Assembly (NCBI RefSeq): GCF_003610695.1
Contig: NZ_RAQH01000003.1
Location: forward strand, 62,001-126,000
Direction: 5' to 3'
Source of the DNA: Epilithonimonas arachidiradicis
Lineage (GTDB): Bacteria; Bacteroidota; Bacteroidia; Flavobacteriales; Weeksellaceae
DNA length: 64,000 nt
Positions within the stretch are counted from its first letter, which is position 1; each line of letters starts with the position of its first letter. Under the pieces are notes generated by a model. It saw nothing but the letters and a program-made list of their open reading frames with translations, was not told the origin of the DNA and searched no databases. Positions 1 through 64,000 of the stretch are shown here, one piece after another. Position numbers and translations under genes: made by a program.

Positions 1-2
1 GT

Positions 3-809
3 GCGACGAAGGTGACCAAGGAAATGGTAGATAATTGCCCGAGTTTGGAGATTATCGGCCGTGGTGGTGTCGGAATGGACAATATCGAAGTTGCCTATGC
101 GAGAGAGAAAGGAAAACACGTGATTAATACGCCAGCAGCTTCTTCGGAATCTGTAGCGGAATTGGTTTTCGCGCATCTTTTCTCAGGAAGCAGATTTTTA
201 CAAGATTCTAACAGGCAGATGCCTATGAAAGGTAATACTGAGTTTGCAAAATTGAAGAAAGCTTACGAAAAAGGCGTTGAACTGAGAGGTAAAACTATCG
301 GAATCGTAGGAATCGGAAGAATCGGGCAGGAGGTTGCAAGAATCGCACTTGGATTGGGAATGAAAGTAATTGCTTCTGACACCAGAATCGGGAAAGCAAG
401 TGTACGTGTAGATTTCTACAACAGTCAATATATCAATGTGGAGATAGAAACGGAGCCGTTGGAGCAGTTGATTCAGCATTCGGATTTTATTACGCTTCAC
501 GTTCCGGCTCAGAATGGTCCAATCATCGGTAAAGCGGAACTGGATAAAATGAAAACCGGCGCAGCGATTGTGAACTGTGCCAGAGGCGGCGTGATTGATG
601 AAGAAGCTTTGATAGAAGCTTTAGATTCTGGAAAGTTGGCTTTTGCAGGTCTTGATGTTTTCGAGAACGAACCTACACCTTCTGAGAGAATCCTGACGCA
701 CCCAAAAATCTCTTTGACACCTCACACCGGAGCGGCTACAGAGGAAGCTCAGGACAGAATCGGAACCGAGTTGGCAAATCAGATTGCTAGTATTCTTTTG
801 GTTAAATAA
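3..809 (+). CDS. serA: D-3-phosphoglycerate dehydrogenase (5' end cut by window edge)
   Basis: Oxidises 3-phosphoglycerate to 3-phosphohydroxypyruvate, the first step of serine synthesis, in the cytoplasm. The reading frame is open to the window edge, so the true start lies upstream; the codons before the GTG at 12 continue the family sequence. Visible: the Rossmann motif GIVGIGRIGQ, the catalytic Arg in CARGGVIDE, and the catalytic His near the C terminus in HTGAATEE. The protein ends shortly after this His, so it lacks the C-terminal ACT domain that gives serine feedback in longer SerA proteins. A hairpin terminator follows directly, so it is the last gene of its operon. Other 2-hydroxyacid dehydrogenases are possible, but the N-terminal motif ATKVTKEMVDNCP favours SerA. 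Confidence 0.88.
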   Translation, partial: ATKVTKEMVDNCPSLEIIGRGGVGMDNIEVAYAREKGKHVINTPAASSESVAELVFAHLFSGSRFLQDSNRQMPMKGNTEFAKLKKAYEKGVELRGKTIGIVGIGRIGQEVARIALGLGMKVIASDTRIGKASVRVDFYNSQYINVEIETEPLEQLIQHSDFITLHVPAQNGPIIGKAELDKMKTGAAIVNCARGGVIDEEALIEALDSGKLAFAGLDVFENEPTPSERILTHPKISLTPHTGAATEEAQDRIGTELANQIASILLVK

Positions 810-830
810 TTTAACTTAAATATAAAATCA

Positions 831-857
831 ATGCTCGTTTTTAGACGGGCATTTTTT
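831..857 (+). terminator. Rho-independent terminator after serA
   Basis: An 8-bp stem (831-838 with 845-852, one G-U pair) encloses a 6-base loop and is followed by a T-rich run. It lies 22 bases after the serA stop codon. Confidence 0.8.
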
Positions 858-904
858 ATTTTTCCGATTCAGATTAAAATTTTACTTTTGCTGAGGTTTT
901 TTAT

Positions 905-1038
905 GGCAGCTTAATCCGCCTTCCGCTCCCAATTTTTTTGTTCCGCTTTGCTCCACAAAAAGGATTTCCGCTCAAATCGAGTAACGAGATTCATCGATTC
1001 AAAAAGAAAATAAAGAAAAAGGAGATAAGTCGGGCTGC
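905..1038 (+). repeat. Dispersed intergenic palindromic repeat, copy A
   Basis: It begins GGCAGCTTAATCCGCC and ends AAGTCGGGCTGC. In the middle, a TTTTTTTGTTCCGC half faces a CACAAAAAGGATTTCCGC half. The same outer blocks recur at six other intergenic places in this window (6053, 16820, 20970, 28943, 45745, 46648). The ends GCAGC and GCTGC are inverted copies, so the whole element can fold back. It fills most of the leader of the asparaginase gene. Confidence 0.8.
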
Positions 1039-1067
1039 AGTTTTGACCTTCGAATCAACATTAGTCT

Positions 1068-2087
1068 ATGAAAAGAAAAGTCCTATTGATATACACCGGC
1101 GGAACCATCGGGATGGAAAAAGATTACAACACAGGAAGCCTTGTTCCATTCGATTTTTCAACTATTTTCAAAAGAATTCCGGAAATGAATCTTATTGAAT
1201 GCGAAGTTTCTGTTCATCCATTCGAAAATCCGGTCGATTCGTCCGATATGGGACCTCGGGAATGGCGGATGATAGCAGAATGGATTCATAAAAATTATGA
1301 TGCTTTTGATGGTTTTCTGATTCTTCACGGCACAGATACGATGTCTTACACGGCTTCTGCACTTAGTTTTATGTTGAAGAATCTTGGTAAACCTGTGATT
1401 TTGACGGGTTCTCAATTGCCAATTGGAGATTTGAGAACGGATGCAAAAGAAAATCTGTTGACGAGCTTATATTACGCCAGTCTTTATGAAAATGATGATG
1501 CTGTTATAAAAGAAGTGGCAGTTTACTTTGAGTACAAACTTCTGCGTGGAAACCGAAGTCTGAAATATTCTGCCGAATTTTTTGACGCTTATCAAAGTCC
1601 TAATTATCCTATTCTTGGACAGTCCGGCGTTCATCTTAATATCGAAAAAGATTTGCTTTGGAAACCAGAAGGCGAATTCGAACTGGACACTTATCTCAAT
1701 GAAAATGTTTTGTTCTACAGAATCTTCCCCGGAATGAACTTCGAGTCTTTATTGGAACTCAAAACGCCGGAAGCAATTGTCTTACAGGTTTTTGGTTCGG
1801 GAACTATTTTTAATAGCGATAAAACCCAAAATGTACTTCAGGAATTGAGAAACCGTGGAATTGAAATTGTAGTGATCAGTCAATGTATTTCCGGCGGCAT
1901 CAGCTTCGGGAAATACAGCAACAGTAATATTTTTACAAAAGTAGGAGCAATCAGCGGAAAAGATATGACGGCTGAAGCAGCAATTACCAAAGTGATGCAT
2001 ATTTTGAAGAATCCGAACTATCATAAACCTTTTTCGGAGACTTTTACAGAAACTATTTGCGGAGAAATTTCCGAAGACTTTCAATAA
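1068..2087 (+). CDS. ansA: Type I (cytoplasmic) L-asparaginase
   Basis: Hydrolyses asparagine to aspartate and ammonia. The 339-residue length fits the cytoplasmic type I family. The nucleophile motif TGGTI is at residues 10-14, and the second catalytic block HGTDTMSYTASAL follows around residue 87. There is no signal peptide, unlike periplasmic type II enzymes. The ATG at 1068 puts the first strand of the fold right at the N terminus, as is usual. The gene stands alone: a dispersed repeat lies upstream and a tRNA gene downstream. Confidence 0.93.
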   Translation: MKRKVLLIYTGGTIGMEKDYNTGSLVPFDFSTIFKRIPEMNLIECEVSVHPFENPVDSSDMGPREWRMIAEWIHKNYDAFDGFLILHGTDTMSYTASALSFMLKNLGKPVILTGSQLPIGDLRTDAKENLLTSLYYASLYENDDAVIKEVAVYFEYKLLRGNRSLKYSAEFFDAYQSPNYPILGQSGVHLNIEKDLLWKPEGEFELDTYLNENVLFYRIFPGMNFESLLELKTPEAIVLQVFGSGTIFNSDKTQNVLQELRNRGIEIVVISQCISGGISFGKYSNSNIFTKVGAISGKDMTAEAAITKVMHILKNPNYHKPFSETFTETICGEISEDFQ

Positions 2088-2092
2088 ACGTT

Positions 2093-2121
2093 TTGAAACT
2101 TCGGATATTTCATTATATTTG
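2093..2121 (+). promoter_or_regulatory. Bacteroidota-type promoter of tRNA-Ser
   Basis: TTG at 2093-2095 and TATATTTG at 2114-2121, 18 bp apart, match the TTG/TAnnTTTG promoter of this phylum. The tRNA starts 12 bases downstream. Confidence 0.7.
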
Positions 2122-2132
2122 CAACCTCAATT

Positions 2133-2219
2133 AGAGAGGTGTCCGAGTGGTTGAAGGAGCTACCCTGGAAAGGTAGTATACGGGTAACTGTATCGAGGGT
2201 TCGAATCCCTTCCTCTCTG
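2133..2219 (+). tRNA. tRNA-Ser (anticodon GGA)
   Basis: The acceptor stem AGAGAGG pairs with CCTCTCT at 2212-2218, with G2219 as the discriminator base. The D region is GTCCGAGTGGTTGAAGGAG, the anticodon loop is CTGGAAA with anticodon GGA, and the T-arm contains GGTTCGAATCC. A long variable arm between the anticodon and T stems marks it as a class II tRNA, as expected for serine. The 3' CCA is not encoded in full. Confidence 0.95.
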
Positions 2220-2240
2220 CAGAGTTGAAAAACTTAAACA

Positions 2241-2275
2241 AAAAAGCCATCTAAAATTTTAGACGGCTTTTTTAT
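2241..2275. terminator. Bidirectional terminator after tRNA-Ser and the lipoprotein gene
   Basis: AAAAAGCC at 2241-2248 pairs with GGCTTTTT at 2265-2272, and a second inner stem (TCTAAAA/TTTTAGA) extends the hairpin. T runs lie on both strands, so it can serve the tRNA and the convergent lipoprotein gene. Confidence 0.8.
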
Positions 2276-2290
2276 TTATGCAAATCTAAG

Positions 2291-2836
2291 TTACTTCACC
2301 TTTTCCAAAAGGTACAGCTTCCCGCCGGAGAAAGCCAATTTAGGCATCAGATTACCTTCCAGGATCATTGTTTTGCTGTTGATGTCGATTACAGAAATAT
2401 AATTGCTGGAGTTATATTCTATATAGTTTTCTTTCTCTTTGGTTAAAGGATTTTTGCCAAATTCGAAATCATATTTTTCCCAATCCACTTTTTCTGTGCT
2501 GCAATGCACAGGTTTGAATTTCGATTTTTTGGAATTGAAGATAATCTGGTCAAAACCCTCGGTGCATTCGCTCTCGAAAGAACTGTCCGGATTCTGGTCA
2601 TTAGTGAAAGCCTCAAAAGAACCTTTGTAAACACCAATTACTTTCCAGGTTCCGTCGATACGGTCTTCATCAATTTTTCCGTTAGCTTTGCTGACTGCCC
2701 AGCTTACGCCTTTCACGGTTCCTTTTACCGTTTTGTAGCCGACTTTAGCAACACCTTTTACCACTTTTGCGGCCGTAGAAACAACACAGGATTGCAGGAT
2801 TGCGACGGCAAAAACAGATAGAATTATTTTTCTCAT
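2291..2836 (-). CDS. Predicted lipoprotein, lipocalin-like
   Basis: Function unknown. A 181-residue protein with a signal peptide ending in the lipobox ILQSC, so it should be lipid-anchored in the envelope. A stretch rich in Val, Lys and Gly follows (residues about 22-55), then IDGTWKVIGVYKG, which resembles the first strand of lipocalin-like lipoproteins; the rest looks like beta strands. It is transcribed toward tRNA-Ser and shares its terminator. No partner gene is visible. Confidence 0.75.
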   Translation of the reverse strand: MRKIILSVFAVAILQSCVVSTAAKVVKGVAKVGYKTVKGTVKGVSWAVSKANGKIDEDRIDGTWKVIGVYKGSFEAFTNDQNPDSSFESECTEGFDQIIFNSKKSKFKPVHCSTEKVDWEKYDFEFGKNPLTKEKENYIEYNSSNYISVIDINSKTMILEGNLMPKLAFSGGKLYLLEKVK

Positions 2837-3204
2837 AACATCAGTTTTTGATATACGAATATAGATACTTTATAATCATAATTCATAATGATTTGAAAAT
2901 TAATGTTTCAAAGACATGTTTTTTTATCTAAGGCTGATAGTAATAATTAATCTTGTTTTATAATTAATTGAAACATAATTAATTATAATTATGTTTTTTT
3001 TACTAAATTTTTTTTATAATTAAAATGTATATTCATTCCGAATTATCCATTCTCCAATATTACCGGCTGACACCATTTCATCTGCTTCTATTATTGCGAA
3101 ATTGCATTTTGTTTTATTTTCGTTATTGTTAATTATTTTATTTGAATTTGAATAATATTTAGTTAATTAATCAATTTATATTATTTATTAATAATAGGCA
3201 ACAG
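2837..3204. other. AT-rich intergenic DNA without an intact gene
   Basis: Very AT-rich stretch with runs such as TAATTAATTATAATTAT. On the minus strand, a short open stretch ending near 3030 reads like a protein tail (EADEMVSAGNIGEWIIRNE), but it has no start and is too short to name. With the Crp/Fnr fragment just downstream, this looks like decaying DNA. Confidence 0.5.
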
Positions 3205-3309
3205 ATGGCGAATCTTACAGGGCTTTGTGTAGAAACCACAATCAGAACGCTTAAGGCGATGGAAAAAAAGAATCTCCTGAAAATCCGGAATAGAAAAATT
3301 CTGTATTAG
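3190..3309 (+). pseudogene. C-terminal remnant of a Crp/Fnr-family regulator
   Basis: The frame ending in TAG at 3307-3309 encodes NNRQQMANLTGLCVETTIRT and then LKAMEKKNLLKIRNRKILY. This is the recognition helix and final strand of a Crp/Fnr winged helix (pattern RQxIAxxTGxxxETxxRxLxxMEKxxLI). The cyclic-nucleotide-type domain that should precede it is absent; AT-rich DNA stands in its place. Only about 40 codons remain, so it is read as a decayed gene rather than a functional peptide. Confidence 0.65.
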
Positions 3310-3363
3310 AATTATTTTTGAAAGATATGATTTGGATCATAAACTGACAAATGTCATATTGTT

Positions 3364-3371
3364 TACCTTTG
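3364..3371 (+). promoter_or_regulatory. Possible -7 box upstream of the 99-residue gene
   Basis: TACCTTTG matches TAnnTTTG. No clear upstream TTG is seen at the right distance. If used, it gives a leader of about 185 bases that includes the 3503-3539 hairpin. Confidence 0.35.
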
Positions 3372-3502
3372 GTATACAATAACTTAAAAGTCTCTTTTTA
3401 AGAGAATGCTTTAGACTTTATATTATGCTTCTTCGTTTTTTAATGAATCAAAAATGTTGAGGTAGATAATTCACAATAGACTCTTATCAATCCATTCTTT
3501 TC

Positions 3503-3539
3503 GAAATTACCTCTCTTGATGAGTTTGAGAGGTAATTTC
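3503..3539 (+). promoter_or_regulatory. Perfect 13-bp hairpin in the leader of the 3566 gene
   Basis: GAAATTACCTCTC at 3503-3515 pairs perfectly with GAGAGGTAATTTC at 3527-3539 across an 11-base loop. No strong T run follows on either strand, so it may be a weak terminator of the lost regulator gene, or a leader structure. The next start codon is 26 bases away. Confidence 0.55.
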
Positions 3540-3565
3540 TTCTAACCTTCTAAAATATATATGAT

Positions 3566-3865
3566 ATGAACTGTGAAAAGCTACAAAAATCTCTTAAGTC
3601 CGAAAGTTTCCTGAATGTTTTGAACAATGGTAAAAAATTCGAGAAAGAAGCAGTGATCTATGCCAAGGAAATCAACCGTAATATTTTCCTTCTGTTTGTT
3701 ATTTTAAAGGATTTGAAAATGGAAAAAATCCGTGCATCGATTGCTAATTTTGATTGTTTTGAAAGTATTGGTATCAAAGATCCGATCCAGCTGATGTTTC
3801 ATCTTACCATTACCAAGAAGGAAGATTTCCATTATTTTGAAAAATATGTTAATGTTTCGGTTTGA
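3566..3865 (+). CDS. Hypothetical protein, 99 residues
   Basis: Not recognised. A small soluble protein without signal peptide or membrane segments, of mixed charge, with a hydrophobic stretch NIFLLFVILKDL in the middle. It precedes the CinA-like gene by about 70 bases in the same direction and may share its transcript. The frame is well populated with ordinary codons and ends cleanly, so it is probably real, but no function is offered. Confidence 0.6.
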   Translation: MNCEKLQKSLKSESFLNVLNNGKKFEKEAVIYAKEINRNIFLLFVILKDLKMEKIRASIANFDCFESIGIKDPIQLMFHLTITKKEDFHYFEKYVNVSV

Positions 3866-3937
3866 AAACAAGGTCTGGCAAAGCTTTTGTTAGGCTGAGA
3901 TTAATAATAATATTTAACCACATCAAAAATCAAACTT

Positions 3938-4450
3938 ATGGATTTTCCAAAGATACTATTAGACAAAATCAGCTATTATCTGATCGACAGGAATGAGACG
4001 ATTTCTATTGCAGAAAGTGTAACATCGGGATTTGTGCAGCTGGCTTTTTCTCAGATGCCCGATGCAGAAAAGTTTTACAGAGGAGGATTAACGGCTTATA
4101 CTCTGGAAGAGAAAGTAAAACATCTGGGTATTGATCCTTCAGAAGCACGAGCTGTGAATTGTGTTTCCCAGGAGATCACGGAACTAATGGCGCTTAATGT
4201 TGCTGAGAAGTTTGGGACAGACTGGTCTATTGCTACTACAGGTTATGCTACGCCGGTTCCGGAGTCGGGTGAAGAGATTTTTGCTTATTACAGCATTTCT
4301 TATCTTGGGGAGATTATTCTTTCCGATAAGATAGAGCTGCATCCTTTAACGAAAGCGATAGATGCGCAAAATTATTTTACAGAATGTATCCTGAGCTGTT
4401 TGCGATGCGAAGTTAAAAAGCATCTCTTACAGCTGGCTTTTAAAAATTAA
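3938..4450 (+). CDS. CinA C-terminal-domain family protein (PncC-like)
   Basis: Stand-alone CinA/PncC domain of 170 residues. Proteins of this family hydrolyse nicotinamide mononucleotide to nicotinate mononucleotide in NAD salvage. Visible: AESVTSGFVQ near the N terminus (family AESCTGG with the Ser kept), FYRGGLTAYTLEEKVKHLGI (family GGVVAYSNEAKxxLLGV), VSQEITELMA, and TGYATP where the family has TGIAGP. The glycine-rich loops are altered, so this is a divergent branch; activity should not be assumed. A strong terminator follows. Confidence 0.75.
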   Translation: MDFPKILLDKISYYLIDRNETISIAESVTSGFVQLAFSQMPDAEKFYRGGLTAYTLEEKVKHLGIDPSEARAVNCVSQEITELMALNVAEKFGTDWSIATTGYATPVPESGEEIFAYYSISYLGEIILSDKIELHPLTKAIDAQNYFTECILSCLRCEVKKHLLQLAFKN

Positions 4451-4474
4451 AATCTTTTCTTTCTTCTTCATAAG

Positions 4475-4508
4475 AAACCTCTGATAGAATGCTGTCAGAG
4501 GTTTTTAT
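4475..4508. terminator. Bidirectional terminator between the CinA-like gene and the lptF/G-like gene
   Basis: AAACCTCTGA at 4475-4484 pairs with TCAGAGGTTT at 4495-4504, followed by a T-rich run. It lies between two convergent genes. Confidence 0.85.
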
Positions 4509-4509
4509 T

Positions 4510-5961
4510 TTATTGATAACGCTGATGTTCTTTTGGTTTGGAAAACTTCTCAATAATTGGTTTGAAGAGAGCCCGGTATTTTTCGATATCAAATAACTGG
4601 GAGTCTGTCAATGCTTTGTAAGTCAGCCATACGCTGAACGGAAACAAAACCATATTCGGGATCCAGGTGGCTAGATAAGGATTGATCGCACCTTTCCAGG
4701 AGAGATTCTCTACGGATAAATTCAAAACATAGAAGATGATGAAAATAACAATCGCGATAACAACTGGTAACCCCATTCCACCTTTTCTGATAATCGATCC
4801 CAAGCTGGCCCCAATCAAAAAGAAAATGATACAAGTGAAGGAGTAGGATATGATTCTCTGTTGGTACATTACAATCTTGTTATGTTGTTTGATTGTATCT
4901 TTTATCGAGTTTTCATTAGATTCGGCACTTGTTTTCAGGGCATCTATTTTATTGTAAGCATTCCAGAGGATCTCCAGTTTTTTATCTTTTTTGAGCGTAT
5001 CAATTTTATAAGGCTCTTTGATTTTTTCTTTGGTTTTGGATTTATCAATGTACTGAACATAATTGTTCGTCTGAGAGATAATCGGCGATGCGATTGAGCT
5101 GAGTGTTACATTATTATCTTTTCTGTTTTTGGTCAGTGTTTCGTTAACTTCGCTGTAAGTCTGGAAACGATAGTCGTCTGTAATTTTTTCCTTTTCGATG
5201 GCGTTGTTGATCAACTCACTGATGTCAAAATGATTGACCAAACTATCAAATCTTACCGACTGATTGGGTTGTTTCATTCTCTCGTTATAGGATTTATTCG
5301 AGATATCATCTGTGAAAACATAACCGTTATAGAGAATCAGTTTCAGATAATTTCTGTCAACAGCAGGAGCAAATTTTCCACTTTTTGCAATAATGGTTTG
5401 TTGATCGTCGTAGGGACTTGCATTCTTGTGAAGAAAAACGCCTTCCAGTTTTTCACCTTTCTCTCCGTAGATTTTATCAAACTTCACTGAATAACCCGAG
5501 ATCTGATCGATAAAAACCCCAGGTGTAAAGTTGATCGCAGGTTTGGAAGAGATGATATTGAACATCATATTCTTCGCTTTCCGCTGGAAATCGGGAATGA
5601 TATTATTGGAAAAGAAGAAAAGTGCGACAGAAAGCAGGGACACCGTTACGAAAAGTGGCATCATCACCCGTACAAGCGAGATTCCCGCGGCTTTCATCGC
5701 AGCCAGCTCATACCGTTCTCCAAAATCTCCAAAAGTCATAATGGAAGAGAGTAGGATGGTAAGTGGCAACACCATGCTCACAACACTGATTCCCAGATAA
5801 AAAAGAAACTTGGTAATTTCCCAGTAAGTAAGACCTTTTCCTGTCAGCTGCGACATTTGTGTCCAGATAATGTTCACAATGAAGATGAAGAACAATACAC
5901 TGAAGATAAACAGAAACGGCCCGAAAAAAGTCTTGATGATATATTGGTCTAATTTTTTCAA
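4510..5961 (-). CDS. LptF/LptG family (YjgP/YjgQ) LPS export permease
   Basis: Inner-membrane subunit of the LptB2FG transporter that pulls lipopolysaccharide out of the inner membrane. Membrane segments near residues 12-35, 50-75 and 100-120 are followed by a large periplasmic region (about 130-370, jellyroll type), then three C-terminal segments (about 375-460). The motif FGDFGERYELAAMKAAGIS is the conserved cytoplasmic coupling region of this family. At 483 residues it is longer than the E. coli proteins because of a charged insertion around residues 260-340. LptF cannot be told from LptG by eye. A -7 box TATTTTTG (minus strand, 5979-5986) lies just upstream. Confidence 0.85.
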   Translation of the reverse strand: MKKLDQYIIKTFFGPFLFIFSVLFFIFIVNIIWTQMSQLTGKGLTYWEITKFLFYLGISVVSMVLPLTILLSSIMTFGDFGERYELAAMKAAGISLVRVMMPLFVTVSLLSVALFFFSNNIIPDFQRKAKNMMFNIISSKPAINFTPGVFIDQISGYSVKFDKIYGEKGEKLEGVFLHKNASPYDDQQTIIAKSGKFAPAVDRNYLKLILYNGYVFTDDISNKSYNERMKQPNQSVRFDSLVNHFDISELINNAIEKEKITDDYRFQTYSEVNETLTKNRKDNNVTLSSIASPIISQTNNYVQYIDKSKTKEKIKEPYKIDTLKKDKKLEILWNAYNKIDALKTSAESNENSIKDTIKQHNKIVMYQQRIISYSFTCIIFFLIGASLGSIIRKGGMGLPVVIAIVIFIIFYVLNLSVENLSWKGAINPYLATWIPNMVLFPFSVWLTYKALTDSQLFDIEKYRALFKPIIEKFSKPKEHQRYQ

Positions 5962-6052
5962 TTCAGAAATTTAGACTTCAAAAATACTGTAAAAAAAAGC
6001 AATACTGAAATCGATTCCAGAATTTTAGCAATATTTTATAAATTTTATTTTA

Positions 6053-6216
6053 GGCAGCTTAATCCGCCTTCCGCTCCCAAACCTAACAGAGTGGTTCGAC
6101 TTAGTCAATCTTTTCACTCCACTACGTTGCGTAAAAAGGATTTTCGCTCAAACCTAACGAAGTGGTTCATCGATTCAAATAAAAATAAATAAGAAATTGG
6201 AGATAAGTCGGGCTGC
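6053..6216 (+). repeat. Dispersed intergenic palindromic repeat, copy B
   Basis: It begins GGCAGCTTAATCCGCC and ends AAGTCGGGCTGC, as in copy A. The centre is longer and contains two near copies of CCTAACnnAGTGGTTC. It fills most of the 348-base gap between two minus-strand genes. Confidence 0.8.
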
Positions 6217-6229
6217 GTGCAATTCAATG

Positions 6230-6267
6230 ATAAAAATAAAAGTCCGCAGCTGATACCAACTGCGGAC
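6230..6267 (-). terminator. Terminator of the gapN-like gene
   Basis: GTCCGCAG at 6242-6249 pairs with CTGCGGAC at 6260-6267. Read on the minus strand, the hairpin is followed by TTTTATTTTTA. Confidence 0.85.
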
Positions 6268-6309
6268 AGAATTTGAAAGGTCTAAAAAACTAGAATAGAT
6301 CTAGCATTT

Positions 6310-7935
6310 TTAAAAAATATAATCGGTACTTAGAAAATTAGAATCGTGATCTCTCACAATGGTGTTCAGTAAGTCCTTGTTGGAATCTGTGATTTTTGCC
6401 GCGACTAAAGATCGGATGGAGAACGATCTCAGCGCATCAAAAACAGACAGCGTACCTTCTGCGCTGTCTTTTCTTCCGGTGAAAGGGAAAACATCCGGTC
6501 CACGTTGCGCCTGGCAATTAATGTTCACACGACTTACCAAGTTGACAAACGGATCAATCAGTTTCGACACTTCCATCGCATCTTCACTGAAGATACTCAC
6601 CTGCATCCCGTGGTCTGCATTGACCTGATAATCGATGGGTTCTTCTATCGTTTCAAATGGCACCACCGGAATCACCGGGCCAAATTGCTCTTCGTGGTAC
6701 AGTTTCATTTGATCATTCACAGGGTAAACTACGGCCGGGAAAACGAAAGAAGCCTCGTTGTAACCACCATTTTCGTTCAGTACTTTTGCACCTTTTGAGA
6801 TAGCATCAGCGATACATTCTTCCAAATAAGGCGGTTTGTTGACTTCCGGAAGTGGTGTGATTTTCACATCTTTTTCCCAAGGCAATCCTCCTTTCATAAC
6901 CGAAACAGCTGCTGTTAATTTCTGAGTAAATTCTTCCGCAACATCTTTCTGAACGAAGATTAATTTAAGCGCTGTACAACGTTGTCCATTGAAAGATAAT
7001 GAACCTAAAATAATTTCGCTGACTGCAATATCCAGATTAGCATTTTTGGTAACAATTGCAGCGTTTTTCGCATCAAGACTAAGAATTGCTCTCAATCTGT
7101 TCACTTTCGGATGAAGTTTTTTCAATCCATTCGCTACTTTACTTGATCCAATGAAAGCCAGAACATTCACTTTTCCACTTTCCATAATTGGCGTGATGAT
7201 CTCTGAACCTTTTCCATATAAAGTATTCACAGTTCCTTTCGGAAATGCTTCTTGGAAAGCTTTCAATAAAGGATAATGGGCGAGAACACCGTGTTTTGGT
7301 AATTTGAATAAGATTGTATTTCCCATTATCAGGGCAGGAATCAACGTTGTGAAAATCTCATTCAATGGATAATTGAAAGGTCCCATACTGAGTACAACTC
7401 CGAGTGGCGCTCTTCTGATTTGCGCAATGGTTCCTTCTGCTTGCTGGAAACGGGAAGATTCTCTGTCGAGGTCTTTCAGTGCGTCAATTGTTTGGTTGAT
7501 GTAATCTACGGTTCTGTCAAATTCTTTGGTAGAATCGGGGAGAGTTTTACCAATTTCCCACATCAGTAATTTGATAACCAGATCACGTTCTTTAATCATC
7601 AGGTAAACAAACTTTTGCATACATTGGATTCTGCCTTCTACAGACATTGTCGGCCATTCGCCGAGTCCATTGTCATAGGCTTTTACGCAAGCATCCAAAA
7701 CATCAAGAGCTTCTTTTGGACCGATATTCGGGATGCTACCTAGAAGTTTTCTTTCCAATCCGTTTTCTGTTGGGATGCAAACTGGTGAATAGATTTCGGT
7801 GACATCGCCGTTCCATTGAACCAATTCTCCGTTGAGAAGATATTCTCTTTGATGGATGATGGGAACTTGATATTCTTCGGGAATTTCGTTTTCTGATTTG
7901 AATAAGTTTTTGAAATTACTTTGTGCTGAACTCAT
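6310..7935 (-). CDS. gapN: Aldehyde dehydrogenase of the GapN type (NADP-dependent glyceraldehyde-3-phosphate dehydrogenase)
   Basis: GapN oxidises glyceraldehyde 3-phosphate directly to 3-phosphoglycerate and yields NADPH. The 541-residue protein has the aldehyde dehydrogenase fold: the catalytic Asn in MGPFNYP (N188), the cofactor loop FIGSSKVANG, the nucleophile in FNGQRCTALK (C320), and EEQFGPV near the end. The sequence around the nucleophile is the GapN form. Odd: the general-base Glu of the ELGGK motif is replaced; the segment reads LSLDAKN, with Ser286 exactly 34 residues before C320, the normal spacing. The name is therefore by family, and the catalytic mechanism is uncertain. Single-gene unit. 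Confidence 0.8.
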   Translation of the reverse strand: MSSAQSNFKNLFKSENEIPEEYQVPIIHQREYLLNGELVQWNGDVTEIYSPVCIPTENGLERKLLGSIPNIGPKEALDVLDACVKAYDNGLGEWPTMSVEGRIQCMQKFVYLMIKERDLVIKLLMWEIGKTLPDSTKEFDRTVDYINQTIDALKDLDRESSRFQQAEGTIAQIRRAPLGVVLSMGPFNYPLNEIFTTLIPALIMGNTILFKLPKHGVLAHYPLLKAFQEAFPKGTVNTLYGKGSEIITPIMESGKVNVLAFIGSSKVANGLKKLHPKVNRLRAILSLDAKNAAIVTKNANLDIAVSEIILGSLSFNGQRCTALKLIFVQKDVAEEFTQKLTAAVSVMKGGLPWEKDVKITPLPEVNKPPYLEECIADAISKGAKVLNENGGYNEASFVFPAVVYPVNDQMKLYHEEQFGPVIPVVPFETIEEPIDYQVNADHGMQVSIFSEDAMEVSKLIDPFVNLVSRVNINCQAQRGPDVFPFTGRKDSAEGTLSVFDALRSFSIRSLVAAKITDSNKDLLNTIVRDHDSNFLSTDYIF

Positions 7936-8045
7936 AGTTTTTGATTTAATGTGAAATTAAATTCGATTTTTCGAAGTATAAATTTAGAGATAAAGATTGA
8001 TTCTTAGTGTTTGTTAACATAGATTTATTCTATGCAGAAATAAAA

Positions 8046-8070
8046 AAAACTCAACTGTAAATTGAGTTTT
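8046..8070. terminator. Terminator after the DoxX gene
   Basis: AAAACTCAA at 8046-8054 pairs with TTGAGTTTT at 8062-8070, with an A run on one side that becomes a T run on the minus strand. It lies downstream of the minus-strand DoxX gene, past a repeat. Confidence 0.75.
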
Positions 8071-8090
8071 GATTCGAATCTTTTGCAGAT

Positions 8091-8160
8091 GCTTCGACTC
8101 CGCTCAGCAGGACAATTCTAATGCAATTTGCTAGAGATGTCAGTCTGAGTAGAGTCGAAG
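8091..8160. repeat. Inverted repeat with CTTCGACTCCGCTCAG arms
   Basis: Arm CTTCGACTCCGCTCAG at 8092-8107 faces CTGAGTAGAGTCGAAG at 8145-8160, with about 37 bases between. Related half-arms occur at 28894-28913 (GGCCGAGCTTGTCGAAG) and 28970-28988 (CCTGAGCGAAGTCGAAGG), which suggests a dispersed intergenic element. Confidence 0.7.
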
Positions 8161-8174
8161 ACTTTGTAAGAGAA

Positions 8175-8564
8175 TCATTTGCCGTCTGTAGACTTCAAAG
8201 CCCAAGCGATCAAAGCTGGTTGCATAAATAATCTGGCGAATCTTTTATTATCTGTGTTCAGTCCAAAGGCGTTTCTTCTTTCTTTGTACTGGGTGTAGTT
8301 TCCAGGGAAAACGGCGGTGAATAATCCAGCGACCGCTTTTCCAACAAGCGATTCATATTTCTTTGGTGTCGCAATCACTGCAACGCCCATTGCGATTTCA
8401 ACGATTCCGGAATAGACTACGGTGTCATCTTTTTCCAATGGCACCCATTCTGGAACTTGGGCTTGGAATTCTTTTCTAGCGAATGTGAGGTGTCCGATTC
8501 CTGCCGAAATCAACATTGCGCCTAATCCGTATTTTGCGATGGTTTTGATTGTATTGGCTTCCAT
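8175..8564 (-). CDS. DoxX-family membrane protein
   Basis: Small membrane protein of about 129 residues with four predicted hydrophobic segments: YGLGAMLISAGIGHLTF, a GIVEIAMGVAVIA segment, AGLFTAVFPGNYTQY, and a C-terminal ALIAWALKS. The order and the SAGIGHLTF motif fit the DoxX/DoxD group, often linked to redox or thiosulfate metabolism, though most members have no known role. The start MEANTIKT is preferred over the ATG 14 codons upstream (8606), because the extra N-terminal residues are polar and the family begins near the first membrane segment. Confidence 0.75.
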   Translation of the reverse strand: MEANTIKTIAKYGLGAMLISAGIGHLTFARKEFQAQVPEWVPLEKDDTVVYSGIVEIAMGVAVIATPKKYESLVGKAVAGLFTAVFPGNYTQYKERRNAFGLNTDNKRFARLFMQPALIAWALKSTDGK

Positions 8565-8703
8565 TTTTGAACTATTTTTTTGGATGAGGTTCAAGAATGA
8601 TTCCAAAGCTTGGAATGGGATGTTAAAATATCTTTAAAGCTTTGTTTTCATAGATATGTTTTTGACAGTTTGCCAGAGTTGCTTTTTTGGTTTTGGGTCA
8701 AAT

Positions 8704-9462
8704 CTACAAATGAAAATACCGTGGATCGGGATATTGAAACTCAAAATCCAATTCCTTAATTAATTTTTCAGGAGAGATCGTTCTGCCTTTGGTCGTACGC
8801 TCATCAGAGTAGGAGAGTCCTTTCTGTGCGTTGATGACTTCTTCTTTGTTCGGATGAATGGGTGCAACGACATTGTAAACTTTGGATTGCGATTGATTGT
8901 TCAGCATTTTCTCTACAACAGAACAAATATCCGCATAATGAATATGATTCACTAACTGATCCAGCTGAGAAATATTGTAATTCTTCAAAAGTCTCTGATC
9001 ACCCATCAGTCCGGCTAATCTCAAAATGTTGGTCTGGAGGAATTGTTTTAAAATGAATGCCTCGCTTTCTACTTCAAAAGGCGATTGGTCTTCCTCAACG
9101 AAGTCTTTATCCCAAGCCGGATAAACGCCTGTGGAGCTCATGAGGAATAACTGCCCTTTGAAATCTCCTAAAAATTTGAGAAGATTTTGCTGCCTTTCCT
9201 TCATGGAAACCTGCATTCCTCTGATCCCGGAAAACGGAATGGTAACAATGACAGCATCAAGTTCAGATGCAACTTCCCATTCCTTCATTTCAGGATTGAT
9301 CTCATCTGGAAAACACGCCAAAGTAGTACGAAATCCTTTAGACTCTAAGTCTTCTATTTTTGATTCTGTAGTTGTAGTTGCGAAGATTTCATATCGGTCA
9401 GATACTCTTTCTGCGATGTGGGTTCCCAGCCAGCCGCAGCCGATGATGCCTAGTTTTTTCAT
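8704..9462 (-). CDS. NAD(P)-binding Rossmann-fold protein, YeeZ/SDR-like
   Basis: A 252-residue cytoplasmic protein beginning MKKLGIIGCGWLGTHIAER, with the GxGxxG-type motif at residues 7-12. VIVTIPFSG and SSTGVYP follow, as in extended short-chain dehydrogenase/epimerase proteins; substrate unknown. The frame is open 55 codons further upstream, but that part is made of dispersed-repeat sequence, and a -7 box TATTTTTG (minus strand, 9481-9488) lies inside it, so the start at 9462 is chosen. Confidence 0.8.
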   Translation of the reverse strand: MKKLGIIGCGWLGTHIAERVSDRYEIFATTTTESKIEDLESKGFRTTLACFPDEINPEMKEWEVASELDAVIVTIPFSGIRGMQVSMKERQQNLLKFLGDFKGQLFLMSSTGVYPAWDKDFVEEDQSPFEVESEAFILKQFLQTNILRLAGLMGDQRLLKNYNISQLDQLVNHIHYADICSVVEKMLNNQSQSKVYNVVAPIHPNKEEVINAQKGLSYSDERTTKGRTISPEKLIKELDFEFQYPDPRYFHL

Positions 9463-9534
9463 TGATTTATTTCGATGCTTCAAAAATATCGATTTAATGT
9501 ATATTACAATGAATAAAAATTGTTTTTGTATCGT

Positions 9535-9632
9535 CGTCATTGCGAGAAGTGAGGCACGAACGACGAAGCAATCTGTTCGGGATGACGTAATAAGTTCAAC
9601 AGATTGCTTCGTCGTGTCTCCTCGCAATGGCG
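9535..9632. repeat. Inverted repeat of the CATTGCGAG/CGAAGCAATCTG type
   Basis: Left arm (9535-9577) contains CGTCATTGCGAG and ACGACGAAGCAATCTGTT; the right arm (9598-9632) is its approximate inverse with AACAGATTGCTTCGTCGTG and CTCGCAATGGCG. About 20 bases separate them. This is a dispersed-element form, not coding DNA, although it keeps frames open on both strands. Confidence 0.75.
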
Positions 9633-9649
9633 CTCCATTATTTCGCCTC

Positions 9650-9786
9650 GTCAGTTCGAGTGTTTTTTCGAAACGAAGTGTAGAAAAAATGTATCGAGAA
9701 CCCTTGAACTGACAACAAAACTATTTTTCAAAACCCAAACTTCTAGATACATTCCGCTTCGCTACGTTACTCGAGGTGACGGTGCA
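9650..9786. repeat. Composite intergenic repeats (GTCAGTTCGAG and CTCGAGGTGAC blocks)
   Basis: GTCAGTTCGAG at 9650 faces TTGAACTGAC ending at 9713, enclosing GTATCGAGAACCC. A second block, TAGATACATTCCGCTTCGC followed by TACGTTACTCGAGGTGACG, ends near 9782. Both read as pieces of dispersed palindromic elements. Together with 9535-9632 they fill the 369-base gap between the Rossmann-fold gene and the DUF6261-like gene. Confidence 0.6.
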
Positions 9787-9794
9787 TGCAAAAC

Positions 9795-9822
9795 AACAAA
9801 AAAACTCAGCATTCCGCTGAGT
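9795..9822 (-). terminator. Terminator of the DUF6261-like gene
   Basis: ACTCAGC at 9804-9810 pairs with GCTGAGT at 9816-9822 across a 5-base loop. On the minus strand it is followed by TTTTTTTGTTG. Confidence 0.85.
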
Positions 9823-9831
9823 TCTCATAAT

Positions 9832-10530
9832 TTACACTGGTTTTTCTTCCTTCCTTTTGACATCAGAATTTTTCGCTGCCTTTACCAGCTCATTCGTATC
9901 GGTGTAGAGCAGTTCCCAACCCGGAACTTCTTTCATGACTGTCAACAGATTGAGATACGCTTTCAGGTTTTTCTCTAGGTCTTTGCGGATGGCAGAGGCG
10001 CTGGTCATCTGTCTCAGATCTGCATTAGCTTCTGCCTGATCTGCGAATATGGTTTCGAAAGCCTCGTGCTTGGTTTTCATTTCCGTAAAGGCAGGATTAA
10101 GGGAAAGAAGCGTTAATTTCTGTTGGTTTTGCGGAGTTTCCAGTTCTTCGATCAGCTTTTTCATCTGGGCGGTTTGTGAGGAATAGCTTAAACGGTCAAG
10201 ATTCAGTCCAAAAGTTTTGAAAACATTGTACAAATCTTCCGCCGACTGATAATTAGGTGCTGTCTGAAGTTTTCGGTAACCGTTAAGAAATGCTTTCAGA
10301 TTGGTGTAAGATACATCTCTTTCGTGGTCTGCCGTGGCCACCTCTTTACCTTTCCCGCTGTAGATCTGCTTAGTATAGACCAGATCATACGTCGAGTAGG
10401 AGGTCTGCAAAGTTGCGGTCAAAGGATGGTTGGAGATCACAGGATATTTTCCTGACTGAATGTTTGAAATAATTCTCTGAGCCAAAGTCGCAAGGTCTTT
10501 GGTGCTCAGACGTGCTAATGTAATTTTCAT
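9832..10530 (-). CDS. DUF6261-like protein
   Basis: A 232-residue soluble, largely helical protein beginning MKITLARLSTKDLATLAQRI. It resembles the flavobacterial DUF6261 family, which has no known function. No catalytic motif, signal peptide or membrane segment is visible; the C terminus is Lys/Glu rich. It has its own terminator, and its promoter lies in the shared divergent region upstream of the Septu-like operon. The family assignment is from memory of its N-terminal sequence. Confidence 0.75.
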   Translation of the reverse strand: MKITLARLSTKDLATLAQRIISNIQSGKYPVISNHPLTATLQTSYSTYDLVYTKQIYSGKGKEVATADHERDVSYTNLKAFLNGYRKLQTAPNYQSAEDLYNVFKTFGLNLDRLSYSSQTAQMKKLIEELETPQNQQKLTLLSLNPAFTEMKTKHEAFETIFADQAEANADLRQMTSASAIRKDLEKNLKAYLNLLTVMKEVPGWELLYTDTNELVKAAKNSDVKRKEEKPV

Positions 10531-10578
10531 CAGTAAAAATGTGTTTTTGTTATTAATAATGGAACTAAATCCTTAAAA

Positions 10579-10609
10579 CAAATATAAAAATTTAGTATTA
10601 ACTCACAAA
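10579..10609 (-). promoter_or_regulatory. Promoter of the DUF6261-like gene
   Basis: On the minus strand, TATATTTG (10579-10586) with TTTG at 10606-10609, 19 bp between box and TTG, is a full match to the phylum promoter. The upstream element lies inside the first 42-bp repeat unit. Confidence 0.7.
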
Positions 10610-10762
10610 CAATATTGTTGGAAACAAAATACAGTTGTATTTGATCGCAAATAACCCTGTTTTAAACTAATGTAAAGTGTATTTGATTACAAACAAGCTT
10701 GTTTTATCAAAATGTAAGTTGTATTTGGTTACAAATAGGGTAATTTGTAATAAATGTAAATA
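10595..10762. repeat. Four tandem 42-bp repeats upstream of the Septu-like operon
   Basis: Units start at 10595, 10637, 10679 and 10721, exactly 42 bp apart. By hand alignment the unit at 10679 matches the others at about 27, 31 and 29 of 42 positions. Each begins GTATT and carries CAAA at the same offset. The last three have an ATTTG-N4-CAAA(T) inverted motif. Units 1 and 3 have the palindromes AACAATATTGTT and AACAAGCTTGTT. The array sits between two divergent genes and ends 20 bp before the palindromic promoter. Confidence 0.75.
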
Positions 10763-10781
10763 CTATTAATTTTTAAACGAA

Positions 10782-10821
10782 GGTTAAAAGTTTATTATAT
10801 TTGAATAATAAACTTTTAACC
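10782..10821 (+). promoter_or_regulatory. Septu-like operon promoter inside a perfect 17-bp inverted repeat
   Basis: GGTTAAAAGTTTATTAT at 10782-10798 is the exact inverse of 10805-10821, with a 6-base centre. The -7 box TATATTTG (10796-10803) straddles the centre of the palindrome, and the start codon of the ATPase gene is 8 bases beyond the right arm. The arrangement fits an operator that would block the promoter when bound. Confidence 0.75.
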
Positions 10822-10829
10822 ATAATAAA

Positions 10830-11981
10830 ATGTTTTTTTTTAATAACAATGAAAATATTGAATTATTTGAAAAGTCAATATCAGATGAAGATGTTAGCAT
10901 TCTAGTAGGTGTAAATGGATGCGGGAAAAGTACTTATTTAAATGATATTGCAAAACACCATTTAAATAAAGGGAAACCAGTCATATGTATTGCAAATACT
11001 ATATATGATAAATTTACATTAAAGTCATATAAAGCTAAAATACTTAAAAGTTCAAAAGGAAAAAATATTGCTAAGCAGTCTATTACGCAAGTTATAAATT
11101 TACTAGATAGTTATGACTCTAAGAGCTTTTTTAATCTTTCTAACGTATTTAATTATATAGATTTTAAGCCCATTATTGAATTTAATATACATAGTTTAAA
11201 TTCGGATTACAGAGAATTGATTTTAATGTCAAATATCTTTAATGATTCTGAAAAAGAAGACCTAGTAATCTCATTAAACAACTCTTTTGAATTATTTTAT
11301 GAAGGTGATACTAGATTTGTATTGGATTTTAGCAATAATAATGATTATGAAAAATATAAAAACAGATTATTTTTGAGAATTTTAAAATATGAAAACAAAC
11401 TAAAAAAAATTAATGTTTTAAAAAAAATAGATGTAACATTATTTAAGAATGATAATTTTTTTCTATTAAGTAATGCTAGTTCAGGGGAATTAACATTAAT
11501 AGCATCTCTAATATATATAAGTGCAAATATTCAAAATGAATCTGTAATCATAATTGATGAACCCGAAAACAGCCTTCATCCAAAATGGCAGATTGAGTAT
11601 GTTAAAAAATTAATTGACTTATTTTATTTCTATCAACCTAAAATAATAATTGCAACGCATTCTCCCTTAATTATTAATGGTGCAGAATTAAATATTAAAA
11701 ATGTCAATATTTTTAAAGGAAAATCATTTGGTGAATTCATTAAACAACCTGAAGATTTAAAGAATGTTGAAGAAATATATGATTATTATTTTGACGTCAC
11801 GACTCCGGAAAATAGATTTATTTCGCAATTTGTAATTGATAAATTCAATTTATTGACTGAACTAAAAATCTCATATTCAAATTTTGAAAACATCATTAAT
11901 GGCCTAATAAATAATTCGTATGATGTTCAACAAAAAAATGCATTGTTAGGAATTTTAGATTTAGCAAAAAATTACTCTTAG
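10830..11981 (+). CDS. AAA/ABC-type ATPase of a Septu-like defence operon (PtuA-like)
   Basis: A 383-residue ATPase of the OLD/RecF-like group. Walker A GVNGCGKST is at residues 27-35, the ABC-type signature NASSGEL near 215-221, Walker B VIIIDEPENSLHP at 239-251, and the switch His in ATHSPL near 277. The middle is helical. It is followed after one base by an HNH nuclease gene, the PtuA-PtuB order of Septu anti-phage systems, in which ATPase and nuclease form one complex. The DNA is far more AT-rich than its neighbours, a sign of transfer. No reverse transcriptase is next to it, so it is not a complete Ec78-type retron. Exact subtype not determined. Confidence 0.75.
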   Translation: MFFFNNNENIELFEKSISDEDVSILVGVNGCGKSTYLNDIAKHHLNKGKPVICIANTIYDKFTLKSYKAKILKSSKGKNIAKQSITQVINLLDSYDSKSFFNLSNVFNYIDFKPIIEFNIHSLNSDYRELILMSNIFNDSEKEDLVISLNNSFELFYEGDTRFVLDFSNNNDYEKYKNRLFLRILKYENKLKKINVLKKIDVTLFKNDNFFLLSNASSGELTLIASLIYISANIQNESVIIIDEPENSLHPKWQIEYVKKLIDLFYFYQPKIIIATHSPLIINGAELNIKNVNIFKGKSFGEFIKQPEDLKNVEEIYDYYFDVTTPENRFISQFVIDKFNLLTELKISYSNFENIINGLINNSYDVQQKNALLGILDLAKNYS

Positions 11982-11982
11982 A

Positions 11983-12597
11983 ATGGTTTATACAAGTGAA
12001 GAACTACAGATTATCGAGCAAGCAAAATCTGAAGGTGGAGATATTTGGAAAAATAAAATATTAGATCCAATTAAGAGAAGGATTAAAACTCATTACAGGA
12101 CAAATGATTCTGAGCAGTGTTGCTATTGTAAAAGAGATTTTCAAGATGAATTTAATATGGTGATTGATATTGAACATATTCTTCCAAAAGCTAATTCTTT
12201 ATTTAAAGAATATATGTTTGATATTGAAAATTTGAACATTTCGTGTAAAAGATGTAATATGACTATCAAAAATGATAGAATCGATTTTATTGTTGATCTA
12301 AAAACAATAAAGCCTGATTATAGAATTTCAAATAAATACTTTTTTATACACCCTAATTTTGATAATTATTTTGACCATATAGACTATGAAGCTACGATTA
12401 GGAATAATAAAAAATTAATAAAATATATAAAAAAAACTGAAAAAGGAAAGTATACTTATAATTATTTTCATTTAGACAGAATAGAAATAGATACATTTGA
12501 TAATGTACAAGGGGTTAAAATTCAGGGCGTTGAATTAAATCCTGATTTACCTGAAGATACAAAGTCTGCTTTTAAAGCTTTAGCAACTAAACTATAG
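11983..12597 (+). CDS. HNH endonuclease of a Septu-like defence operon (PtuB-like)
   Basis: A 204-residue HNH nuclease. The two zinc knuckles are C46-x2-C49 (CCYCKRDF) and C88-x2-C91 (SCKRCN). The catalytic His is in DIEHILPKA (H65) and the central Asn in ENLNISCKRCN (N83). The order CxxC...EHILPK...NL..SCxxCN matches PtuB and retron-associated HNH proteins. Start and stop are one base from the ATPase gene, so the two are translationally coupled. The C-terminal half is not recognised. Very AT-rich like its partner. The expected role is nucleic acid cleavage upon phage infection, gated by the ATPase. Confidence 0.75.
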   Translation: MVYTSEELQIIEQAKSEGGDIWKNKILDPIKRRIKTHYRTNDSEQCCYCKRDFQDEFNMVIDIEHILPKANSLFKEYMFDIENLNISCKRCNMTIKNDRIDFIVDLKTIKPDYRISNKYFFIHPNFDNYFDHIDYEATIRNNKKLIKYIKKTEKGKYTYNYFHLDRIEIDTFDNVQGVKIQGVELNPDLPEDTKSAFKALATKL

Positions 12598-12617
12598 TTT
12601 TTATTACTTAAATAAAA

Positions 12618-12642
12618 AAACCTGCCTCACAGCAGGTTTTTC
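12618..12642. terminator. Bidirectional terminator between the islet and hutU
   Basis: AAACCTGC at 12618-12625 pairs with GCAGGTTT at 12632-12639, loop CTCACA, with A/T runs on both sides. Confidence 0.85.
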
Positions 12643-12657
12643 CATATCTAAAAAGTT

Positions 12658-14643
12658 TTAAAACAAACTCTCATCCACAAAATTCGGCAACGTCACTTTC
12701 AAATTCGGCTCGGCTTCCATCGCTCTTTTGATGGCGAAAACAGCACCTTCATTTCTTGCCCAGCTTCGTCTTGAAATTCCGTTATTCACGTCCCAGAACA
12801 GCATCGATTTTAATCTTCTGTCGGCATCATCACTTCCATCGAGCAACATCCCGAAACCACCGTTGATCACTTCGCCCCAGCCAACGCCACCACCGTTGTG
12901 AATAGAAACCCAGGTCGCCCCACGGAAACTGTCGCCAATCACATTATGAATCGCCATATCTGCCGTAAATCTCGAGCCGTCATAAATATTGGAAGTCTCT
13001 CTATACGGCGAATCCGTGCCCGAAACATCGTGATGATCTCTTCCTAAAACTACAGCTCCAATCTCTCCGTTTTTAATCGCTTTGTTGAAAGCTTCTGCAA
13101 TTTTCATTCTTCCTTCGGCATCGGCGTATAAAATTCTCGCCTGTGAACCAACAACCAATTTATTTTCCTGCGCACCTTTGATCCATTGGATGTTGTCTTT
13201 CATCTGCTGTTGGATTTCTTCGGGAGAATTTTTGATCATTTCCTCTAAAACCTGACAGGCAATTTCGTCTGTTTTCTGCAAATCTCCCGGTTTTCCGCTG
13301 GTACAAACCCAACGGAACGGTCCGAAACCATAATCGAAACACATCGGTCCCATAATATCCTGAACATAACTTGGGTATTTAAATTCTCTTCCCAACGTAG
13401 GATTTTCTGCCATTACATCGGCTCCGGCTCTTGAAGCTTCCAACAAGAAAGCATTTCCGTAATCGAAGAAATACGTTCCTTTTTCTGTATGTTTATTGAT
13501 TGCTGCAGCGTGTCTTCTCAAGGTTTCCTGAACTTTTTCTTTGAATAATTCAGGATCTTCTGCCATCATCGTATTGGATTCCTCAAAGGTTTGTCCGACC
13601 GGATAATAACCTCCAGCCCAAGGATTGTGTAGCGAAGTCTGGTCTGAACCGATATCGATTCTTAAATTTTCTGCATCGAATTTCTCCCAAACCTCAACGA
13701 TATTTCCAAGATAAGCCAGAGAAACTGTTTCCTGATTTTCCTGAGCTTTTTTCACTCTTGCAACCAATTCATCCAGATTTTCGTGAATTTCATTCACCCA
13801 TTTCTGATCGTGACGGATTTTGGTAATCTTTGGATTCACTTCTGCAATGACAGTTACGCAACCTGCGATATTTCCAGCCTTTGGCTGAGCTCCGGACATT
13901 CCGCCCAGTCCTGAAGTTACGAATAATCCGCCTTTTGGCTCTTTATTTATTTTTCTGAAAGCATTCAAAACCGTAATCGTTGTTCCGTGAACAATTCCCT
14001 GCGGACCGATGTACATATAAGATCCTGCCGTCATTTGCCCGTACTGTGTCACACCCAAAGCGTTGAATTTCTCCCAATCATCGGGTTTAGAATAATTCGG
14101 GATCATCATTCCGTTCGTTACCACTACTCTTGGTGCATCTTTATGTGAAGGAAATAACCCCATCGGATGTCCGGAATACATCGTTAATGTTTGTTCGTCA
14201 GTCATTTCAGACAGATATTTCATTGTCAAAAGATACTGCGCCCAGTTCGAGAAAACTGCACCATTTCCACCATAAGTAATCAATTCGTGAGGATGTTGCG
14301 CCACGGCATAATCCAGGTTGTTTTGGATCATCAGCATAATCGCTTTTGCCTGCTCCGATTTTCCCGGATATTCTGCAATATCTCTCGCTTTCATCTCATA
14401 ATCCGGACGGAAACGATACATATAAATCCTTCCGTATTTCTCCAGTTCTTCCTTGAATTCCGGCAACAATTCTGCGTGGAATTTTGGATTGAAATAACGT
14501 AGAGCATTTTTCAGAGCTAATTTTTTCTCTTCATCCGTTAAGATTTCTTTACGTTTCGGCGCGTGATTGATACTTTGTTCGTATGGTTTTGGCTGAGGTA
14601 GTTCGGATGGAATTCCCTGTTGTATTTGTTGTTGGAAAGTCAT
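12658..14643 (-). CDS. hutU: Urocanate hydratase
   Basis: Converts urocanate to imidazolonepropionate, the second step of histidine breakdown, with tightly bound NAD. The 661-residue length fits the longer urocanase group. Visible: TYGGNGAVFSNWAQYLLT, the NAD-binding GLGGMSGAQPKAG, the active-site Cys region FRWVCTSG, and RDHHDVSGTDSPYRET. No hutH, hutI or hutG lies beside it, so the hut pathway is split in this genome. A terminator closes the gene on its 3' side. Confidence 0.95.
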   Translation of the reverse strand: MTFQQQIQQGIPSELPQPKPYEQSINHAPKRKEILTDEEKKLALKNALRYFNPKFHAELLPEFKEELEKYGRIYMYRFRPDYEMKARDIAEYPGKSEQAKAIMLMIQNNLDYAVAQHPHELITYGGNGAVFSNWAQYLLTMKYLSEMTDEQTLTMYSGHPMGLFPSHKDAPRVVVTNGMMIPNYSKPDDWEKFNALGVTQYGQMTAGSYMYIGPQGIVHGTTITVLNAFRKINKEPKGGLFVTSGLGGMSGAQPKAGNIAGCVTVIAEVNPKITKIRHDQKWVNEIHENLDELVARVKKAQENQETVSLAYLGNIVEVWEKFDAENLRIDIGSDQTSLHNPWAGGYYPVGQTFEESNTMMAEDPELFKEKVQETLRRHAAAINKHTEKGTYFFDYGNAFLLEASRAGADVMAENPTLGREFKYPSYVQDIMGPMCFDYGFGPFRWVCTSGKPGDLQKTDEIACQVLEEMIKNSPEEIQQQMKDNIQWIKGAQENKLVVGSQARILYADAEGRMKIAEAFNKAIKNGEIGAVVLGRDHHDVSGTDSPYRETSNIYDGSRFTADMAIHNVIGDSFRGATWVSIHNGGGVGWGEVINGGFGMLLDGSDDADRRLKSMLFWDVNNGISRRSWARNEGAVFAIKRAMEAEPNLKVTLPNFVDESLF

Positions 14644-14749
14644 TGAAAGTTTATAGTTTAAGGTTCAATGTTTAAAGTTTGTTTTGTGGTTTTAAAGATA
14701 TTCAATTTGAAAAACACTAACAAAATCTTTCATATAAATTGATATCACT

Positions 14750-14757
14750 TATATTTG
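14750..14757 (+). promoter_or_regulatory. -7 box of the riboswitch transcript
   Basis: TATATTTG matches TAnnTTTG and would start transcription about 10 bases before the cobalamin aptamer. No clear TTG is seen at the usual distance upstream. Confidence 0.6.
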
Positions 14758-14771
14758 CACTCATAAAAATA

Positions 14772-14842
14772 AAGGGTGAATCGTGTGCAAGTCACGAACT
14801 GTCGCGCAACCGTGATTCGCTGAGGCGGAAAGTCGGATCCCC
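14772..14842 (+). ncRNA. Cobalamin riboswitch (short form)
   Basis: The conserved core is visible. CGTG-TGCAAGT-CACG (14782-14796) is the stem-loop equivalent of CCAG-TGCGAAT-CTGG in the E. coli btuB switch. It is followed at once by the B12-box form CTGTCGCGCAACCGTGA (14799-14815), then GGCGGAAAGTCGGATCCCC (14824-14842), matching the AAGTC...ACC block. The large peripheral arm of class I is missing, so it is a compact form. The gene directly downstream is an acyl-CoA thioesterase rather than a B12 transporter. Confidence 0.8.
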
Positions 14843-14917
14843 AAAAACTTTCGCGATTTGAAGTAGAAATTTGATTTTCTATTCATTTCAATGTTTAATC
14901 TAAATTCTAAAAAAGAA

Positions 14918-15307
14918 ATGAATTACGAAGCCAAAATTAAGGAGTCGGAAACCCACGTCTTCAAAGTTGTATTCCCAAATACAACCAATCATCATAATAC
15001 AATGTTCGGAGGAAAAGTAATGGAAATGATGGATGAAGTGGCTTTTATGACTGCTACTCGTTTCGCCAGAAAATCCTTTGTAACAGTAAGTTGTGATAGA
15101 ATAGATTTTAAAAAACCGATTCCTGCAGATACTTTGGTAGAATTGATTGGAAAAGTAAAATATGTTGGGAATACCAGCGTAAAAGTCAATATTGAAATAT
15201 TCATCGAGGAGATGTATGCTGACACTCGTGAAAAAGCTGTTTCAGGAGATTTTACTCTTGTCGCTATTGATGAAAATAAAAAGCCGGCAAGAATCTTTGA
15301 AAACTAG
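14918..15307 (+). CDS. Acyl-CoA thioesterase, hotdog fold (YciA/BACH-like)
   Basis: Hydrolyses acyl-CoA to free acid and CoA. Hotdog-fold features: NTTNHHNTMFGGKVMEMMDE, where the family has N-x-G-x-xFGG-x-xM-x-xMDE with the catalytic acid, then FVTVSCDRIDFKKPIPADT and a final strand. The start MNYEAKIKE after an A-rich stretch is chosen; the ATG nine codons upstream (14891) is possible. It follows the cobalamin riboswitch with no other gene between, so its expression should fall when B12 is plentiful. Substrate chain length cannot be told from sequence. Confidence 0.85.
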   Translation: MNYEAKIKESETHVFKVVFPNTTNHHNTMFGGKVMEMMDEVAFMTATRFARKSFVTVSCDRIDFKKPIPADTLVELIGKVKYVGNTSVKVNIEIFIEEMYADTREKAVSGDFTLVAIDENKKPARIFEN

Positions 15308-15313
15308 AAATAA

Positions 15314-15341
15314 AAAAGCTTACTGTATTCAGTAAGCTTTT
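15314..15341. terminator. Bidirectional terminator after the thioesterase gene
   Basis: AAAAGCTTACTG at 15314-15325 pairs perfectly with CAGTAAGCTTTT at 15330-15341, loop TATT. Confidence 0.9.
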
Positions 15342-15345
15342 GGTT

Positions 15346-15645
15346 TTATTCGATGAGGTCTTCGTTTTGTTCTTCGTGGTCGTCCTCGTTGTCACTTTGG
15401 CTGTAATAATTATTTTCTTCGTCAGGCAATTGATCATTGATCTGTTCAAAATTATCATCATCTTCTGCGCCCGGAACATCTAGTCCGAATGGCATTTCGT
15501 CATTCACCTGACTTGGATCTTTTATAGGATTTCCATCGCCGTCCAAAGGAACGTGTTCTTCTCGGTTAAAGATATCTTCGCCCGGATTGTAATCCATTTC
15601 TCTTAATTTTCTTTCTTGTTCGTTGATGTTATCTTCTGGTGTCAT
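15346..15645 (-). CDS. Hypothetical very acidic protein, 99 residues
   Basis: Function unknown. About a third of the residues are Asp or Glu, with few Lys or Arg, and the C-terminal half is a run of DDD, EE and QND patterns, so it is probably largely disordered. It begins MTPEDNINEQERKLREMDYN and contains PLDGDGNPIKDPS. No signal peptide or membrane segment. A single-gene unit that shares a terminator with the thioesterase. Proteins of this look occur in flavobacteria, but no role is known to me. Confidence 0.7.
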   Translation of the reverse strand: MTPEDNINEQERKLREMDYNPGEDIFNREEHVPLDGDGNPIKDPSQVNDEMPFGLDVPGAEDDDNFEQINDQLPDEENNYYSQSDNEDDHEEQNEDLIE

Positions 15646-15708
15646 AATATTTTGATTTTAGTTAAGACAGCTAAGACAAATATGATTCCAAGCTGAGATT
15701 TTTAAGAA

Positions 15709-16686
15709 TTAATTATCATAAATTTCGGGATTGACACAAGTTGGCATTTTTTCGCCTTTTGCGAAAGCCACTATGTTTTCCGCCGCCAATTTTGACATTC
15801 CATTTCTGGCTTCTATGGTTGCTGATCCAATATGCGGAAGAACACAAACATTCGGAAGTTGCAGTAGGGGATTTTCTTTATCCATCGGTTCTGGATTAGT
15901 TACGTCTAAACCTGCGCCCCAAATTTTTCCCGATTTTAATGCTTCGAACAGATCTTTTTCATTGTGGAAACCACCTCGTGCTGTATTGATGAAAATCAAA
16001 TTTGGTTTCATTTTCTCGAACGTTTCTTTGTTGAAAATACCAGCTTGTTCTGCTGTGTAATTGGCGTGAATACTGATGATATCTGACTCTTGAATTAATT
16101 CGTCAAAAGTGACATATTTTGCTCCGAGTTCTTTCTCAGCTTGTTCATTATGACTTCTGTTATGATATATGATGTTCATTCCAAAAGCGGCTTTGCATTT
16201 TTCTGCCATTTCGAAACCGATCCTTCCCAGTCCAAAAATGCCTAAAGTTTTGTTATATAATTCTTGACCGAGCTCTTCCAAAGCATCAAAGTCTTTCCAA
16301 TTTCCGGATTTTACCTTTTCGATATTATAATTGACTTTTCTGGAAACCATTTGCATTAAAAGAAAAGCTACATCGGAGGTGGCTCTGCTGAGAACATCTG
16401 GTGTGTTTCCAATTGGAATTTTTCGTTTTGTAGCCTCTGCAATATCGACTTGGTCAAAACCTACCGAGAATAGTGCAATGGCTTTTACATTGGGGCAGTT
16501 GTCGAAGAATTCTTTGTTATATTTATTTTTTCCACCAATGTTTAGAATGATGTCTGCTTGTTTGCAGTTTTCCAGCCATTCTTCGTATGATGGATTTTCG
16601 GTTTCAGGAGTTATGATTTCCAGATTGTTTTCTTTTAAAATACCAATTCCTATTTGTGGAATTCTATTGTTGATGAATACTTTCAT
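15709..16686 (-). CDS. D-isomer-specific 2-hydroxyacid dehydrogenase
   Basis: NAD(P)-dependent reductase of 2-keto acids, cytoplasmic, 325 residues. The Rossmann motif LGIFGLGRIG is followed by the catalytic Arg in INTARGG, the Glu in GLDVTNPEP and the His in LPHIGSAT. It resembles glyoxylate/hydroxypyruvate reductases, but the substrate cannot be fixed by eye. Single-gene unit, about 24% of its length shorter in context than SerA-type proteins with ACT domains. Confidence 0.85.
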   Translation of the reverse strand: MKVFINNRIPQIGIGILKENNLEIITPETENPSYEEWLENCKQADIILNIGGKNKYNKEFFDNCPNVKAIALFSVGFDQVDIAEATKRKIPIGNTPDVLSRATSDVAFLLMQMVSRKVNYNIEKVKSGNWKDFDALEELGQELYNKTLGIFGLGRIGFEMAEKCKAAFGMNIIYHNRSHNEQAEKELGAKYVTFDELIQESDIISIHANYTAEQAGIFNKETFEKMKPNLIFINTARGGFHNEKDLFEALKSGKIWGAGLDVTNPEPMDKENPLLQLPNVCVLPHIGSATIEARNGMSKLAAENIVAFAKGEKMPTCVNPEIYDN

Positions 16687-16819
16687 TTTTGAATTGATTA
16701 ATATTAATTTGTTGGTTTTTAATTTAACACAAAGCTCTCAAAGTTTTTTATTTAACCTGTATGTTTTTAGGTTCACGAAAGCGCTTCTATTATAAAAGGT
16801 TTTAAACACCGAATTACAA

Positions 16820-16898
16820 GCAGCCCGGCCTGAGTGGAGCTCTTTTTCTTTTTACAGAAAAAGAAAAAAGCGGGAAGGGAGGACGGATAAAGCTGCCC
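16820..16898 (-). repeat. Dispersed intergenic palindromic repeat, copy G (reverse)
   Basis: On the minus strand it begins GGGCAGCTTTATCCGTCC and ends TCAGGCCGGGCTGC, the same outer blocks as copy A. The central hairpin is different: CTTTTTCTTTTT, loop ACAG, then its inverse. It sits in the 310-base gap between the hydroxyacid dehydrogenase and DedA genes. Confidence 0.8.
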
Positions 16899-16935
16899 AA
16901 ACCTAAAAAAAGATTCAACATAGTCAAATTTTAAA

Positions 16936-16965
16936 AATGCAAAAACCGGAAATGACTTCCGGTTT
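16936..16965 (-). terminator. Terminator of the DedA gene
   Basis: AAACCGGAA at 16943-16951 pairs with TTCCGGTTT at 16957-16965, followed on the minus strand by TTTGC and T-rich DNA. Confidence 0.8.
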
Positions 16966-16996
16966 CTATATTTTGTCTGATATTGATTATCAAAAA

Positions 16997-17677
16997 TTAT
17001 TCCTGTGTTGGTCTTTCTTTGTCTTTTGAGAAAAAGAATTTGATAATAATTGGCAAAGTGGTGACCAAAACGATGATTAGGATAATGATTTCCAGTTTTT
17101 TCTTGAGGTCTATTCCAAATTGATCCATAAATAATTTGTCCAGATAATGTCCTGCATAAATCATTGTGAATGACCAAAGTATAGCGCCTATAACGTTATA
17201 AAAGAAGAATTTTGGTTTGCTCATTTTTACAATTCCCGCAACGATAGGGGAAAAGGTTCTCACGATGGGTAAGAATCTGGATAAAATAACTGCTACAGCG
17301 CCGTGTTCTTCGAAGAAATCGTGGGCTTTGAACAAGTATTTTTTCTTGAAAAAGAATGAGTCTTTTCTCTCATACAACAATGGTCCGCTTTTGTAACCAA
17401 ACCAATAACCAATTTCGTTCCCGATAATAGCTGCAATAGCAACTGCAGTTGCTAAAATAGTAGTATCCAGAAAATCTGAACCTGTGGAACCAAAAGTGGT
17501 ATCAATGATTTGAACGGCGTAAATCCCGGAAATGAAAAGTAAACTGTCGCCCGGTAAAAAGAAACCTACAAATAGCCCGGTTTCTGCAAAAATGATGAAT
17601 AAAATAAGCCAAAACCCACCTAATTTGATGTAAAATTCTGGGTTCAGTAAGTCTTTCCAACTCTCGAAGTGTTCCAT
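16997..17677 (-). CDS. DedA-family membrane protein
   Basis: A 226-residue inner-membrane protein. DedA/VTT proteins are thought to flip lipids such as undecaprenyl phosphate or phosphatidylethanolamine. Family marks: FIIFAETGLFVGFFLPGDSLLF, IGNEIGYWFGYKSGP, and AVAVILSRFLPIVRTFSPIVAG with the conserved Arg and Pro. Four or five hydrophobic segments. A -7 box TATATTTG (minus strand, 17694-17701) lies just upstream of the start. Which lipid it moves cannot be told. Confidence 0.9.
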   Translation of the reverse strand: MEHFESWKDLLNPEFYIKLGGFWLILFIIFAETGLFVGFFLPGDSLLFISGIYAVQIIDTTFGSTGSDFLDTTILATAVAIAAIIGNEIGYWFGYKSGPLLYERKDSFFFKKKYLFKAHDFFEEHGAVAVILSRFLPIVRTFSPIVAGIVKMSKPKFFFYNVIGAILWSFTMIYAGHYLDKLFMDQFGIDLKKKLEIIILIIVLVTTLPIIIKFFFSKDKERPTQE

Positions 17678-17768
17678 AGATATATGTCTTCAGCAAATAT
17701 ATTAAAAGCAATCTGAAATAATTGGTTTAAAATAAATTTTTAGGATTATTTAACGTAAACCACGATGT

Positions 17769-19046
17769 TTAGTAATATTTGTCGCCCCATTTGTCTTTGA
17801 GTTGTTCCTTGATTTTTTTCTCTGTAGAGTTATTAGCCGGTTGATAAAATGCTGTACCTTTTATGTCATCTGGTAGAAATTCTAAATCTACAAAGTTACC
17901 TTCATAAGAATGCGCATATTGATAATCTTTACCATAATCGAGATTTTTCATCAGTTTGGTTGGTGCATTTCTGAGATGTAACGGAACGGGCAAGTCGCCG
18001 GTTTTTTTCACAAAAGCCATTGCCTCGTTGATAGCGTTATAAGTTGAATTGCTTTTTGGAGAAACGGCAAGGTAAACAGCGGTTTCACTCAGAATGATTC
18101 TTGCTTCCGGATTTCCAATTACATTGATAGCTTGGAAGCAATTGTTTGCGATTACTAATGCATTTGGATTGGCTAAACCAATGTCTTCTGCTGCAAGAAT
18201 CATCATTCTTCGGGCAATGAATTTGATGTCTTCTCCGCCAACCAACATTCTGGCCAACCAATAAACTGCGCCATTGGGATCAGAACCTCGCATCGATTTG
18301 ATGAAAGCTGAAATGATATCATAATGCTGCTCACCATTTTTATCATACAAAGCCATATTTTCCTGCAAAACAGAAAGTACGTCTTTGTTGGATATTTTAT
18401 TTTTCTTCGCTGACTTGAATTGATTAAGAACCAACTCCACAGAGTTAATCAATTTCCTTGCATCACCTCCAGAATATTGGATGAAGGCTTGCTTTTCTTC
18501 AAGAGAAAATTTGGTATTATTTAATTCGTTGTATTTTGAAGTGCTGATGTCGGCTAATTCTTCCAGTTTTTCAAAAGTCAATGCTTTTAAAATATAGACT
18601 TGAGAACGTGACAGTAAAGCCGAAACAACTTCAAAGCTAGGATTTTCTGTTGTAGCACCAATAAGAACAATCCAACCTTTTTCAACGGCGTGAAGCAAAG
18701 AATCCTGTTGAGACTTATTAAACCTATGAATCTCATCAATGAACAAAATAGGACTTTTTCCTGAAAAAAGATTTTGCTTTTTAGCTTCATCAATCACGTC
18801 TCTTACATCTTTCACTCCAGAAGAAACAGCAGATAGTTTATAGAATTTCCTGCCGGATTTTTCAGAGATAATTTCTGCCAGTGTTGTTTTTCCAGTTCCC
18901 GGCGGTCCCCAAAAAATCAATGAATTGATGGTGTCATTTTCCAGCATTTTGCGGATCGTTCCATTTTTTCCGGTCAAATGTTCTTGCCCTAAAACATCGT
19001 CGAGAGTTTTCGGACGTAAGATTTCTGCAAGTGGAGAATTGTTCAT
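17769..19046 (-). CDS. rarA: Replication-associated recombination protein RarA (MgsA)
   Basis: AAA+ ATPase that acts at stalled replication forks together with SSB and RecA. 425 residues: Walker A GPPGTGKT at 47-54, Walker B with sensor in LFIDEIHRFNKSQQD near 100, ATTENPSFEVVSALLSRS near 135, and the MgsA C-terminal domain containing GSDPNGAVYWLARML and RMMILAAEDIGLANP. The start gives SPLAEILRPKTLDDVLGQEHL, the usual N terminus. A -7 box TAATTTTG (minus strand, 19051-19058) is 5 bp upstream of the start codon. Confidence 0.95.
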   Translation of the reverse strand: MNNSPLAEILRPKTLDDVLGQEHLTGKNGTIRKMLENDTINSLIFWGPPGTGKTTLAEIISEKSGRKFYKLSAVSSGVKDVRDVIDEAKKQNLFSGKSPILFIDEIHRFNKSQQDSLLHAVEKGWIVLIGATTENPSFEVVSALLSRSQVYILKALTFEKLEELADISTSKYNELNNTKFSLEEKQAFIQYSGGDARKLINSVELVLNQFKSAKKNKISNKDVLSVLQENMALYDKNGEQHYDIISAFIKSMRGSDPNGAVYWLARMLVGGEDIKFIARRMMILAAEDIGLANPNALVIANNCFQAINVIGNPEARIILSETAVYLAVSPKSNSTYNAINEAMAFVKKTGDLPVPLHLRNAPTKLMKNLDYGKDYQYAHSYEGNFVDLEFLPDDIKGTAFYQPANNSTEKKIKEQLKDKWGDKYY

Positions 19047-19121
19047 ATTTCAAAATTACGGAATTAAAAGACTTTGTTGAAATTTTAACTTTGTTAAAAA
19101 ATAAATTATTTGATAAGGAGA

Positions 19122-19160
19122 AAATATTTATTGTTTATCAATAAATATTTATTACATTTG
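19122..19160 (+). promoter_or_regulatory. Promoter with 12-bp inverted repeat for the DUF2975/Xre pair
   Basis: TTG at 19131-19133 and TACATTTG at 19153-19160 are 19 bp apart, a full promoter match. A perfect inverted repeat, AAATATTTATTG (19122-19133) with CAATAAATATTT (19139-19150), covers the upstream element and the spacer. It is a likely operator, plausibly for the Xre protein encoded in the same operon. Confidence 0.65.
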
Positions 19161-19184
19161 AATAATATTTAAAATTTAAAAAAA

Positions 19185-19721
19185 ATGTCAAAAACAAACA
19201 ATTTCATATTTTGGGGTTTATATGCCATAGCTTGGATAATATTTGTAGGCTTATCGATTGAAGCAGGAGGATTAATCGTCAATTTCGTTTTCCATCTTTA
19301 TAATCCTGAGCTTATCCAGAACCTCTATCAAAAGTTAGATTTAACCCAAATGTATAAAGAAAGTAGATTTGAGTTTTTTAGCATTTACAGCTTTATTTTA
19401 ATCATTTCAATTCTAAAAGCTGTTCTTTTTTATACGGTGATTACACTAATGCATAAAATGAATCTGTCAAAACCTTTCAGCACTTTTGTTGCAAAGAAAA
19501 TTTCTATGATTAGTTATTATAGCCTTTCAATAGGATTATTGAGTTACATTGCAAAACAAGTTGTTGAAAATTTGAATGACCATAGTTTTGTTCCTGCCAA
19601 CTTAAACCAATTTTTGGCAGATAGTGAAGGATTTATTTTTATGGGAGCTGTAATTCATATTATTGCTCAGATTTTCAAAAGAGGCGTGGAATTACAGGAA
19701 GAAAACGATTTAACAGTTTAA
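19185..19721 (+). CDS. DUF2975 membrane protein
   Basis: A 178-residue protein with four hydrophobic segments (about residues 8-32, 65-88, 104-124 and 148-165), the DUF2975 pattern. Function unknown, but members are regularly paired with a small Xre-type regulator, as here: the next gene starts three bases after the stop. The pair is thought to be a membrane-linked regulatory unit. First gene of a two-gene operon with its own palindromic promoter. Confidence 0.8.
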   Translation: MSKTNNFIFWGLYAIAWIIFVGLSIEAGGLIVNFVFHLYNPELIQNLYQKLDLTQMYKESRFEFFSIYSFILIISILKAVLFYTVITLMHKMNLSKPFSTFVAKKISMISYYSLSIGLLSYIAKQVVENLNDHSFVPANLNQFLADSEGFIFMGAVIHIIAQIFKRGVELQEENDLTV

Positions 19722-19724
19722 CTT

Positions 19725-19931
19725 ATGCCAATAATTGTAAACCTAGACGTAATGATGGCAAAACGAAAAATGTCATTGAATGAGCTGTCTGAAAAAGTAG
19801 ATTTAACACTTTCCAACCTTTCGATTTTGAAAACCGGAAAAGCAAAAGCTATTCGTTTCAGTACTTTGGAGGCAATTTGTAAAGTTCTGGATTGCCAGCC
19901 TGCAGATATTTTGGAATATCGGGAAAAATAA
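19725..19931 (+). CDS. Small Xre/Cro-type HTH regulator
   Basis: A 68-residue DNA-binding protein that is almost only a helix-turn-helix: RKMSLNELSEKVDLTLSNLS, then ILKTGKAKAIRFSTLEAICK and VLDCQPADILEYRE. This is the YozG-like form found beside DUF2975 genes. Probably represses its own promoter through the palindrome upstream. Its stop lies two bases from the stop of the convergent polyprenyl synthase gene, with no terminator between. Confidence 0.88.
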   Translation: MPIIVNLDVMMAKRKMSLNELSEKVDLTLSNLSILKTGKAKAIRFSTLEAICKVLDCQPADILEYREK

Positions 19932-19933
19932 AA

Positions 19934-20911
19934 TTAAAGTTTTCTGCTAATCACATAATCCAGCATCAGTTTAAGAGAGGCTTTGGCCTCATTGTCTGGG
20001 AATTCAGCAAGAATGTCAAGTGCTTTTTGCTGGTAATCTTTCATTGTCTGGATAGCATAATCCATTCCGCCGGAAGACTTTACAAATTCTACCAGCTCGC
20101 GAACTTTTTTAGAATCGTTGTTATAACGCTTTATAGTTGCGAAATATTTTTTGTAATTCTCAGGGCTCGCATTTTTCAAAGTATAAATCAAAGGCAGAGT
20201 CATCTTCTGTTCCTTGATATCGATTCCTACAGGTTTTCCAATGATATTGCTTGTCTGATAATCAAAAAGGTCATCCTTGATCTGGAAAGCCATTCCCGTG
20301 TAAGTGCCGAATTCTTGCATTTTTTTCGCAGTCGCTTCATCCACGCCATTGGACAAAACACCAACTTCGCAGCAAGCCGCAATAAGAGTGGCTGTTTTCT
20401 GACGGATGATTTCGTAATAAACATCTTCTGTGATGTCCAGTTTTCTGGCTTTTTCCAACTGAAGCAATTCGCCTTCAGACATTTCTCTGATCGTTCTGGA
20501 AATCACAGCTAGCAAATCAAAATCTTTGTTATCCGTAGAAAGCAAAACCGATTTCGAAAGTAGATAATCGCCAACCAACACTGCAATTTTATTCTTCCAA
20601 AGTGCATTGATGGAAAAGAAATTCCGGCGTTTAAAACTCTCATCCACAACATCATCGTGAACCAAAGTCGCTGTATGAATCAACTCAATCATACTGGCGC
20701 CGCGGAACGTTTTTTCGTTCACATTTCCGACCAGTTTTGCGCATAGAAAAACAAACATCGGGCGCATTTGTTTCCCTTTTGTGGTAACAATGAAACGTGT
20801 GACTTTATCCAGCAGAGCAACATTACTTTTCATCGATTCATAAAACTTTTGTTCAAAAAGTTTCATTTCTTCAGAAATCGGAGCTTTGATTAGTTCTACT
20901 GTATTGGCCAC
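19934..20911 (-). CDS. Long-chain polyprenyl diphosphate synthase
   Basis: Condenses isopentenyl diphosphate units onto an allylic diphosphate to make the side chain of menaquinone. 325 residues. The first Asp-rich motif is VHDDVVDES (D86, D87, D90), followed by RR; the second is KDDLFDYQ, and GKQMRPMFVF binds the homoallylic substrate. The chain length (hepta- or octaprenyl) cannot be read from sequence. Single-gene unit with a dispersed palindrome upstream. Confidence 0.9.
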   Translation of the reverse strand: MANTVELIKAPISEEMKLFEQKFYESMKSNVALLDKVTRFIVTTKGKQMRPMFVFLCAKLVGNVNEKTFRGASMIELIHTATLVHDDVVDESFKRRNFFSINALWKNKIAVLVGDYLLSKSVLLSTDNKDFDLLAVISRTIREMSEGELLQLEKARKLDITEDVYYEIIRQKTATLIAACCEVGVLSNGVDEATAKKMQEFGTYTGMAFQIKDDLFDYQTSNIIGKPVGIDIKEQKMTLPLIYTLKNASPENYKKYFATIKRYNNDSKKVRELVEFVKSSGGMDYAIQTMKDYQQKALDILAEFPDNEAKASLKLMLDYVISRKL

Positions 20912-20969
20912 TGTTTGCGTTTAGAGATTATATTTTTGGAGCAACAACATTCAACTTATTATCAACATT

Positions 20970-21044
20970 CTAACCCGCTTTCCGTTGCAATCTTTTTGTT
21001 TTCCGAGGGAAAACAAAAAGGATTTCCACTACAATCGGGGCTAT
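20970..21044 (+). repeat. Dispersed intergenic palindromic repeat, copy C
   Basis: Short copy: CTAACCCGCTTTCCG at the left and GGATTTCCACTACAATCGGGGCTA at the right in pieces. The centre is a perfect 13-bp hairpin, CTTTTTGTTTTCC (20992-21004) with its inverse (21008-21020), loop GAG. Confidence 0.8.
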
Positions 21045-21209
21045 GTTGAAGATTTGTCTATCGATTGACCAAAAACTATTCTACAAATATAAATATTATA
21101 AATCTTTCAAAGGAATAAAATAAAGACTTTGAAACGCTTTTTGATTTTTATCACAGAATAAAAATCCATTACAATGTAGAATTAATGCATTTTTAAATTA
21201 ACAATAGAA

Positions 21210-21791
21210 TCAAACACGTTCTTTATTAATCCATTTTGCAACGTCTGGCGCAACATAGTTTTTCATCATTGCGATAAGTTCATCAGTATCATCGCTTATT
21301 AAAATCATATCTCGGTTAACTTCTTTCAGAAAACCTTTGTCAACCATAGTTTGGACAAAAGTGATTAGGGAATCGTAAAAACCAGCGGTATTCAAAATGG
21401 CAATCGGTTTTTTATGAAGTCCCAATTGCGCCCAGGTCAACATTTCAAAAAACTCTTCCAAAGTTCCGAAACCGCCCGGCAAAGCAATTACGCCATCGCA
21501 AAGCTCGTTCATTTTGGTTTTTCTTTCGTGCATCGTTTCCACCAAAATAAGGTCTGTCAAATGCTCGTGAGCAATTTCTTTGGATTTTAAAAAGTTAGGC
21601 AAAACACCAATAGCTTTTCCTCCGTTCTCTAAAACGCCGTCCGCTACTGCGCCCATCAAACCTACATTAGCACCTCCGTAAACCAATTCGATTTGATGTT
21701 CTGCTAATGTTTTTCCTAATAATTTTGCCTGCGATTTGTAAACGTCATCTGTCCCAAAACTTGAACCACAGAATACCGTAATTCTTTTCAT
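21210..21791 (-). CDS. LOG-family protein (TIGR00730), cytokinin riboside monophosphate phosphoribohydrolase-like
   Basis: A 193-residue Rossmann-like protein. The family releases bases from nucleoside 5'-monophosphates. Motifs: FCGSSFGTDD at the N terminus, VYGGANVGLMGAVADG, MHERKTKMNELCDGVIALPGG, and PGGFGTLEEFFEMLTWAQLG, the PGGxGTxxE active-site signature with its catalytic Glu. Separated by only 39 bases from the secreted propeller gene upstream, so probably co-transcribed. Confidence 0.88.
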   Translation of the reverse strand: MKRITVFCGSSFGTDDVYKSQAKLLGKTLAEHQIELVYGGANVGLMGAVADGVLENGGKAIGVLPNFLKSKEIAHEHLTDLILVETMHERKTKMNELCDGVIALPGGFGTLEEFFEMLTWAQLGLHKKPIAILNTAGFYDSLITFVQTMVDKGFLKEVNRDMILISDDTDELIAMMKNYVAPDVAKWINKERV

Positions 21792-21830
21792 TTCTTATTG
21801 GATTTTGATTAAAGTAATATGCAAATATAA

Positions 21831-22709
21831 TTATTGCAAATCTTCAAACGGAACAAAGTAGAGACTTTGAGGCACTTTTTTGATTTTGATACTGAATCGC
21901 TCTCCAGAGATATAAATTCCTTTTTCAGTTGCCGTAATACCTTCGATTTGACCAATTTTGAAAGCTCTTCCTAAAGAAAACTTTTTTGGTGGCTTGTTGA
22001 AAAATAGATTTCCAGAATCATCTTTTTCGAAAATCATAAGATAAACCGAAGCTTTTTTGGTGTAACCTACAACGTATAATTTATTTTCAAAAAAAGAAGC
22101 ATCGGTCACAACAAATCCAGTTTTAAAAGATTCCAGTTTTTGAGCAGGCTGATTTTCTGTCAGGTTTTTGTCGATGACATAATGAGAAACCGTATTTGTA
22201 ATCCATTCTTTGGTAAAAAGATGAACATTCCCATCCAAGAAAATCATCGCTTCCGCATCAAAATTATTATTGATGTTTTTTGGCGAAAAATCAATTTGTT
22301 CCGGATAAAAGAACGGAATGGTCTTGATAGAATTAACCATCAAAGAATCATTTCTGAAAGGGATTTCATACACTTTCAAATCTTTTCTTGTTCCCAGATT
22401 ATTCCCGAATTCTCCAATATAAAAATTTTCACCATCATTCGTAATAGCTTCCCAATCTATGTTTTTTAATCCGGTTTGAAAAGTCTTTTCAATATTTGAA
22501 CTCCCTGGTTTTATTTCAAAAATTTCGCTGGTTTTGCCGCTGTCATTGAACGAGAAAAGTCTTCCATTAATATTAGTTAAACCAGAAGATTCTTGCAAAG
22601 AATCGCTTAAAACAGCGATTTTATATTTCTTTAGATTCAGTGACTGCGCTTTCTGTGCTGAGATTTGAAATCCTGAGAGAATCAATAAGATGTAAAAAAT
22701 CCTTTTCAT
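21831..22709 (-). CDS. Secreted beta-propeller-like protein (paralogue of the 36389 gene)
   Basis: Function unknown. 292 residues with a signal peptide (MKRIFYILLILSGFQISAQ). Repeated beta-strand blocks suggest a propeller. Diagnostic stretch: NIDWEAITNDGENFYIGEFGNN, then YPEQIDFSPK and FDAEAMIF...LFTKEW in pieces. The protein at 36389-37249 has the same order (NNDWEDLTSDDEGNIYIGDF, YPEQTEFPPK, FDVESFF, LFTKNR), so the two are paralogues. This one has no lipobox, the other does. Confidence 0.75.
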   Translation of the reverse strand: MKRIFYILLILSGFQISAQKAQSLNLKKYKIAVLSDSLQESSGLTNINGRLFSFNDSGKTSEIFEIKPGSSNIEKTFQTGLKNIDWEAITNDGENFYIGEFGNNLGTRKDLKVYEIPFRNDSLMVNSIKTIPFFYPEQIDFSPKNINNNFDAEAMIFLDGNVHLFTKEWITNTVSHYVIDKNLTENQPAQKLESFKTGFVVTDASFFENKLYVVGYTKKASVYLMIFEKDDSGNLFFNKPPKKFSLGRAFKIGQIEGITATEKGIYISGERFSIKIKKVPQSLYFVPFEDLQ

Positions 22710-22776
22710 ATTTTGTAAAAATAAGAATTGATTTTTTGAACGTAAAATTTTATGGATTAAAGTACTGTTAAAGAAT

Positions 22777-23238
22777 TTACCTAGAATTAACTTCTAAATA
22801 ACCGATTGCTTTAATATTTGAAAAATAATATTTTGGATATTTTATCCAGAATTTACCTTTGCTTTTCGAATCTTCTTTTAATATTATTCTTATGTTTTTT
22901 GGAGACATTAAAAGATAATTTTCAATTTTTTTCTCGCTATGTTTTCGAGAACTAGTATTGATTTTTAATTCGGGTGAATTTTTATTGATTTCAATTTGAT
23001 TCTTATTGTCATTAATAAAAATAATTTTATTAGAATTATTTATTTCTGTTTTAATTTCATTTATTACCAAATTTGATAATTCATTATCAATAAATATATT
23101 AATGACAAAAAATAATAATGTAATTAAAAAGTATTTGAAATCGGATTGTTTTCTCAGTGATTTATAAATATATATCAAAAATGAAATGACTGATATACTG
23201 AAAAAAATAAAATAAATTATTTCTAAAAAAGCAATCAT
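22777..23238 (-). CDS. Hypothetical protein with two N-terminal membrane segments
   Basis: Not recognised. 153 residues, very AT-rich codons (many Ile, Asn, Lys). Two hydrophobic segments (about residues 4-24 and 36-52) are followed by a hydrophilic domain with IIFINDNKNQIEINKNSPEL. Its start codon overlaps the rlmN stop codon by one base, so it is read as the second gene of the rlmN transcript. The biased composition may mean a recent arrival. Confidence 0.6.
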   Translation of the reverse strand: MIAFLEIIYFIFFSISVISFLIYIYKSLRKQSDFKYFLITLLFFVINIFIDNELSNLVINEIKTEINNSNKIIFINDNKNQIEINKNSPELKINTSSRKHSEKKIENYLLMSPKNIRIILKEDSKSKGKFWIKYPKYYFSNIKAIGYLEVNSR

Positions 23239-24272
23239 TACTCCGCCGTTTTATTCGCCAATTGTCCACAAGCTGCGTCGATATCGCCACCTCGGCTTTT
23301 TCTTACAACAATAGTAATTCCGGCTTTTTCCAGTTCGCGGACATATTTTTGCTCGGCTTCAATACTTCTGTGATCAAATTTTCCTTCGCCAATCGGGTTA
23401 TATTGGATTAGATTGACTTTACTTGGAACTTGTCGGCAATACTTGATCAATGCTTTGATATCTTCATCGCCGTCATTGATTCCTTTCCAAACACAATATT
23501 CAAAAGTGACCGGAGAACCTGTTTTCTGATACCAATACTGCAACGAATCCATAATATCAGTCAAAGGAAATTTATCAGAAAAAGGCATTATTTCATTACG
23601 TTTATGTTCAATTGCAGAGTGGAGAGACAGTGCCAGTTTTACTTTCAGTTCTTCATCGGCCAGCATTTTTATCATCTTCGGAATTCCGGATGTTGAAACG
23701 GTAATTCTTCTTGGCGACATTCCCAGACCGTCTGGTTTCGTGATTTTATGAATAGCTTCGACAACGTTTTTGTAATTCATCATCGGTTCGCCCATTCCCA
23801 TAAATACGATGTTTGTGAGCGGTCTGTCAAAATATTCTTTACTTTGTCGGTCAATCAAAGCAACTTGGTCTACGATTTCTGCCACTTCCAGATTTCGCAT
23901 TCTTTTTAGTTTGGCTGTGGCGCAGAATTCGCAGTTCAGAGAACAGCCAACTTGAGAAGAGACACAGGCCGTAGAACGCGTTTCTGTCGGAATCAGAACC
24001 GATTCTACCATTAATCCGTCGTGAAGTTTGACGCCGTTTTTAATGGTTCCGTCCGTTGATTTTTGTAATAGATCGACAGCAATCGGGTTGATGAAAAAAT
24101 CGCGGGAAAGATTATCACGAAGATTTTTTGAAAGATTGGTCATCTCATCAAAAGAGTGCAGATTCTTACTCCACAGCCAATCATAGACTTGCTTGGCACG
24201 AAACGGCTTGTCACCAATTGTGCTGAAGTAATCTTTGAGCTGATCGAGGGAAAGTGTGCGGATATCTTTCAA
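23238..24272 (-). CDS. rlmN: 23S rRNA (A2503-C2)/tRNA (A37-C2) methyltransferase RlmN
   Basis: Radical-SAM enzyme that methylates 23S rRNA A2503 and some tRNAs. 344 residues. The iron-sulfur cluster motif is C110-x3-C114-x2-C117 (GCSLNCEFCATAK); VFMGMGEPMMNYKNV follows, and the catalytic C-terminal Cys is in DIDAACGQL. A -7 box TATCTTTG (minus strand, 24292-24299) lies 20 bp upstream of the start. The hypothetical gene downstream overlaps it by one base. Confidence 0.95.
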   Translation of the reverse strand: MKDIRTLSLDQLKDYFSTIGDKPFRAKQVYDWLWSKNLHSFDEMTNLSKNLRDNLSRDFFINPIAVDLLQKSTDGTIKNGVKLHDGLMVESVLIPTETRSTACVSSQVGCSLNCEFCATAKLKRMRNLEVAEIVDQVALIDRQSKEYFDRPLTNIVFMGMGEPMMNYKNVVEAIHKITKPDGLGMSPRRITVSTSGIPKMIKMLADEELKVKLALSLHSAIEHKRNEIMPFSDKFPLTDIMDSLQYWYQKTGSPVTFEYCVWKGINDGDEDIKALIKYCRQVPSKVNLIQYNPIGEGKFDHRSIEAEQKYVRELEKAGITIVVRKSRGGDIDAACGQLANKTAE

Positions 24273-24499
24273 TGCTTTCTGAAAATTTTTGCAAAGATAC
24301 GTTTAATGTAACAATTTAAAAATCCAATAATGAAACGATAGATACATTTGATAATCTTGAGTTTTCTTTTTTTTGAAAGATAATTTCTTAGCTAAGTTTT
24401 ACATTGATAATTAATTATGACTTGGAAACGGTAATTTTAATTATTGAAATTAAAGTATTGGGAATTATAATTCGACTTTATTAATAGATTGATAATTCT

Positions 24500-24507
24500 T
24501 ACATTTG
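24500..24507 (+). promoter_or_regulatory. -7 box of the GAF-protein gene
   Basis: TACATTTG, 17 bp before the start codon. A second TACATTTG lies at 24343-24350. Confidence 0.5.
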
Positions 24508-24523
24508 CATTGATTTTTACCCG

Positions 24524-26848
24524 ATGAAATTCCAAGCCTTTTACGATAGCCCATTCATACTGAATTTTTCCTTTGAAAAGCTCATTCAAATAATGGAAGC
24601 AGAAGCTTCTGATAACCCGGAATATGCGTTGTCACATCAGAGAATTCTGGATAAAGCGAAAGAGTTTCCCGAGCTTCTGGATGGCATCACGAGTCTTGAC
24701 TTTTTCGAGAAAAATGAAACCTTGATGAAGGAACTGTTGCGCGACCTTTTTCCGCCAATGTTGACGGAAAATGAAATCAAGGCCATCAGTTTTCCTTTTT
24801 ATAATTTCTTTTTCAACCCTACAAAAAGGTTTGAGCGCATTATCAAAAAAGCAGGTGACAATTTTGATATGATTATCAAAGATATGGATCCGCACCGCTT
24901 TTATGTGATGAGTTGCTGTATCATCCTTAATGATTTTTATGGGGTTCCGCTTAACGTTTCGATGCCATTTATATTTGATATTCCGAATGAAGATGGAGTT
25001 GTAAAGCATTACAGATTTCTCACTAATGCCGATTTTATGGATGTCCATCCATTGGAAAACTTCACAAAATTAACTGAAGAAGAGATTTCTGAATTGCTGG
25101 ATAATTTCGAAGATTATGAGCTTTGGAAAGAAAAATTTCCGCCAAAAAGCTGGGAGCTGAAAGGTTTTGCTGTCGTTAATTTCTTTGACGCCACAACTGA
25201 AATTGCAGTTTCCAATCTCAAAACCAAGTTGATTAATCTTGAAGATGATGAAAATCTGAAACCGGAACTGAACAAGATTTTCCGTTCTATTTTTCAGGTT
25301 CCTGATTTGGAATTGGGCTATACATCCATCAATCACGAAGAAAACAAGTTTGTAAAAACGCCCATCAATGGTGTGATTGATAGTTTTATTCTGTCAGGAT
25401 TGAATCATTCCAGAAATGAATTGCTCTGCGAAAAGAACTTCAACACATTGGTAGAATCAAGGAAATATTTCAGCATTTCTGATGTTGAAAAAGTTTACCG
25501 GGAGTTTCCGGACAGTGATTTTGCCAGACATTTCTACGAATCGGGAATCAAAAGTGCGATTTTTGCACCTATTATCAAAAACAAAAAAGTTCTCGGAATT
25601 ATCGAACTCGTTTCCAGAAAAAAATTGCTCAACAGCATCAATGCTCAAAAAATGGAAATAGTAATGCCTTATCTGGAGGATACGATGGACAGACTTTATG
25701 ACGGGATTGAGACAAGAATCCAAGCGATTATTCAACGGGAATATACATCGATACATCCAAGTGTTTATTGGAAATTCAGACAAGAAGCTGAACGTCATAT
25801 CGGTTTCTACAGAGAGGAATTCGATTTGCCATACCGAAAAATCACTTTTGAAAATCTGACACCACTTTTTGGACAAACGGATATCAGAAACTCTTCTGTT
25901 TCCAGAAATCTGGCCATTAAAAAAGATTTAGAAATCAATCTGATGCTGATTTCTGATGTTTTCAAAAATCTGATTTCTGACAATGATTTGGAATCCATTA
26001 ATTTAAAACTGATTCATTTTCAAGAATTATTGTCAAGAGATTTAAAAGCTGACACAGAAAGTCAGGTTCAGAATTTTATTCATCAGGAAGTTCATCCGTT
26101 GCTGGAATCGATTAAACTTCAGAATGTGAGTTATAATCAAATTGTTACAGATTATCACAAACAATTGGATTCTAAAACGGAATTGGTTTATCAGTTCAGG
26201 AAGAAATTTGATGATAGTTTGTCATCAGTCAATAAATTTTTGGCGGATATCCTGGACAAACGTCAGGAAGAGCAACAGCAAAGATTTCCATTTTACTACG
26301 AGCGTTTCAAGACGGACGGCGTAGAACATAATATGTATATCGGTTCATCGATTGAACCGGAGTTGACTTACGACCCAATTTTCCTTAAGAATCTCAGGTT
26401 ATGGCAACTGCGTGTGATTTGCGAATCCGAATTGCATTACAAAAAATATAAAGAAACGCTGGATTATTCTCTGGATGTTTCGTCTTTGATTTTAGTTTAC
26501 AGCACGCCGATCAGTATTAGGTTCAGGATGGATGAAAAACGTTTTGATGTGGACGGAAGTTATAATGCCCGCTACGAAATGATTAAAAAACGTATCGACA
26601 AATCCCTGATCAAAAATTCTGACGAACGAATCACACAACCCGGAAAAATCAGCATTATCTATTCTCAGGATAGGGAACGTGAAGAATATTTGAAATTAAT
26701 CAAAATCCTTCAGGACCAAAATGTACTTTCAACTATAGAAGAATTGGAAGTTGAAGATTTACAGGGGATTAATGGCTTGCGAGCGTTGCGTGTTGCTGTG
26801 AATTATGAGGCAGAAGATGTGGATTATGAGTTTGTGGAAGGGATTTGA
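24524..26848 (+). CDS. Large GAF-domain protein, function unknown
   Basis: A 774-residue cytoplasmic protein. The N-terminal 250 residues are not recognised. Residues about 270-400 look like a GAF domain (NTLVESRKYFSISDVEKVYR, then KSAIFAPIIKNKKVLGIIEL). A helical region with YEREEFDLPYRK-like segments follows, and the C terminus ends in RALRVAVNYEAEDVDYEFVE. No kinase, cyclase or DNA-binding motif is seen. It is monocistronic, convergent with the next gene with only two bases between stops. The role may be sensing, but this is inference from GAF alone. Confidence 0.7.
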   Translation: MKFQAFYDSPFILNFSFEKLIQIMEAEASDNPEYALSHQRILDKAKEFPELLDGITSLDFFEKNETLMKELLRDLFPPMLTENEIKAISFPFYNFFFNPTKRFERIIKKAGDNFDMIIKDMDPHRFYVMSCCIILNDFYGVPLNVSMPFIFDIPNEDGVVKHYRFLTNADFMDVHPLENFTKLTEEEISELLDNFEDYELWKEKFPPKSWELKGFAVVNFFDATTEIAVSNLKTKLINLEDDENLKPELNKIFRSIFQVPDLELGYTSINHEENKFVKTPINGVIDSFILSGLNHSRNELLCEKNFNTLVESRKYFSISDVEKVYREFPDSDFARHFYESGIKSAIFAPIIKNKKVLGIIELVSRKKLLNSINAQKMEIVMPYLEDTMDRLYDGIETRIQAIIQREYTSIHPSVYWKFRQEAERHIGFYREEFDLPYRKITFENLTPLFGQTDIRNSSVSRNLAIKKDLEINLMLISDVFKNLISDNDLESINLKLIHFQELLSRDLKADTESQVQNFIHQEVHPLLESIKLQNVSYNQIVTDYHKQLDSKTELVYQFRKKFDDSLSSVNKFLADILDKRQEEQQQRFPFYYERFKTDGVEHNMYIGSSIEPELTYDPIFLKNLRLWQLRVICESELHYKKYKETLDYSLDVSSLILVYSTPISIRFRMDEKRFDVDGSYNARYEMIKKRIDKSLIKNSDERITQPGKISIIYSQDREREEYLKLIKILQDQNVLSTIEELEVEDLQGINGLRALRVAVNYEAEDVDYEFVEGI

Positions 26849-26850
26849 TT

Positions 26851-27552
26851 TTATTCTTTTTCAGATTTTAAAGTAATGAAAATATCCCTATCAGCTGTCC
26901 AATCTCTTAAATTCCACTTCTTCTCTATAAAAATTTTTGTAAGAAGATTTTCATTCTGATCTTTTAATTCAATTATATCATTAATTAATGAACTAATATT
27001 TAAACTAATATAAGAATTCCGATCAACAGCGTGTAAAGTAATATCATTTATCTTCTTGCTATAATTTTTTTTATCAGGATAAATAAATTGAACATTTAAT
27101 CCGTAAATGATTCCACTTACAATCATTTTAGTTTTGATTTCATCATTTTCAAAATAAAACCAAGAAATTGTTCCATAGAAGGGCAACTTATTTTTAACTA
27201 ATGATTCATCAATTCTTTCGTCTAAATGTTGAAAAGTATTTCTAAACTTGTCTACAACTTTTATTTTATCAAGGACTTTATATTTACTTTTTGAGGGTAA
27301 TTTTTTATAAATTTTGACTAATCTATGAGTCTTGTCAATTATTCCCCAAACATATCCGAATGCTTTAATTCTATCGTTTTGATAATTTACTGAGTCATCT
27401 TCAATTTCTTCTATTAATTGCTCCAATAAATCAAAATCATTTTGAATCATTTGAAGAGTAATTCTAATTGAATCAAAAATTAATAATTGATATTTATCTA
27501 ATTCAATAGGTAGATAGTTTAAAATTGAATCCTCAGAAATTATTTTTGTCAT
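26851..27552 (-). CDS. Hypothetical protein with a HEPN-like RNxxxH motif
   Basis: Not recognised as a named family. 233 residues, AT-rich codons. The helical first half contains KFRNTFQHLDER, which fits the Rx4-6H motif of HEPN ribonucleases with the common Asn after Arg (R104, N105, H109). The second half looks like beta strands. It stands 28 bases downstream of the HD-DUF5706 gene in the same direction, so the two may be co-expressed. The HEPN reading rests on one motif and could be chance. Confidence 0.55.
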   Translation of the reverse strand: MTKIISEDSILNYLPIELDKYQLLIFDSIRITLQMIQNDFDLLEQLIEEIEDDSVNYQNDRIKAFGYVWGIIDKTHRLVKIYKKLPSKSKYKVLDKIKVVDKFRNTFQHLDERIDESLVKNKLPFYGTISWFYFENDEIKTKMIVSGIIYGLNVQFIYPDKKNYSKKINDITLHAVDRNSYISLNISSLINDIIELKDQNENLLTKIFIEKKWNLRDWTADRDIFITLKSEKE

Positions 27553-27580
27553 ATATTTATCTCACATTTAAACTAATAAT

Positions 27581-28783
27581 CTAAACCGTCACATTCCGAA
27601 AAGCCATCACAAAAGCCACCACAGAAACAATAATTCCAATTGTGAAAACTGTGTAAGTCAGTCTCAATAATTTGTATTTTCTGTTAAGAACAACGCCCAG
27701 ATAATAGAGGTCTTTTATCATTGTATCGTACAAATATTGTCGGTCGTTCATCATTTCTTTCATTGCCCAGAGATATTCTTCCATCGGCATTTTGTAGAAA
27801 TTTCCGAAGAATAAAAGATTCACTTTTTTCTCCTCGATTTCCTTTCTGGTAAACGTTCCGCTGGATACTTTTGGTCTCGTAGACATAATCGCCAAAATAA
27901 TACAAATCACACTGAATATGACCATCACAAAAGTCGGAATAATCAAATGCGAATTACTTGGCGCATCCAGTTTTGGAATCAAAGATGATAATGCGATTGA
28001 AATAATAATCGCGTTGACGGAAAGCAGAATATTCGCTTTGCTGTCAGCAATTTGGCTCAGTTTAGTATGGTTGTTCAATGTCACCCGGAACATTGTTTCT
28101 ATACCACGTTCAGGGCTTTCCAGTTTCTCAAGCTTTTTCTTATTCAGAAGTGCTTTATCATTATCTTCAGCCGCTTTTTTCTTTTTTTCTTCTTTCAGAT
28201 TCTGGATGTGAGAAAGGATTTTATCCACATTTTTCTCTTTGATTGGCTGCCAGTTTTCTTTAGCAAATTTGGTGTAAAACTGATGTTTTGAAAAGAAAAC
28301 AATATTAAGCTCAGACCACTGTTGCTTGCTGAATTTCTGATGATGAACCTCTTTGATTTCCTGTCTCAGATTCTCACAAATCCTGAAATAATCATCCGAA
28401 GCCAGATGATACAAATCTGCATCTTTTATGATTTCTTCCAGATGATTTTTAGGCTTGTAAAATTTATCCGTAGCCAGGATCAGTTCTCCGATTTTGGCAA
28501 TTCTATCTTCGGGAAAACCATATTGCTTTAAAAAGTTTGCAGCCTCTTTTCGGCTTTCTTCTTCGTGATTGTCAGCATCATCAATATAACCCAAATCGTG
28601 AAACCAGCCTGCCAAAAGCAGATTCTCTGTATCTTCGGGACCAATGCTTTCTTCTTTTGCAAGGATTTTTATCTTATCAACAACCTGAATCGTGTGGTCA
28701 AGATTGTGATAAGTATAAGCAGAAGATAATCTATCTTTGAATAAATTTTTAACATAATCTTCCGAAATTTTCAAAATATCCAT
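27581..28783 (-). CDS. HD-domain phosphohydrolase fused to a Pycsar-effector-type (DUF5706) membrane domain
   Basis: About 400 residues. The N-terminal HD domain has YHNLDH (H32, H36 counting from the upstream ATG), the metal pair H68-D69 in GWFHDLGY and Asp in IIKDADLYH. A charged coiled-coil (about 190-230) leads to NNHTKLSQIADSKANILLSV, then three membrane segments, the signature of the PycTM/DUF5706 domain, which in Pycsar anti-phage systems disrupts the membrane on binding a cyclic nucleotide. Start at 28783 is chosen because a -7 box TAAATTTG (minus strand, 28799-28806) covers the ATG at 28801. No cyclase gene is adjacent. Common as a stand-alone gene in this phylum. Confidence 0.8.
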   Translation of the reverse strand: MDILKISEDYVKNLFKDRLSSAYTYHNLDHTIQVVDKIKILAKEESIGPEDTENLLLAGWFHDLGYIDDADNHEEESRKEAANFLKQYGFPEDRIAKIGELILATDKFYKPKNHLEEIIKDADLYHLASDDYFRICENLRQEIKEVHHQKFSKQQWSELNIVFFSKHQFYTKFAKENWQPIKEKNVDKILSHIQNLKEEKKKKAAEDNDKALLNKKKLEKLESPERGIETMFRVTLNNHTKLSQIADSKANILLSVNAIIISIALSSLIPKLDAPSNSHLIIPTFVMVIFSVICIILAIMSTRPKVSSGTFTRKEIEEKKVNLLFFGNFYKMPMEEYLWAMKEMMNDRQYLYDTMIKDLYYLGVVLNRKYKLLRLTYTVFTIGIIVSVVAFVMAFRNVTV

Positions 28784-28942
28784 AAAAGCAATTTGGAACA
28801 AATTTAAGAAAGTATTTATAGCTTATTAATTTTAATTTTGTTAAATATTGTTAGAGTTTGACTAATTTCGTGAATATTTGAAATCAAAATCATCAGGCCG
28901 AGCTTGTCGAAGCCTTTAACTTAAATATTTAATTTTATTTAT

Positions 28943-29070
28943 GGCTGCTTAATCCGCCTGCAGTTTATCCTGAGCGAAGTCGAAGGGCTCCCAATCTTTT
29001 TTGCAGAAGATTTTAGATTCAATAGAATTTAAGTGTAAGCAAAAAAGGATTTCCGCTCAAGTAGGGCTGC
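28943..29070 (+). repeat. Dispersed intergenic palindromic repeat, copy D
   Basis: It begins GGCTGCTTAATCCGCC and ends GGATTTCCGCTCAAGTAGGG then CTGC, as in the other copies. A CCTGAGCGAAGTCGAAGGG block (28970-28988), belonging to the other repeat type at 8091, lies inside it, so the element is a mosaic. It occupies most of the 333-base gap before the phosphoesterase gene; a half-arm GGCCGAGCTTGTCGAAGCC sits at 28896. Confidence 0.75.
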
Positions 29071-29116
29071 GTGAAATTCATCGGTAATAGATTACCTTTA
29101 ATATTGAAAATCATTT

Positions 29117-32100
29117 ATGAGATACATATACCAATTATATCTTTTTATCATACTTCTGTTTGTTGCGGTTTCCTGTGTCGTTCAAAACGCTGACTACGGT
29201 AAAAATGCCAAAGACTTTGTGAAAAATCCAACGATTAAAGATAGCATCATTCATACATTTTATCTTGTTGGTGATGCTGGAAATCTAGATCAGGACGAAG
29301 CGTTCCACAATATGAATATTCTGAAAGATTCATTGTCCAAAGCTCCGGAAAATAGTACTTTGATGTTTTTGGGAGATAATATTTATCCAGTCGGGATGCC
29401 AAAAAAAGAGGACGAACATAGAGCTTTGGCGGAGAAAAAAATGGATAACCAGATTTTATTATCTCAACAGTTCAAAGGGAAAACGATTTTCATTCCCGGC
29501 AATCACGATTGGTACAACAACGGCATCAAAGGTTTGAAAAGAGAAGAAGATTATGTCACAGAAAAATTGAATGACAAATCGGCTTTCGGACCAAGAAACG
29601 GCTGTCCCATTGAAACCAGAAAAATCAACAAAAAACTGACTTTGATTTTAGTGGACACAGAATGGGTTTTGGCAAATTGGGACAAAAATCCGGGTATCAA
29701 TGAAAAATGCGATCTCAAAACCCGCGAAGATTTCTATACAGAATTCGAAGACCAGCTGAATAAAAATCAGAACAAAACCATTGTTGTGGCAACACATCAT
29801 CCATTGATGACGAACGGCTCACACGGCGGAAAATATTCTTGGGAAAAGCAGATTTTTCCTCTGGAAAATAAAATTCCACTCCCGGTTTTAGGTTCAATTA
29901 TCAATTTGACAAGGGCAACCGGCGGAATCACACATCAGGATATCAGCAATCAGAATTATAAAAATCTGGCAGACCGACTGAAAACATTGATTAGCGGAAG
30001 AAAAAATGTCATCGTAGTTTCTGGTCACGACCACAATCTACAATACATCGAGCAAGCTGACATTCGTCAAATAGTAAGCGGAGCAGGTTCCAAAACCGAA
30101 TCTGCAAAAGCCGTTGGAAGCAATGATTTTTCATTTGGAAAAAATGGATATGCAGAACTGAAAATCTCAAAATCAGGAAATGCTGAAGTGAGTTTTTACA
30201 GTCTTAATCCAAAAAAATCGGAATTGTTATTCAGAAAAACGGTTTTGGAAAACGAATCGAAAATTGCGAAAGATTACCCGAATCAATTTCCTCAAAATAC
30301 AGAAGCCTCGATTTATGATTCTGCAATGACGAAGAAAAGTAAGTTCTACGAGTTTCTGTGGGGAAAGCATTACCGTGAATATTATTCGAAAAAAATCAAT
30401 GTCAAAAATCTGGAATTGGACACATTATTTGGTGGCGTGAAACCCGATAGAGCAGGAGGCGGACATCAAACTAAATCCCTTCGTCTGGAAACCAAATCCG
30501 GAAATGAATACGTGATTCGTGCGCTGAAAAAAAGCGGTGTAAGATTTTTGCAGGCTGTGGCGTTCAAAAATCAATATGTAATTGATGATTTTTCGAATAG
30601 TTATGCGGACAAATTTTTGCTGGATTTTTACACGACTTCTCATCCTTACACGCCTCTGGTAATCGGTGGGATGGCAGACAAATTGGGAATTCGTCACACA
30701 ACACCGGAGTTATTTTACATTCCAAAACAGAAAACTCTTAAAAACTTCAATGAGAATTTTGGTGACGAATTGTATTATCTCGAAGACCGACCAATGGAAA
30801 CCGAGGAAAATCCGAACAAAGTTCTAGGAACCGATGAAGTAATCCTGAACCTTGCCAAAGACGAAAAGTACAAAATGGATGAAAAAGCGTGGATAAAAGC
30901 ACGTTTATTCGATATGCTGATTGGCGATTGGGACAGGCATCACGATCAATGGAAATTCGAATCCAGGAAAGAAAATGGCAGCGTGATTTACAGCCCGATT
31001 CCGAAAGACAGAGACCAGGCTTTTTCAAAATATGACGGTTTTATCACGGGAATCCTGATGGAATTTCCTGAATTGAAGCATATGCAGACTTTTGATCATC
31101 AGATTGAAAGCGTGAAGTGGTTTAACCGTGAACCTTATCCGTTGGATTTGATTTTTGCTAAAAATTCTAATGGAAAAGACTGGCAGGGTGTAGCAGAATT
31201 TATTCAAAATCATTTGTCGGAAAATGACATTAGAGAAGCTTTTAAAAATCTGCCAAAAGAAGTTCAGGACAACGTTTCAGAAGATTTGATTCAGAAATTA
31301 CTGACGAGAAAAAATGACCTTCAAAAATATGCTTCGGCTTATTTCAAATTCCTTCAGGAAAAAGTGGTATTGACCGGAACTGACAAAAAAGACAAGTTTG
31401 TAGTCACCAGATTACCGAACAACGAAACCGAAGTCAAAATCATCAGACTGAAAAAATCTGGTGAAGAATTGCAATCATCCAAGCTTTATTCTGGATTGAT
31501 GACCAAAGAAATCATATTGTATGGTCTGGATGACGATGACGAATTTATTGTTGAAGGAAAACCACATTCGAGCATCAAAATCAAACTTTTGGGAGGGTTG
31601 GATAATGATAAATATTCGGTTTCCAACTCCAGAAAAGTGACGATTTACGATTATAAAAGTAAACCAAATAACTTTGAAAATAAAGGAAACGCCACCCTGA
31701 AATTGACCGACGACTATGACATCAACCAGTACAACTACAGAAACCCGAAATATAATGTTTTTACCACATTTATGAACTTCAATTTCAATCCGGATGATGC
31801 GTTGGCGATTGGTTTTAATGCAGATTATACCGTGAATGATTTTATCAAGAATCCGTTTTCTCAGAAGCACCATTTTACAGCCAATTATTTTACGGGGACC
31901 AAAGGTTATGAGTTTGCTTATCAGGCAATGTTTCCGATGTTGAAAGGCAATTGGTTTTACGGTTTGGATACGAGAGTGACGAGTTCACATTACATCAGAA
32001 ATTTCTACGGAATCGGGAATGAAACGGTTAATCCAAAAGAAGAATTCGGAAATCGATTCAATAATGTGAGAGCTCGGGAATTTGGATTTTCGCCATCTGT

Positions 32101-32794
32101 TAACTGGAACAAAAATACATCAACATTCTCTGCAAAACTGAATTACGAAATTCTGAAAATCGACAGAACAGCCAATCGTTATATTTCTTTACCAAATGTT
32201 GTGAATGATGATGTTTTCAAATCAAAACAGTTTGGTGGAGCGGATTTATCATTCAATTATGAAAATTATGACAACAAAGCGAATCCAAAATTGGGAATGA
32301 AATTCGATATCAGAACCGTTTGGAATATGAATCTTCAAAATACGGACAGACAATATACTTCACTGGAAACAGGACTTGGTTTTCTGCATTATCTGACGCA
32401 AAATCAAAGATTGGTTTGGTCTTCTTATGCGAAGGCAAAATGGCTTTTCGGTAACGATTACGAGTTTTATCAATTGGCGACGTTGGGCGGAAACAAAGAT
32501 TTGCGAGGTTTCCGTTTTAACCGTTTTTATGGGAAAAACTCTTTTTACCAAACTTCAGATTTGCGTTATGAAATAGGCAAAATCAAAAACTCGATTTTAC
32601 CTTTGAGTTACGGATTTTTCGGTGGATTTGATTTAGGTCGAGTTTGGAATCCTAATGAAAATTCCAACAAATGGCACAACTCATACGGTGGTGGATTTTG
32701 GCTGAATGCAATTGACGCCATCTCTGCCAATATTTCTTATTTTACATCGTCAGACGGAGGAAGATTGGTTGTCGGGATTGGCGGGACTTTTTAA
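29117..32794 (+). CDS. Surface lipoprotein: metallophosphoesterase fused to an outer-membrane beta-barrel
   Basis: 1225 residues. Signal peptide with lipobox VAVSC, then a calcineurin-type phosphoesterase (about 45-330) with all metal motifs: VGDAGN, GDNIYP, GNHDW, THHPLM and SGHDHN. A middle region (about 400-880) contains RLFDMLIGDWDRHHDQWK, of unknown role. The last 320 residues are alternating strands ending in a terminal aromatic (VVGIGGTF), the form of an Omp85/D15-like barrel. So an enzyme domain appears to be tethered to its own outer-membrane barrel. The substrate is unknown. Similar long phosphoesterases are seen in other Bacteroidota. Confidence 0.8.
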   Translation: MRYIYQLYLFIILLFVAVSCVVQNADYGKNAKDFVKNPTIKDSIIHTFYLVGDAGNLDQDEAFHNMNILKDSLSKAPENSTLMFLGDNIYPVGMPKKEDEHRALAEKKMDNQILLSQQFKGKTIFIPGNHDWYNNGIKGLKREEDYVTEKLNDKSAFGPRNGCPIETRKINKKLTLILVDTEWVLANWDKNPGINEKCDLKTREDFYTEFEDQLNKNQNKTIVVATHHPLMTNGSHGGKYSWEKQIFPLENKIPLPVLGSIINLTRATGGITHQDISNQNYKNLADRLKTLISGRKNVIVVSGHDHNLQYIEQADIRQIVSGAGSKTESAKAVGSNDFSFGKNGYAELKISKSGNAEVSFYSLNPKKSELLFRKTVLENESKIAKDYPNQFPQNTEASIYDSAMTKKSKFYEFLWGKHYREYYSKKINVKNLELDTLFGGVKPDRAGGGHQTKSLRLETKSGNEYVIRALKKSGVRFLQAVAFKNQYVIDDFSNSYADKFLLDFYTTSHPYTPLVIGGMADKLGIRHTTPELFYIPKQKTLKNFNENFGDELYYLEDRPMETEENPNKVLGTDEVILNLAKDEKYKMDEKAWIKARLFDMLIGDWDRHHDQWKFESRKENGSVIYSPIPKDRDQAFSKYDGFITGILMEFPELKHMQTFDHQIESVKWFNREPYPLDLIFAKNSNGKDWQGVAEFIQNHLSENDIREAFKNLPKEVQDNVSEDLIQKLLTRKNDLQKYASAYFKFLQEKVVLTGTDKKDKFVVTRLPNNETEVKIIRLKKSGEELQSSKLYSGLMTKEIILYGLDDDDEFIVEGKPHSSIKIKLLGGLDNDKYSVSNSRKVTIYDYKSKPNNFENKGNATLKLTDDYDINQYNYRNPKYNVFTTFMNFNFNPDDALAIGFNADYTVNDFIKNPFSQKHHFTANYFTGTKGYEFAYQAMFPMLKGNWFYGLDTRVTSSHYIRNFYGIGNETVNPKEEFGNRFNNVRAREFGFSPSVNWNKNTSTFSAKLNYEILKIDRTANRYISLPNVVNDDVFKSKQFGGADLSFNYENYDNKANPKLGMKFDIRTVWNMNLQNTDRQYTSLETGLGFLHYLTQNQRLVWSSYAKAKWLFGNDYEFYQLATLGGNKDLRGFRFNRFYGKNSFYQTSDLRYEIGKIKNSILPLSYGFFGGFDLGRVWNPNENSNKWHNSYGGGFWLNAIDAISANISYFTSSDGGRLVVGIGGTF

Positions 32795-32803
32795 AATGTA
32801 GTG

Positions 32804-33340
32804 ATGATTGAAACTGAACGACTGCTTCTAAAACCTTATTCGCTGGATTTTGCTGAGGAATTTTATACTAAATTTCAAAATGACAAAACTTATCTGGGAG
32901 ATTACTTTTCGAGAACTTTAAGTGTTACGAAAACTCTGCAAGAAACCAAATTGTATTTCCAAAAAAAGATTGAAAGTTTTAAAAGTGAAGAAGGTCTCTA
33001 TTTTGGGATTTTTCTCAAAGAATCAGATGAATTGATTGGACATATTTCAGTTACAGAAATCGATTGGTCGGTTCCGAAAGGTGAGTTGGCCTATTTTATC
33101 TTCAATGATTTTTCCGGAAACAAATATTCTTATGAAGCTTTGGAAGCGTTTCGGGATTTTTGTATGAATGAAAAAGAAATGCTTCGAATTTTTATGAAAA
33201 TCGCACCGGACAATATCGCCAGCAAAAAAGTAGCGGAATTCTGCAATTTCGAGTTTGAAGGCTTGTTGAAAAACGATTACAGAAAACGACAAGAAGTTCT
33301 TACGGATATGTTGCTTTATTCATTTACGAAGACAGATTAG
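32804..33340 (+). CDS. GNAT-family N-acetyltransferase (RimJ/RimL-like)
   Basis: A 178-residue acetyl-CoA-dependent N-acetyltransferase. IETERLLLKPYSLDFAEEFY at the N terminus, YFGIFLKESDELIGHISVTE, then GELAYFIFNDFSGNKYSYEA (acetyl-CoA loop) and NIASKKVAEFCNFEFEGLLK (motif B) give the RimJ/RimL order. Acceptor unknown. The ATG at 32804 is used; the GTG one codon upstream is also possible. It follows the phosphoesterase gene by nine bases, and its 3' end overlaps the convergent acyltransferase gene by 17 bases. Confidence 0.85.
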   Translation: MIETERLLLKPYSLDFAEEFYTKFQNDKTYLGDYFSRTLSVTKTLQETKLYFQKKIESFKSEEGLYFGIFLKESDELIGHISVTEIDWSVPKGELAYFIFNDFSGNKYSYEALEAFRDFCMNEKEMLRIFMKIAPDNIASKKVAEFCNFEFEGLLKNDYRKRQEVLTDMLLYSFTKTD

Positions 33341-34442
33341 TATGGATTTTATTTCTCAATTTTAAACTTGGCCTCTCAATAAAATATCTGTAAAATAATC
33401 CACCAATAATACATCCGATTAAACAGGTGATCAATAACAAATTTTCCGAAATGGAAATTTTGTAATATTCTATCAGGCTTTGAATAATATGGATAATTCC
33501 CTTGTGAGAAAGATAGATTGCAAAAGATAAATTTGCTAATTGAGTTGTGAAATAGTTTTTTGATTTGTTCAGGAATGAGGATTTCGAAATCGCAGAAATT
33601 ACTATAAAACCATAACTTACAGCAACGAATGTGAATCCAAATATCGATGCAAATTCAGAAGATTGGTCATTGCAAACCCATAAAGAGAAGCCAAGAAAAG
33701 CTAAACCTGACGGCAAAAACAAATTACCATTTTCATCAGTCAATTTTCTGAATCTTGAGGAATATTGAAACAGATATCCAATCAAAACACCAACTGCCAA
33801 TCCGTCTAATCTTGTGTGTGTCGGGTAATAGATCTTCATATACCAGACTTTCCAAAATTCATTCGAATTGATATTGGGAAATACGTATTCGTGCCAGGAA
33901 AAATATCTCGCCAAAATCGAAAATAGTATAATGATGAAGATTATAAATTTTAGATATTTCAATGTTTTCGATTTGATGAGTAATAGAAATGAAAAAGGCA
34001 GAATCAGATAGAATTGCTCCTCGATACACAAAGACCAGGCGTGTGAAAACGTTCCTTTGTTGATGACATCTAAGCCATAATTCTGAGTGAAAGTGAGAAA
34101 TTTCCATAACGGCGAAAGCGATTCTCTTTCTCTGAAAAAAGGAAAGCAGAAATATAACAGCAATGTGAAAAAATAAGGCGGAATGATTCTGAAAAAACGT
34201 TTTATGAAAAATGATTTCAAACTGAAATTCCCACGATTTTTAATTTCCTGAAATAATTGATTTGAAATCAAAAAACCGCTTAACACAAAGAACAAATCAA
34301 CTCCTGTCCAGCCAAAACGTCCATAAGTGTCTATCCAATCTGGATGAATAAAAGCGCGATAATGATACATTAATACCAAAAGAATTGCAATGGCTCTTAG
34401 ATGGTCTAATCCATTGAATCTTTGAGAAAAAGTTGTTTGCAT
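33324..34442 (-). CDS. Acyltransferase family 3 (OafA/YrhL-like) membrane protein
   Basis: A 372-residue integral membrane O-acyltransferase that modifies surface sugars. N-terminal GLDHLRAIAILLVLMYHYRA carries the conserved His and Arg; GWTGVDLFFVLSGFLIS is the second signature. About ten hydrophobic segments follow, including FSHAWSLCIEEQFYLILPFS. The sugar acceptor cannot be told. The 3' end overlaps the convergent GNAT gene, so the two transcripts must be partly complementary. Monocistronic. Confidence 0.9.
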   Translation of the reverse strand: MQTTFSQRFNGLDHLRAIAILLVLMYHYRAFIHPDWIDTYGRFGWTGVDLFFVLSGFLISNQLFQEIKNRGNFSLKSFFIKRFFRIIPPYFFTLLLYFCFPFFRERESLSPLWKFLTFTQNYGLDVINKGTFSHAWSLCIEEQFYLILPFSFLLLIKSKTLKYLKFIIFIIILFSILARYFSWHEYVFPNINSNEFWKVWYMKIYYPTHTRLDGLAVGVLIGYLFQYSSRFRKLTDENGNLFLPSGLAFLGFSLWVCNDQSSEFASIFGFTFVAVSYGFIVISAISKSSFLNKSKNYFTTQLANLSFAIYLSHKGIIHIIQSLIEYYKISISENLLLITCLIGCIIGGLFYRYFIERPSLKLRNKIHTNLSS

Positions 34443-34615
34443 TTATTTTTTTTCTGCAAGATGGTTGGATTTTTATTGCAATTTTAAAATGATATTCAGA
34501 AAATGGAGATTTTTATTTGAATTACTTATTCTGCATTTTGGATTGTAATTCTGGTTGTTTGTCATTCGATTTGTCAATTCTACATTCATAAAAAATTTTA
34601 TCGGGTTATAATTTA

Positions 34616-34623
34616 TAATTTTG
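34616..34623 (+). promoter_or_regulatory. Possible -7 box overlapping the TTG start of the sensor kinase gene
   Basis: TAATTTTG matches TAnnTTTG. If it is used, transcription begins near 34630, where an in-frame GTG stands. Confidence 0.4.
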
Positions 34624-35685
34624 AAGGTTGTGAAAATCGGAACTTGGAAAAAATATCAATCAAACATTGGCTTTCAAATTTTATTTTGGATAGCATTATT
34701 CCTTTTGATAGAAGCGAGAAATTATGGAGAATATGATAATGCTGATATTCAATTGATTTTTTACTATGATCTATGCCATTGGATTTTTCAGATTATCAGC
34801 GCCAATTTTATTTATTATGTTCTTATAAAGCATTTTTTCGACCGAAAAAAGTATCTCTCATTTTTAATTTTACTGCTTGTTTCTCTGTATGTCTTTTCTG
34901 TTATTAATCGTCTTTTTATTGTTTACATAGCCGAACCTTTCTTTTGTAATTTTCCACAGGACAGCATTTATAGTATTTTTACAGACATCAGATATTTATT
35001 GATTAGTTATACTTTTTCTATTATTACAGGAGCTTTTGCCTTTGTTTCTGTGATGTTTATGCTGCGATATAAAAGTGAAAAACAAAACACAACCAAACTT
35101 TTGAAGGAAAAAGCAGAATTAGAATTAAAGGTTCTGAAATCGCAGCTTAATCCTCATTTTTTGTTCAATACACTCAATAATATTTATTCGCTTTCCATTA
35201 TTAATTCAGGTAAAACATCAGAATCTGTCAGCAGACTTTCGGAAATTTTGGACTATGTTCTTTATAAAGGTCAGAATAAAACTGTTAATATTTCGGATGA
35301 GATTTCTATTATTGATGATTATATTGAGCTTGAAAAACTGAGATATGACGAACGTCTGAAAATATTCAAAAGACAAAAACTAAATTCTGAAAACAAAATT
35401 CCGCCATTATTGTATCTTTCCCTGGTTGAAAATTCTTTCAAACACGGCGCTGGAAAATCGGTTGGAGATATTGAAATTAATATTGAAATTGAAACGGATG
35501 AAAATCAATCTGTCTTTCGAATCAAAAATACCTATTCAGAAACTTTAAAATCTGAACGTGAAAGTTTGGGATTAAATAATATAGAAGAGCAATTGAAGAT
35601 ATTTTATGAGAATCAATTTGAATTTAATGTTTCAGAAATCGGAAATTGGTATGAAGTAGAAATAATTACGCCCGCAACAGAATGA
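34621..35685 (+). CDS. LytS-type sensor histidine kinase
   Basis: Membrane sensor kinase of the His_kinase (PF06580) group, 354 residues if the TTG at 34621 is the start. Four hydrophobic segments (about 18-30, 52-70, 78-103 and 125-148) are followed by a coiled-coil linker and the phosphoacceptor QLNPHFLFNTLNNI (H179). A HATPase domain with VENSFKHG and LGLNNIEEQL comes last. There is no extracellular sensor domain. No good ATG exists near the start; TTG 34621 or GTG 34630 must serve. It overlaps the regulator gene by four bases (ATGA). Confidence 0.88.
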   Translation: MKVVKIGTWKKYQSNIGFQILFWIALFLLIEARNYGEYDNADIQLIFYYDLCHWIFQIISANFIYYVLIKHFFDRKKYLSFLILLLVSLYVFSVINRLFIVYIAEPFFCNFPQDSIYSIFTDIRYLLISYTFSIITGAFAFVSVMFMLRYKSEKQNTTKLLKEKAELELKVLKSQLNPHFLFNTLNNIYSLSIINSGKTSESVSRLSEILDYVLYKGQNKTVNISDEISIIDDYIELEKLRYDERLKIFKRQKLNSENKIPPLLYLSLVENSFKHGAGKSVGDIEINIEIETDENQSVFRIKNTYSETLKSERESLGLNNIEEQLKIFYENQFEFNVSEIGNWYEVEIITPATE

Positions 35686-36383
35686 TAAATTGTATTATAA
35701 TTGATGACGAACCTCTGGCTGTAAAGCTTTTGGAAAATCATATTTCAAAGATTGATTCTCTGAAACTGGTCGCAACTGCAAAAAACGCGATTGAAGCTTA
35801 TCAAATATTGCAGACAAAACCTGTTGACCTGATGTTTCTCGATATTGAAATGCCCAATCTTAACGGAATCGAATTTCTGAAATCTCTTCATCAAAAACCT
35901 AAAACAATCTTCACCACAGCTTACCGCGAATTTGCCATAGAAGGATTTGAATTAGAAGCGGTTGATTATATTCTGAAACCAATTACATTCGAGAGATTTT
36001 TCAAATCTGTAGAGCGTGTGTTGAGAAATATTTCTTATAATGAACAAGTTGAAGATTTCATTATTGTCAAATCTAATGGATTGAATAGGAAAATCATTTT
36101 ATCTGATCTTCTTTATTTTGAAAGCCAAGGAAATGATGTGAAAATCATTTTAGAAAACGAAGAAAAAATCGTTACTAAAAATAAAATCACTGATTTGGAA
36201 AATTCACTTGCTGATAAGGGTTTTGTAAGGATTCACAGGTCTTTTTTAATCAATTCAAAATATGTGACTGCATTCAATAATAATGAAATTATATTGAATA
36301 AATACAACCTTCCTGTAGGTAGAAGTCATAAGAAAGAATTTGAGGATTTTGTGGCGAAGTTTTCCGCTTCAAGATTATTGTGA
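35682..36383 (+). CDS. LytTR-family response regulator
   Basis: DNA-binding partner of the kinase upstream, 233 residues. Receiver domain (about 1-120) with IIIDDEPLAV, phosphoacceptor D54 in LMFLDIEMPN, Thr in KTIFTTAY and Lys in DYILKPI. The LytTR domain (about 130-230) contains FIVIVKSNG-like strands and KGFVRIHRSFLINSKYVTAF. It overlaps the kinase by four bases, so they are translated together. Target genes unknown. Confidence 0.92.
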   Translation: MINCIIIDDEPLAVKLLENHISKIDSLKLVATAKNAIEAYQILQTKPVDLMFLDIEMPNLNGIEFLKSLHQKPKTIFTTAYREFAIEGFELEAVDYILKPITFERFFKSVERVLRNISYNEQVEDFIIVKSNGLNRKIILSDLLYFESQGNDVKIILENEEKIVTKNKITDLENSLADKGFVRIHRSFLINSKYVTAFNNNEIILNKYNLPVGRSHKKEFEDFVAKFSASRLL

Positions 36384-36388
36384 TTGAA

Positions 36389-37249
36389 TTATTTCAACTT
36401 CAATTGATAAAGATTTCCTGTGTGTGTTTTGTTGCCTTCATCGGTCATTAATATTGTATTTTCATCTTTGAAACACAAACCTTCTTTCTGAGTATGATGA
36501 TTCAGTTCAATTTTTTCGACGTTTCCGGAGAAGAAATTATTGCCTTTCCAATTGGTGAAAATCCAAACTTTATCGGAGCTTAAAATAGCCACTTTATCTT
36601 TATTCGGGCTGATGTCTGCACTAGTCACAGCACAATGATTGAACTGTTCACAAGTCACAAAACTCCCGATTTTCTTAGCAGTTAATTTTTGAGTGGAGTT
36701 GTTATCAACTTCATATAAAACCGTGGTTCCATCAAATTTTGAACTTCTGTTTTTCGTAAAAAGAAAAAATTTGTTGTTATGGATGAAGAACGATTCAACG
36801 TCAAAAATGCGGTCTTTTTTCTTTGGAGGAAATTCGGTTTGTTCGGGATAATAGAACTGAACAATTGATTCTGCTTTAGCTTCATCTTTATTCAAATCTG
36901 AAGCACTGATCTTATAAATGGCTAAGTTTTGCCTGTCATTATCATTATTTCCAAAATCACCAATATAAATATTGCCTTCATCATCCGAAGTCAAATCTTC
37001 CCAGTCATTATTTTCAACATTGGTGATGGTGATTTTTTTGATTAATTCTCCTTTTTCATTAAACCCAAAAAGAACATTGTGATTATGGTTGTCCTCAATT
37101 GTCCAAATCAACGGCGATGCTTTTGAGATTTCACAAGCCGAAGCTTCTTTCAGCTTTTTGGGAAGACTCGCTAGTGTTGAAAAATTCTCCTGAGTCTGGG
37201 AACAGGAAAATGTAATGGATAATAATGCTAAAAAAGAAAATGCTTTCAT
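36389..37249 (-). CDS. Beta-propeller-like lipoprotein (paralogue of the 21831 gene)
   Basis: Function unknown. 286 residues with a lipoprotein signal ending in ITFSC. It shares an ordered set of motifs with the protein at 21831-22709: NNDWEDLTSDDEGNIYIGDF, then GNN, YPEQTEFPPK, FDVESFFIH, LFTKNR. The many short strand blocks (GELIKKITI, KVWIFTNWKG) suggest a propeller. Convergent with the response-regulator gene, six bases apart. Confidence 0.75.
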   Translation of the reverse strand: MKAFSFLALLSITFSCSQTQENFSTLASLPKKLKEASACEISKASPLIWTIEDNHNHNVLFGFNEKGELIKKITITNVENNDWEDLTSDDEGNIYIGDFGNNDNDRQNLAIYKISASDLNKDEAKAESIVQFYYPEQTEFPPKKKDRIFDVESFFIHNNKFFLFTKNRSSKFDGTTVLYEVDNNSTQKLTAKKIGSFVTCEQFNHCAVTSADISPNKDKVAILSSDKVWIFTNWKGNNFFSGNVEKIELNHHTQKEGLCFKDENTILMTDEGNKTHTGNLYQLKLK

Positions 37250-37280
37250 AGGATGAAATTAATGAAAATAATGGAGATTG

Positions 37281-37352
37281 AAACCACAAAAGTCACAAAA
37301 GAACAAAATTGAAATAGACAGTTTATAAAAATCTTTGTGACTTTTATGGTTT
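37281..37352. repeat. Inverted repeat AACCACAAAAGTCACAAA
   Basis: AAACCACAAAAGTCACAAAA at 37281-37300 faces CTTTGTGACTTTTATGGTTT at 37333-37352 (one or two mismatches). The same sequence AACCACAAAAGTCACAAAG recurs at 63933-63951 after the mevalonate kinase gene, so it is a small dispersed intergenic element. Confidence 0.6.
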
Positions 37353-37392
37353 AACAAAAAATGCACAACTATAAAAATTGTGCATTCTGTTT
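37353..37392 (-). terminator. Terminator of queA
   Basis: AATGCACAA at 37360-37368 pairs with TTGTGCATT at 37378-37386; on the minus strand TTTTTTG follows. Confidence 0.8.
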
Positions 37393-37409
37393 TTTGAAAA
37401 ATTCAAATC

Positions 37410-38459
37410 TTAAAGAATCAACATTGCATCTCCGTAAGAATAGAACTTGTATTTTTCTTTAATAGCTTCCTCATAAGCTCTCATTATGAAATCTTTGTTC
37501 GCAAAAGCGGCGATCATCATAATCAGCGTGGATTTAGGTGTGTGAAAGTTGGTAATCATTGCATTGGCTACACCAAATTCGTGAGGTGGATAGATGAACT
37601 TGTTGGTCCAGCCTCTGTAAGCTGAGATTTTTTTGTTAGAAGAAACAGAAGTTTCCAAAGCTCTCATCGTCGTTGTTCCCACGGCACAAACTCTGCGTCC
37701 TTCTTCTACAGCTTTGTTGATAATCGCGGCGTTCTTCTCATCGATAATCGCTTCTTCAGATTCCATTTTGTGCTTGGATAGATCTTCAACTTCGATTGGG
37801 TTAAAAGTTCCCAAACCAACGTGAAGTGTGATCTCTGCAAAATCGATTCCTTTGATCTCTAATCTCTTCATCAAGTGCTTTGAAAAGTGAAGACCTGCAG
37901 TTGGAGCTGCTACAGCACCTTCAACTTTGGCATAGATGGTTTGATATCTTTCTGCATCTTCCGGCTCAACCTCTCTTTTGATGTATTTAGGAAGTGGTGT
38001 TTCTCCAAGTTCTGTCAGTTTTGCACGGAACTCTTCATAAGAACCATCAAACAAGAATCTCAATGTTCTTCCTCTAGAAGTTGTATTATCGATAACTTCT
38101 GCAACAAGAGACTCATCTTCTGTGAAGAATAATTTATTACCGATTCTGATTTTTCTTGCCGGGTCAACCAAAACGTCCCAAACACGAGTTTCAGCATCCA
38201 GTTCTCTCAACAAGAAAACTTCAATCTTAGCTCCTGTTTTTTCTTTGTTTCCGAATAATCTTGCAGGGAAAACTTTGGTATTATTAAAAATGAAAAGGTC
38301 TTTCTCATCAAAATAATCAATAACATCTTTGAAAAGGCGATGCTCGATAGTTTCAGTTTTTCTGTTAAGAACCATCAACCTTGCCTCATCACGGTTTTCT
38401 GACGGGTGTTCTGCCAACAACTCTGCTGGCAAATCGAAATTGAAATCAGATGTTTTCAT
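37410..38459 (-). CDS. queA: S-adenosylmethionine:tRNA ribosyltransferase-isomerase
   Basis: Transfers and isomerises the ribose of SAM onto preQ1 in tRNA to give epoxyqueuosine. 349 residues, the family length. [20 protein letters not shown] at the N terminus, [25 protein letters not shown] and [15 protein letters not shown], and a final [20 protein letters not shown] in pieces are diagnostic. Promoter on the minus strand: TATCTTTG at 38521-38528 and TTG at 38549-38551, 20 bp apart. Monocistronic. Confidence 0.95.
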
Positions 38460-38520
38460 AAAATTTACGGATTTTATTTGTTTTTACAGGACTAGCCTGT
38501 GGTTAAATTTTTGCGAGGTG

Positions 38521-38551
38521 CAAAGATACGACATCAAAGAGCCTTTGTCAA
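38521..38551 (-). promoter_or_regulatory. Promoter of queA
   Basis: On the minus strand, TTG (38549-38551), 20 bp, TATCTTTG (38521-38528). Confidence 0.6.
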
Positions 38552-38625
38552 GTAAATATTAATTTTAAATATCAGGATTAATGATTTCAATATACAATTA
38601 ATGTTTTTTTCAGAAATTTAGTATT

Positions 38626-38633
38626 TATATTTG
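38626..38633 (+). promoter_or_regulatory. -7 box of the DUF349 gene
   Basis: TATATTTG, about 70 bases before the start codon; no TTG at the usual distance. Confidence 0.5.
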
Positions 38634-38702
38634 GTGTTTTCTGTAAAAAACAGTTAATTTAGTGCATCTAAAAGTTGTTTTTGTCAATTAATTTGCTTTG
38701 TT

Positions 38703-40517
38703 ATGAGTATTGAAAATGAAAATCCTGAGAATGAAAATTTGAATCCGGAAACTAATGCTGCTGAAAATCAACCAGTAGAAGAAACAGTGGCCAGTCAAAA
38801 TTCAGAAACCGAAACCGAATCTGAACATCAGGAAACCGAAGTGGTTGAGGAAGATTTTTCTCATTATTCTTTAAAAGAAGCTTTGGACGAAATGGAAAAA
38901 ATAGTCAACAAAGACGATGCGTCATCTTTTTCCAGACGTTTTAATACACTGCGAGAACAGGCAAATCATAAATTGTCTGATGAAATCGAAGACAAAAAAC
39001 ACGAGTATCTGGAACAGGGAAATCCTGAAGAACATTTTGAATATCATCATCCACAGGCTTCCAAATTGTCTGCTCTTGTCAATATTTTCAAAGAAAAACA
39101 AGATAAATTTCATAAACAACAAGAAGCTGAACATCAAGGAAATCTGCAAGAAAGATTAGCAATCATTGAGCGATTGAAAAACCTTTACACCAATTCTGAA
39201 CCGGGAACTAATCTTTTCAAATCGATAAGAGAAATCAAAGAAGCCTGGGGAAATGCAGGTCAGGTTGCTAAGTCGGAATTCAAAAATCTAAATAATAATT
39301 ATTTCCATCATCTTAAAATGTTCAATGAGATGCTGGATCTGAATAAAGAATATCTGGAGCAGGAATTTGCTCATAATCTTGAGAAAAGACAGCATATTAT
39401 CCAAAGAGCAAAAGAACTGTTAGATGAGAAAGTGGTTCAAAAAGCACTGAATGAACTACAATATCTTCATAAACTATGGAAAGAAGAAGCGGAGCCTGTT
39501 GCAGAAGAATTCCGTGAAAAAACCTGGGAAGAGTTCAAAGAGATTTCTAATAAAATTCACGAGAGAAAATCTGAATTAATTGCAGTTATAGAAACTGAAC
39601 AATTAGAGAATCTTGAAAAGAAAAATAAGATCATTGAAGAGTTGAAAACACTTTCCGCTCCTCAGAACATCAATCATACCTATTGGCAGCAAGCTATTAA
39701 AAGAGTAGAAGAGATCAGATCCGAATTCCTGAAATTAGGCGCTGTTCCAAAAAAGTTATCCAATCAAAACTGGACAGATTTCAAACAATCTCTTAGAGAT
39801 TTCAATACAGCTAAAAATGATTTTTATAAGAACCTGAAGGGATCTCAGATTCAGAATCTTGAAGAAAAACAAGCCTTAATCAAAACGGCTCAGGATAATA
39901 TGAATTCTGAAGATTGGGATACCGTGGTTCCGCTTTTCAAAAAACTGCAGGAAGATTGGAAGAAAATTGGTCACGTTCCTAGAAGTCAGGCGAACAAAGT
40001 TTGGGATGATTTCCGTGATGCTTGTAATACTTTTTTCAAAAATTACAGAGATAAAAATAACGCTACAGGCGACAATTGGAAAGAAAACTATAAGAACAAA
40101 AAAGCGCTTTTAGAAGAGTTGAAAGCTCTGAGTGATGAAGAAGGCGCTGTAGAAAAAATCGAAACAATCAAAAATTCCTGGAATGCTATTGGGAAAGTTC
40201 CTAAGGATAAATTGTCCATCAATACAGAGTTCAACAAAACTTTAAGAGAGAAATTGAAACTCAACAAAATCAATGAGTTTGATTTGAAAGAAGAGAATCT
40301 TACTGAAAATCAATTAACTGATAAAGCGAGAAAAATCAAAAATCAAATCACTGATTTGGAATCAGAAGTGGTACAATTGGAAAACAATTTGGCTTTCTTC
40401 AATTCTCCAACACGTGAAAATCCTTTATTGAAAGATACTTATGATAAATTGGATTCTAAAAAAGAACAATTGGAAAGTTTGAAAGTGACGCTTCATAATA
40501 TTATTGCTGGAGAATAA
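38703..40517 (+). CDS. DUF349-domain protein
   Basis: 604 residues. The first 60 are acidic and likely disordered (many Glu, Asn, Thr). The rest is a chain of helical DUF349-like repeats of about 75 residues, each with a W in the form EDWKKIGHVPRSQANKVWDD or NSWNAIGKVPKDK. A coiled-coil region ends the protein. Function unknown; a cytoplasmic, highly charged protein. Monocistronic with a terminator. Confidence 0.85.
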   Translation: MSIENENPENENLNPETNAAENQPVEETVASQNSETETESEHQETEVVEEDFSHYSLKEALDEMEKIVNKDDASSFSRRFNTLREQANHKLSDEIEDKKHEYLEQGNPEEHFEYHHPQASKLSALVNIFKEKQDKFHKQQEAEHQGNLQERLAIIERLKNLYTNSEPGTNLFKSIREIKEAWGNAGQVAKSEFKNLNNNYFHHLKMFNEMLDLNKEYLEQEFAHNLEKRQHIIQRAKELLDEKVVQKALNELQYLHKLWKEEAEPVAEEFREKTWEEFKEISNKIHERKSELIAVIETEQLENLEKKNKIIEELKTLSAPQNINHTYWQQAIKRVEEIRSEFLKLGAVPKKLSNQNWTDFKQSLRDFNTAKNDFYKNLKGSQIQNLEEKQALIKTAQDNMNSEDWDTVVPLFKKLQEDWKKIGHVPRSQANKVWDDFRDACNTFFKNYRDKNNATGDNWKENYKNKKALLEELKALSDEEGAVEKIETIKNSWNAIGKVPKDKLSINTEFNKTLREKLKLNKINEFDLKEENLTENQLTDKARKIKNQITDLESEVVQLENNLAFFNSPTRENPLLKDTYDKLDSKKEQLESLKVTLHNIIAGE

Positions 40518-40539
40518 CAGAAATTAATTAATGATATTT

Positions 40540-40568
40540 AAATCCCCTTTTTGCAGGGGATTTTTTAT
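40540..40568 (+). terminator. Terminator after the DUF349 gene
   Basis: AAATCCCC at 40540-40547 pairs with GGGGATTT at 40556-40563, then a T run. Confidence 0.9.
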
Positions 40569-40671
40569 TGGTATTGGTTTGTAAATAATTATTAATATTC
40601 AAATTCAAAAAAATAAATAAAGTCTTATAAAAAAATGATACTTTTATGACCCTCTATTTAAAAATATCGAT

Positions 40672-42531
40672 ATGCTGAAAAAATACTTATTCGCGATCTT
40701 TGCCTTTCCTGCCATTCTATCTGCGCAAGCTCCAGAAGGCTACTATTCTGGAACAGAAAGCCTTTCTGGTTATGCTTTGAAGAGCAAACTTCACGATATC
40801 ATCTCTACCAAAACTTACAATTATCATTATGATGATTTGAAAATTTTGTATGGACAGACAGATATTGATAGATATTATGATTACGATGCGAGTAATTCGA
40901 CTTATTTATTAGATATTTATTCCAATAATCCTACTGGAACGACGGCTTATCATTATACATTGAGTAATATAATCAGCAGTGCCAATGCAGAAGGCCTGGG
41001 TTGGAACCGGGAGCATATGATGCCGCAAAGTTCATTCAATAGTGCATATCCGATGTATTCTGATTTGTTTTTTGTGGTTCCTACAGATGCGAGGATCAAT
41101 CAGTTAAGAAGCAATTATCCTTATGGGAAAGCGGGCTCAACAACTTACTATAATTTCACAAATGGTTCAAAGCAGGCTTCCAACGGAACGCCTAATGCCA
41201 CTTATACTGGAAGAGTTTACGAACCGATTGACGAGTTCAAAGGTGATATTGCCAGAAGTTTGCTTTATTATGCTGTGCGATATGAGGGGAAATTAGGCAG
41301 TTTCAATTTTACTACCAACGCCAATGACCCTACAAAAGACCAAAATCCTTTGGACGGAACGGAAGAAAAGGCTTATGAGAACTGGTATGTTGCAATGTTG
41401 CTTTCCTGGCATCAATTAGACCCTGTTTCTCAGCGAGAGATCGATAGAAATAATGCTGTTTTTAACCTTCAGAAAAACAGAAATCCTTTTATCGATCATC
41501 CGGAATGGGTTGGTTTGATTTGGAACCAGACGCCCGATAATATTGCGCCATCAGCACCATCTCAACTTTCTTTGGAAAGAAATTCGGCTTATTTTGTTAA
41601 TCTAAACTGGCAGGCCAGTCCGGAAAATGATGTTTTGGGGTATAACATTTACCAAGATGGAGTTTTAGTCGCTAAATCTAAAGCTACAACAATTTCTATC
41701 GACCATTTAACGCCGGCTACAACATATAATTTTACAGTCAAAGCTTACGACAGTTCTTATCTGGAAAGTCCTCAAAGTAATACGATGAATGTGACTACGC
41801 TTACAACAGATGTTTTTGCAAAAGATTTACAAATCATAAAATATCTGGAGGGAACCGGTGACAACAAAGCTTACGAAATTGTCAACAAGACTGGTCACAA
41901 AGTCAACCTTCAGGGCTATAAATTGTCTATACAATTCAAAGGAACTGTATATTATTTCGAAAATCCTTTTGAACTGGAAGGCGAGGTAGAAAACAATCAA
42001 AGTTTTGTTGTTATTAATCCCAATGCAAACTTTAGTTGCTTCAATAATTCCAATGCGGCTTTTGTGACAGCTGCACCTTCTTTAACTTTTTCGGGAAGTA
42101 ATTATGTGGATTTATCCTATAAGTCAACCACAATTGATGCAATTGGTGTCAAAGGTCAGGATAATTCTAATGCCAACAAATCGCTTTATAGAAAGTCAGA
42201 AATCACCAATCCAACGGCTACTTTTGATATGAATGAATGGTCAAGTTATGCGTCCGATTATTGTCAAGGCTTAGGCGTTTTGGGAATTAATGATATTGCG
42301 AATAGAACTTTCGATTTCAATATTTATCCAAATCCGGTTGGTAATCAGCTTAATGTCAATGGCGAAATCAGCAAAGCAAAATCGGCGAAGATTTATGACC
42401 TTTCCGGTAAGATGGTAAAAGAAATCAGTAACCCATTTGTTAATCAGAAATCAATTGACGTTCAGTCTTTACTTCCGAACACTTACATATTGAACATCGA
42501 CGGAAAATCGGTGAAGTTTATTAAGAAGTAA
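40672..42531 (+). CDS. Exported endonuclease I with fibronectin III and type IX sorting domain
   Basis: 619 residues. Signal peptide (ends LSAQA), then an endonuclease I domain (about 20-285) with the catalytic GWNREHMMPQSSF and FFVVPTDARINQLRSNYPYG. A fibronectin type III domain (about 290-375: APSAPSQLSLERN ... NTMNVTTL) and a lamin-tail-like strand region (about 380-525) follow. The last 75 residues, beginning FDFNIYPNPVGNQLNV and ending KSVKFIKK, are the type A sorting domain of the type IX secretion system. Expected to be secreted or surface-bound and to degrade extracellular DNA or RNA for nutrients. Confidence 0.9.
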   Translation: MLKKYLFAIFAFPAILSAQAPEGYYSGTESLSGYALKSKLHDIISTKTYNYHYDDLKILYGQTDIDRYYDYDASNSTYLLDIYSNNPTGTTAYHYTLSNIISSANAEGLGWNREHMMPQSSFNSAYPMYSDLFFVVPTDARINQLRSNYPYGKAGSTTYYNFTNGSKQASNGTPNATYTGRVYEPIDEFKGDIARSLLYYAVRYEGKLGSFNFTTNANDPTKDQNPLDGTEEKAYENWYVAMLLSWHQLDPVSQREIDRNNAVFNLQKNRNPFIDHPEWVGLIWNQTPDNIAPSAPSQLSLERNSAYFVNLNWQASPENDVLGYNIYQDGVLVAKSKATTISIDHLTPATTYNFTVKAYDSSYLESPQSNTMNVTTLTTDVFAKDLQIIKYLEGTGDNKAYEIVNKTGHKVNLQGYKLSIQFKGTVYYFENPFELEGEVENNQSFVVINPNANFSCFNNSNAAFVTAAPSLTFSGSNYVDLSYKSTTIDAIGVKGQDNSNANKSLYRKSEITNPTATFDMNEWSSYASDYCQGLGVLGINDIANRTFDFNIYPNPVGNQLNVNGEISKAKSAKIYDLSGKMVKEISNPFVNQKSIDVQSLLPNTYILNIDGKSVKFIKK

Positions 42532-42553
42532 ATTCATTTTAGAATAAATTTAA

Positions 42554-42581
42554 AAAAGCATTTCAAATAAGAAATGCTTTT
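42554..42581. terminator. Bidirectional terminator
   Basis: AAAAGCATTTC at 42554-42564 pairs with GAAATGCTTTT at 42571-42581, between the endonuclease gene and the convergent glycosylase gene. Confidence 0.85.
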
Positions 42582-43279
42582 TATTTTTCAAGATTGTTAA
42601 GAGTAAGAATGTACTTATCAATATACAATTGCTTTTCTTTCGATTTGTATTGTTGGATAAATCTCGGGTGTTCCAGTATTTTTAATTCATCAAATAATTT
42701 TGCTTCGTGATTTAATTTCTGAATAAAATCTGCATTTTTCTTTCCCAAAACAAAAACTTTCGAAGTATCGATTCCTAAGCTGATGTGCTTTTTCAGAGAA
42801 TCAATCATAAAATCTTTTACCATTTCGAAGAGTGTTCTATCATCGTAATAATTGGCGTTAATCCATTTATTTTCCTTGGTTTTTCTGATGATTGCTAAAG
42901 GAAAGGGAGAATTGATGTAAAATTTTTGATAGAAAAGTTTCGCACCTCCGAAAGCTTCAATCATATCATAAATAAAGACCGACGAAATCTCGTGCGTGTA
43001 AGCCGATTTCATTTCGATTCCACAAATATCTTTCAGCCGTTTCGTGTCGGTAAAAGGAACTCCAGTTACGCCAGCGCCGTGTCTGCTTGGATTAATTCCA
43101 ATGATGAATTTTCTTACTTCCGAATCATTATAATATTTGTGATAAAATTGTTGCATAACATCCAAAGTTTCTGGATTATCTAAATAAGGATTCAAAACTC
43201 GGAATCCATCCGGAAGTAAACCGGAATATTTTAAATTGAGATTAAAATCGATTACTTTTTCGCCAAAAGTTTCTTTCAT
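42581..43279 (-). CDS. SMUG2-like uracil-DNA glycosylase family protein (DUF4918)
   Basis: Base-excision repair enzyme, 232 residues. The uracil-DNA glycosylase fold is shown by FIIGINPSRHGAGVTGVPFT (water-activating loop with the N of GINPS) and by LEHPRFIQQY, the HPxxxxQY motif of the SMUG2/DUF4918 branch. VFVLGKKNADFIQKL forms a central strand. Single-domain, cytoplasmic, monocistronic. The exact lesion is unknown. Confidence 0.82.
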   Translation of the reverse strand: MKETFGEKVIDFNLNLKYSGLLPDGFRVLNPYLDNPETLDVMQQFYHKYYNDSEVRKFIIGINPSRHGAGVTGVPFTDTKRLKDICGIEMKSAYTHEISSVFIYDMIEAFGGAKLFYQKFYINSPFPLAIIRKTKENKWINANYYDDRTLFEMVKDFMIDSLKKHISLGIDTSKVFVLGKKNADFIQKLNHEAKLFDELKILEHPRFIQQYKSKEKQLYIDKYILTLNNLEK

Positions 43280-43388
43280 AAATTAGATTTAGCACCTTCT
43301 TTTTATCAAGATTAATACCTAACAAGTGTTTGTTAATCAATAATTATTACTGGATTTATAATTTTATAAAAAAGAAATATAAAATTCG

Positions 43389-43396
43389 TAAATTTG
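43389..43396 (+). promoter_or_regulatory. -7 box of the purC-purF transcript
   Basis: TAAATTTG, 77 bases before the chosen purC start. Confidence 0.55.
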
Positions 43397-43472
43397 TGCA
43401 TAAATCTAATAGTAAAAAGTTTAAATGGAAATTGCTTCGTGGCAAATTCTGTTTAAAAAAATGAAAGTAATT

Positions 43473-44195
43473 ATGAGTCAAAAGAAAGAAATGCTTTACG
43501 AAGGTAAAGCTAAACAGGTTTTCGCTACCGATAAACCTGACGAAGTCGTTGTACGTTACAAAGATGATGCTACGGCTTTCAATGCACAAAAACGCGGACA
43601 GTTCGATAGAAAGGGCGAACTGAACAATGCGATCTCTACACTAATATTTGGGTATCTTATCGAAAACGGAATCCCTACGCATTTCATTTCAAAATTGGAT
43701 GACAGAGAGCAATTGGTAAAAAAAGTGGACATTATTCCTTTGGAAATGGTTGTTCGTAATTACGTTGCGGGAAGTATGGCCCAGAGATTAGGCGTGGAAG
43801 AAGGATTGAAATCACCTGTCACTATCTTTGACCTTTGTTACAAAAAAGATGAATTGGGTGACCCGTTGATTAACGACCATCACGCTGTTTTCCTTGGTGC
43901 TGCAACCTATGAAGAACTGAATGAAATGTACGCTTTGACAGATAAGATTAATCAATTATTGATTGCTTTATTTGACAAAGCCAATGTTATTCTTGTAGAT
44001 TTCAAAATCGAATTAGGAAAAACTTCTGATGGCAAAATTGTTTTAGCAGACGAGATTTCTCCAGACACTTGCAGGCTTTGGGACAAGGATACAATGAAAA
44101 AACTTGACAAAGACAGATTCCGAAGAGATTTGGGTGAAATTACAGAAGCTTATGTCGAGATTTACAATAGATTACAAATCGCTTTAGAAAAATAA
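43473..44195 (+). CDS. purC: SAICAR synthase (phosphoribosylaminoimidazole-succinocarboxamide synthase)
   Basis: Joins aspartate to CAIR with ATP in purine synthesis. 240 residues from [20 protein letters not shown], which is the usual N terminus; the frame is open 16 codons further upstream (43425) but that part does not look like the family. Visible: [34 protein letters not shown], and [13 protein letters not shown] near the end, the ATP/SAICAR signatures. purF follows after 21 bases, so the two form an operon. Confidence 0.93.
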
Positions 44196-44216
44196 AATCC
44201 GAGATTAAAAATAAAA

Positions 44217-45737
44217 ATGGATTTAGAATTTCAAAAATATAGCCCATTACCGAAATACGCATTTCAAAATCGCTATGAGGAATTCGAAGAGGCCAAACAT
44301 CTTTCAAGAGAAGAATTAGGAACTTATCCTTTCGACAAAATGGAAGAAGAATGTGGCGTTTTCGGATTACATTCTACAGAAACACAAGATACATTTTCGC
44401 TTTCGCAGTTTGGACTTTTTGCACTGCAGCATCGTGGTCAGGAAGCTTGCGGAATTGCTGTAGGGAACAATGGGAAAATACTTTCTGTAAAAGATGAAGG
44501 TCTGGTTTTAGACGTTTTCAAAACAATAGAAGAACCGGAAAAATTTATGGGCAGTACGGTGATCGGACATACGAGATATACGACCGCAGGAGATAAGAAA
44601 AAATATAATTTTCAGCCTTTTTTTGCCAAGAACGAATATGACCAAATTATTCTTTCCATCGCTCATAACGGAAACCTGACCAATGCAAAACAACTTCGAA
44701 GAGAATTAGAATATGAAGGCGTGGTTTTTCGTGCAACTTCCGACACCGAAGTCATTTTAAGATTAATTCAAAAAAATCTTGACCTTGGACTTCGTGGCGC
44801 AATCAAAGCGACTATGGAAAAAATCGAAGGTGCTTATTCTGTGGTTGGGATTACAAGAAACAAATTTTTTGCGTTCAGAGATTTCAACGGAATTCGACCT
44901 TTGGTTCTCGGTGCAATTGACGAAAACACATTTGTTGTAGCGTCTGAAAGTTGTGCACTGGATGGAGTAGGAGCGCAGTATGTACGTGATATTTTACCTG
45001 GCGAAATTGTTTATACAAGCGATAACGAAAAAGGTTTACAATCTTATTTGGTTAAGGAGGATTGTGTCAACAAGATTTGTGCTTTCGAATATATTTATTT
45101 CGCAAGACCAGATTCTACATTAGAAGGAATTAATGTTCATGAAGTTCGTGAAAAATCTGGGATGAAAATTTGGGAACAAGCGCCTGTTGATGCGGATATT
45201 GTGATTGGAGTTCCGGACTCCGGCGTTCCCGCTGCGATTGGTTTTTCCAAGGCTTCTGGCATTCCTTTCAGGCCGGTTTTGATTAAGAACCGTTATATTG
45301 GACGCTCGTTCATCATTCCGTCTCAGGAGATGAGAGAGCATTTTGTCAACCTGAAGCTCAATCCGATTATTTCTGAGATGAAGGACAAAAGAGTTGTGAT
45401 AATCGATGATTCTATAGTCCGTGGAACCACTTCCAAGCGTCTCGTGAAAATACTGAAAAATGCTGGGGTGAAAGAAATCCATTTCAGAAGTGTATCGCCG
45501 CCAATCATTGCACCTTGCTTTTTAGGAATTGATACACCAACAAAGGATGACCTGATTTCTGCCAATATGACCAAAGATGAACTTAGAAAATATCTTGATG
45601 TTGACAGTTTAGAATTTCTAAGCGTAGATAATCTGGTTAATATTCTGGGTTCGCCTAATCACTGTTTCGGGTGTTTTACAGAAAAATATCCTGTGAAAAA
45701 TCCAGATGAATTGGCTTTTGTTGACCAGGGGGATTAA
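44217..45737 (+). CDS. purF: Amidophosphoribosyltransferase
   Basis: Makes phosphoribosylamine from PRPP and glutamine, the committing step of purine synthesis. 506 residues. The N-terminal nucleophile Cys is C46 (EEECGVFG), so a propeptide of about 45 residues must be removed, longer than the 11 of Bacillus. The glutaminase block FALQHRGQEACGIAV follows, then the iron-sulfur type ligands CAFEYIYFARPDS and NHCFGCFTEKYP, and the PRPP loop VVIIDDSIVRGTT. Second gene of the purC-purF operon. Confidence 0.95.
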   Translation: MDLEFQKYSPLPKYAFQNRYEEFEEAKHLSREELGTYPFDKMEEECGVFGLHSTETQDTFSLSQFGLFALQHRGQEACGIAVGNNGKILSVKDEGLVLDVFKTIEEPEKFMGSTVIGHTRYTTAGDKKKYNFQPFFAKNEYDQIILSIAHNGNLTNAKQLRRELEYEGVVFRATSDTEVILRLIQKNLDLGLRGAIKATMEKIEGAYSVVGITRNKFFAFRDFNGIRPLVLGAIDENTFVVASESCALDGVGAQYVRDILPGEIVYTSDNEKGLQSYLVKEDCVNKICAFEYIYFARPDSTLEGINVHEVREKSGMKIWEQAPVDADIVIGVPDSGVPAAIGFSKASGIPFRPVLIKNRYIGRSFIIPSQEMREHFVNLKLNPIISEMKDKRVVIIDDSIVRGTTSKRLVKILKNAGVKEIHFRSVSPPIIAPCFLGIDTPTKDDLISANMTKDELRKYLDVDSLEFLSVDNLVNILGSPNHCFGCFTEKYPVKNPDELAFVDQGD

Positions 45738-45744
45738 ATTTTTT

Positions 45745-45845
45745 GGCAGCTTGATCCGTCTGTAGTTTATCCTGAGCTTTTGCAGACAATTCAGATTAAA
45801 AGAACTGAGTACAAGCAAAAAAAGATTTCCTCTCAAGCCGGGCTA
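45745..45845 (+). repeat. Dispersed intergenic palindromic repeat, copy E
   Basis: GGCAGCTTGATCCGTC at the left and AAGATTTCCTCTCAAGCCGG then GCTA at the right. It carries the same GTTTATCCTGAGC block as copy D, but the rest of that insert is different. It starts eight bases after purF. Confidence 0.7.
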
Positions 45846-45913
45846 CTAAAATTCGCTGATTGGATTGCGCGTGACAAAAATCAAGTTGATATAAATCAAT
45901 TATATAAAACAAG

Positions 45914-45946
45914 ACCGCCAAACAAATTATTTGTTTGGCGGTTTTA
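45914..45946 (+). terminator. Terminator of the purC-purF operon
   Basis: ACCGCCAAACAAA at 45914-45926 pairs with TTTGTTTGGCGGT at 45930-45942, then TTTATT. Confidence 0.85.
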
Positions 45947-45969
45947 TTGTTTCAAATAATTACTAAAAA

Positions 45970-46041
45970 CAAAAAAACCCCAACCGAAGTTGGGGTAAAA
46001 ACTAATAACCATGAAAACTCAAATTAAACATGAGAATCGAA
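45970..46041 (-). ncRNA. Candidate small RNA ending in a UUCG-tetraloop terminator
   Basis: On the minus strand, ACCCCAAC-TTCG-GTTGGGGT (45977-45996) followed by TTTTTTTG is a strong terminator, yet no protein gene on the minus strand leads into it. Upstream stands a sigma-54-type promoter (46051-46066). A transcript from about 46041 to 45970 would be near 70 bases, with a U-rich middle (AATTTGAGTTTTCATGGTTA). Only a nine-codon frame is open in it, so it is called RNA. Confidence 0.5.
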
Positions 46042-46050
46042 TTAATTGTA

Positions 46051-46066
46051 ACAAATACTGTGCCAA
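46051..46066 (-). promoter_or_regulatory. Sigma-54-type promoter of the candidate small RNA
   Basis: The minus strand reads TTGGCACAGTATTTGT, with GG and GT separated by 10 bases. The consensus is TTGGCACG-N4-TTGCW, so the -24 half is very good and the -12 half has GT instead of GC. Confidence 0.5.
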
Positions 46067-46097
46067 AAAATTGACTCCTTTGAAAAAGAATTTCCGT

Positions 46098-46133
46098 TTG
46101 CAAATTTAAGTAAAAATTATTGTAAATTTGCAA
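46098..46133. promoter_or_regulatory. ndk promoter in an 11-bp inverted repeat
   Basis: TTGCAAATTTA (46098-46108) and TAAATTTGCAA (46123-46133) are exact inverses. On the plus strand TAAATTTG at 46123-46130 with TTTG at 46097-46100 is the ndk promoter. The symmetric TAAATTTG on the minus strand (46101-46108) could start a second transcript toward the small RNA. Confidence 0.6.
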
Positions 46134-46156
46134 CCTCTTAAACAAATAATAAAAAA

Positions 46157-46576
46157 ATGTCAGGAAAAATCACATTTACCATGATTAAGCCAGATGCAGT
46201 TGCAGATGGACATATTGGTGCGATTCTTGGGAAAATCAGCGAAGCTGGTTTTAAAATCAAAGCGTTGAAACTAACTCAGCTTACTGTTGCTGATGCTAAA
46301 AAATTCTACGAAGTACACGCTGAAAGACCTTTCTACGGAGAGTTGGTTGACTTTATGTCTTCCGGACCAATCGTAGCTGCAGTTCTTGAGAAAGACAATG
46401 CAGTAGAAGATTTCAGAACTGTAATTGGGGCTACAAACCCTGCTGAAGCGGCTGAAGGGACTATCAGAAAACTTTTTGCAAGAAGCATCGGGGAAAATGC
46501 AGTGCACGGTTCTGACTCTGACGAGAATGCTCTTATCGAAGCTCAATTTCATTTTTCAGGAAGAGAGATTTTCTAA
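46157..46576 (+). CDS. ndk: Nucleoside diphosphate kinase
   Basis: Exchanges phosphates between nucleoside di- and triphosphates. 139 residues. Phosphoacceptor H117 in [25 protein letters not shown] at the N terminus, and [16 protein letters not shown] in the middle. Standard length for the family. Monocistronic with its own promoter and terminator. Confidence 0.97.
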
Positions 46577-46603
46577 TTTTCCTGAAAGACTAATATAAAA
46601 ATA

Positions 46604-46632
46604 GGCTATCATAACTGATAGCCTTATTTTTT
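46604..46632 (+). terminator. Terminator of ndk
   Basis: GGCTATCA at 46604-46611 pairs with TGATAGCC at 46616-46623, then TTATTTTTT. Confidence 0.9.
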
Positions 46633-46647
46633 GTGATAATTTGTAAA

Positions 46648-46753
46648 TAGCCCCGATGGGAACGGCATCCTTTTTTGTCTTTTCTGATAATTTTCTTTCG
46701 ATGACAAAATGTCTAAGACAAAAAAGATATAGTGGACAGCGGGATTAAGCTCC
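46648..46753 (-). repeat. Dispersed intergenic palindromic repeat, copy F (reverse)
   Basis: On the minus strand: GGAGCTTAATCCCGCTGTCC at the left, TTTTTTGTCTTAGACA and AGACAAAAAAGGATGCC in the middle, CCATCGGGGCTA at the right. The centre holds an extra loop of about 35 bases. It lies between ndk and rpe. Confidence 0.8.
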
Positions 46754-46761
46754 TAAAAAAA

Positions 46762-47412
46762 TTAAATTTTCAATAGTTCAATGGTCTTCTCCGGATTTTC
46801 TGAAGAGAAAACGGCATTTCCTGCTACCAAAACGTCTGCGCCAGCTTCGAAAAGTTTGGAAGCGTTGTCTAAATTTACGCCGCCATCTATTTGGATTAAC
46901 GCTGTAGAATTGTTGCTTAAAATCAAATCTTTGGTTTCGCTGATTTTTTTGTACGTATTCTGAATGAATTTTTGCCCTCCAAAACCCGGATTAACGCTCA
47001 TCAGCAAGACAAGATCTACATCTGCAATAATGTCTTCCAACATCAGAACAGGTGTTGCCGGATTGAGAACTACACCTGCTTTTGCGCCTTTGTCCTGAAT
47101 CTGATGAATGGTTCTATGAAGATGTGTACAAGCTTCAAAATGTACGGAAACCAGGTCTGCACCGTAATCTATAAACTCTTCCACGTACTTTTCCGGTTCC
47201 ACAATCATAAGGTGAACATCCACAAATTTTTTAGCGTGCTGCTGAACAGTTTTCATCACTGGAAATCCGAAAGAAATATTTGGGACAAAACGTCCGTCCA
47301 TCACATCTACATGAACCCAGTCTGCCTGAGAGTTGTTTAGCATCTCGATATCTCTCTGTAGATTTCCAAAATCCGAAGACAACAGGGAAGGTGCTATGAG
47401 TTTGTTTTTCAT
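46762..47412 (-). CDS. rpe: Ribulose-phosphate 3-epimerase
   Basis: Interconverts ribulose 5-phosphate and xylulose 5-phosphate in the pentose phosphate pathway. 216 residues from MKNKLIAPSLLSSDFGNLQ, the normal N terminus; an upstream in-frame ATG (47445) adds 11 residues that do not fit the family. Active-site pieces: DWVHVDVMDGRFVPNISFG, HLMIVEPEKYV, LLMSVNPGFGGQKFI, IQIDGGVNLDNA. Ten bases downstream of the DUF4440-like gene, so likely one transcript with it. Confidence 0.95.
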   Translation of the reverse strand: MKNKLIAPSLLSSDFGNLQRDIEMLNNSQADWVHVDVMDGRFVPNISFGFPVMKTVQQHAKKFVDVHLMIVEPEKYVEEFIDYGADLVSVHFEACTHLHRTIHQIQDKGAKAGVVLNPATPVLMLEDIIADVDLVLLMSVNPGFGGQKFIQNTYKKISETKDLILSNNSTALIQIDGGVNLDNASKLFEAGADVLVAGNAVFSSENPEKTIELLKI

Positions 47413-47422
47413 TTTACAATTT

Positions 47423-47878
47423 TTATTTAAAATATTTTTTGCCAACTTCTTCCGAACAATCGTTTCCAGTATCTAAAATCAATTTCCATTTGCCGGCGTT
47501 GTCTTTTTTCCAGATGCTGATATAATGGGAATAACTTATTTTTGCTTTCCCTTCATCATCTACCGTTATTTTCCCAATTCCATACGTGTACCCCAGATCT
47601 CCGGATTCTGATACTTCGGCTTTTAAAGGAACCCATTCTAGAGATTTTAAGCCAGCGTAGCCATTCAGAATTTTCACTCTATCAGTCAATACATCTTTAT
47701 TAAAAGGAAATGCTGTGGGATTATCGGAAAGATATTCATCAAATGCAATTCTGATCCCTTTTTCGGTAGATAATCTTGCCAAAGTTTTATCTGTTTCCAG
47801 AAGGTCGGTCTCAGTTTTAGATTGTGAGAATACTGACAAAAATGAAATCAAAGATAATGCGATCAAAAATTTTTTCAT
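47423..47878 (-). CDS. Secreted NTF2-like (DUF4440-type) protein
   Basis: 151 residues. Signal peptide (MKKFLIALSLISFLSVFSQ) and one NTF2-like domain: LLETDKTLARLSTEKGIRIA, then LEWVPLKAEVSESGDLGYTY and HYISIWKKDNAGKWKLILDTG, the DUF4440 pattern. Function unknown; small-molecule binding or catalysis is typical. It sits between the M42 peptidase and rpe with gaps of 3 and 10 bases, so all three are likely co-transcribed. Confidence 0.8.
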   Translation of the reverse strand: MKKFLIALSLISFLSVFSQSKTETDLLETDKTLARLSTEKGIRIAFDEYLSDNPTAFPFNKDVLTDRVKILNGYAGLKSLEWVPLKAEVSESGDLGYTYGIGKITVDDEGKAKISYSHYISIWKKDNAGKWKLILDTGNDCSEEVGKKYFK

Positions 47879-47881
47879 TGT

Positions 47882-48958
47882 TTAATGATATTTCAGTTTC
47901 ATTGTTGGTTGGATTTTCAGAAGACTTTCGTAAATCAATTGGATAACATTGGCAACATCTTTTTTTGAAACCATTTCCACCGTGGTGTGCATATACCGCA
48001 ATGGCAGAGAAATCAAAGCACTTGGAACGCCACCGTTGGAATGAGCAAAAGCATCGGTGTCCGTTCCTGTTGCACGGCTGGCAGCGGCTCTTTGGAAAGG
48101 GATCTCTTTTCCTTTTGCTGTATCGATAATCAATTCGCGAATAGTGTGATGAACACTTGGTGCGAAGAAAATCACCGGCCCGTCGCCGCATTTTTGGTCG
48201 CCTTCTTTTTTCTTTTCAATCATTGGTGTGGTTGTGTCGTGTGTCACATCTGTCACAATGGCGATATTTGGCTTGATGGTGTCAGCAATCATATCGGCGC
48301 CATAAAGTCCGACTTCTTCCTGAACCGAGTTAGTAATGTATAATCCGAAAGGTATTTCCTTTTTATTTTCTTTCAGAAGCCTGGCTACTTCCGCAATCAT
48401 AAAACCACCAATTCTGTTATCCAATGCCCGGCAAACAAAATATCTGTCATTCAGTTCAAAAAACTCATCAGGATAAGTGATCATACAACCGACAAAAATT
48501 CCTAATTCTTCTACTTCTTTTTTGGAAGTAGCGCCACAATCGATAAATATATTTTCAATTTTAGGTGTTGGCTCATTTTGATTGGCGCTTCTTGTATGGA
48601 TTGCCGGCCAGCCGAAGACGCCTTTTACAATGCCTTTTTCTCCGTGGATATTCACGACTTTGGAAGGAGCGATTGTTTGGTCGGAGCCACCGTTTCTTAT
48701 GACGTAGATTAAGCCGTCATCTGTAATATAATTAACGTACCAGGAAATCTCGTCTGCGTGCGCTTCTATTACAACTTTGAATTCTGCTTCCGGGTTGATG
48801 ATTCCATAAGCTGTTCCATAGTGATCAACCTCAATCTTGTCGACATATGGTTTGATGTAATCCATCCAGATTTTTTGTCCGTTATGTTCATAGCCGGTTG
48901 GTGAAGCTGTATTTAAATATTGTTCTAAGAACTTAAGTGATTTCTTTTCGAATTTCAT
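47882..48958 (-). CDS. M42-family metallopeptidase (glutamyl aminopeptidase-like)
   Basis: Cytoplasmic dinuclear-zinc aminopeptidase, 358 residues. Metal and catalytic residues stand in EAHADEISW (His), RALDNRIGGF (Asp), VQEEVGLYGA (catalytic and metal Glu), IVTDVTHD (Asp), and the final His in RYMHTTVEMVS. M42 proteins form large tetrahedral particles that trim peptides. Substrate preference is not visible. First gene of a probable operon with the NTF2-like gene and rpe. Confidence 0.92.
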   Translation of the reverse strand: MKFEKKSLKFLEQYLNTASPTGYEHNGQKIWMDYIKPYVDKIEVDHYGTAYGIINPEAEFKVVIEAHADEISWYVNYITDDGLIYVIRNGGSDQTIAPSKVVNIHGEKGIVKGVFGWPAIHTRSANQNEPTPKIENIFIDCGATSKKEVEELGIFVGCMITYPDEFFELNDRYFVCRALDNRIGGFMIAEVARLLKENKKEIPFGLYITNSVQEEVGLYGADMIADTIKPNIAIVTDVTHDTTTPMIEKKKEGDQKCGDGPVIFFAPSVHHTIRELIIDTAKGKEIPFQRAAASRATGTDTDAFAHSNGGVPSALISLPLRYMHTTVEMVSKKDVANVIQLIYESLLKIQPTMKLKYH

Positions 48959-49002
48959 ACAGGAAAGGAATGATTTTTGATATTAAATTTTGTTAATTAT
49001 TT

Positions 49003-49722
49003 ATGAGAGTAAAAGTAATGATTTTTGGTAAATTGATTCCGATTCTTTTTCTGTTTGTTGGTGTATTTTGTTTTTCGCAACAAGATACTTTGCAGATAAA
49101 ATCCTTTGATGATATCCCTCAAAGCAAGCTTCAAAAAGATGAATATGGAAATGAATATTATTATGATGAAGCCCAAAAAGCAAAAATCTATAAAATAAAC
49201 GGAGAGCAGGTTATTGTGATGGATGAATTGACATTGAGAGCTAACCCACACTTTAATAATCAACTCGATAGAAATTTTTATTTCTTCCTTAATAAAAAAC
49301 TGAATCGCGTCTATCCATTGTTCCTAGATGCATTAGAACAATATCGTGATATCCAAAAGGAGAGTGCTAATCTGAAAGGTTCCGAAAGAAGCCGATATAT
49401 GAGACAAAGGCAAACTGAATTGGCTGCGAGTTACGAAAAACAATTGCGTGCACTTACGACTACAGAAGGTCAGGTTTTTGCAAAACTAATGAACAGAGCC
49501 ACAGGAAAAACTGTATATGAAATCATCAAGGAATTGCGGGGTGGTTGGAGTGCTTTTTGGTGGAATGTTAAAGGTAATGTTGCTGATGTGAGTCTGAAAA
49601 CGCCTTACGATCCTCACAAATATAGAGATGACTTATTTATAGAGTCGCTTTTGCAATCCAACTGGAATCTTGGTTATCTTAAACCCTATCCAGGAGCAAG
49701 TGAATACAAAGTCAATAAATAA
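49003..49722 (+). CDS. DUF4294-domain exported protein
   Basis: Function unknown, 239 residues. Signal peptide (ends GVFCFSQQ), then the DUF4294 region: NPHFNNQLDRNFYFFLNKKL, VYPLFLDALEQYRDI, and ETVYEIIKELRGGWSAFWWN (here TGKTVYEIIKELRGGWSAFW). It is convergent with LolA and has a strong terminator. The family is confined mainly to Bacteroidota; the export suggests an envelope role. Confidence 0.82.
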   Translation: MRVKVMIFGKLIPILFLFVGVFCFSQQDTLQIKSFDDIPQSKLQKDEYGNEYYYDEAQKAKIYKINGEQVIVMDELTLRANPHFNNQLDRNFYFFLNKKLNRVYPLFLDALEQYRDIQKESANLKGSERSRYMRQRQTELAASYEKQLRALTTTEGQVFAKLMNRATGKTVYEIIKELRGGWSAFWWNVKGNVADVSLKTPYDPHKYRDDLFIESLLQSNWNLGYLKPYPGASEYKVNK

Positions 49723-49724
49723 TA

Positions 49725-49756
49725 AAAAAGCATTACAAAAAGTAATGCTTTTTTTA
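49725..49756. terminator. Bidirectional terminator between the DUF4294 and lolA genes
   Basis: AAAAAGCATTAC at 49725-49736 pairs with GTAATGCTTTTT at 49742-49753, loop AAAAA. Confidence 0.92.
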
Positions 49757-49770
49757 TTCTGAATAGATAT

Positions 49771-50412
49771 TTACAATTCTGTTATAAGATAATTCTGATA
49801 TTTCGATTTATCAAAACTAAAAATGGATGGTGACAGAGTTTGGTTTTCTTTATAATTGTTGATTGTAATAACAGCAAGATCATTATTGTTTGATAATTGT
49901 TCCAGTTTGATTAGCTTTTTTTGCGGTGTATTGATGTAAAGCGTGACATTTTTTAAGCCATTATTTTTGATCGGCGTCATTTTTATAACGTCTACAGGAA
50001 TTCCGCTGATGTTTTTCTTACCAGAATAAGTGACATTATATTCATTTTTATAAGAATCCAGATAGCTTAACGGGGAAAAATGAGTCTGATTTTCATTAGG
50101 CTTTGAAATGGTAATTTCTTTGTCTTCATCATTGATATTATAAACTTTGTTACCGTCAAATATCTGTTCGATACCCATAATCTTAAGTTTATATTTCGTA
50201 TTGTCCGAATAAAAAATTCCGGTTTGGGTTTGGGTTACTTTTGATGCGCCCGTTCCGTATGAAAATTTGAAGTAAGAATTTTTCTTGCTTTTGTAACTTT
50301 TGGTAATATCATCTAAAATGGTTTTCGATTTGGTATCGATACTTTGGGAATGAGCAATAAAACTGCTTCCCACAAATGTTAAAGTCAAAAATGCCTTTAA
50401 ATAATTTTTCAT
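49771..50412 (-). CDS. lolA: Outer-membrane lipoprotein carrier protein LolA-like
   Basis: Periplasmic chaperone that carries lipoproteins to the outer membrane. 213 residues with a signal peptide (ends SFIAHSQ). The chain of strands (GIFYSDNTKYKLKIMGIEQI, FDGNKVYNINDEDKEITI, GLKNVTLYINTPQKKLIKLE) has the LolA/LppX form. Promoter on the minus strand: TAACTTTG at 50437-50444 and TTG at 50463-50465. Confidence 0.8.
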   Translation of the reverse strand: MKNYLKAFLTLTFVGSSFIAHSQSIDTKSKTILDDITKSYKSKKNSYFKFSYGTGASKVTQTQTGIFYSDNTKYKLKIMGIEQIFDGNKVYNINDEDKEITISKPNENQTHFSPLSYLDSYKNEYNVTYSGKKNISGIPVDVIKMTPIKNNGLKNVTLYINTPQKKLIKLEQLSNNNDLAVITINNYKENQTLSPSIFSFDKSKYQNYLITEL

Positions 50413-50436
50413 TTATTAATTAGATTAAATTTTTAA

Positions 50437-50465
50437 CAAAGTTACTTTTTCAATATTGATGCCAA
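50437..50465 (-). promoter_or_regulatory. Promoter of the lolA-like gene
   Basis: On the minus strand, TTG (50463-50465), 18 bp, TAACTTTG (50437-50444). Confidence 0.55.
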
Positions 50466-50504
50466 CGCCAAAGAAATAATAAAGTTTTGTTAAGATTGGA
50501 TATA

Positions 50505-50536
50505 AAAAAGCTTTCTCAAAAATGAGAAAGCTTTTT
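50505..50536 (-). terminator. Terminator of the M36 peptidase gene
   Basis: AAAAAGCTTTCTCA at 50505-50518 pairs perfectly with TGAGAAAGCTTTTT at 50523-50536, loop AAAA. Confidence 0.92.
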
Positions 50537-50554
50537 ATGTAAGGAGTAATTAAT

Positions 50555-53143
50555 TTATTCTACAATTAATTTTTCTGCGTTAGATTTACCATTTTCAGTA
50601 ATAACAACAAGGTATGTTCCTCTGGTTAATCCTTTTGTTGAAATGGAGTCTGAACTGTTTTTCTTTCTTTCAAGAGATTTAACCAGTTTTCCATTCAAAT
50701 CAAGAATTTCGACTTTAACAGTGGTATTACCAACAGTTGGTGCTGTTTTGATGAAGAATTCACCTTTTGCAGGGTTTGGATAGATTCCGAATGCTTTGTT
50801 TTTGGCTATATCTTCTGTTGCAAGAATACAAGCTTCAGGAACATCGAAATTTTCTACTTGATCGGTAATACTGCTGGCGGTTCCCGCAGAAGCGTTAACA
50901 CCAAGGCCTCTTCTTGCAAAAACATTCCAAATTAAACAGTTATCTGCGCCGCCTGCCAGTTGATCAGCTTGAAGGATTGCGTCACGACCAGATACGAAGT
51001 TAGGATTACATGGTTGTAATTTGAGACCATCCATCACTAGTTGTAATGTTTTTGCACTACCTGAGTTCGGATCAGCGGTTACATCGTAATTGTAACCGTA
51101 TTTTTCAGCCATTTTCCAATGAAGATCCCATAGCATCGTTGCCCAAATCTGTCCAACAGCGTGTGGCTGCCCTCCTGTAGTGTTAGTGTCTCCATATGTA
51201 AAAGGATTAGCAGACATATCTGTGGTATAACGGTAACTTCTAATGCCTAAAGCCGTAGGCGCTGTATTTACAGAGTAAGTTGCAATTCCTCTTCCTGTAG
51301 TAGCGGTGTAACTAGGTGTGTTTGTAAGCATTAATGCAAAAAAATCAGACCACCCTTCGCCCATTTGTTCTAAGTTGGTTAAGCAACTGTAGCCTTGGCC
51401 GGTTAATCTGTTGGAGACACCATGGCCATATTCGTGTATCATTACTCCATTATCAAAACTTGAATTTTTATAACCAACCGCAAGATCTTTGAGGTTAACA
51501 TTTACAGCTCTTCCTGCTGTAAGTTCCGCAGTTATGAAATCTCCTTCATCTTTTGGAATCATAATGGATGGGATAGAGACGTTAGTCACATTGGAAACGT
51601 TCATGTCAGTAACACTATTAGATGTTGTTCTATGGACAATCATTCCAATTGCGCCAGCATCTTGTACAGTCTTTGCTTTGATGTTGTAGCCGCAACCTGT
51701 TGTGTTAACCATTGCGATTTTGCCAGTAAGACTGCCCGCTGTCAAAGCAGTACAACCACTTGCAACGGAAGGTATTATAATATCTCCAGTTATTCCCGTT
51801 TCCATTAATGGTCTTCCGAAATTTGCAGCTCCGGTATTTACCGTTGGTCTGGTCGCTAATGTTGGGTCGGTATAGAATAATCTTTTTTTAACAGGAACGC
51901 TGTAATTCCACAGGTACATCTGCATTCTTGGAGCTTGAGTCGTGTAAGAACCGTTGCCGTTAAGAATTTCGTAACCAGAAGCAAAGTTTGCATTATTGTA
52001 TCCACTTCCATCAAAAGCCTCTGCTCTTACTGCGTCATTACCGGCACCACCTTTTCCAAAGTTATTGCTTTGAAAGTTTCTAGTGGACTCGGTAAAACCA
52101 AATTTATACATAATATCATGAATCATGTTATTAGCATAAAAAAGATTGGTTACAGCAGAAGCGCGGTTATCATATGCACTTAATGATGCTGACTCTTCAA
52201 ATGGGAAATCAAAAGTAAGGCTTCCTGTTGTTGTGCTAACAGGGGAAAATCCTGCCGTATTGCTCGCGTTATTATCTACATAAGCTAAGACATTGTTGCC
52301 ATAAGTGTTGGAAAAATTAGATGTCCCATTAGAATGCCATCCTTCTGGAGAAGCAGTTAAATCCCACGGGTTAGTTACGATGGCTCTTGAACCGAAGGTT
52401 GGTGCCTCTACCGGAAAAGGAAATACGTTGTAAGAAGCATCAGTTGCTGCTTTAGTCTGATTCTTTTTTGTAACAGAAGTGTTGAAATGCGTTAAAAGAT
52501 GATTAGATGTTGAATCTGTATCGCCTGCAAAATGATTGTCTTCAAATTTACATTCATCAATCATATTATTCTTTTCCAGGATTTCCCCATCCGTAAGACT
52601 TACAAGGATTCCGTAAAATTTATTTTCTTTAGTTTGATTGATAAAAAATAATTGGGCAGGAATCAAACTGTTATTTCTTTCAAAATAAAAACGGATACTT
52701 GCTACTTGGTTATCAGGAAGATTAATAAGATCACCATTCTTCTCATCTAAAAGTTCAAAACCTGTATCTTTTATATCCACAGATCTTAAGGCTGTTGATA
52801 ACGCTTCTGTTTTGTCTATCTTATCAGCAATAATACTATTGTTTCCTATTTGTCGGAAGTTATTATTTAACGAAAGCACTTTACCATCCCTGATAACTGC
52901 TTTTGCCAAAGATTTATAGATTGGGGTGTTGTTATAGTATTGCTGAATATTTACAATTTCTGCGTTTAAGCTACCGGATTTATCTTCGTTCTGAATTTTA
53001 AAATCTGCACCAGACTTGTTTTTGAAGGAAACATCTGTATTAATGAAATTTCTGATAATTTTTTCATTGGACTGGGCATTTAGATTAGCGAACAAAAAGA
53101 AAACGCCAATCCCAACTGACTTAGAGAGTTGATTTATTTTCAT
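50555..53143 (-). CDS. Exported M36 (fungalysin) metallopeptidase with PA and type IX sorting domains
   Basis: 862 residues. Signal peptide (ends LFANLNAQS), a fungalysin propeptide region (about 25-200), then the catalytic domain. A protease-associated (PA) insert lies around 440-540 (GKIAMVNTTGCGYNIKAKTV). The zinc motif HEYGH stands in VMIHEYGHGVSNRLTGQG, with the third ligand Glu in EQMGEGWSDFFAL. The C-terminal 75 residues (FGIYPNPAKGEFFIKTAP ... KLIVE) form a type A sorting domain for the type IX system. An extracellular protease for nutrition. Confidence 0.92.
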   Translation of the reverse strand: MKINQLSKSVGIGVFFLFANLNAQSNEKIIRNFINTDVSFKNKSGADFKIQNEDKSGSLNAEIVNIQQYYNNTPIYKSLAKAVIRDGKVLSLNNNFRQIGNNSIIADKIDKTEALSTALRSVDIKDTGFELLDEKNGDLINLPDNQVASIRFYFERNNSLIPAQLFFINQTKENKFYGILVSLTDGEILEKNNMIDECKFEDNHFAGDTDSTSNHLLTHFNTSVTKKNQTKAATDASYNVFPFPVEAPTFGSRAIVTNPWDLTASPEGWHSNGTSNFSNTYGNNVLAYVDNNASNTAGFSPVSTTTGSLTFDFPFEESASLSAYDNRASAVTNLFYANNMIHDIMYKFGFTESTRNFQSNNFGKGGAGNDAVRAEAFDGSGYNNANFASGYEILNGNGSYTTQAPRMQMYLWNYSVPVKKRLFYTDPTLATRPTVNTGAANFGRPLMETGITGDIIIPSVASGCTALTAGSLTGKIAMVNTTGCGYNIKAKTVQDAGAIGMIVHRTTSNSVTDMNVSNVTNVSIPSIMIPKDEGDFITAELTAGRAVNVNLKDLAVGYKNSSFDNGVMIHEYGHGVSNRLTGQGYSCLTNLEQMGEGWSDFFALMLTNTPSYTATTGRGIATYSVNTAPTALGIRSYRYTTDMSANPFTYGDTNTTGGQPHAVGQIWATMLWDLHWKMAEKYGYNYDVTADPNSGSAKTLQLVMDGLKLQPCNPNFVSGRDAILQADQLAGGADNCLIWNVFARRGLGVNASAGTASSITDQVENFDVPEACILATEDIAKNKAFGIYPNPAKGEFFIKTAPTVGNTTVKVEILDLNGKLVKSLERKKNSSDSISTKGLTRGTYLVVITENGKSNAEKLIVE

Positions 53144-53281
53144 ATTAAATTTATTATTTACTTAAATTAAAAGATTAGCAAAAATATTTAAAATATTCTT
53201 ATTTAGTGAATAAAATACAAATAAAATTCGAATATTTTAATTAATGACAAAAATTTAACTTAATTATTGATTATTTTTTAA

Positions 53282-53572
53282 TTAGAAAAGCCTGTTGCCG
53301 ATATAAACAATATTTGGTTTTTCTAACAGTGAAGCAATATTCTCACGAAACTTCATCATATGGTCAGAAACCTGATGTTGTTGCAGGTACTCATTACTTT
53401 CCCAAGTCTCGTGGATAAAAAATACACCCTTGTTTCTATTGTCTTCGAAAAGTTCATACTGGATACAGCCAGTTTCTTTGCGGGTTTCTATTACTAATTG
53501 CTTTAATAATTCGATAGCATCCATCATCGAGTTTTCTTTGTTGTGGATGATGGCACTAAGATAAATAGTCAT
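53282..53572 (-). CDS. Putative antibiotic biosynthesis monooxygenase (ABM)/YgiN-like
   Basis: 96 residues, one ferredoxin-like ABM domain: TIYLSAIIHNKENSMMDAIE, then ETGCIQYELFEDNRNKGVFF and IHETWESNEYLQQHQVSDHM, the usual order of strands with the conserved ExW. YgiN-type proteins act on quinols. Single-gene unit, substrate unknown. Confidence 0.85.
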   Translation of the reverse strand: MTIYLSAIIHNKENSMMDAIELLKQLVIETRKETGCIQYELFEDNRNKGVFFIHETWESNEYLQQHQVSDHMMKFRENIASLLEKPNIVYIGNRLF

Positions 53573-53666
53573 TGTCTGATTCTAAAAAAATGGATTATCA
53601 AATTTATAAAAAATAGAGTCTTAGAAATTTTGAAAAATAGAATTATATAATTAATAAAAAAAAATG

Positions 53667-53674
53667 TACTTTTG
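53667..53674 (+). promoter_or_regulatory. -7 box of the E2 gene
   Basis: TACTTTTG matches TAnnTTTG, 23 bases before the start codon. Confidence 0.55.
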
Positions 53675-53697
53675 GGAAAATTCAAAAAAGCAAAAAA

Positions 53698-55038
53698 ATG
53701 GCAGAATATAAACTATTGCTCCCGAGTATGGGCGAGGGAGTTATGGAAGCGACAATTATCAGCTGGCTGTTTAATGAAGGCGATTTTATAAAAGAGGATG
53801 AGTCTGTGGTAGAAATTGCAACGGACAAAGTGGACTCGGATGTTCCCACACCTGTATCGGGAAAAATCGTTAAAATCCTAAAACAAAAAGATGAAGTTGC
53901 CAAAATTGGTGAAGCCATTGCGATTTTGGAAACAGAAGGTGGTTCTTCAAGTTCAGAAACACCTGAACCAAAATCTTACGAAGAAGTCAAAGACCAGATT
54001 GTCCAGCCAGAACCGGAAGTTGTAAAAACTTTGGAACAACCTTTAATAAGTAATGCAGAGAATTCATTCAGTAATCAAAATTCAGATTTATACTTATCGC
54101 CTTTGGTGAAATCAATTGTTCAGGAAGAAAAAATTTCTGATGCGGAATTGAAATCCATCAAAGGAAGTGGACTGGAAGGTAGAATCACGAAGGAAGATAT
54201 TCTCGGTTTTGTGAAAAACAGAAGCGCTAGGTCGGAGAGTGATAATGTTAGAGTATTGGAAAGCTCTAAACCGCAAGACGCTGTTTCGGTTGCAAAACCT
54301 TCAAGCTCTCAAACCCTTCAACTCAACGACGGCGACGAAATTATCCAAATGGACAGAGTCCGTAAAATCATTGCAGATGCAATGGTTAATAGTAAGCATA
54401 CTTCGCCGCACGTTACTTCATTTATCGAAACTGATGTGACCAATGTTGTGACTTGGAGAAATGCTAACAAAAATTCTTACCAAAAAAGAGATGGAGAGAA
54501 GTTGACTTTTATGCCGATTTTTATCCGAGCGGTTGTAAAAGCGATTCAGGATTTTCCAATGATTAATGTTTCTGTGGATGGTGATAAAATCATCAAAAAG
54601 AAAAATATTAATATCGGAATGGCAACAGCTCTTCCAGATGGGAATCTAATTGTTCCTGTTATCAAAAATGCAGACCAATTGAGCTTATCAGGATTGGCAA
54701 AAGCAATCAACGATTTGGCTTATAGAGCAAGAAATAAAAAACTAACACCAGCAGATACGCAAGGTGCAACTTATACAATTTCTAATGTTGGAACTTTCGG
54801 AAATCTGATGGGAACACCAATTATTCCACAACCACAAGTTGCTATTTTAGCGGTTGGTGCGATTGTGAAAAAACCTGCTGTTATCGAGACGGAATTTGGA
54901 GATGTCATTGCAATCCGTCAGAAGATGTTTATGTCACACTCTTATGACCATAGAGTGGTGGACGGAAGTCTTGGCGGAATGTTCCTAAAACACGTCAACG
55001 ATTATCTGGAAAATTGGGATCTTAATACAGAAATATAA
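53698..55038 (+). CDS. Dihydrolipoamide acyltransferase (E2 of a 2-oxo acid dehydrogenase complex)
   Basis: 446 residues. Lipoyl domain (1-75) with lipoyl Lys44 in EIATDKVDSDVP; an E3/E1-binding domain around 135-170 (YLSPLVKSIVQEEKISDAEL, then GRITKEDIL); catalytic domain from about 215 with the active-site His in MSHSYDHRVVDG. One lipoyl domain and the TDKVDSDVPTPVSG form resemble branched-chain E2, but pyruvate or 2-oxoglutarate types cannot be excluded. No E1 gene is adjacent. Confidence 0.9.
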   Translation: MAEYKLLLPSMGEGVMEATIISWLFNEGDFIKEDESVVEIATDKVDSDVPTPVSGKIVKILKQKDEVAKIGEAIAILETEGGSSSSETPEPKSYEEVKDQIVQPEPEVVKTLEQPLISNAENSFSNQNSDLYLSPLVKSIVQEEKISDAELKSIKGSGLEGRITKEDILGFVKNRSARSESDNVRVLESSKPQDAVSVAKPSSSQTLQLNDGDEIIQMDRVRKIIADAMVNSKHTSPHVTSFIETDVTNVVTWRNANKNSYQKRDGEKLTFMPIFIRAVVKAIQDFPMINVSVDGDKIIKKKNINIGMATALPDGNLIVPVIKNADQLSLSGLAKAINDLAYRARNKKLTPADTQGATYTISNVGTFGNLMGTPIIPQPQVAILAVGAIVKKPAVIETEFGDVIAIRQKMFMSHSYDHRVVDGSLGGMFLKHVNDYLENWDLNTEI

Positions 55039-55039
55039 A

Positions 55040-55077
55040 ATCAAAGCCTCAGAATTTTCTGAGGCTTTGATATTTTT
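55040..55077. terminator. Bidirectional terminator between the E2 gene and prfB
   Basis: ATCAAAGCCTCAG at 55040-55052 pairs with CTGAGGCTTTGAT at 55059-55071, then TTTTT. Confidence 0.92.
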
Positions 55078-55090
55078 AAAATATTATTTA

Positions 55091-56203
55091 TTATAAATCA
55101 TCCAACTCATCAGCAGAACCTTGTCCTTCATTCATCAGGTAAGCTTTTAGGAAAGGAGTCAAGTTTCCATTCATTACACCATCCACATCAGAGGTTTCAT
55201 ATCCGGAACGAACATCTTTTACCAATTTGTAAGGATGCATCACGTAATTTCGGATTTGAGAACCCCATTCGATTTTCATTTTTCCGGCTTCGATTTCGTT
55301 TCTGGCTTTCATTCGTTCTTCAAGTTCGATTTCGTAAAGTCGAGAACGTAATAATTGCATTGCTTTTTCCTTGTTCTGAAGCTGAGAACGAGATTCAGAG
55401 TTTTCGATAATAATTCCTGTCGGTGCGTGACGAAGTCGAACGGCGGTTTCAACTTTGTTTACGTTTTGTCCACCAGCTCCGGAACTTCGCATTGTTTCAA
55501 AACTGATATCAGCAGGATTAATATTAATCTCAATCGTGTCGTCAACCAAAGGATAAACATAAACCGAAACAAAGCTCGTATGACGCTTGGCATTACTGTC
55601 AAAAGGTGAAATTCTTACCAATCTATGAACGCCATTTTCACCTTTCAGATAACCGAAAGCAAACTCGCCTTCGATTTCTAAGGTTACTGTTTTTACGCCT
55701 GCAACATCGCCTTCCTGGAAATTCAGTTCACGAATTTTGTAGCCTTGTTTGTCTGCCCACATTGTGTACATACGCATCAGCATACTTGCCCAATCACAAG
55801 ACTCTGTTCCGCCGGCTCCGGCAGTAATTTGAAGAACCGCTGACAATTCATCGCCTTCGTTGGAAAGCATATTTTTGAATTCCAGATTCTCTACTTTTTC
55901 TACTAACTTGGGGAAAGATTCGTCGAGTTCTTTTTCAGAGTCCGGGTCTTCTTTGGCAAATTCTAAAAGAACCTGCAAATCCTCAAACTGGGAATGGATT
56001 TCCTCATAGCTTTCTACCCATTTTTTCTTGGAACGAAGTTGTTTTAGGAAAACTTCGGCTTCTTTTGGTTTTTCCCAGAATTCCGGAGCGGCAGTTTTCT
56101 CATCATCATTAGAAATTTCAATTTTTTTCTTTTCGATGCCAAGAAACTTGTGGAGGTCTTCTATTCTGGATTGTATATCTTTTATTTGGTCTGTGTTTAC
56201 CAC
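55091..56203 (-). CDS. prfB: Peptide chain release factor 2
   Basis: Releases the peptide at UGA and UAA stops. 370 residues. The GGQ motif in [13 protein letters not shown], the SPF stop-recognition tripeptide in [11 protein letters not shown], and [19 protein letters not shown] are all present. The gene is one continuous frame: where E. coli has the programmed shift CTT-TGA-C, this one reads TTT-CTT-GGC-ATC (HKFLGI), so no frameshift control exists here. A -7 box TATTTTTG (minus strand, 56221-56228) lies upstream. Confidence 0.95.
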
Positions 56204-56464
56204 GTTTGTTTTAATTTTTGCAAAAATACAAAGAAAGACTTTAAATTATAAGTTATAAATTTTAGATTTTAAATTGAATTTTATATCATTAAAAATCAAT
56301 GAATTAAAAAATAAATTTAAATTACTGAAAAAATTGAGGCAACCATTTCGGATTTTTGTCGTCTTATAGTCAGAAAGAGAAAATGAAACGCTTACACCAA
56401 TCTTAAATTTGATTTAGAAAATTAATGAGCGTTCCATCTGACCGAAAAAACTGTAAAATAACAG

Positions 56465-57025
56465 ATGAAACAAGATTTACAACATATCTTTTCCAAAGCA
56501 AAGAAAAATAATCGGCTGGCTCAGAAGAGTTTGTTCGAGATGTTTTCGGGTAAGATGTTGTCGGTTGCAAATTCTTATATTAATAATCGTGATGATGCGG
56601 AAGATGTTTTGATGAATTCTTTTTATAAAGCATTTACGAAGATCGAAGATTGTAAAAATTATGAATCATTTCCTTTTTGGCTGAGGAAAATTGTGGTAAA
56701 TGATTCGATTAATTTCATCCGGAAAAACAAGCATATTTTGTACGCTGAAACTGGATTTACGGATTCTATTGCAGAACAGACGGAAGATGTTTCGGAGTTG
56801 TCTCAGGATATAGATTTAGATATTATTTTCAAGGAAATGCCGATTGGTTACAAACTGGTTTTTAACCTCGCTGTTTTTGAAGAAAAGAAACACCAGGAGA
56901 TTGCGGAAATTTTAAATATCTCCGAAGGAACAAGCAAAAGCCAATTGAGTAAAGCTAAAAAATGGCTTCAAGATTATTTTAATCAACATCAAAACACTAG
57001 ACAAAATGCAGAATCTGAAATCTAA
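56465..57025 (+). CDS. ECF-type RNA polymerase sigma factor
   Basis: 186 residues. Sigma region 2 (about 25-95) with NNRDDAEDVLMNSFYKAFTK and FPFWLRKIVVNDSINFIRK; region 4 (about 120-175) with the helix-turn-helix HQEIAEILNISEGTSKSQLS. Its 3' end overlaps the next gene by 20 bases, and that product looks like its membrane partner. It heads a three-gene operon with a barrel protein. The upstream 260 bases hold no gene. Confidence 0.92.
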   Translation: MKQDLQHIFSKAKKNNRLAQKSLFEMFSGKMLSVANSYINNRDDAEDVLMNSFYKAFTKIEDCKNYESFPFWLRKIVVNDSINFIRKNKHILYAETGFTDSIAEQTEDVSELSQDIDLDIIFKEMPIGYKLVFNLAVFEEKKHQEIAEILNISEGTSKSQLSKAKKWLQDYFNQHQNTRQNAESEI

Positions 57026-57686
57026 ATACGAACAACAGGAAATGAAAGTTTCCGACAGTCTTTGGGACAGATTGGAAGAAAAACTCGACCAAACTCCTGC
57101 TAAAGAAAAGAAACCGAAAGTGATTTGGTGGAGATTTGTTGCTGTGATTATTCTAATTGTGAATTTCGGTGCAATTTCTTGGATGACTGATATCAAAAAT
57201 AAAGTGAAAGAAACTTCGGAATTTAAATTTCCTCGAATTGAAAATCAAATTTCAAGTGTACGTCAGCATTCTGAAAATACAGATGAAATTCAAAAATCGA
57301 TCCCTATTAAGAATTCTGAAACTGAGGATGAAAAATTAGCTTTTGAGAATATTAATGAGAATCAATCAGTTAATAAAGAACAATCAATTTCAAATCAAAT
57401 TCCTGAAAAGGAATTAATCATAAAAAAAGAAGAGCCGCAAATCGCTTCTCAACCTGAAGAGCAATTGGCTCAAACTGATATTCAAAAACCAAAAGAAAAA
57501 GTAAAATACGTGTCTTCGTCTGATTTGCTTTTCGGAGTTGAAATAGACAAAGCCAAAGCTGAAACACCAAAATCTGCAATGGGAATCAATATGATAAAAT
57601 CAAATGACTCTGATTTCCCTAACCCAAAACGTATCAAACTCTTTGGAATCACGATCTACGACAAAGATTCTATACCAACTAAATAA
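57006..57686 (+). CDS. Single-pass membrane protein, probable anti-sigma partner
   Basis: 226 residues. A cytoplasmic N-terminal segment (about 1-40) rich in charge and containing DSLWDRLEEKLDQTP precedes one membrane helix (about 44-62: WRFVAVIILIVNFGAISWM). The long periplasmic tail is full of Glu, Lys and Gln, likely disordered. This form, next to and overlapping an ECF sigma gene, is typical for anti-sigma proteins in Bacteroidota; the anti-sigma role is inferred from position. Confidence 0.7.
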   Translation: MQNLKSKYEQQEMKVSDSLWDRLEEKLDQTPAKEKKPKVIWWRFVAVIILIVNFGAISWMTDIKNKVKETSEFKFPRIENQISSVRQHSENTDEIQKSIPIKNSETEDEKLAFENINENQSVNKEQSISNQIPEKELIIKKEEPQIASQPEEQLAQTDIQKPKEKVKYVSSSDLLFGVEIDKAKAETPKSAMGINMIKSNDSDFPNPKRIKLFGITIYDKDSIPTK

Positions 57687-57693
57687 TTAAACT

Positions 57694-58770
57694 ATGAAAG
57701 TTAAAATTCTACTTTTAGCAATGCTTTCCAGCTTTGCTACAGCACAAACTACGCTCGATAATCAAATGAAATCTTATACCGAGAAAGTTAATTCAATCGT
57801 ATCAACAGAGAAAGCAAATATGAAAACAGAGACGGATAAAATTGATGAAGCTTTCAGCTCTGGAAAAATTACAAAAGCGGAGCAAATCTCTCAGAAGGAA
57901 GAAGTTTCCAAAAAATATGAAGCTATTATCAATGATAAGATTGAAAACGAACGAATTCAGTTGGATGAGCTTACAAAAACAGCGGTTACAAATTCTGTTT
58001 ACAACACAAAACCCGATACTTTGAAAAATAAAGATGTTTTTGTTTTTAGTACTTCAGGATTAACAATAAGGAAAAGAGGAAAATCTCCTGCGCAATATCT
58101 TAAAAGTAGTACTCTGAGTGTAGGTTATGCTTTTGCCAATCTTACCAAAGATAAAGGAAGTTTTAATCCTTTCGAAAACGATTCTGAAATGAGAATCGGA
58201 AATTCACACAGTGTTGAAGTTCAGTTTCGTACAGATCGCCAATTAGGAGGTTTTACAAGCCCTTGGTTTATAAGATATGGTTTGGCTTATAGAACCGATA
58301 CTTATATGCCAAAACGTCCGCAGGTTTTTGTTCAGGATAATTCCCAATTATTTCTTGAGGATTTTCAGGAAGGAAGATTGAAACGTTCAAAATTGAGAAA
58401 TGTTTACTTGACATTGCCAATTGAATTTCAATTATATCTTAATCCAAAATATACAGAATATGATGGTAAACAATATTTGGATGTGAGAAAAAAAATGTGG
58501 AAAGTTGGATTGGGAGCTTATGCAGGAATCAACACGAGAAGCATTGTGAAAGTGAAATACTATAATGATGATGATAAATTCAGAAAGTATGACTATACTT
58601 TGGATGACGGTGTGAATGCGTTCTTATTTGGAGGGAAATTCAGTTTGGGTTATGGCGGCGTTAATTTATTCATCAAAAAAGATTTCACTCCAATTTTTAA
58701 TAGCAAAGCCAACTTGCCAAATAAAAACGGAATCCAAATCGGAATCGAAATTGCCAATATTGATTTTTAA
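57694..58770 (+). CDS. Exported protein with helical N-terminal part and PorT-like beta-barrel
   Basis: 358 residues. Signal peptide (ends SSFATAQ), a helical stretch (about 20-95) rich in Lys and Glu, then alternating strands to the C terminus (SSTLSVGYAFANLTK, SVEVQFRTDRQ, VGLGAYAGINTRSIVKVKY, FSLGYGGVNLFIKKDFTPIF), an outer-membrane barrel form. Third gene of the sigma operon. Function unknown. Confidence 0.75.
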   Translation: MKVKILLLAMLSSFATAQTTLDNQMKSYTEKVNSIVSTEKANMKTETDKIDEAFSSGKITKAEQISQKEEVSKKYEAIINDKIENERIQLDELTKTAVTNSVYNTKPDTLKNKDVFVFSTSGLTIRKRGKSPAQYLKSSTLSVGYAFANLTKDKGSFNPFENDSEMRIGNSHSVEVQFRTDRQLGGFTSPWFIRYGLAYRTDTYMPKRPQVFVQDNSQLFLEDFQEGRLKRSKLRNVYLTLPIEFQLYLNPKYTEYDGKQYLDVRKKMWKVGLGAYAGINTRSIVKVKYYNDDDKFRKYDYTLDDGVNAFLFGGKFSLGYGGVNLFIKKDFTPIFNSKANLPNKNGIQIGIEIANIDF

Positions 58771-58820
58771 GAACATTTAATTTTTCATAGAACATTCTTA
58801 TACACTATTTTCTTATTGAA

Positions 58821-58848
58821 TCACATCTTGAAAGAGATGTGATTTTTT
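58821..58848. terminator. Terminator of the sigma operon
   Basis: TCACATCT at 58821-58828 pairs with AGATGTGA at 58835-58842, then TTTTTT. Confidence 0.88.
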
Positions 58849-59218
58849 AGTCTTTAATATAAGTTCTTTTTAACCAAAAAGCAATTTCCCAAAAAATAAG
58901 TGATACAAGAATGTTAGAAAGAACAGCCGTTAGTATCCCATAAGCATCCCAATCTGGAGCAATTTTAAAATGCCATCCAAGATATACAGTTATAATTCCA
59001 ACTGATGATGTAATGAATGCAAATAAAATATTTAAATACGTATTTAACTTTAGAAAATATTTAGCCAATACGAAATTTAGTATTCCGAATTCTAAAATCA
59101 GGATAACATTCGGATAATTAAAAAAATCTATTGAATAAGCTATTGCGACAAAGAAATAGGTCATTATCAAATAGATTATAAAGAAAAGTAGATAAGTTAA
59201 TATTCTGTTTTTTTTCAA
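58847..59218 (-). CDS. Hypothetical membrane protein, four segments
   Basis: 123 residues with four hydrophobic segments that fill nearly the whole chain (starting MKKNRILTYLLFFIIYLIMT). Convergent with the sigma operon. No motif recognised. Not paralogous in any clear way to the next small membrane protein at 59320. Confidence 0.6.
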   Translation of the reverse strand: MKKNRILTYLLFFIIYLIMTYFFVAIAYSIDFFNYPNVILILEFGILNFVLAKYFLKLNTYLNILFAFITSSVGIITVYLGWHFKIAPDWDAYGILTAVLSNILVSLIFWEIAFWLKRTYIKD

Positions 59219-59319
59219 TTGTTAAATTTTAACCAAATTACAAATAATCTTCAGAAAATCATTTATTACATTTTTGCAAGTCAAGAATTTTTATTTACAT
59301 TGGCGAACAAGAATTAAGA

Positions 59320-59697
59320 ATGAAAAATTTACAGTTAATCGGTTTGTTTTTGGTTGTGGCAGGCAGTTTTTTGCCATTGGTTCATATTCCTATTGTTGGA
59401 AACTGGAACTATTGGAAAGTTGACCATACGCTTTCGATAGCGGTTTGGGGATTTTCTTTATTGACGCTGGTTTTCATTCTAATAGGCAAAAATAAATTCG
59501 TGAAAATAATGGTATTTCTAATGATATTGCTTTTTGTTTTCACAATTGTTGCTATTAAACTGAAATCTTTAGATTATTTCAGTTTTTTACCATTCAAATC
59601 CTGGCAATCGACATTTGCAGGAATTGTGAAATTATCGTGGGGATGGTTCATCGAATTCTTAGGAGCAGTAGTAATTTTAATCGCATCAAGAAAATAG
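59320..59697 (+). CDS. Hypothetical membrane protein, four segments
   Basis: 125 residues with four hydrophobic segments (LQLIGLFLVVAGSFLPLVHI, LSIAVWGFSLLTLVFILIG, VKIMVFLMILLFVFTIVAI, FIEFLGAVVILIASR). The first two contain PLVHIPIVGNWNYWKVDHT between them, which would face outside. Function unknown. Confidence 0.65.
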   Translation: MKNLQLIGLFLVVAGSFLPLVHIPIVGNWNYWKVDHTLSIAVWGFSLLTLVFILIGKNKFVKIMVFLMILLFVFTIVAIKLKSLDYFSFLPFKSWQSTFAGIVKLSWGWFIEFLGAVVILIASRK

Positions 59698-59850
59698 AAT
59701 TGAATCAAAAAGACACGAAGATTTACACGAGGGACACAATTGATTTAAAAATTTGATAAAGTCAAACCTTGTGGACTTAAAAATATTTAGTAAAAAAACT
59801 TTTGCACTTTGTGTAAAACAAAATAATCAAAATCAAAAATTAAAAATATT

Positions 59851-61032
59851 ATGAAAGAAGTATTCATTGTATCAGCAGTTAGAACACCAATGGGAAGTTT
59901 TATGGGAAGCCTGTCCGGCGTTCCTGCGACACAATTGGGCGTTGCTGCGGTAAAAGGAGCTTTAGACAAAATCAATCTTGACCCAAGTTTGGTTGAGGAA
60001 ATTTATATGGGTAATGTTCTTCAGGCGAATTTAGGACAAGCCCCGGCAAGACAAGTCGCTTTGGGTGCAGGATTATCCAATCACACACCTTCTACAACCA
60101 TTAATAAAGTTTGTGCTTCCGGAATGAAAGCAGTAACAATGGCTGCTCAGGCAATTAAAGCTGGAGATGTAGATGTTATTGTTGCCGGAGGAATGGAAAA
60201 TATGTCAAGCGTTCCGCATTATCTGGACGGGAGAAGCGGTGTGAAATTAGGAGAAATTAAAATGCAGGACGGACTTTTAAAAGACGGTTTAACCGATGTT
60301 TATAACAAAGTTCATATGGGCGTTTGTGCGGAATTGTGTGCCAAAGAAAATGATATTACAAGAGAAGAGCAGGATGCCTTTGCAATCCAGTCTTACAAGA
60401 GGTCGGCTGCAGCTTGGGAAGCCGGCAAATTTGCAGATGAAGTTGTTCCTGTAACCATTCCTCAAAGAAAAGGAGAACCAATTGTTTTCTCAGAAGATGA
60501 AGAATATAAAGCAGTTAAATTTGATAAAATTCCAACTTTGCCGACTGTTTTTCAAAAAGAAAACGGAACAGTAACTGCAGCTAACGCATCAACGCTGAAT
60601 GACGGTGCGTCTGCTTTGATACTGATGTCAAAAGAAAAAATGGAAGAATTAGGTTTGAAGCCATTAGCTAAAATCATTTCTTACGCTGATGCAGCGGTTG
60701 AGCCGGAAAGATTCACAACGGCGCCTTCCAAAGCTTTACCAATTGCGCTTAAAAAAGCAAACCTCACCAAAGATGATATTGATTTCTTCGAGTTCAATGA
60801 AGCATTTTCTGTGGTTGGTCTGGCAAATAACAAAATACTTGGTTTGGATGATTCTGAAGTGAATGTGAACGGTGGTGCGGTGTCGCTTGGGCATCCACTG
60901 GGAAGTTCCGGTTCTAGAATTATCGTAACGTTGATTAACGTTCTGAAACAGAATAATGGAAAATATGGTGCAGCTGCTATTTGCAATGGTGGCGGTGGCG
61001 CAACAGCGATTGTTATCGAGAATTTACAATAA
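59851..61032 (+). CDS. Acetyl-CoA C-acyltransferase (thiolase)
   Basis: Condenses or cleaves acyl-CoA; 393 residues. The acyl-accepting C88 is in [11 protein letters not shown], the second catalytic Cys in [12 protein letters not shown], and the His in [11 protein letters not shown]. Full-length family member beginning [19 protein letters not shown]. Could act in fatty acid oxidation or as the acetoacetyl-CoA thiolase that feeds the mevalonate pathway; the mevalonate kinase-like gene 2 kb downstream makes the latter worth considering. Confidence 0.92.
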
Positions 61033-61056
61033 TAATTTTGAAGTATAATTTTTAAG

Positions 61057-61092
61057 AACCCTTTCAGAGTTTCAAACTCTGAAAGGGTTTAG
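61057..61092. terminator. Long perfect hairpin after the thiolase gene
   Basis: AACCCTTTCAGAGTTT (61057-61072) is the exact inverse of 61074-61089, centred on one C. A TTTAGAG tail follows rather than a clean T run, so it may be a terminator or a dispersed palindrome serving as one. Confidence 0.65.
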
Positions 61093-61109
61093 AGTTTGTA
61101 ATTTACTAG

Positions 61110-61334
61110 GGGTGCATACCGATTTTTCAGGTTCGCCTATATATTTCATAGGCTCACCTGTGTTTTTGGTATGCGGACCTATGTTTTATGTAAGCTCACT
61201 TAACTATTTCCTAAGCTTGCCTACGTTTTTGGTAGGCGAGCCTATGTTTTATGTAAGTTCGCTTATCTATTTCTTCGGCTCACCAACTAACTTGGAAGGC
61301 TCGGCTAAAGATTGCAAAGGCGAACTACAGTTTT
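61110..61334 (+). repeat. 21-bp tandem repeat, about ten units, encoding a heptapeptide repeat
   Basis: Units start every 21 bp from 61110 (61131, 61152, 61173, 61194, 61215, 61236, 61257, 61278, 61299, 61320). Consensus about GCTCACCTATnTTTTTnGTAA. One frame from a GTG at 61112 is open for 74 codons and reads GSPIYFI-GSPVFLV-CGPMFYV and similar heptads. No ribosome-binding site, promoter or signal is seen, so translation is doubtful. The gap 61033-61429 holds this, the hairpin before and a terminator after. Confidence 0.8.
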
Positions 61335-61365
61335 AATTACTTGTAATCTTAAACTTGAAACAAAT

Positions 61366-61405
61366 AAAACCATTAATTAATCATTTTATTTAATGGTTTT
61401 TTTAT
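61366..61405 (+). terminator. Terminator-like hairpin before the MFS gene
   Basis: AAAACCATTAA at 61366-61376 pairs with TTAATGGTTTT at 61390-61400, followed by a T run. It closes any transcript crossing the 21-bp repeat. Confidence 0.8.
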
Positions 61406-61429
61406 TTTTGTCTAAATAATATATTTCCA

Positions 61430-62905
61430 ATGTCAGAAATAGAAACAACAACCACAGAAAACTCAATCAAAAATAACCCGAAAATAATGCGCGCCTGGGC
61501 ATTGTACGATTGGGCGAACTCGGTTTATTCACTGGTAATTACATCTACCATTTTCCCAATTTATTACTCGATTCTCACAACAGCTTATGAGAAAGATGAG
61601 TATGTGAAAGAAACGGGACAATGGATAAAAGTTCCAGTGCGAAATCTCATTAAAATATTTGGTAAAGAGTATCAGCCGGATGCGGTTTATGGTTATTCAT
61701 TAACGCTTTCGTTCGTGATTGTCGTTTTATTATCACCGATTTTGTCATCTTTGGCAGATACGATTGGAAATAAGAAATCATTCCTTCAGTTTTTCTGTTA
61801 TCTGGGAGCGACGTCTTGTATGGGATTGGCAATGTTCACAGGAATGGGAACAGTTTGGTTGGGATTATTATTCAGTGTGACGGCGAGTGTCGGTTTCTGG
61901 GGAAGTTTGGTCTTTTACAATTCCTTTTTACCGGATATTGCAACGCCTGATAAACAGGATGCTTTGTCTGCAAAAGGTTATGTTTATGGTTATATTGGTT
62001 CTGTGATTTTGGTTGTGATTTGCCTTGTTCTGATTCAGGTTTGTGCAGAAACACCTAAGCAGGCAGCAATTTATACCAGAGTTAGTTTCTTATTAACTGG
62101 AGCCTGGTGGTTTGGATTTTCACAATATACCTTCAAGCATTTACCACAATTTGGACAAGTTAAAGAGCAATTGCCAAAAGATTTGGTTTTGCTTAATTAT
62201 AAAAACATTTTCAAAAGTCACGCTGAGCAGGGTGGTTTTGTTGAGGTTTTCAAAGATAACATCAGTTTTTATATCGACATCGTTAAGCAAAGTTTTAAAG
62301 AGCTTTTCAAAGTTGGAAATCATCTTTTCGGAGACAGAAATCTGAAATATTTCCTGACCAGCTTTTTCTTTTACAGTGTCGGGATGCAGACTATTTTCCT
62401 GATGGCAACATTATTTGGAAAGAGTGAAATCAATATGGCTCAAGATAAACTGATAATGACATTATTATTAATCCAAATCGAAGCGATTATTGGGGCGTTA
62501 TTCTTTTCTTGGTTATCTAAGAAAATCGGAAACAAAAATGTAATTAGTATCACTGTTGCAATGTGGATCGGCGCTTGTCTTGCGGCTTATTATCTGAACA
62601 AAGAAAATCCAAATGTTGAATATCAATTCTACGGTGTTGCCGCTGTAATTGGTCTGGTAATGGGTGGTTTACAGGCTATGTCTAGGTCAACTTATTCTAA
62701 GTTACTTCCGACGGATTCTATGGACAATACAACGTATTTCAGTTTCTATGATGTTTTGGAAAAGTTGGCGATTATTTTGGGAACATTCATCTTCGCAACA
62801 TTGATTGAACATTACAACAATATGCGATTCGCAGCATTATCAATGAGTATTTTCTTTGCTTTGGGATTGGTGTTTGTAAGGTTCGTCAAAACAAAATCCG
62901 ATTAA
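61430..62905 (+). CDS. MFS transporter of the UMF1 (Atg22-like) family
   Basis: 491-residue inner-membrane carrier with about 12 hydrophobic segments. N-terminal RAWALYDWANSVYSLVITST is the UMF1/Atg22 signature; FFLYSVG-like FFFYSVGMQTIFLMATLFGK and GLVMGGLQAMSRSTYSKLLP are the later ones. In fungi Atg22 exports amino acids from the vacuole; bacterial substrates are unknown. Monocistronic. Confidence 0.85.
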   Translation: MSEIETTTTENSIKNNPKIMRAWALYDWANSVYSLVITSTIFPIYYSILTTAYEKDEYVKETGQWIKVPVRNLIKIFGKEYQPDAVYGYSLTLSFVIVVLLSPILSSLADTIGNKKSFLQFFCYLGATSCMGLAMFTGMGTVWLGLLFSVTASVGFWGSLVFYNSFLPDIATPDKQDALSAKGYVYGYIGSVILVVICLVLIQVCAETPKQAAIYTRVSFLLTGAWWFGFSQYTFKHLPQFGQVKEQLPKDLVLLNYKNIFKSHAEQGGFVEVFKDNISFYIDIVKQSFKELFKVGNHLFGDRNLKYFLTSFFFYSVGMQTIFLMATLFGKSEINMAQDKLIMTLLLIQIEAIIGALFFSWLSKKIGNKNVISITVAMWIGACLAAYYLNKENPNVEYQFYGVAAVIGLVMGGLQAMSRSTYSKLLPTDSMDNTTYFSFYDVLEKLAIILGTFIFATLIEHYNNMRFAALSMSIFFALGLVFVRFVKTKSD

Positions 62906-62976
62906 TTAAGTTTATTAATATTGAATTCATAAAATTTAGGCTCGATAATTGATAATTTTCGAAAGAAAATATTTTG

Positions 62977-62984
62977 TAAATTTG
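62977..62984 (+). promoter_or_regulatory. -7 box of the mevalonate kinase-like gene
   Basis: TAAATTTG, 18 bases before the start codon. Confidence 0.5.
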
Positions 62985-63001
62985 CAATATCAAAACACGA
63001 T

Positions 63002-63928
63002 ATGAACAACCCTTTATTTTACGCAAAAATTCTTTTGTTCGGTGAATATGGCATCATTGAGGATTCTCAGGGGCTTACTTTACCTTACAGTTTTTATAAA
63101 GGAACCTTGAAATTCTCAGATCTGGATAATGATTTTGAAAAAAAATCTAATCAATCTCTGGAAAAATATTCCAATTATCTTTCAGAATTAGAATTACCTT
63201 CCGACTATCAGCTGGATGTTAAATCGTTCCAATCAGATATTGCAAAAGGTTTGTTCTTTGATTCTAATATTCCCCAAGGTTACGGCGTTGGAAGTTCTGG
63301 TGCTTTGGTAGCAGCGATTTTCGAAAAATATTCTCTTATAAAAAGAAATCCTGAAACGATTTCAAAAGACGAACTGAAAGATTTGAAAGTAATTTTCGGA
63401 CGATTGGAAAGTTATTTCCACGGAAAAAGTTCGGGAATTGATCCGTTGATTTGCTTTATGAATCTTCCGATTCTGATAGAAAGCAAGGAAAGCGTGGACA
63501 AAGTTTCTATCCCGAAAGAAGAATTAGGCAAAGGCGCCATTTTCTTGATTGATTCAGGCGTTACCGGCGAGACTGGACCAATGATTCAGATTTTCTTTGA
63601 GAAATTGAAAAACGAAGGTTTCCGCAAAACTTTGAAAGAGGAATTCATCCGTTACAACAATGCTTGTATCGACGCTTTCCTGAAAAAAGATATGAATCCG
63701 TTTTTCCGTAATCTGAAAAAATTATCGGTTTGGGCTTACGAGCATTTCCGCCCGATGATTCCGGAAAATCTTTTCAATGTTTGGAAAAAAGGTCTCGATT
63801 CAAACGCTTATTACCTGAAGCTGTGCGGAAGTGGAGGCGGAGGTTATATCCTTGGTTTTGCAAAAGATTATGCAAAAGCGGAAGAGATGTTGGAGGGATT
63901 CCACAAAGAAGTGATTTACAGATTTTAG
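63002..63928 (+). CDS. GHMP kinase, mevalonate kinase-like
   Basis: 308 residues. GHMP fold: AKILLFGEYGIIEDSQGLTL at the N terminus, the ATP loop PQGYGVGSSGALVAA (about 91-105), SYFHGKSSGIDPL, and the C-terminal LCGSGGGGYILGF. The KILLFGEY start and HGKSSGIDP are mevalonate kinase features, so it likely phosphorylates mevalonate in the isoprenoid pathway. Homoserine or phosphomevalonate kinases are less likely alternatives. The window ends soon after. Confidence 0.85.
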   Translation: MNNPLFYAKILLFGEYGIIEDSQGLTLPYSFYKGTLKFSDLDNDFEKKSNQSLEKYSNYLSELELPSDYQLDVKSFQSDIAKGLFFDSNIPQGYGVGSSGALVAAIFEKYSLIKRNPETISKDELKDLKVIFGRLESYFHGKSSGIDPLICFMNLPILIESKESVDKVSIPKEELGKGAIFLIDSGVTGETGPMIQIFFEKLKNEGFRKTLKEEFIRYNNACIDAFLKKDMNPFFRNLKKLSVWAYEHFRPMIPENLFNVWKKGLDSNAYYLKLCGSGGGGYILGFAKDYAKAEEMLEGFHKEVIYRF

Positions 63929-63932
63929 TCTG

Positions 63933-63951
63933 AACCACAAAAGTCACAAAG
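63933..63951. repeat. AACCACAAAAGTCACAAAG element
   Basis: Same sequence as the arms at 37281 and 37333. It is followed by CTCACAAAG, a partial second copy. It starts five bases after the last gene. Confidence 0.5.
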
Positions 63952-64000
63952 TTCTCACAAAGCACACTATTAGATTTACATTCGAAATTTGGCGAAGTCA

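Follow-up and report, generated by a model that had tools for sequence, protein, structure and literature searches.

A compact cobalamin (B12) riboswitch aptamer almost certainly stands, to judge from its sequence, directly 5' of an acyl-CoA thioesterase (TE) gene in Epilithonimonas arachidiradicis, within the 64,000-nucleotide stretch of DNA analyzed here (henceforth the window; Table 1). An initial annotation had read this DNA as a B12 aptamer followed by a hotdog thioesterase, and both are present, the former by its fold and a sub-gathering Rfam match and the latter by its match to PF03061. As an explanation of the whole, we lean modestly toward a compact cobalamin riboswitch that would act by blocking the start codon, with TE being made in B12 shortage and freeing CoA.

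Table 1. Features of the riboswitch–thioesterase locus (positions in the window)
Feature	Position	Strand	Basis
Presumed promoter −7 element TATATTTG	14750–14757	+	TAnnTTTG pattern
Compact cobalamin riboswitch (aptamer P3–P6, P13, kissing loop)	14771–14869	+	R1 model match
P3, 5' strand (partner 14838–14842)	14774–14779	+	95% of cells paired
L5 half of kissing loop (pairs with 14852–14856 in L13)	14802–14806	+	5 pairs, at sequence level
P3, 3' strand	14838–14842	+	Alignment fold
P13 stem-loop (stem 14847–14851 with 14860–14864)	14847–14864	+	Alignment fold
Proposed anti-sequestor, 5' arm UUUGAAGUAGAAA	14857–14869	+	Predicted from duplex energy
Proposed sequestor AUUCAUUUC (complementary to GAAAUGAAU, 14915–14923, over the start codon)	14881–14889	+	Predicted from duplex energy
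Acyl-CoA thioesterase, hotdog fold, 129 aa (stop included)	14918–15307	+	PF03061, starts in relatives
Terminator-like inverted repeat 3' of the gene	15314–15341	both	Consensus scan

Scanning the window with Rfam models at their gathering scores did not find a B12 riboswitch. In a permissive scan of 351 bases, RF01482 (AdoCbl) matched positions 14761–14876 of the forward strand with 38.3 bits (E 1e-5) against a gathering score of 50, and in a whole-genome search RF00174 matched the same place with 24.1 bits (E 6e-4) against a gathering score of 31.5. The covariance-model search suggested by the initial annotation therefore gives matches with low E values, both under their gathering scores, and the window aptamer does not reach either Rfam threshold. 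A covariance model built from 28 TE leaders (R1) scores the aptamer at 112.9 bits, the window leader being itself a member of the training set. Among riboswitches 5' of TE, the Rfam gathering score was passed by three of the nine scanned rows of the compact alignment and by all nine of the other TE loci scanned. A compact B12 aptamer can thus escape the standard Rfam cut-offs, as do six of the nine compact leaders scanned and that of the window.

The consensus fold of the 28 aligned compact leaders, predicted without reference to Rfam, consists of a P3-P4-P5-P6 four-way junction and P13, and the conserved core letters of the cobalamin riboswitch are present together with all four helices P3–P6. 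The aptamer extends beyond 14842 to approximately 14869 and takes in P13 and the kissing loop, giving an element of approximately 99 nt in which P1 is not visible. Standard pairs occupy 96.1% of the pair cells in the 28 leaders (P13 included) versus 87.1% after shuffling, and 88 cells carry double changes versus 28 in shuffles; in each case none of 500 shuffles was as high. When partners are slid along the alignment, pairing is at most 43.9%. Two of our five measures are less clear, with nine pairs changed on both sides versus 7.2 in shuffles (55 of 500 shuffles as high) and 29 further pair types versus 24.9 (5 of 500). In the outer P6 stem all five pairs show double changes, and one pair at the base of P6 is CG in 14 leaders and UA in the other 14. 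The outer pair of P3 is GC in 14 leaders, AU in 10, CG in one, and UA in one (unpaired in two), and that of P13 is AU in 15, GC in seven, and GU in two (unpaired in four). The L5–L13 kissing loop is present at the sequence level with 97.9% of its cells paired across the 28 leaders, and it shows no covariation because it is nearly invariant. The minimum-energy fold predicted for the whole leader differs from the aptamer fold and is not significant (z −0.76).

The protein encoded behind the aptamer passes the PF03061 (4HBT) model with 58.8 bits versus a cut-off of 20.6. It reaches only 51.8 bits on the YciA equivalog model NF007970, whose cut-off is 162, and is therefore not YciA by that model. 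The 4HBT domain is shared with hotdog thioesterases of the YciA/ACOT7 type (PDB 2gvh, 2eis, and 1yli), two of which (2gvh and 2eis) also have a TNHH/TNHY...FGG stretch in common with the window protein. Coding most likely starts, from comparison of related sequences, at ATG 14918 (MNYEAK...) rather than at 14891: a longer frame beginning at the latter position was corrected by comparison within the genus, because the stretch aligned to it contains TAA in 8 of 18 genus genomes, whereas none of the 18 has one from 14918. An in-frame ATG lies at the 14918 position or within one codon of it in all 28 aligned loci. Two loci of the genus g28 (L155 and L159) have a longer TE frame with approximately 50 extra N-terminal residues. 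We call TATATTTG a promoter element on the basis of the pattern TAnnTTTG, which we take to be the Bacteroidota-type −7 consensus. This pattern occurs within approximately 25 nt 5' of the aptamer start in 11 of 12 aptamer-bearing loci tested (the exception is L026) and 5' of the TE gene in all eight aptamer-free loci tested; the same strand of the 64-kb window contains 52 copies of it. The terminator-like inverted repeat follows the gene, which suggests a one-gene transcript.

The pairing was surveyed in 246 Weeksellaceae genomes using an E threshold of 1e-40 for TE, and R1 matches were found in 182 of them and TE in 178. A survey of which gene follows the aptamer in relatives had been proposed in the initial annotation, and TE is the next gene for 134 of the 150 R1 matches listed: 111 have a listed TE on their own strand 39–156 nt downstream, and 23 more have TE directly next, a preference that is partly built in because R1 was trained on leaders known to precede TE. 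The other 16 listed matches precede cobT (9), metE (4), a gene for a DUF6580 membrane protein (2), and a gene for a T9SS-tailed protein (1). The genes metE and cobT are known members of the B12 regulon, and the R1 element is thus also found in front of cobalamin-riboswitch targets. Beside the copies tested, metE was recognized from its first residues in L138, L139, L142, and L173, and cobT in all its loci except L140. In the genus g21 of this family (L138–L140, L142, L144, L146, L149, L150, L153, L154, L156–L158, L165, and L170), the compact B12 switch is also 5' of metE, cobT, the DUF6580 membrane protein gene, and the gene for the T9SS-tailed protein of 523 aa; the latter two proteins might serve B12 uptake.

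R1 matches were not listed for 34 TE loci; 20 of these loci have a riboswitch directly upstream, which in 19 scores at least 47.8 bits with R1; the remaining one, L197, scores 21.9 bits with R1 and 114.7 bits with RF00174. A riboswitch therefore stands directly before TE in 153 of the 178 TE-bearing genomes (110 + 23 + 20). In four more it lies one gene further up, with metE (G089 and G112) or nrdB (G039 and G062) in between, and in 20 of the 178 it was not found before TE, a count that leaves out G241. With Rfam models alone, a riboswitch is recognized 5' of TE in 12 of the 18 loci of one scan and 6 of the 20 of another. The 20 aptamer-free genomes comprise 11 of Epilithonimonas, 5 of the genus of Riemerella, and G035, G052, G054, and G120; for the 11 Epilithonimonas genomes, absence refers to a whole-genome R1 search with stricter filters and to scans of the TE loci. 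TE itself is present in 18 of the 23 genomes of Epilithonimonas. In E. hungarica and E. mollis the aptamer is gone and only scraps of its 3' arm are left. The aptamer is found widely in the family, and for that reason we read its absence as loss and not as gain.

Outside this survey, we collected 80 named TE-encoding loci, 55 of which have an R1 match upstream of TE (25 of the 55 are training rows). The riboswitch directly precedes TE in 35 of the 55. In 12 others metE lies between the two, followed by fabH in three and by a CWC protein gene in two; the rest have a CWC protein gene (4), a Diphthami_syn_2 gene (2), a TonB receptor gene (1, weak match), or an unclear ORF (1) in this place. The partner families were tested with profiles on samples, and others were assigned from their first residues: metE in L058, L061, L062, L064, L065, L071, L073, L075, L080, and L083; CWC in all loci except L056; fabH in L058 and L065; nrdB in L224 and G039; and Diphthami_syn_2 in L079. 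The order riboswitch-nrdB-TE of G039 and G062 recurs in G261, and riboswitch-nrdB-nrdA-TE is seen in G348. Bacteroidota outside Weeksellaceae thus also carry TE after metE, nrdB, or nrdB-nrdA downstream of B12 riboswitches. TE also lies behind nrdA in L039, L042, L047, and L067, where no riboswitch was found within the stretch scanned. G247, a genome of another family, has TE and no mutase match, and no riboswitch was found in the 4.7 kb before its TE. A phylum-wide survey at E 1e-35 yielded TE in 9 of 148 genomes, too few to give a frequency. A Cys-rich CWC gene between a B12 riboswitch (or metE) and TE was observed in L050, L056, L060, L081, L061, and L071, and was tested with Pfam in L056. 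In L075 the metE behind the riboswitch (1583–3915) consists of two overlapping frames, indicating a frameshift or a sequencing error. TE is thus wired to B12 riboswitches either directly or behind metE, nrdB, nrdB-nrdA, a TonB receptor gene, or a CWC protein gene. The classic isozymes that work without B12 are MetE and class I ribonucleotide reductase, and TE therefore recurs among genes needed in B12 shortage, which suggests that it belongs to the B12-shortage response of these bacteria.

What TE would do in that response may be linked to B12-dependent mutases. When B12 is short these enzymes stop, and propionyl-CoA and methylmalonyl-CoA should build up. TE would then hydrolyze short or branched acyl-CoAs piled up behind the idle B12 mutases, most likely propionyl-CoA or methylmalonyl-CoA, and the hydrolysis would free CoA. 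The genome of E. arachidiradicis encodes the large subunit of methylmalonyl-CoA mutase (1253.8 bits versus a cut-off of 876), a short relative whose best match is the small-subunit model (138 bits versus a cut-off of 617), and an IcmF-like fused mutase (1367 bits versus a cut-off of 1500, on a truncated piece). It also encodes MetH, and it has no match to PF08267, the family of the MetE N-terminus. Among 177 TE-bearing Weeksellaceae genomes, 156 of those with a mutase are riboswitch-linked and 15 are not, whereas among those without a mutase one is linked and five are not (Fisher p 6e-5, with no correction for kinship; three of the five unlinked mutase-free genomes are from one genus). This table leaves out G241 and keeps G052, which is 56% complete and without which p is 5e-4. 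The mutase-free genomes with TE were searched again at E 0.001; for the 18 mutase-free genomes that lack TE, the call is that made at E 1e-100. At this threshold 220 of the 246 family genomes have mutase genes, which leaves the co-occurrence test with little power. Two observations count against our explanation. The 11 Epilithonimonas genomes in which the aptamer was not found have both TE and a mutase. Against the mutase link itself, G089 has riboswitch-metE-TE without any mutase match; TE may simply have been inherited in this genome, or the link to mutases may be mistaken. The B12-linked CoA rescue put forward in the initial annotation stands as far as the aptamer leading TE and the presence of mutases and MetH are concerned, and is weakened by G089; in our judgment the chances that TE performs mutase-related CoA rescue are evenly balanced.

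The strongest competitor, which we regard as rather unlikely, holds that TE is a B12-shortage gene that acts together with MetE, FabH, or NrdAB in the metabolism of methionine, lipids, or deoxynucleotides, for example by adjusting the acyl-CoA pool when the supply of methyl groups or deoxynucleotides is limiting. The operon partners of TE are consistent with it, in that metE, metE-fabH, nrdB, nrdB-nrdA, and CWC genes are among them and mutase genes are not, and so is the gene order in the mutase-free G089. However, TE stands alone directly behind the riboswitch in 35 of the 55 named loci and in 153 of the 157 linked Weeksellaceae genomes, and the partners differ by lineage, so that what metE and nrdAB have in common is B12 independence.

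In the Rfam clan CL00101, to which RF00174 and RF01482 belong, the window element has counterparts for the P3–P6 junction, the core letters, P13, the L5–L13 kissing loop, and, through its relatives, the B12-regulon targets; unlike them it measures approximately 99 nt without P8–P12 arms or a visible P1, scores below gathering, and has a thioesterase as its target. The window lacks the P8–P12 extension of class I, and its P6 stem closes within approximately 25 nt. As described in the available part of PMC11260477, class II (a and b) cobalamin riboswitches likewise have no P8–P12 extension, but the GGAA in J3/4 and the UCU in J6/3 that mark class IIb are not plainly seen in the window when compared by eye with that description. 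With P8–P12 absent and J6/3 short, class I selectivity cannot be assumed, and class IIa is described in the same part of PMC11260477 as preferring methyl- and hydroxocobalamin. It is nevertheless improbable that the RNA senses a cobalamin relative, a corrinoid other than AdoCbl, or another ligand altogether, as it has the core, the kissing loop, and the regulon of a B12 switch.

From comparison of these loci, we consider it highly probable that B12 represses TE, and we give start-codon sequestration an even chance of being the mechanism. With cobalamin bound, the L5–L13 kissing loop would hold P13 shut, as its anatomy implies, and the closed P13 would withhold UUGAAGU from the anti-sequestor; the freed AUUCAUUUC could then pair with GAAAUGAAU over the start codon and block translation. 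Without cobalamin the anti-sequestor would form, the start would be freed, and TE would be made. The arm UUUGAAGUAGAAA overlaps the 3' strand of P13, so that P13 and the anti-sequestor are mutually exclusive, and it can pair with the stretch UUUCUAUUCA, which holds positions 14881–14885 and runs into AUUCAUUUC. The predicted anti-sequestor duplex of the window has an energy of −7.2 versus a shuffled mean of −5.4 (fraction 0.117); 16 of the 28 leaders are at a fraction of 0.1 or less, and 12, including the window, are above it. For the predicted sequestor duplex of the window the energy is −9.2 versus a shuffled mean of −6.0, a value reached by 0.040 of dinucleotide shuffles, whereas by contiguous helix length 83 of 500 mononucleotide shuffles are as long, a signal that is modest across the leaders. 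By duplex energy, 18 of the 28 compact leaders, which are relatives and not independent and in which the best duplex can lie off the ATG (as in L027), are at 0.1 or less for the sequestor; the 10 above 0.1 are L016, L022, L026, L027, L030, L031, L032, L033, L037, and L038. Both sides of the proposed pairing have changed in L029 and L031 (GUUCAUU with AAUGAAC) and in L036 (UAUUCAUUUU with AAAAUGAAUG). Among leaders with longer riboswitches, from Chryseobacterium and others, 22 of 25 are above 0.1 and 3 are at or below it. Since the longer riboswitches fail and the contiguous helices are weak, we rejected start-codon sequestration as a general rule and regard it as plausible for the compact class only. 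A consensus scan for a transcription terminator found none between the aptamer and the start codon.

According to the available part of PMC10653944, competition between P13 and an antiterminator was tested by mutation in the metE corrinoid riboswitch of Priestia megaterium. There, as proposed for the window, the 3' strand of P13 can join another hairpin instead, which leaves the gene on when ligand is absent, but the riboswitch controls a terminator, whereas in the window the target is predicted to be the start codon. Two mycobacterial B12 switches are described in the part of PMC11260477 available as translational OFF switches, with the start region of metE occluded. An activating switch, in which bound cobalamin would turn TE on, has a precedent in the cobT corrinoid riboswitch of A. 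halodurans, which activates according to the same part of PMC10653944; we hold it to be quite improbable here, given that the same R1 element precedes metE in relatives and that TE lies behind metE or nrdB in operons, genes that are most sensible in B12 shortage.

That the aptamer is the relic of a lost receptor gene, the alternative offered in the initial annotation, recalls the order riboswitch-TonB receptor-TE of L041, where the riboswitch is weak (25.6 bits, E 0.007), but it has a negligible probability and is refuted by the comparison: 153 of the 178 family genomes with TE retain the pair, and compensatory changes maintain the fold; where the aptamer has been lost, as in E. hungarica and E. 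mollis, only the 3' scraps remain. Deletion of a receptor gene at this locus was likewise rejected, as the TE leader of relatives precedes TE itself. The two other B12 riboswitches of the E. arachidiradicis genome precede receptors of the TonB type (L001 and L002); the L001 receptor piece scores 98.2 bits on the TonB-B12 model, under the cut-off of 599.7, and the L002 receptor was assigned by reading only. A mobile origin was also considered and rejected, there being no match in the plasmid collection. Elsewhere in the window, an AAA ATPase and HNH pair adjoining hutU (10830–12594, forward strand; PtuA 352 bits, PtuB 241 bits) resembles a Septu pair for defence against phages, and two Flavo-1 RNAs score above the Rfam gathering score (20967–21046, reverse strand, and 46645–46750, forward strand).

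B12 riboswitches are described in the available part of PMC3766115 as controlling B12 synthesis, uptake of B12 and cobalt, and B12-independent isozymes, and that of PMC9723704 reports a riboswitch before a TonB receptor gene. A word search did not find "thioesterase" in the main text, as far as available, of PMC3766115, PMC9723704, or PMC9600662, and in the passages seen of papers containing both "cobalamin riboswitch" and "thioesterase" the two terms are not connected. Our literature search, which covered mainly the main texts of open papers, listed none in which a thioesterase is described as controlled by a B12 riboswitch; as far as we have seen, TE as a target gene of B12 riboswitches and the compact variant are both new. 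On comparative grounds the riboswitch–TE pairing is real and conserved, and it is therefore very likely functional. We tentatively propose that Bacteroidota possess, besides import, synthesis, and isozymes, a "damage control" arm of the response to B12 starvation in which TE would free the CoA pool when B12-dependent acyl-CoA mutases stall, and, as part of the same tentative reading, that TE in Weeksellaceae is often under the control of a minimal riboswitch, one that tends to fall below the Rfam cut-offs. The repeated placement of TE under B12 riboswitches suggests that cells starved of B12 have one more need, the clearing of acyl-CoAs, and the pairing assigns this conserved enzyme a putative role that can be tested directly.
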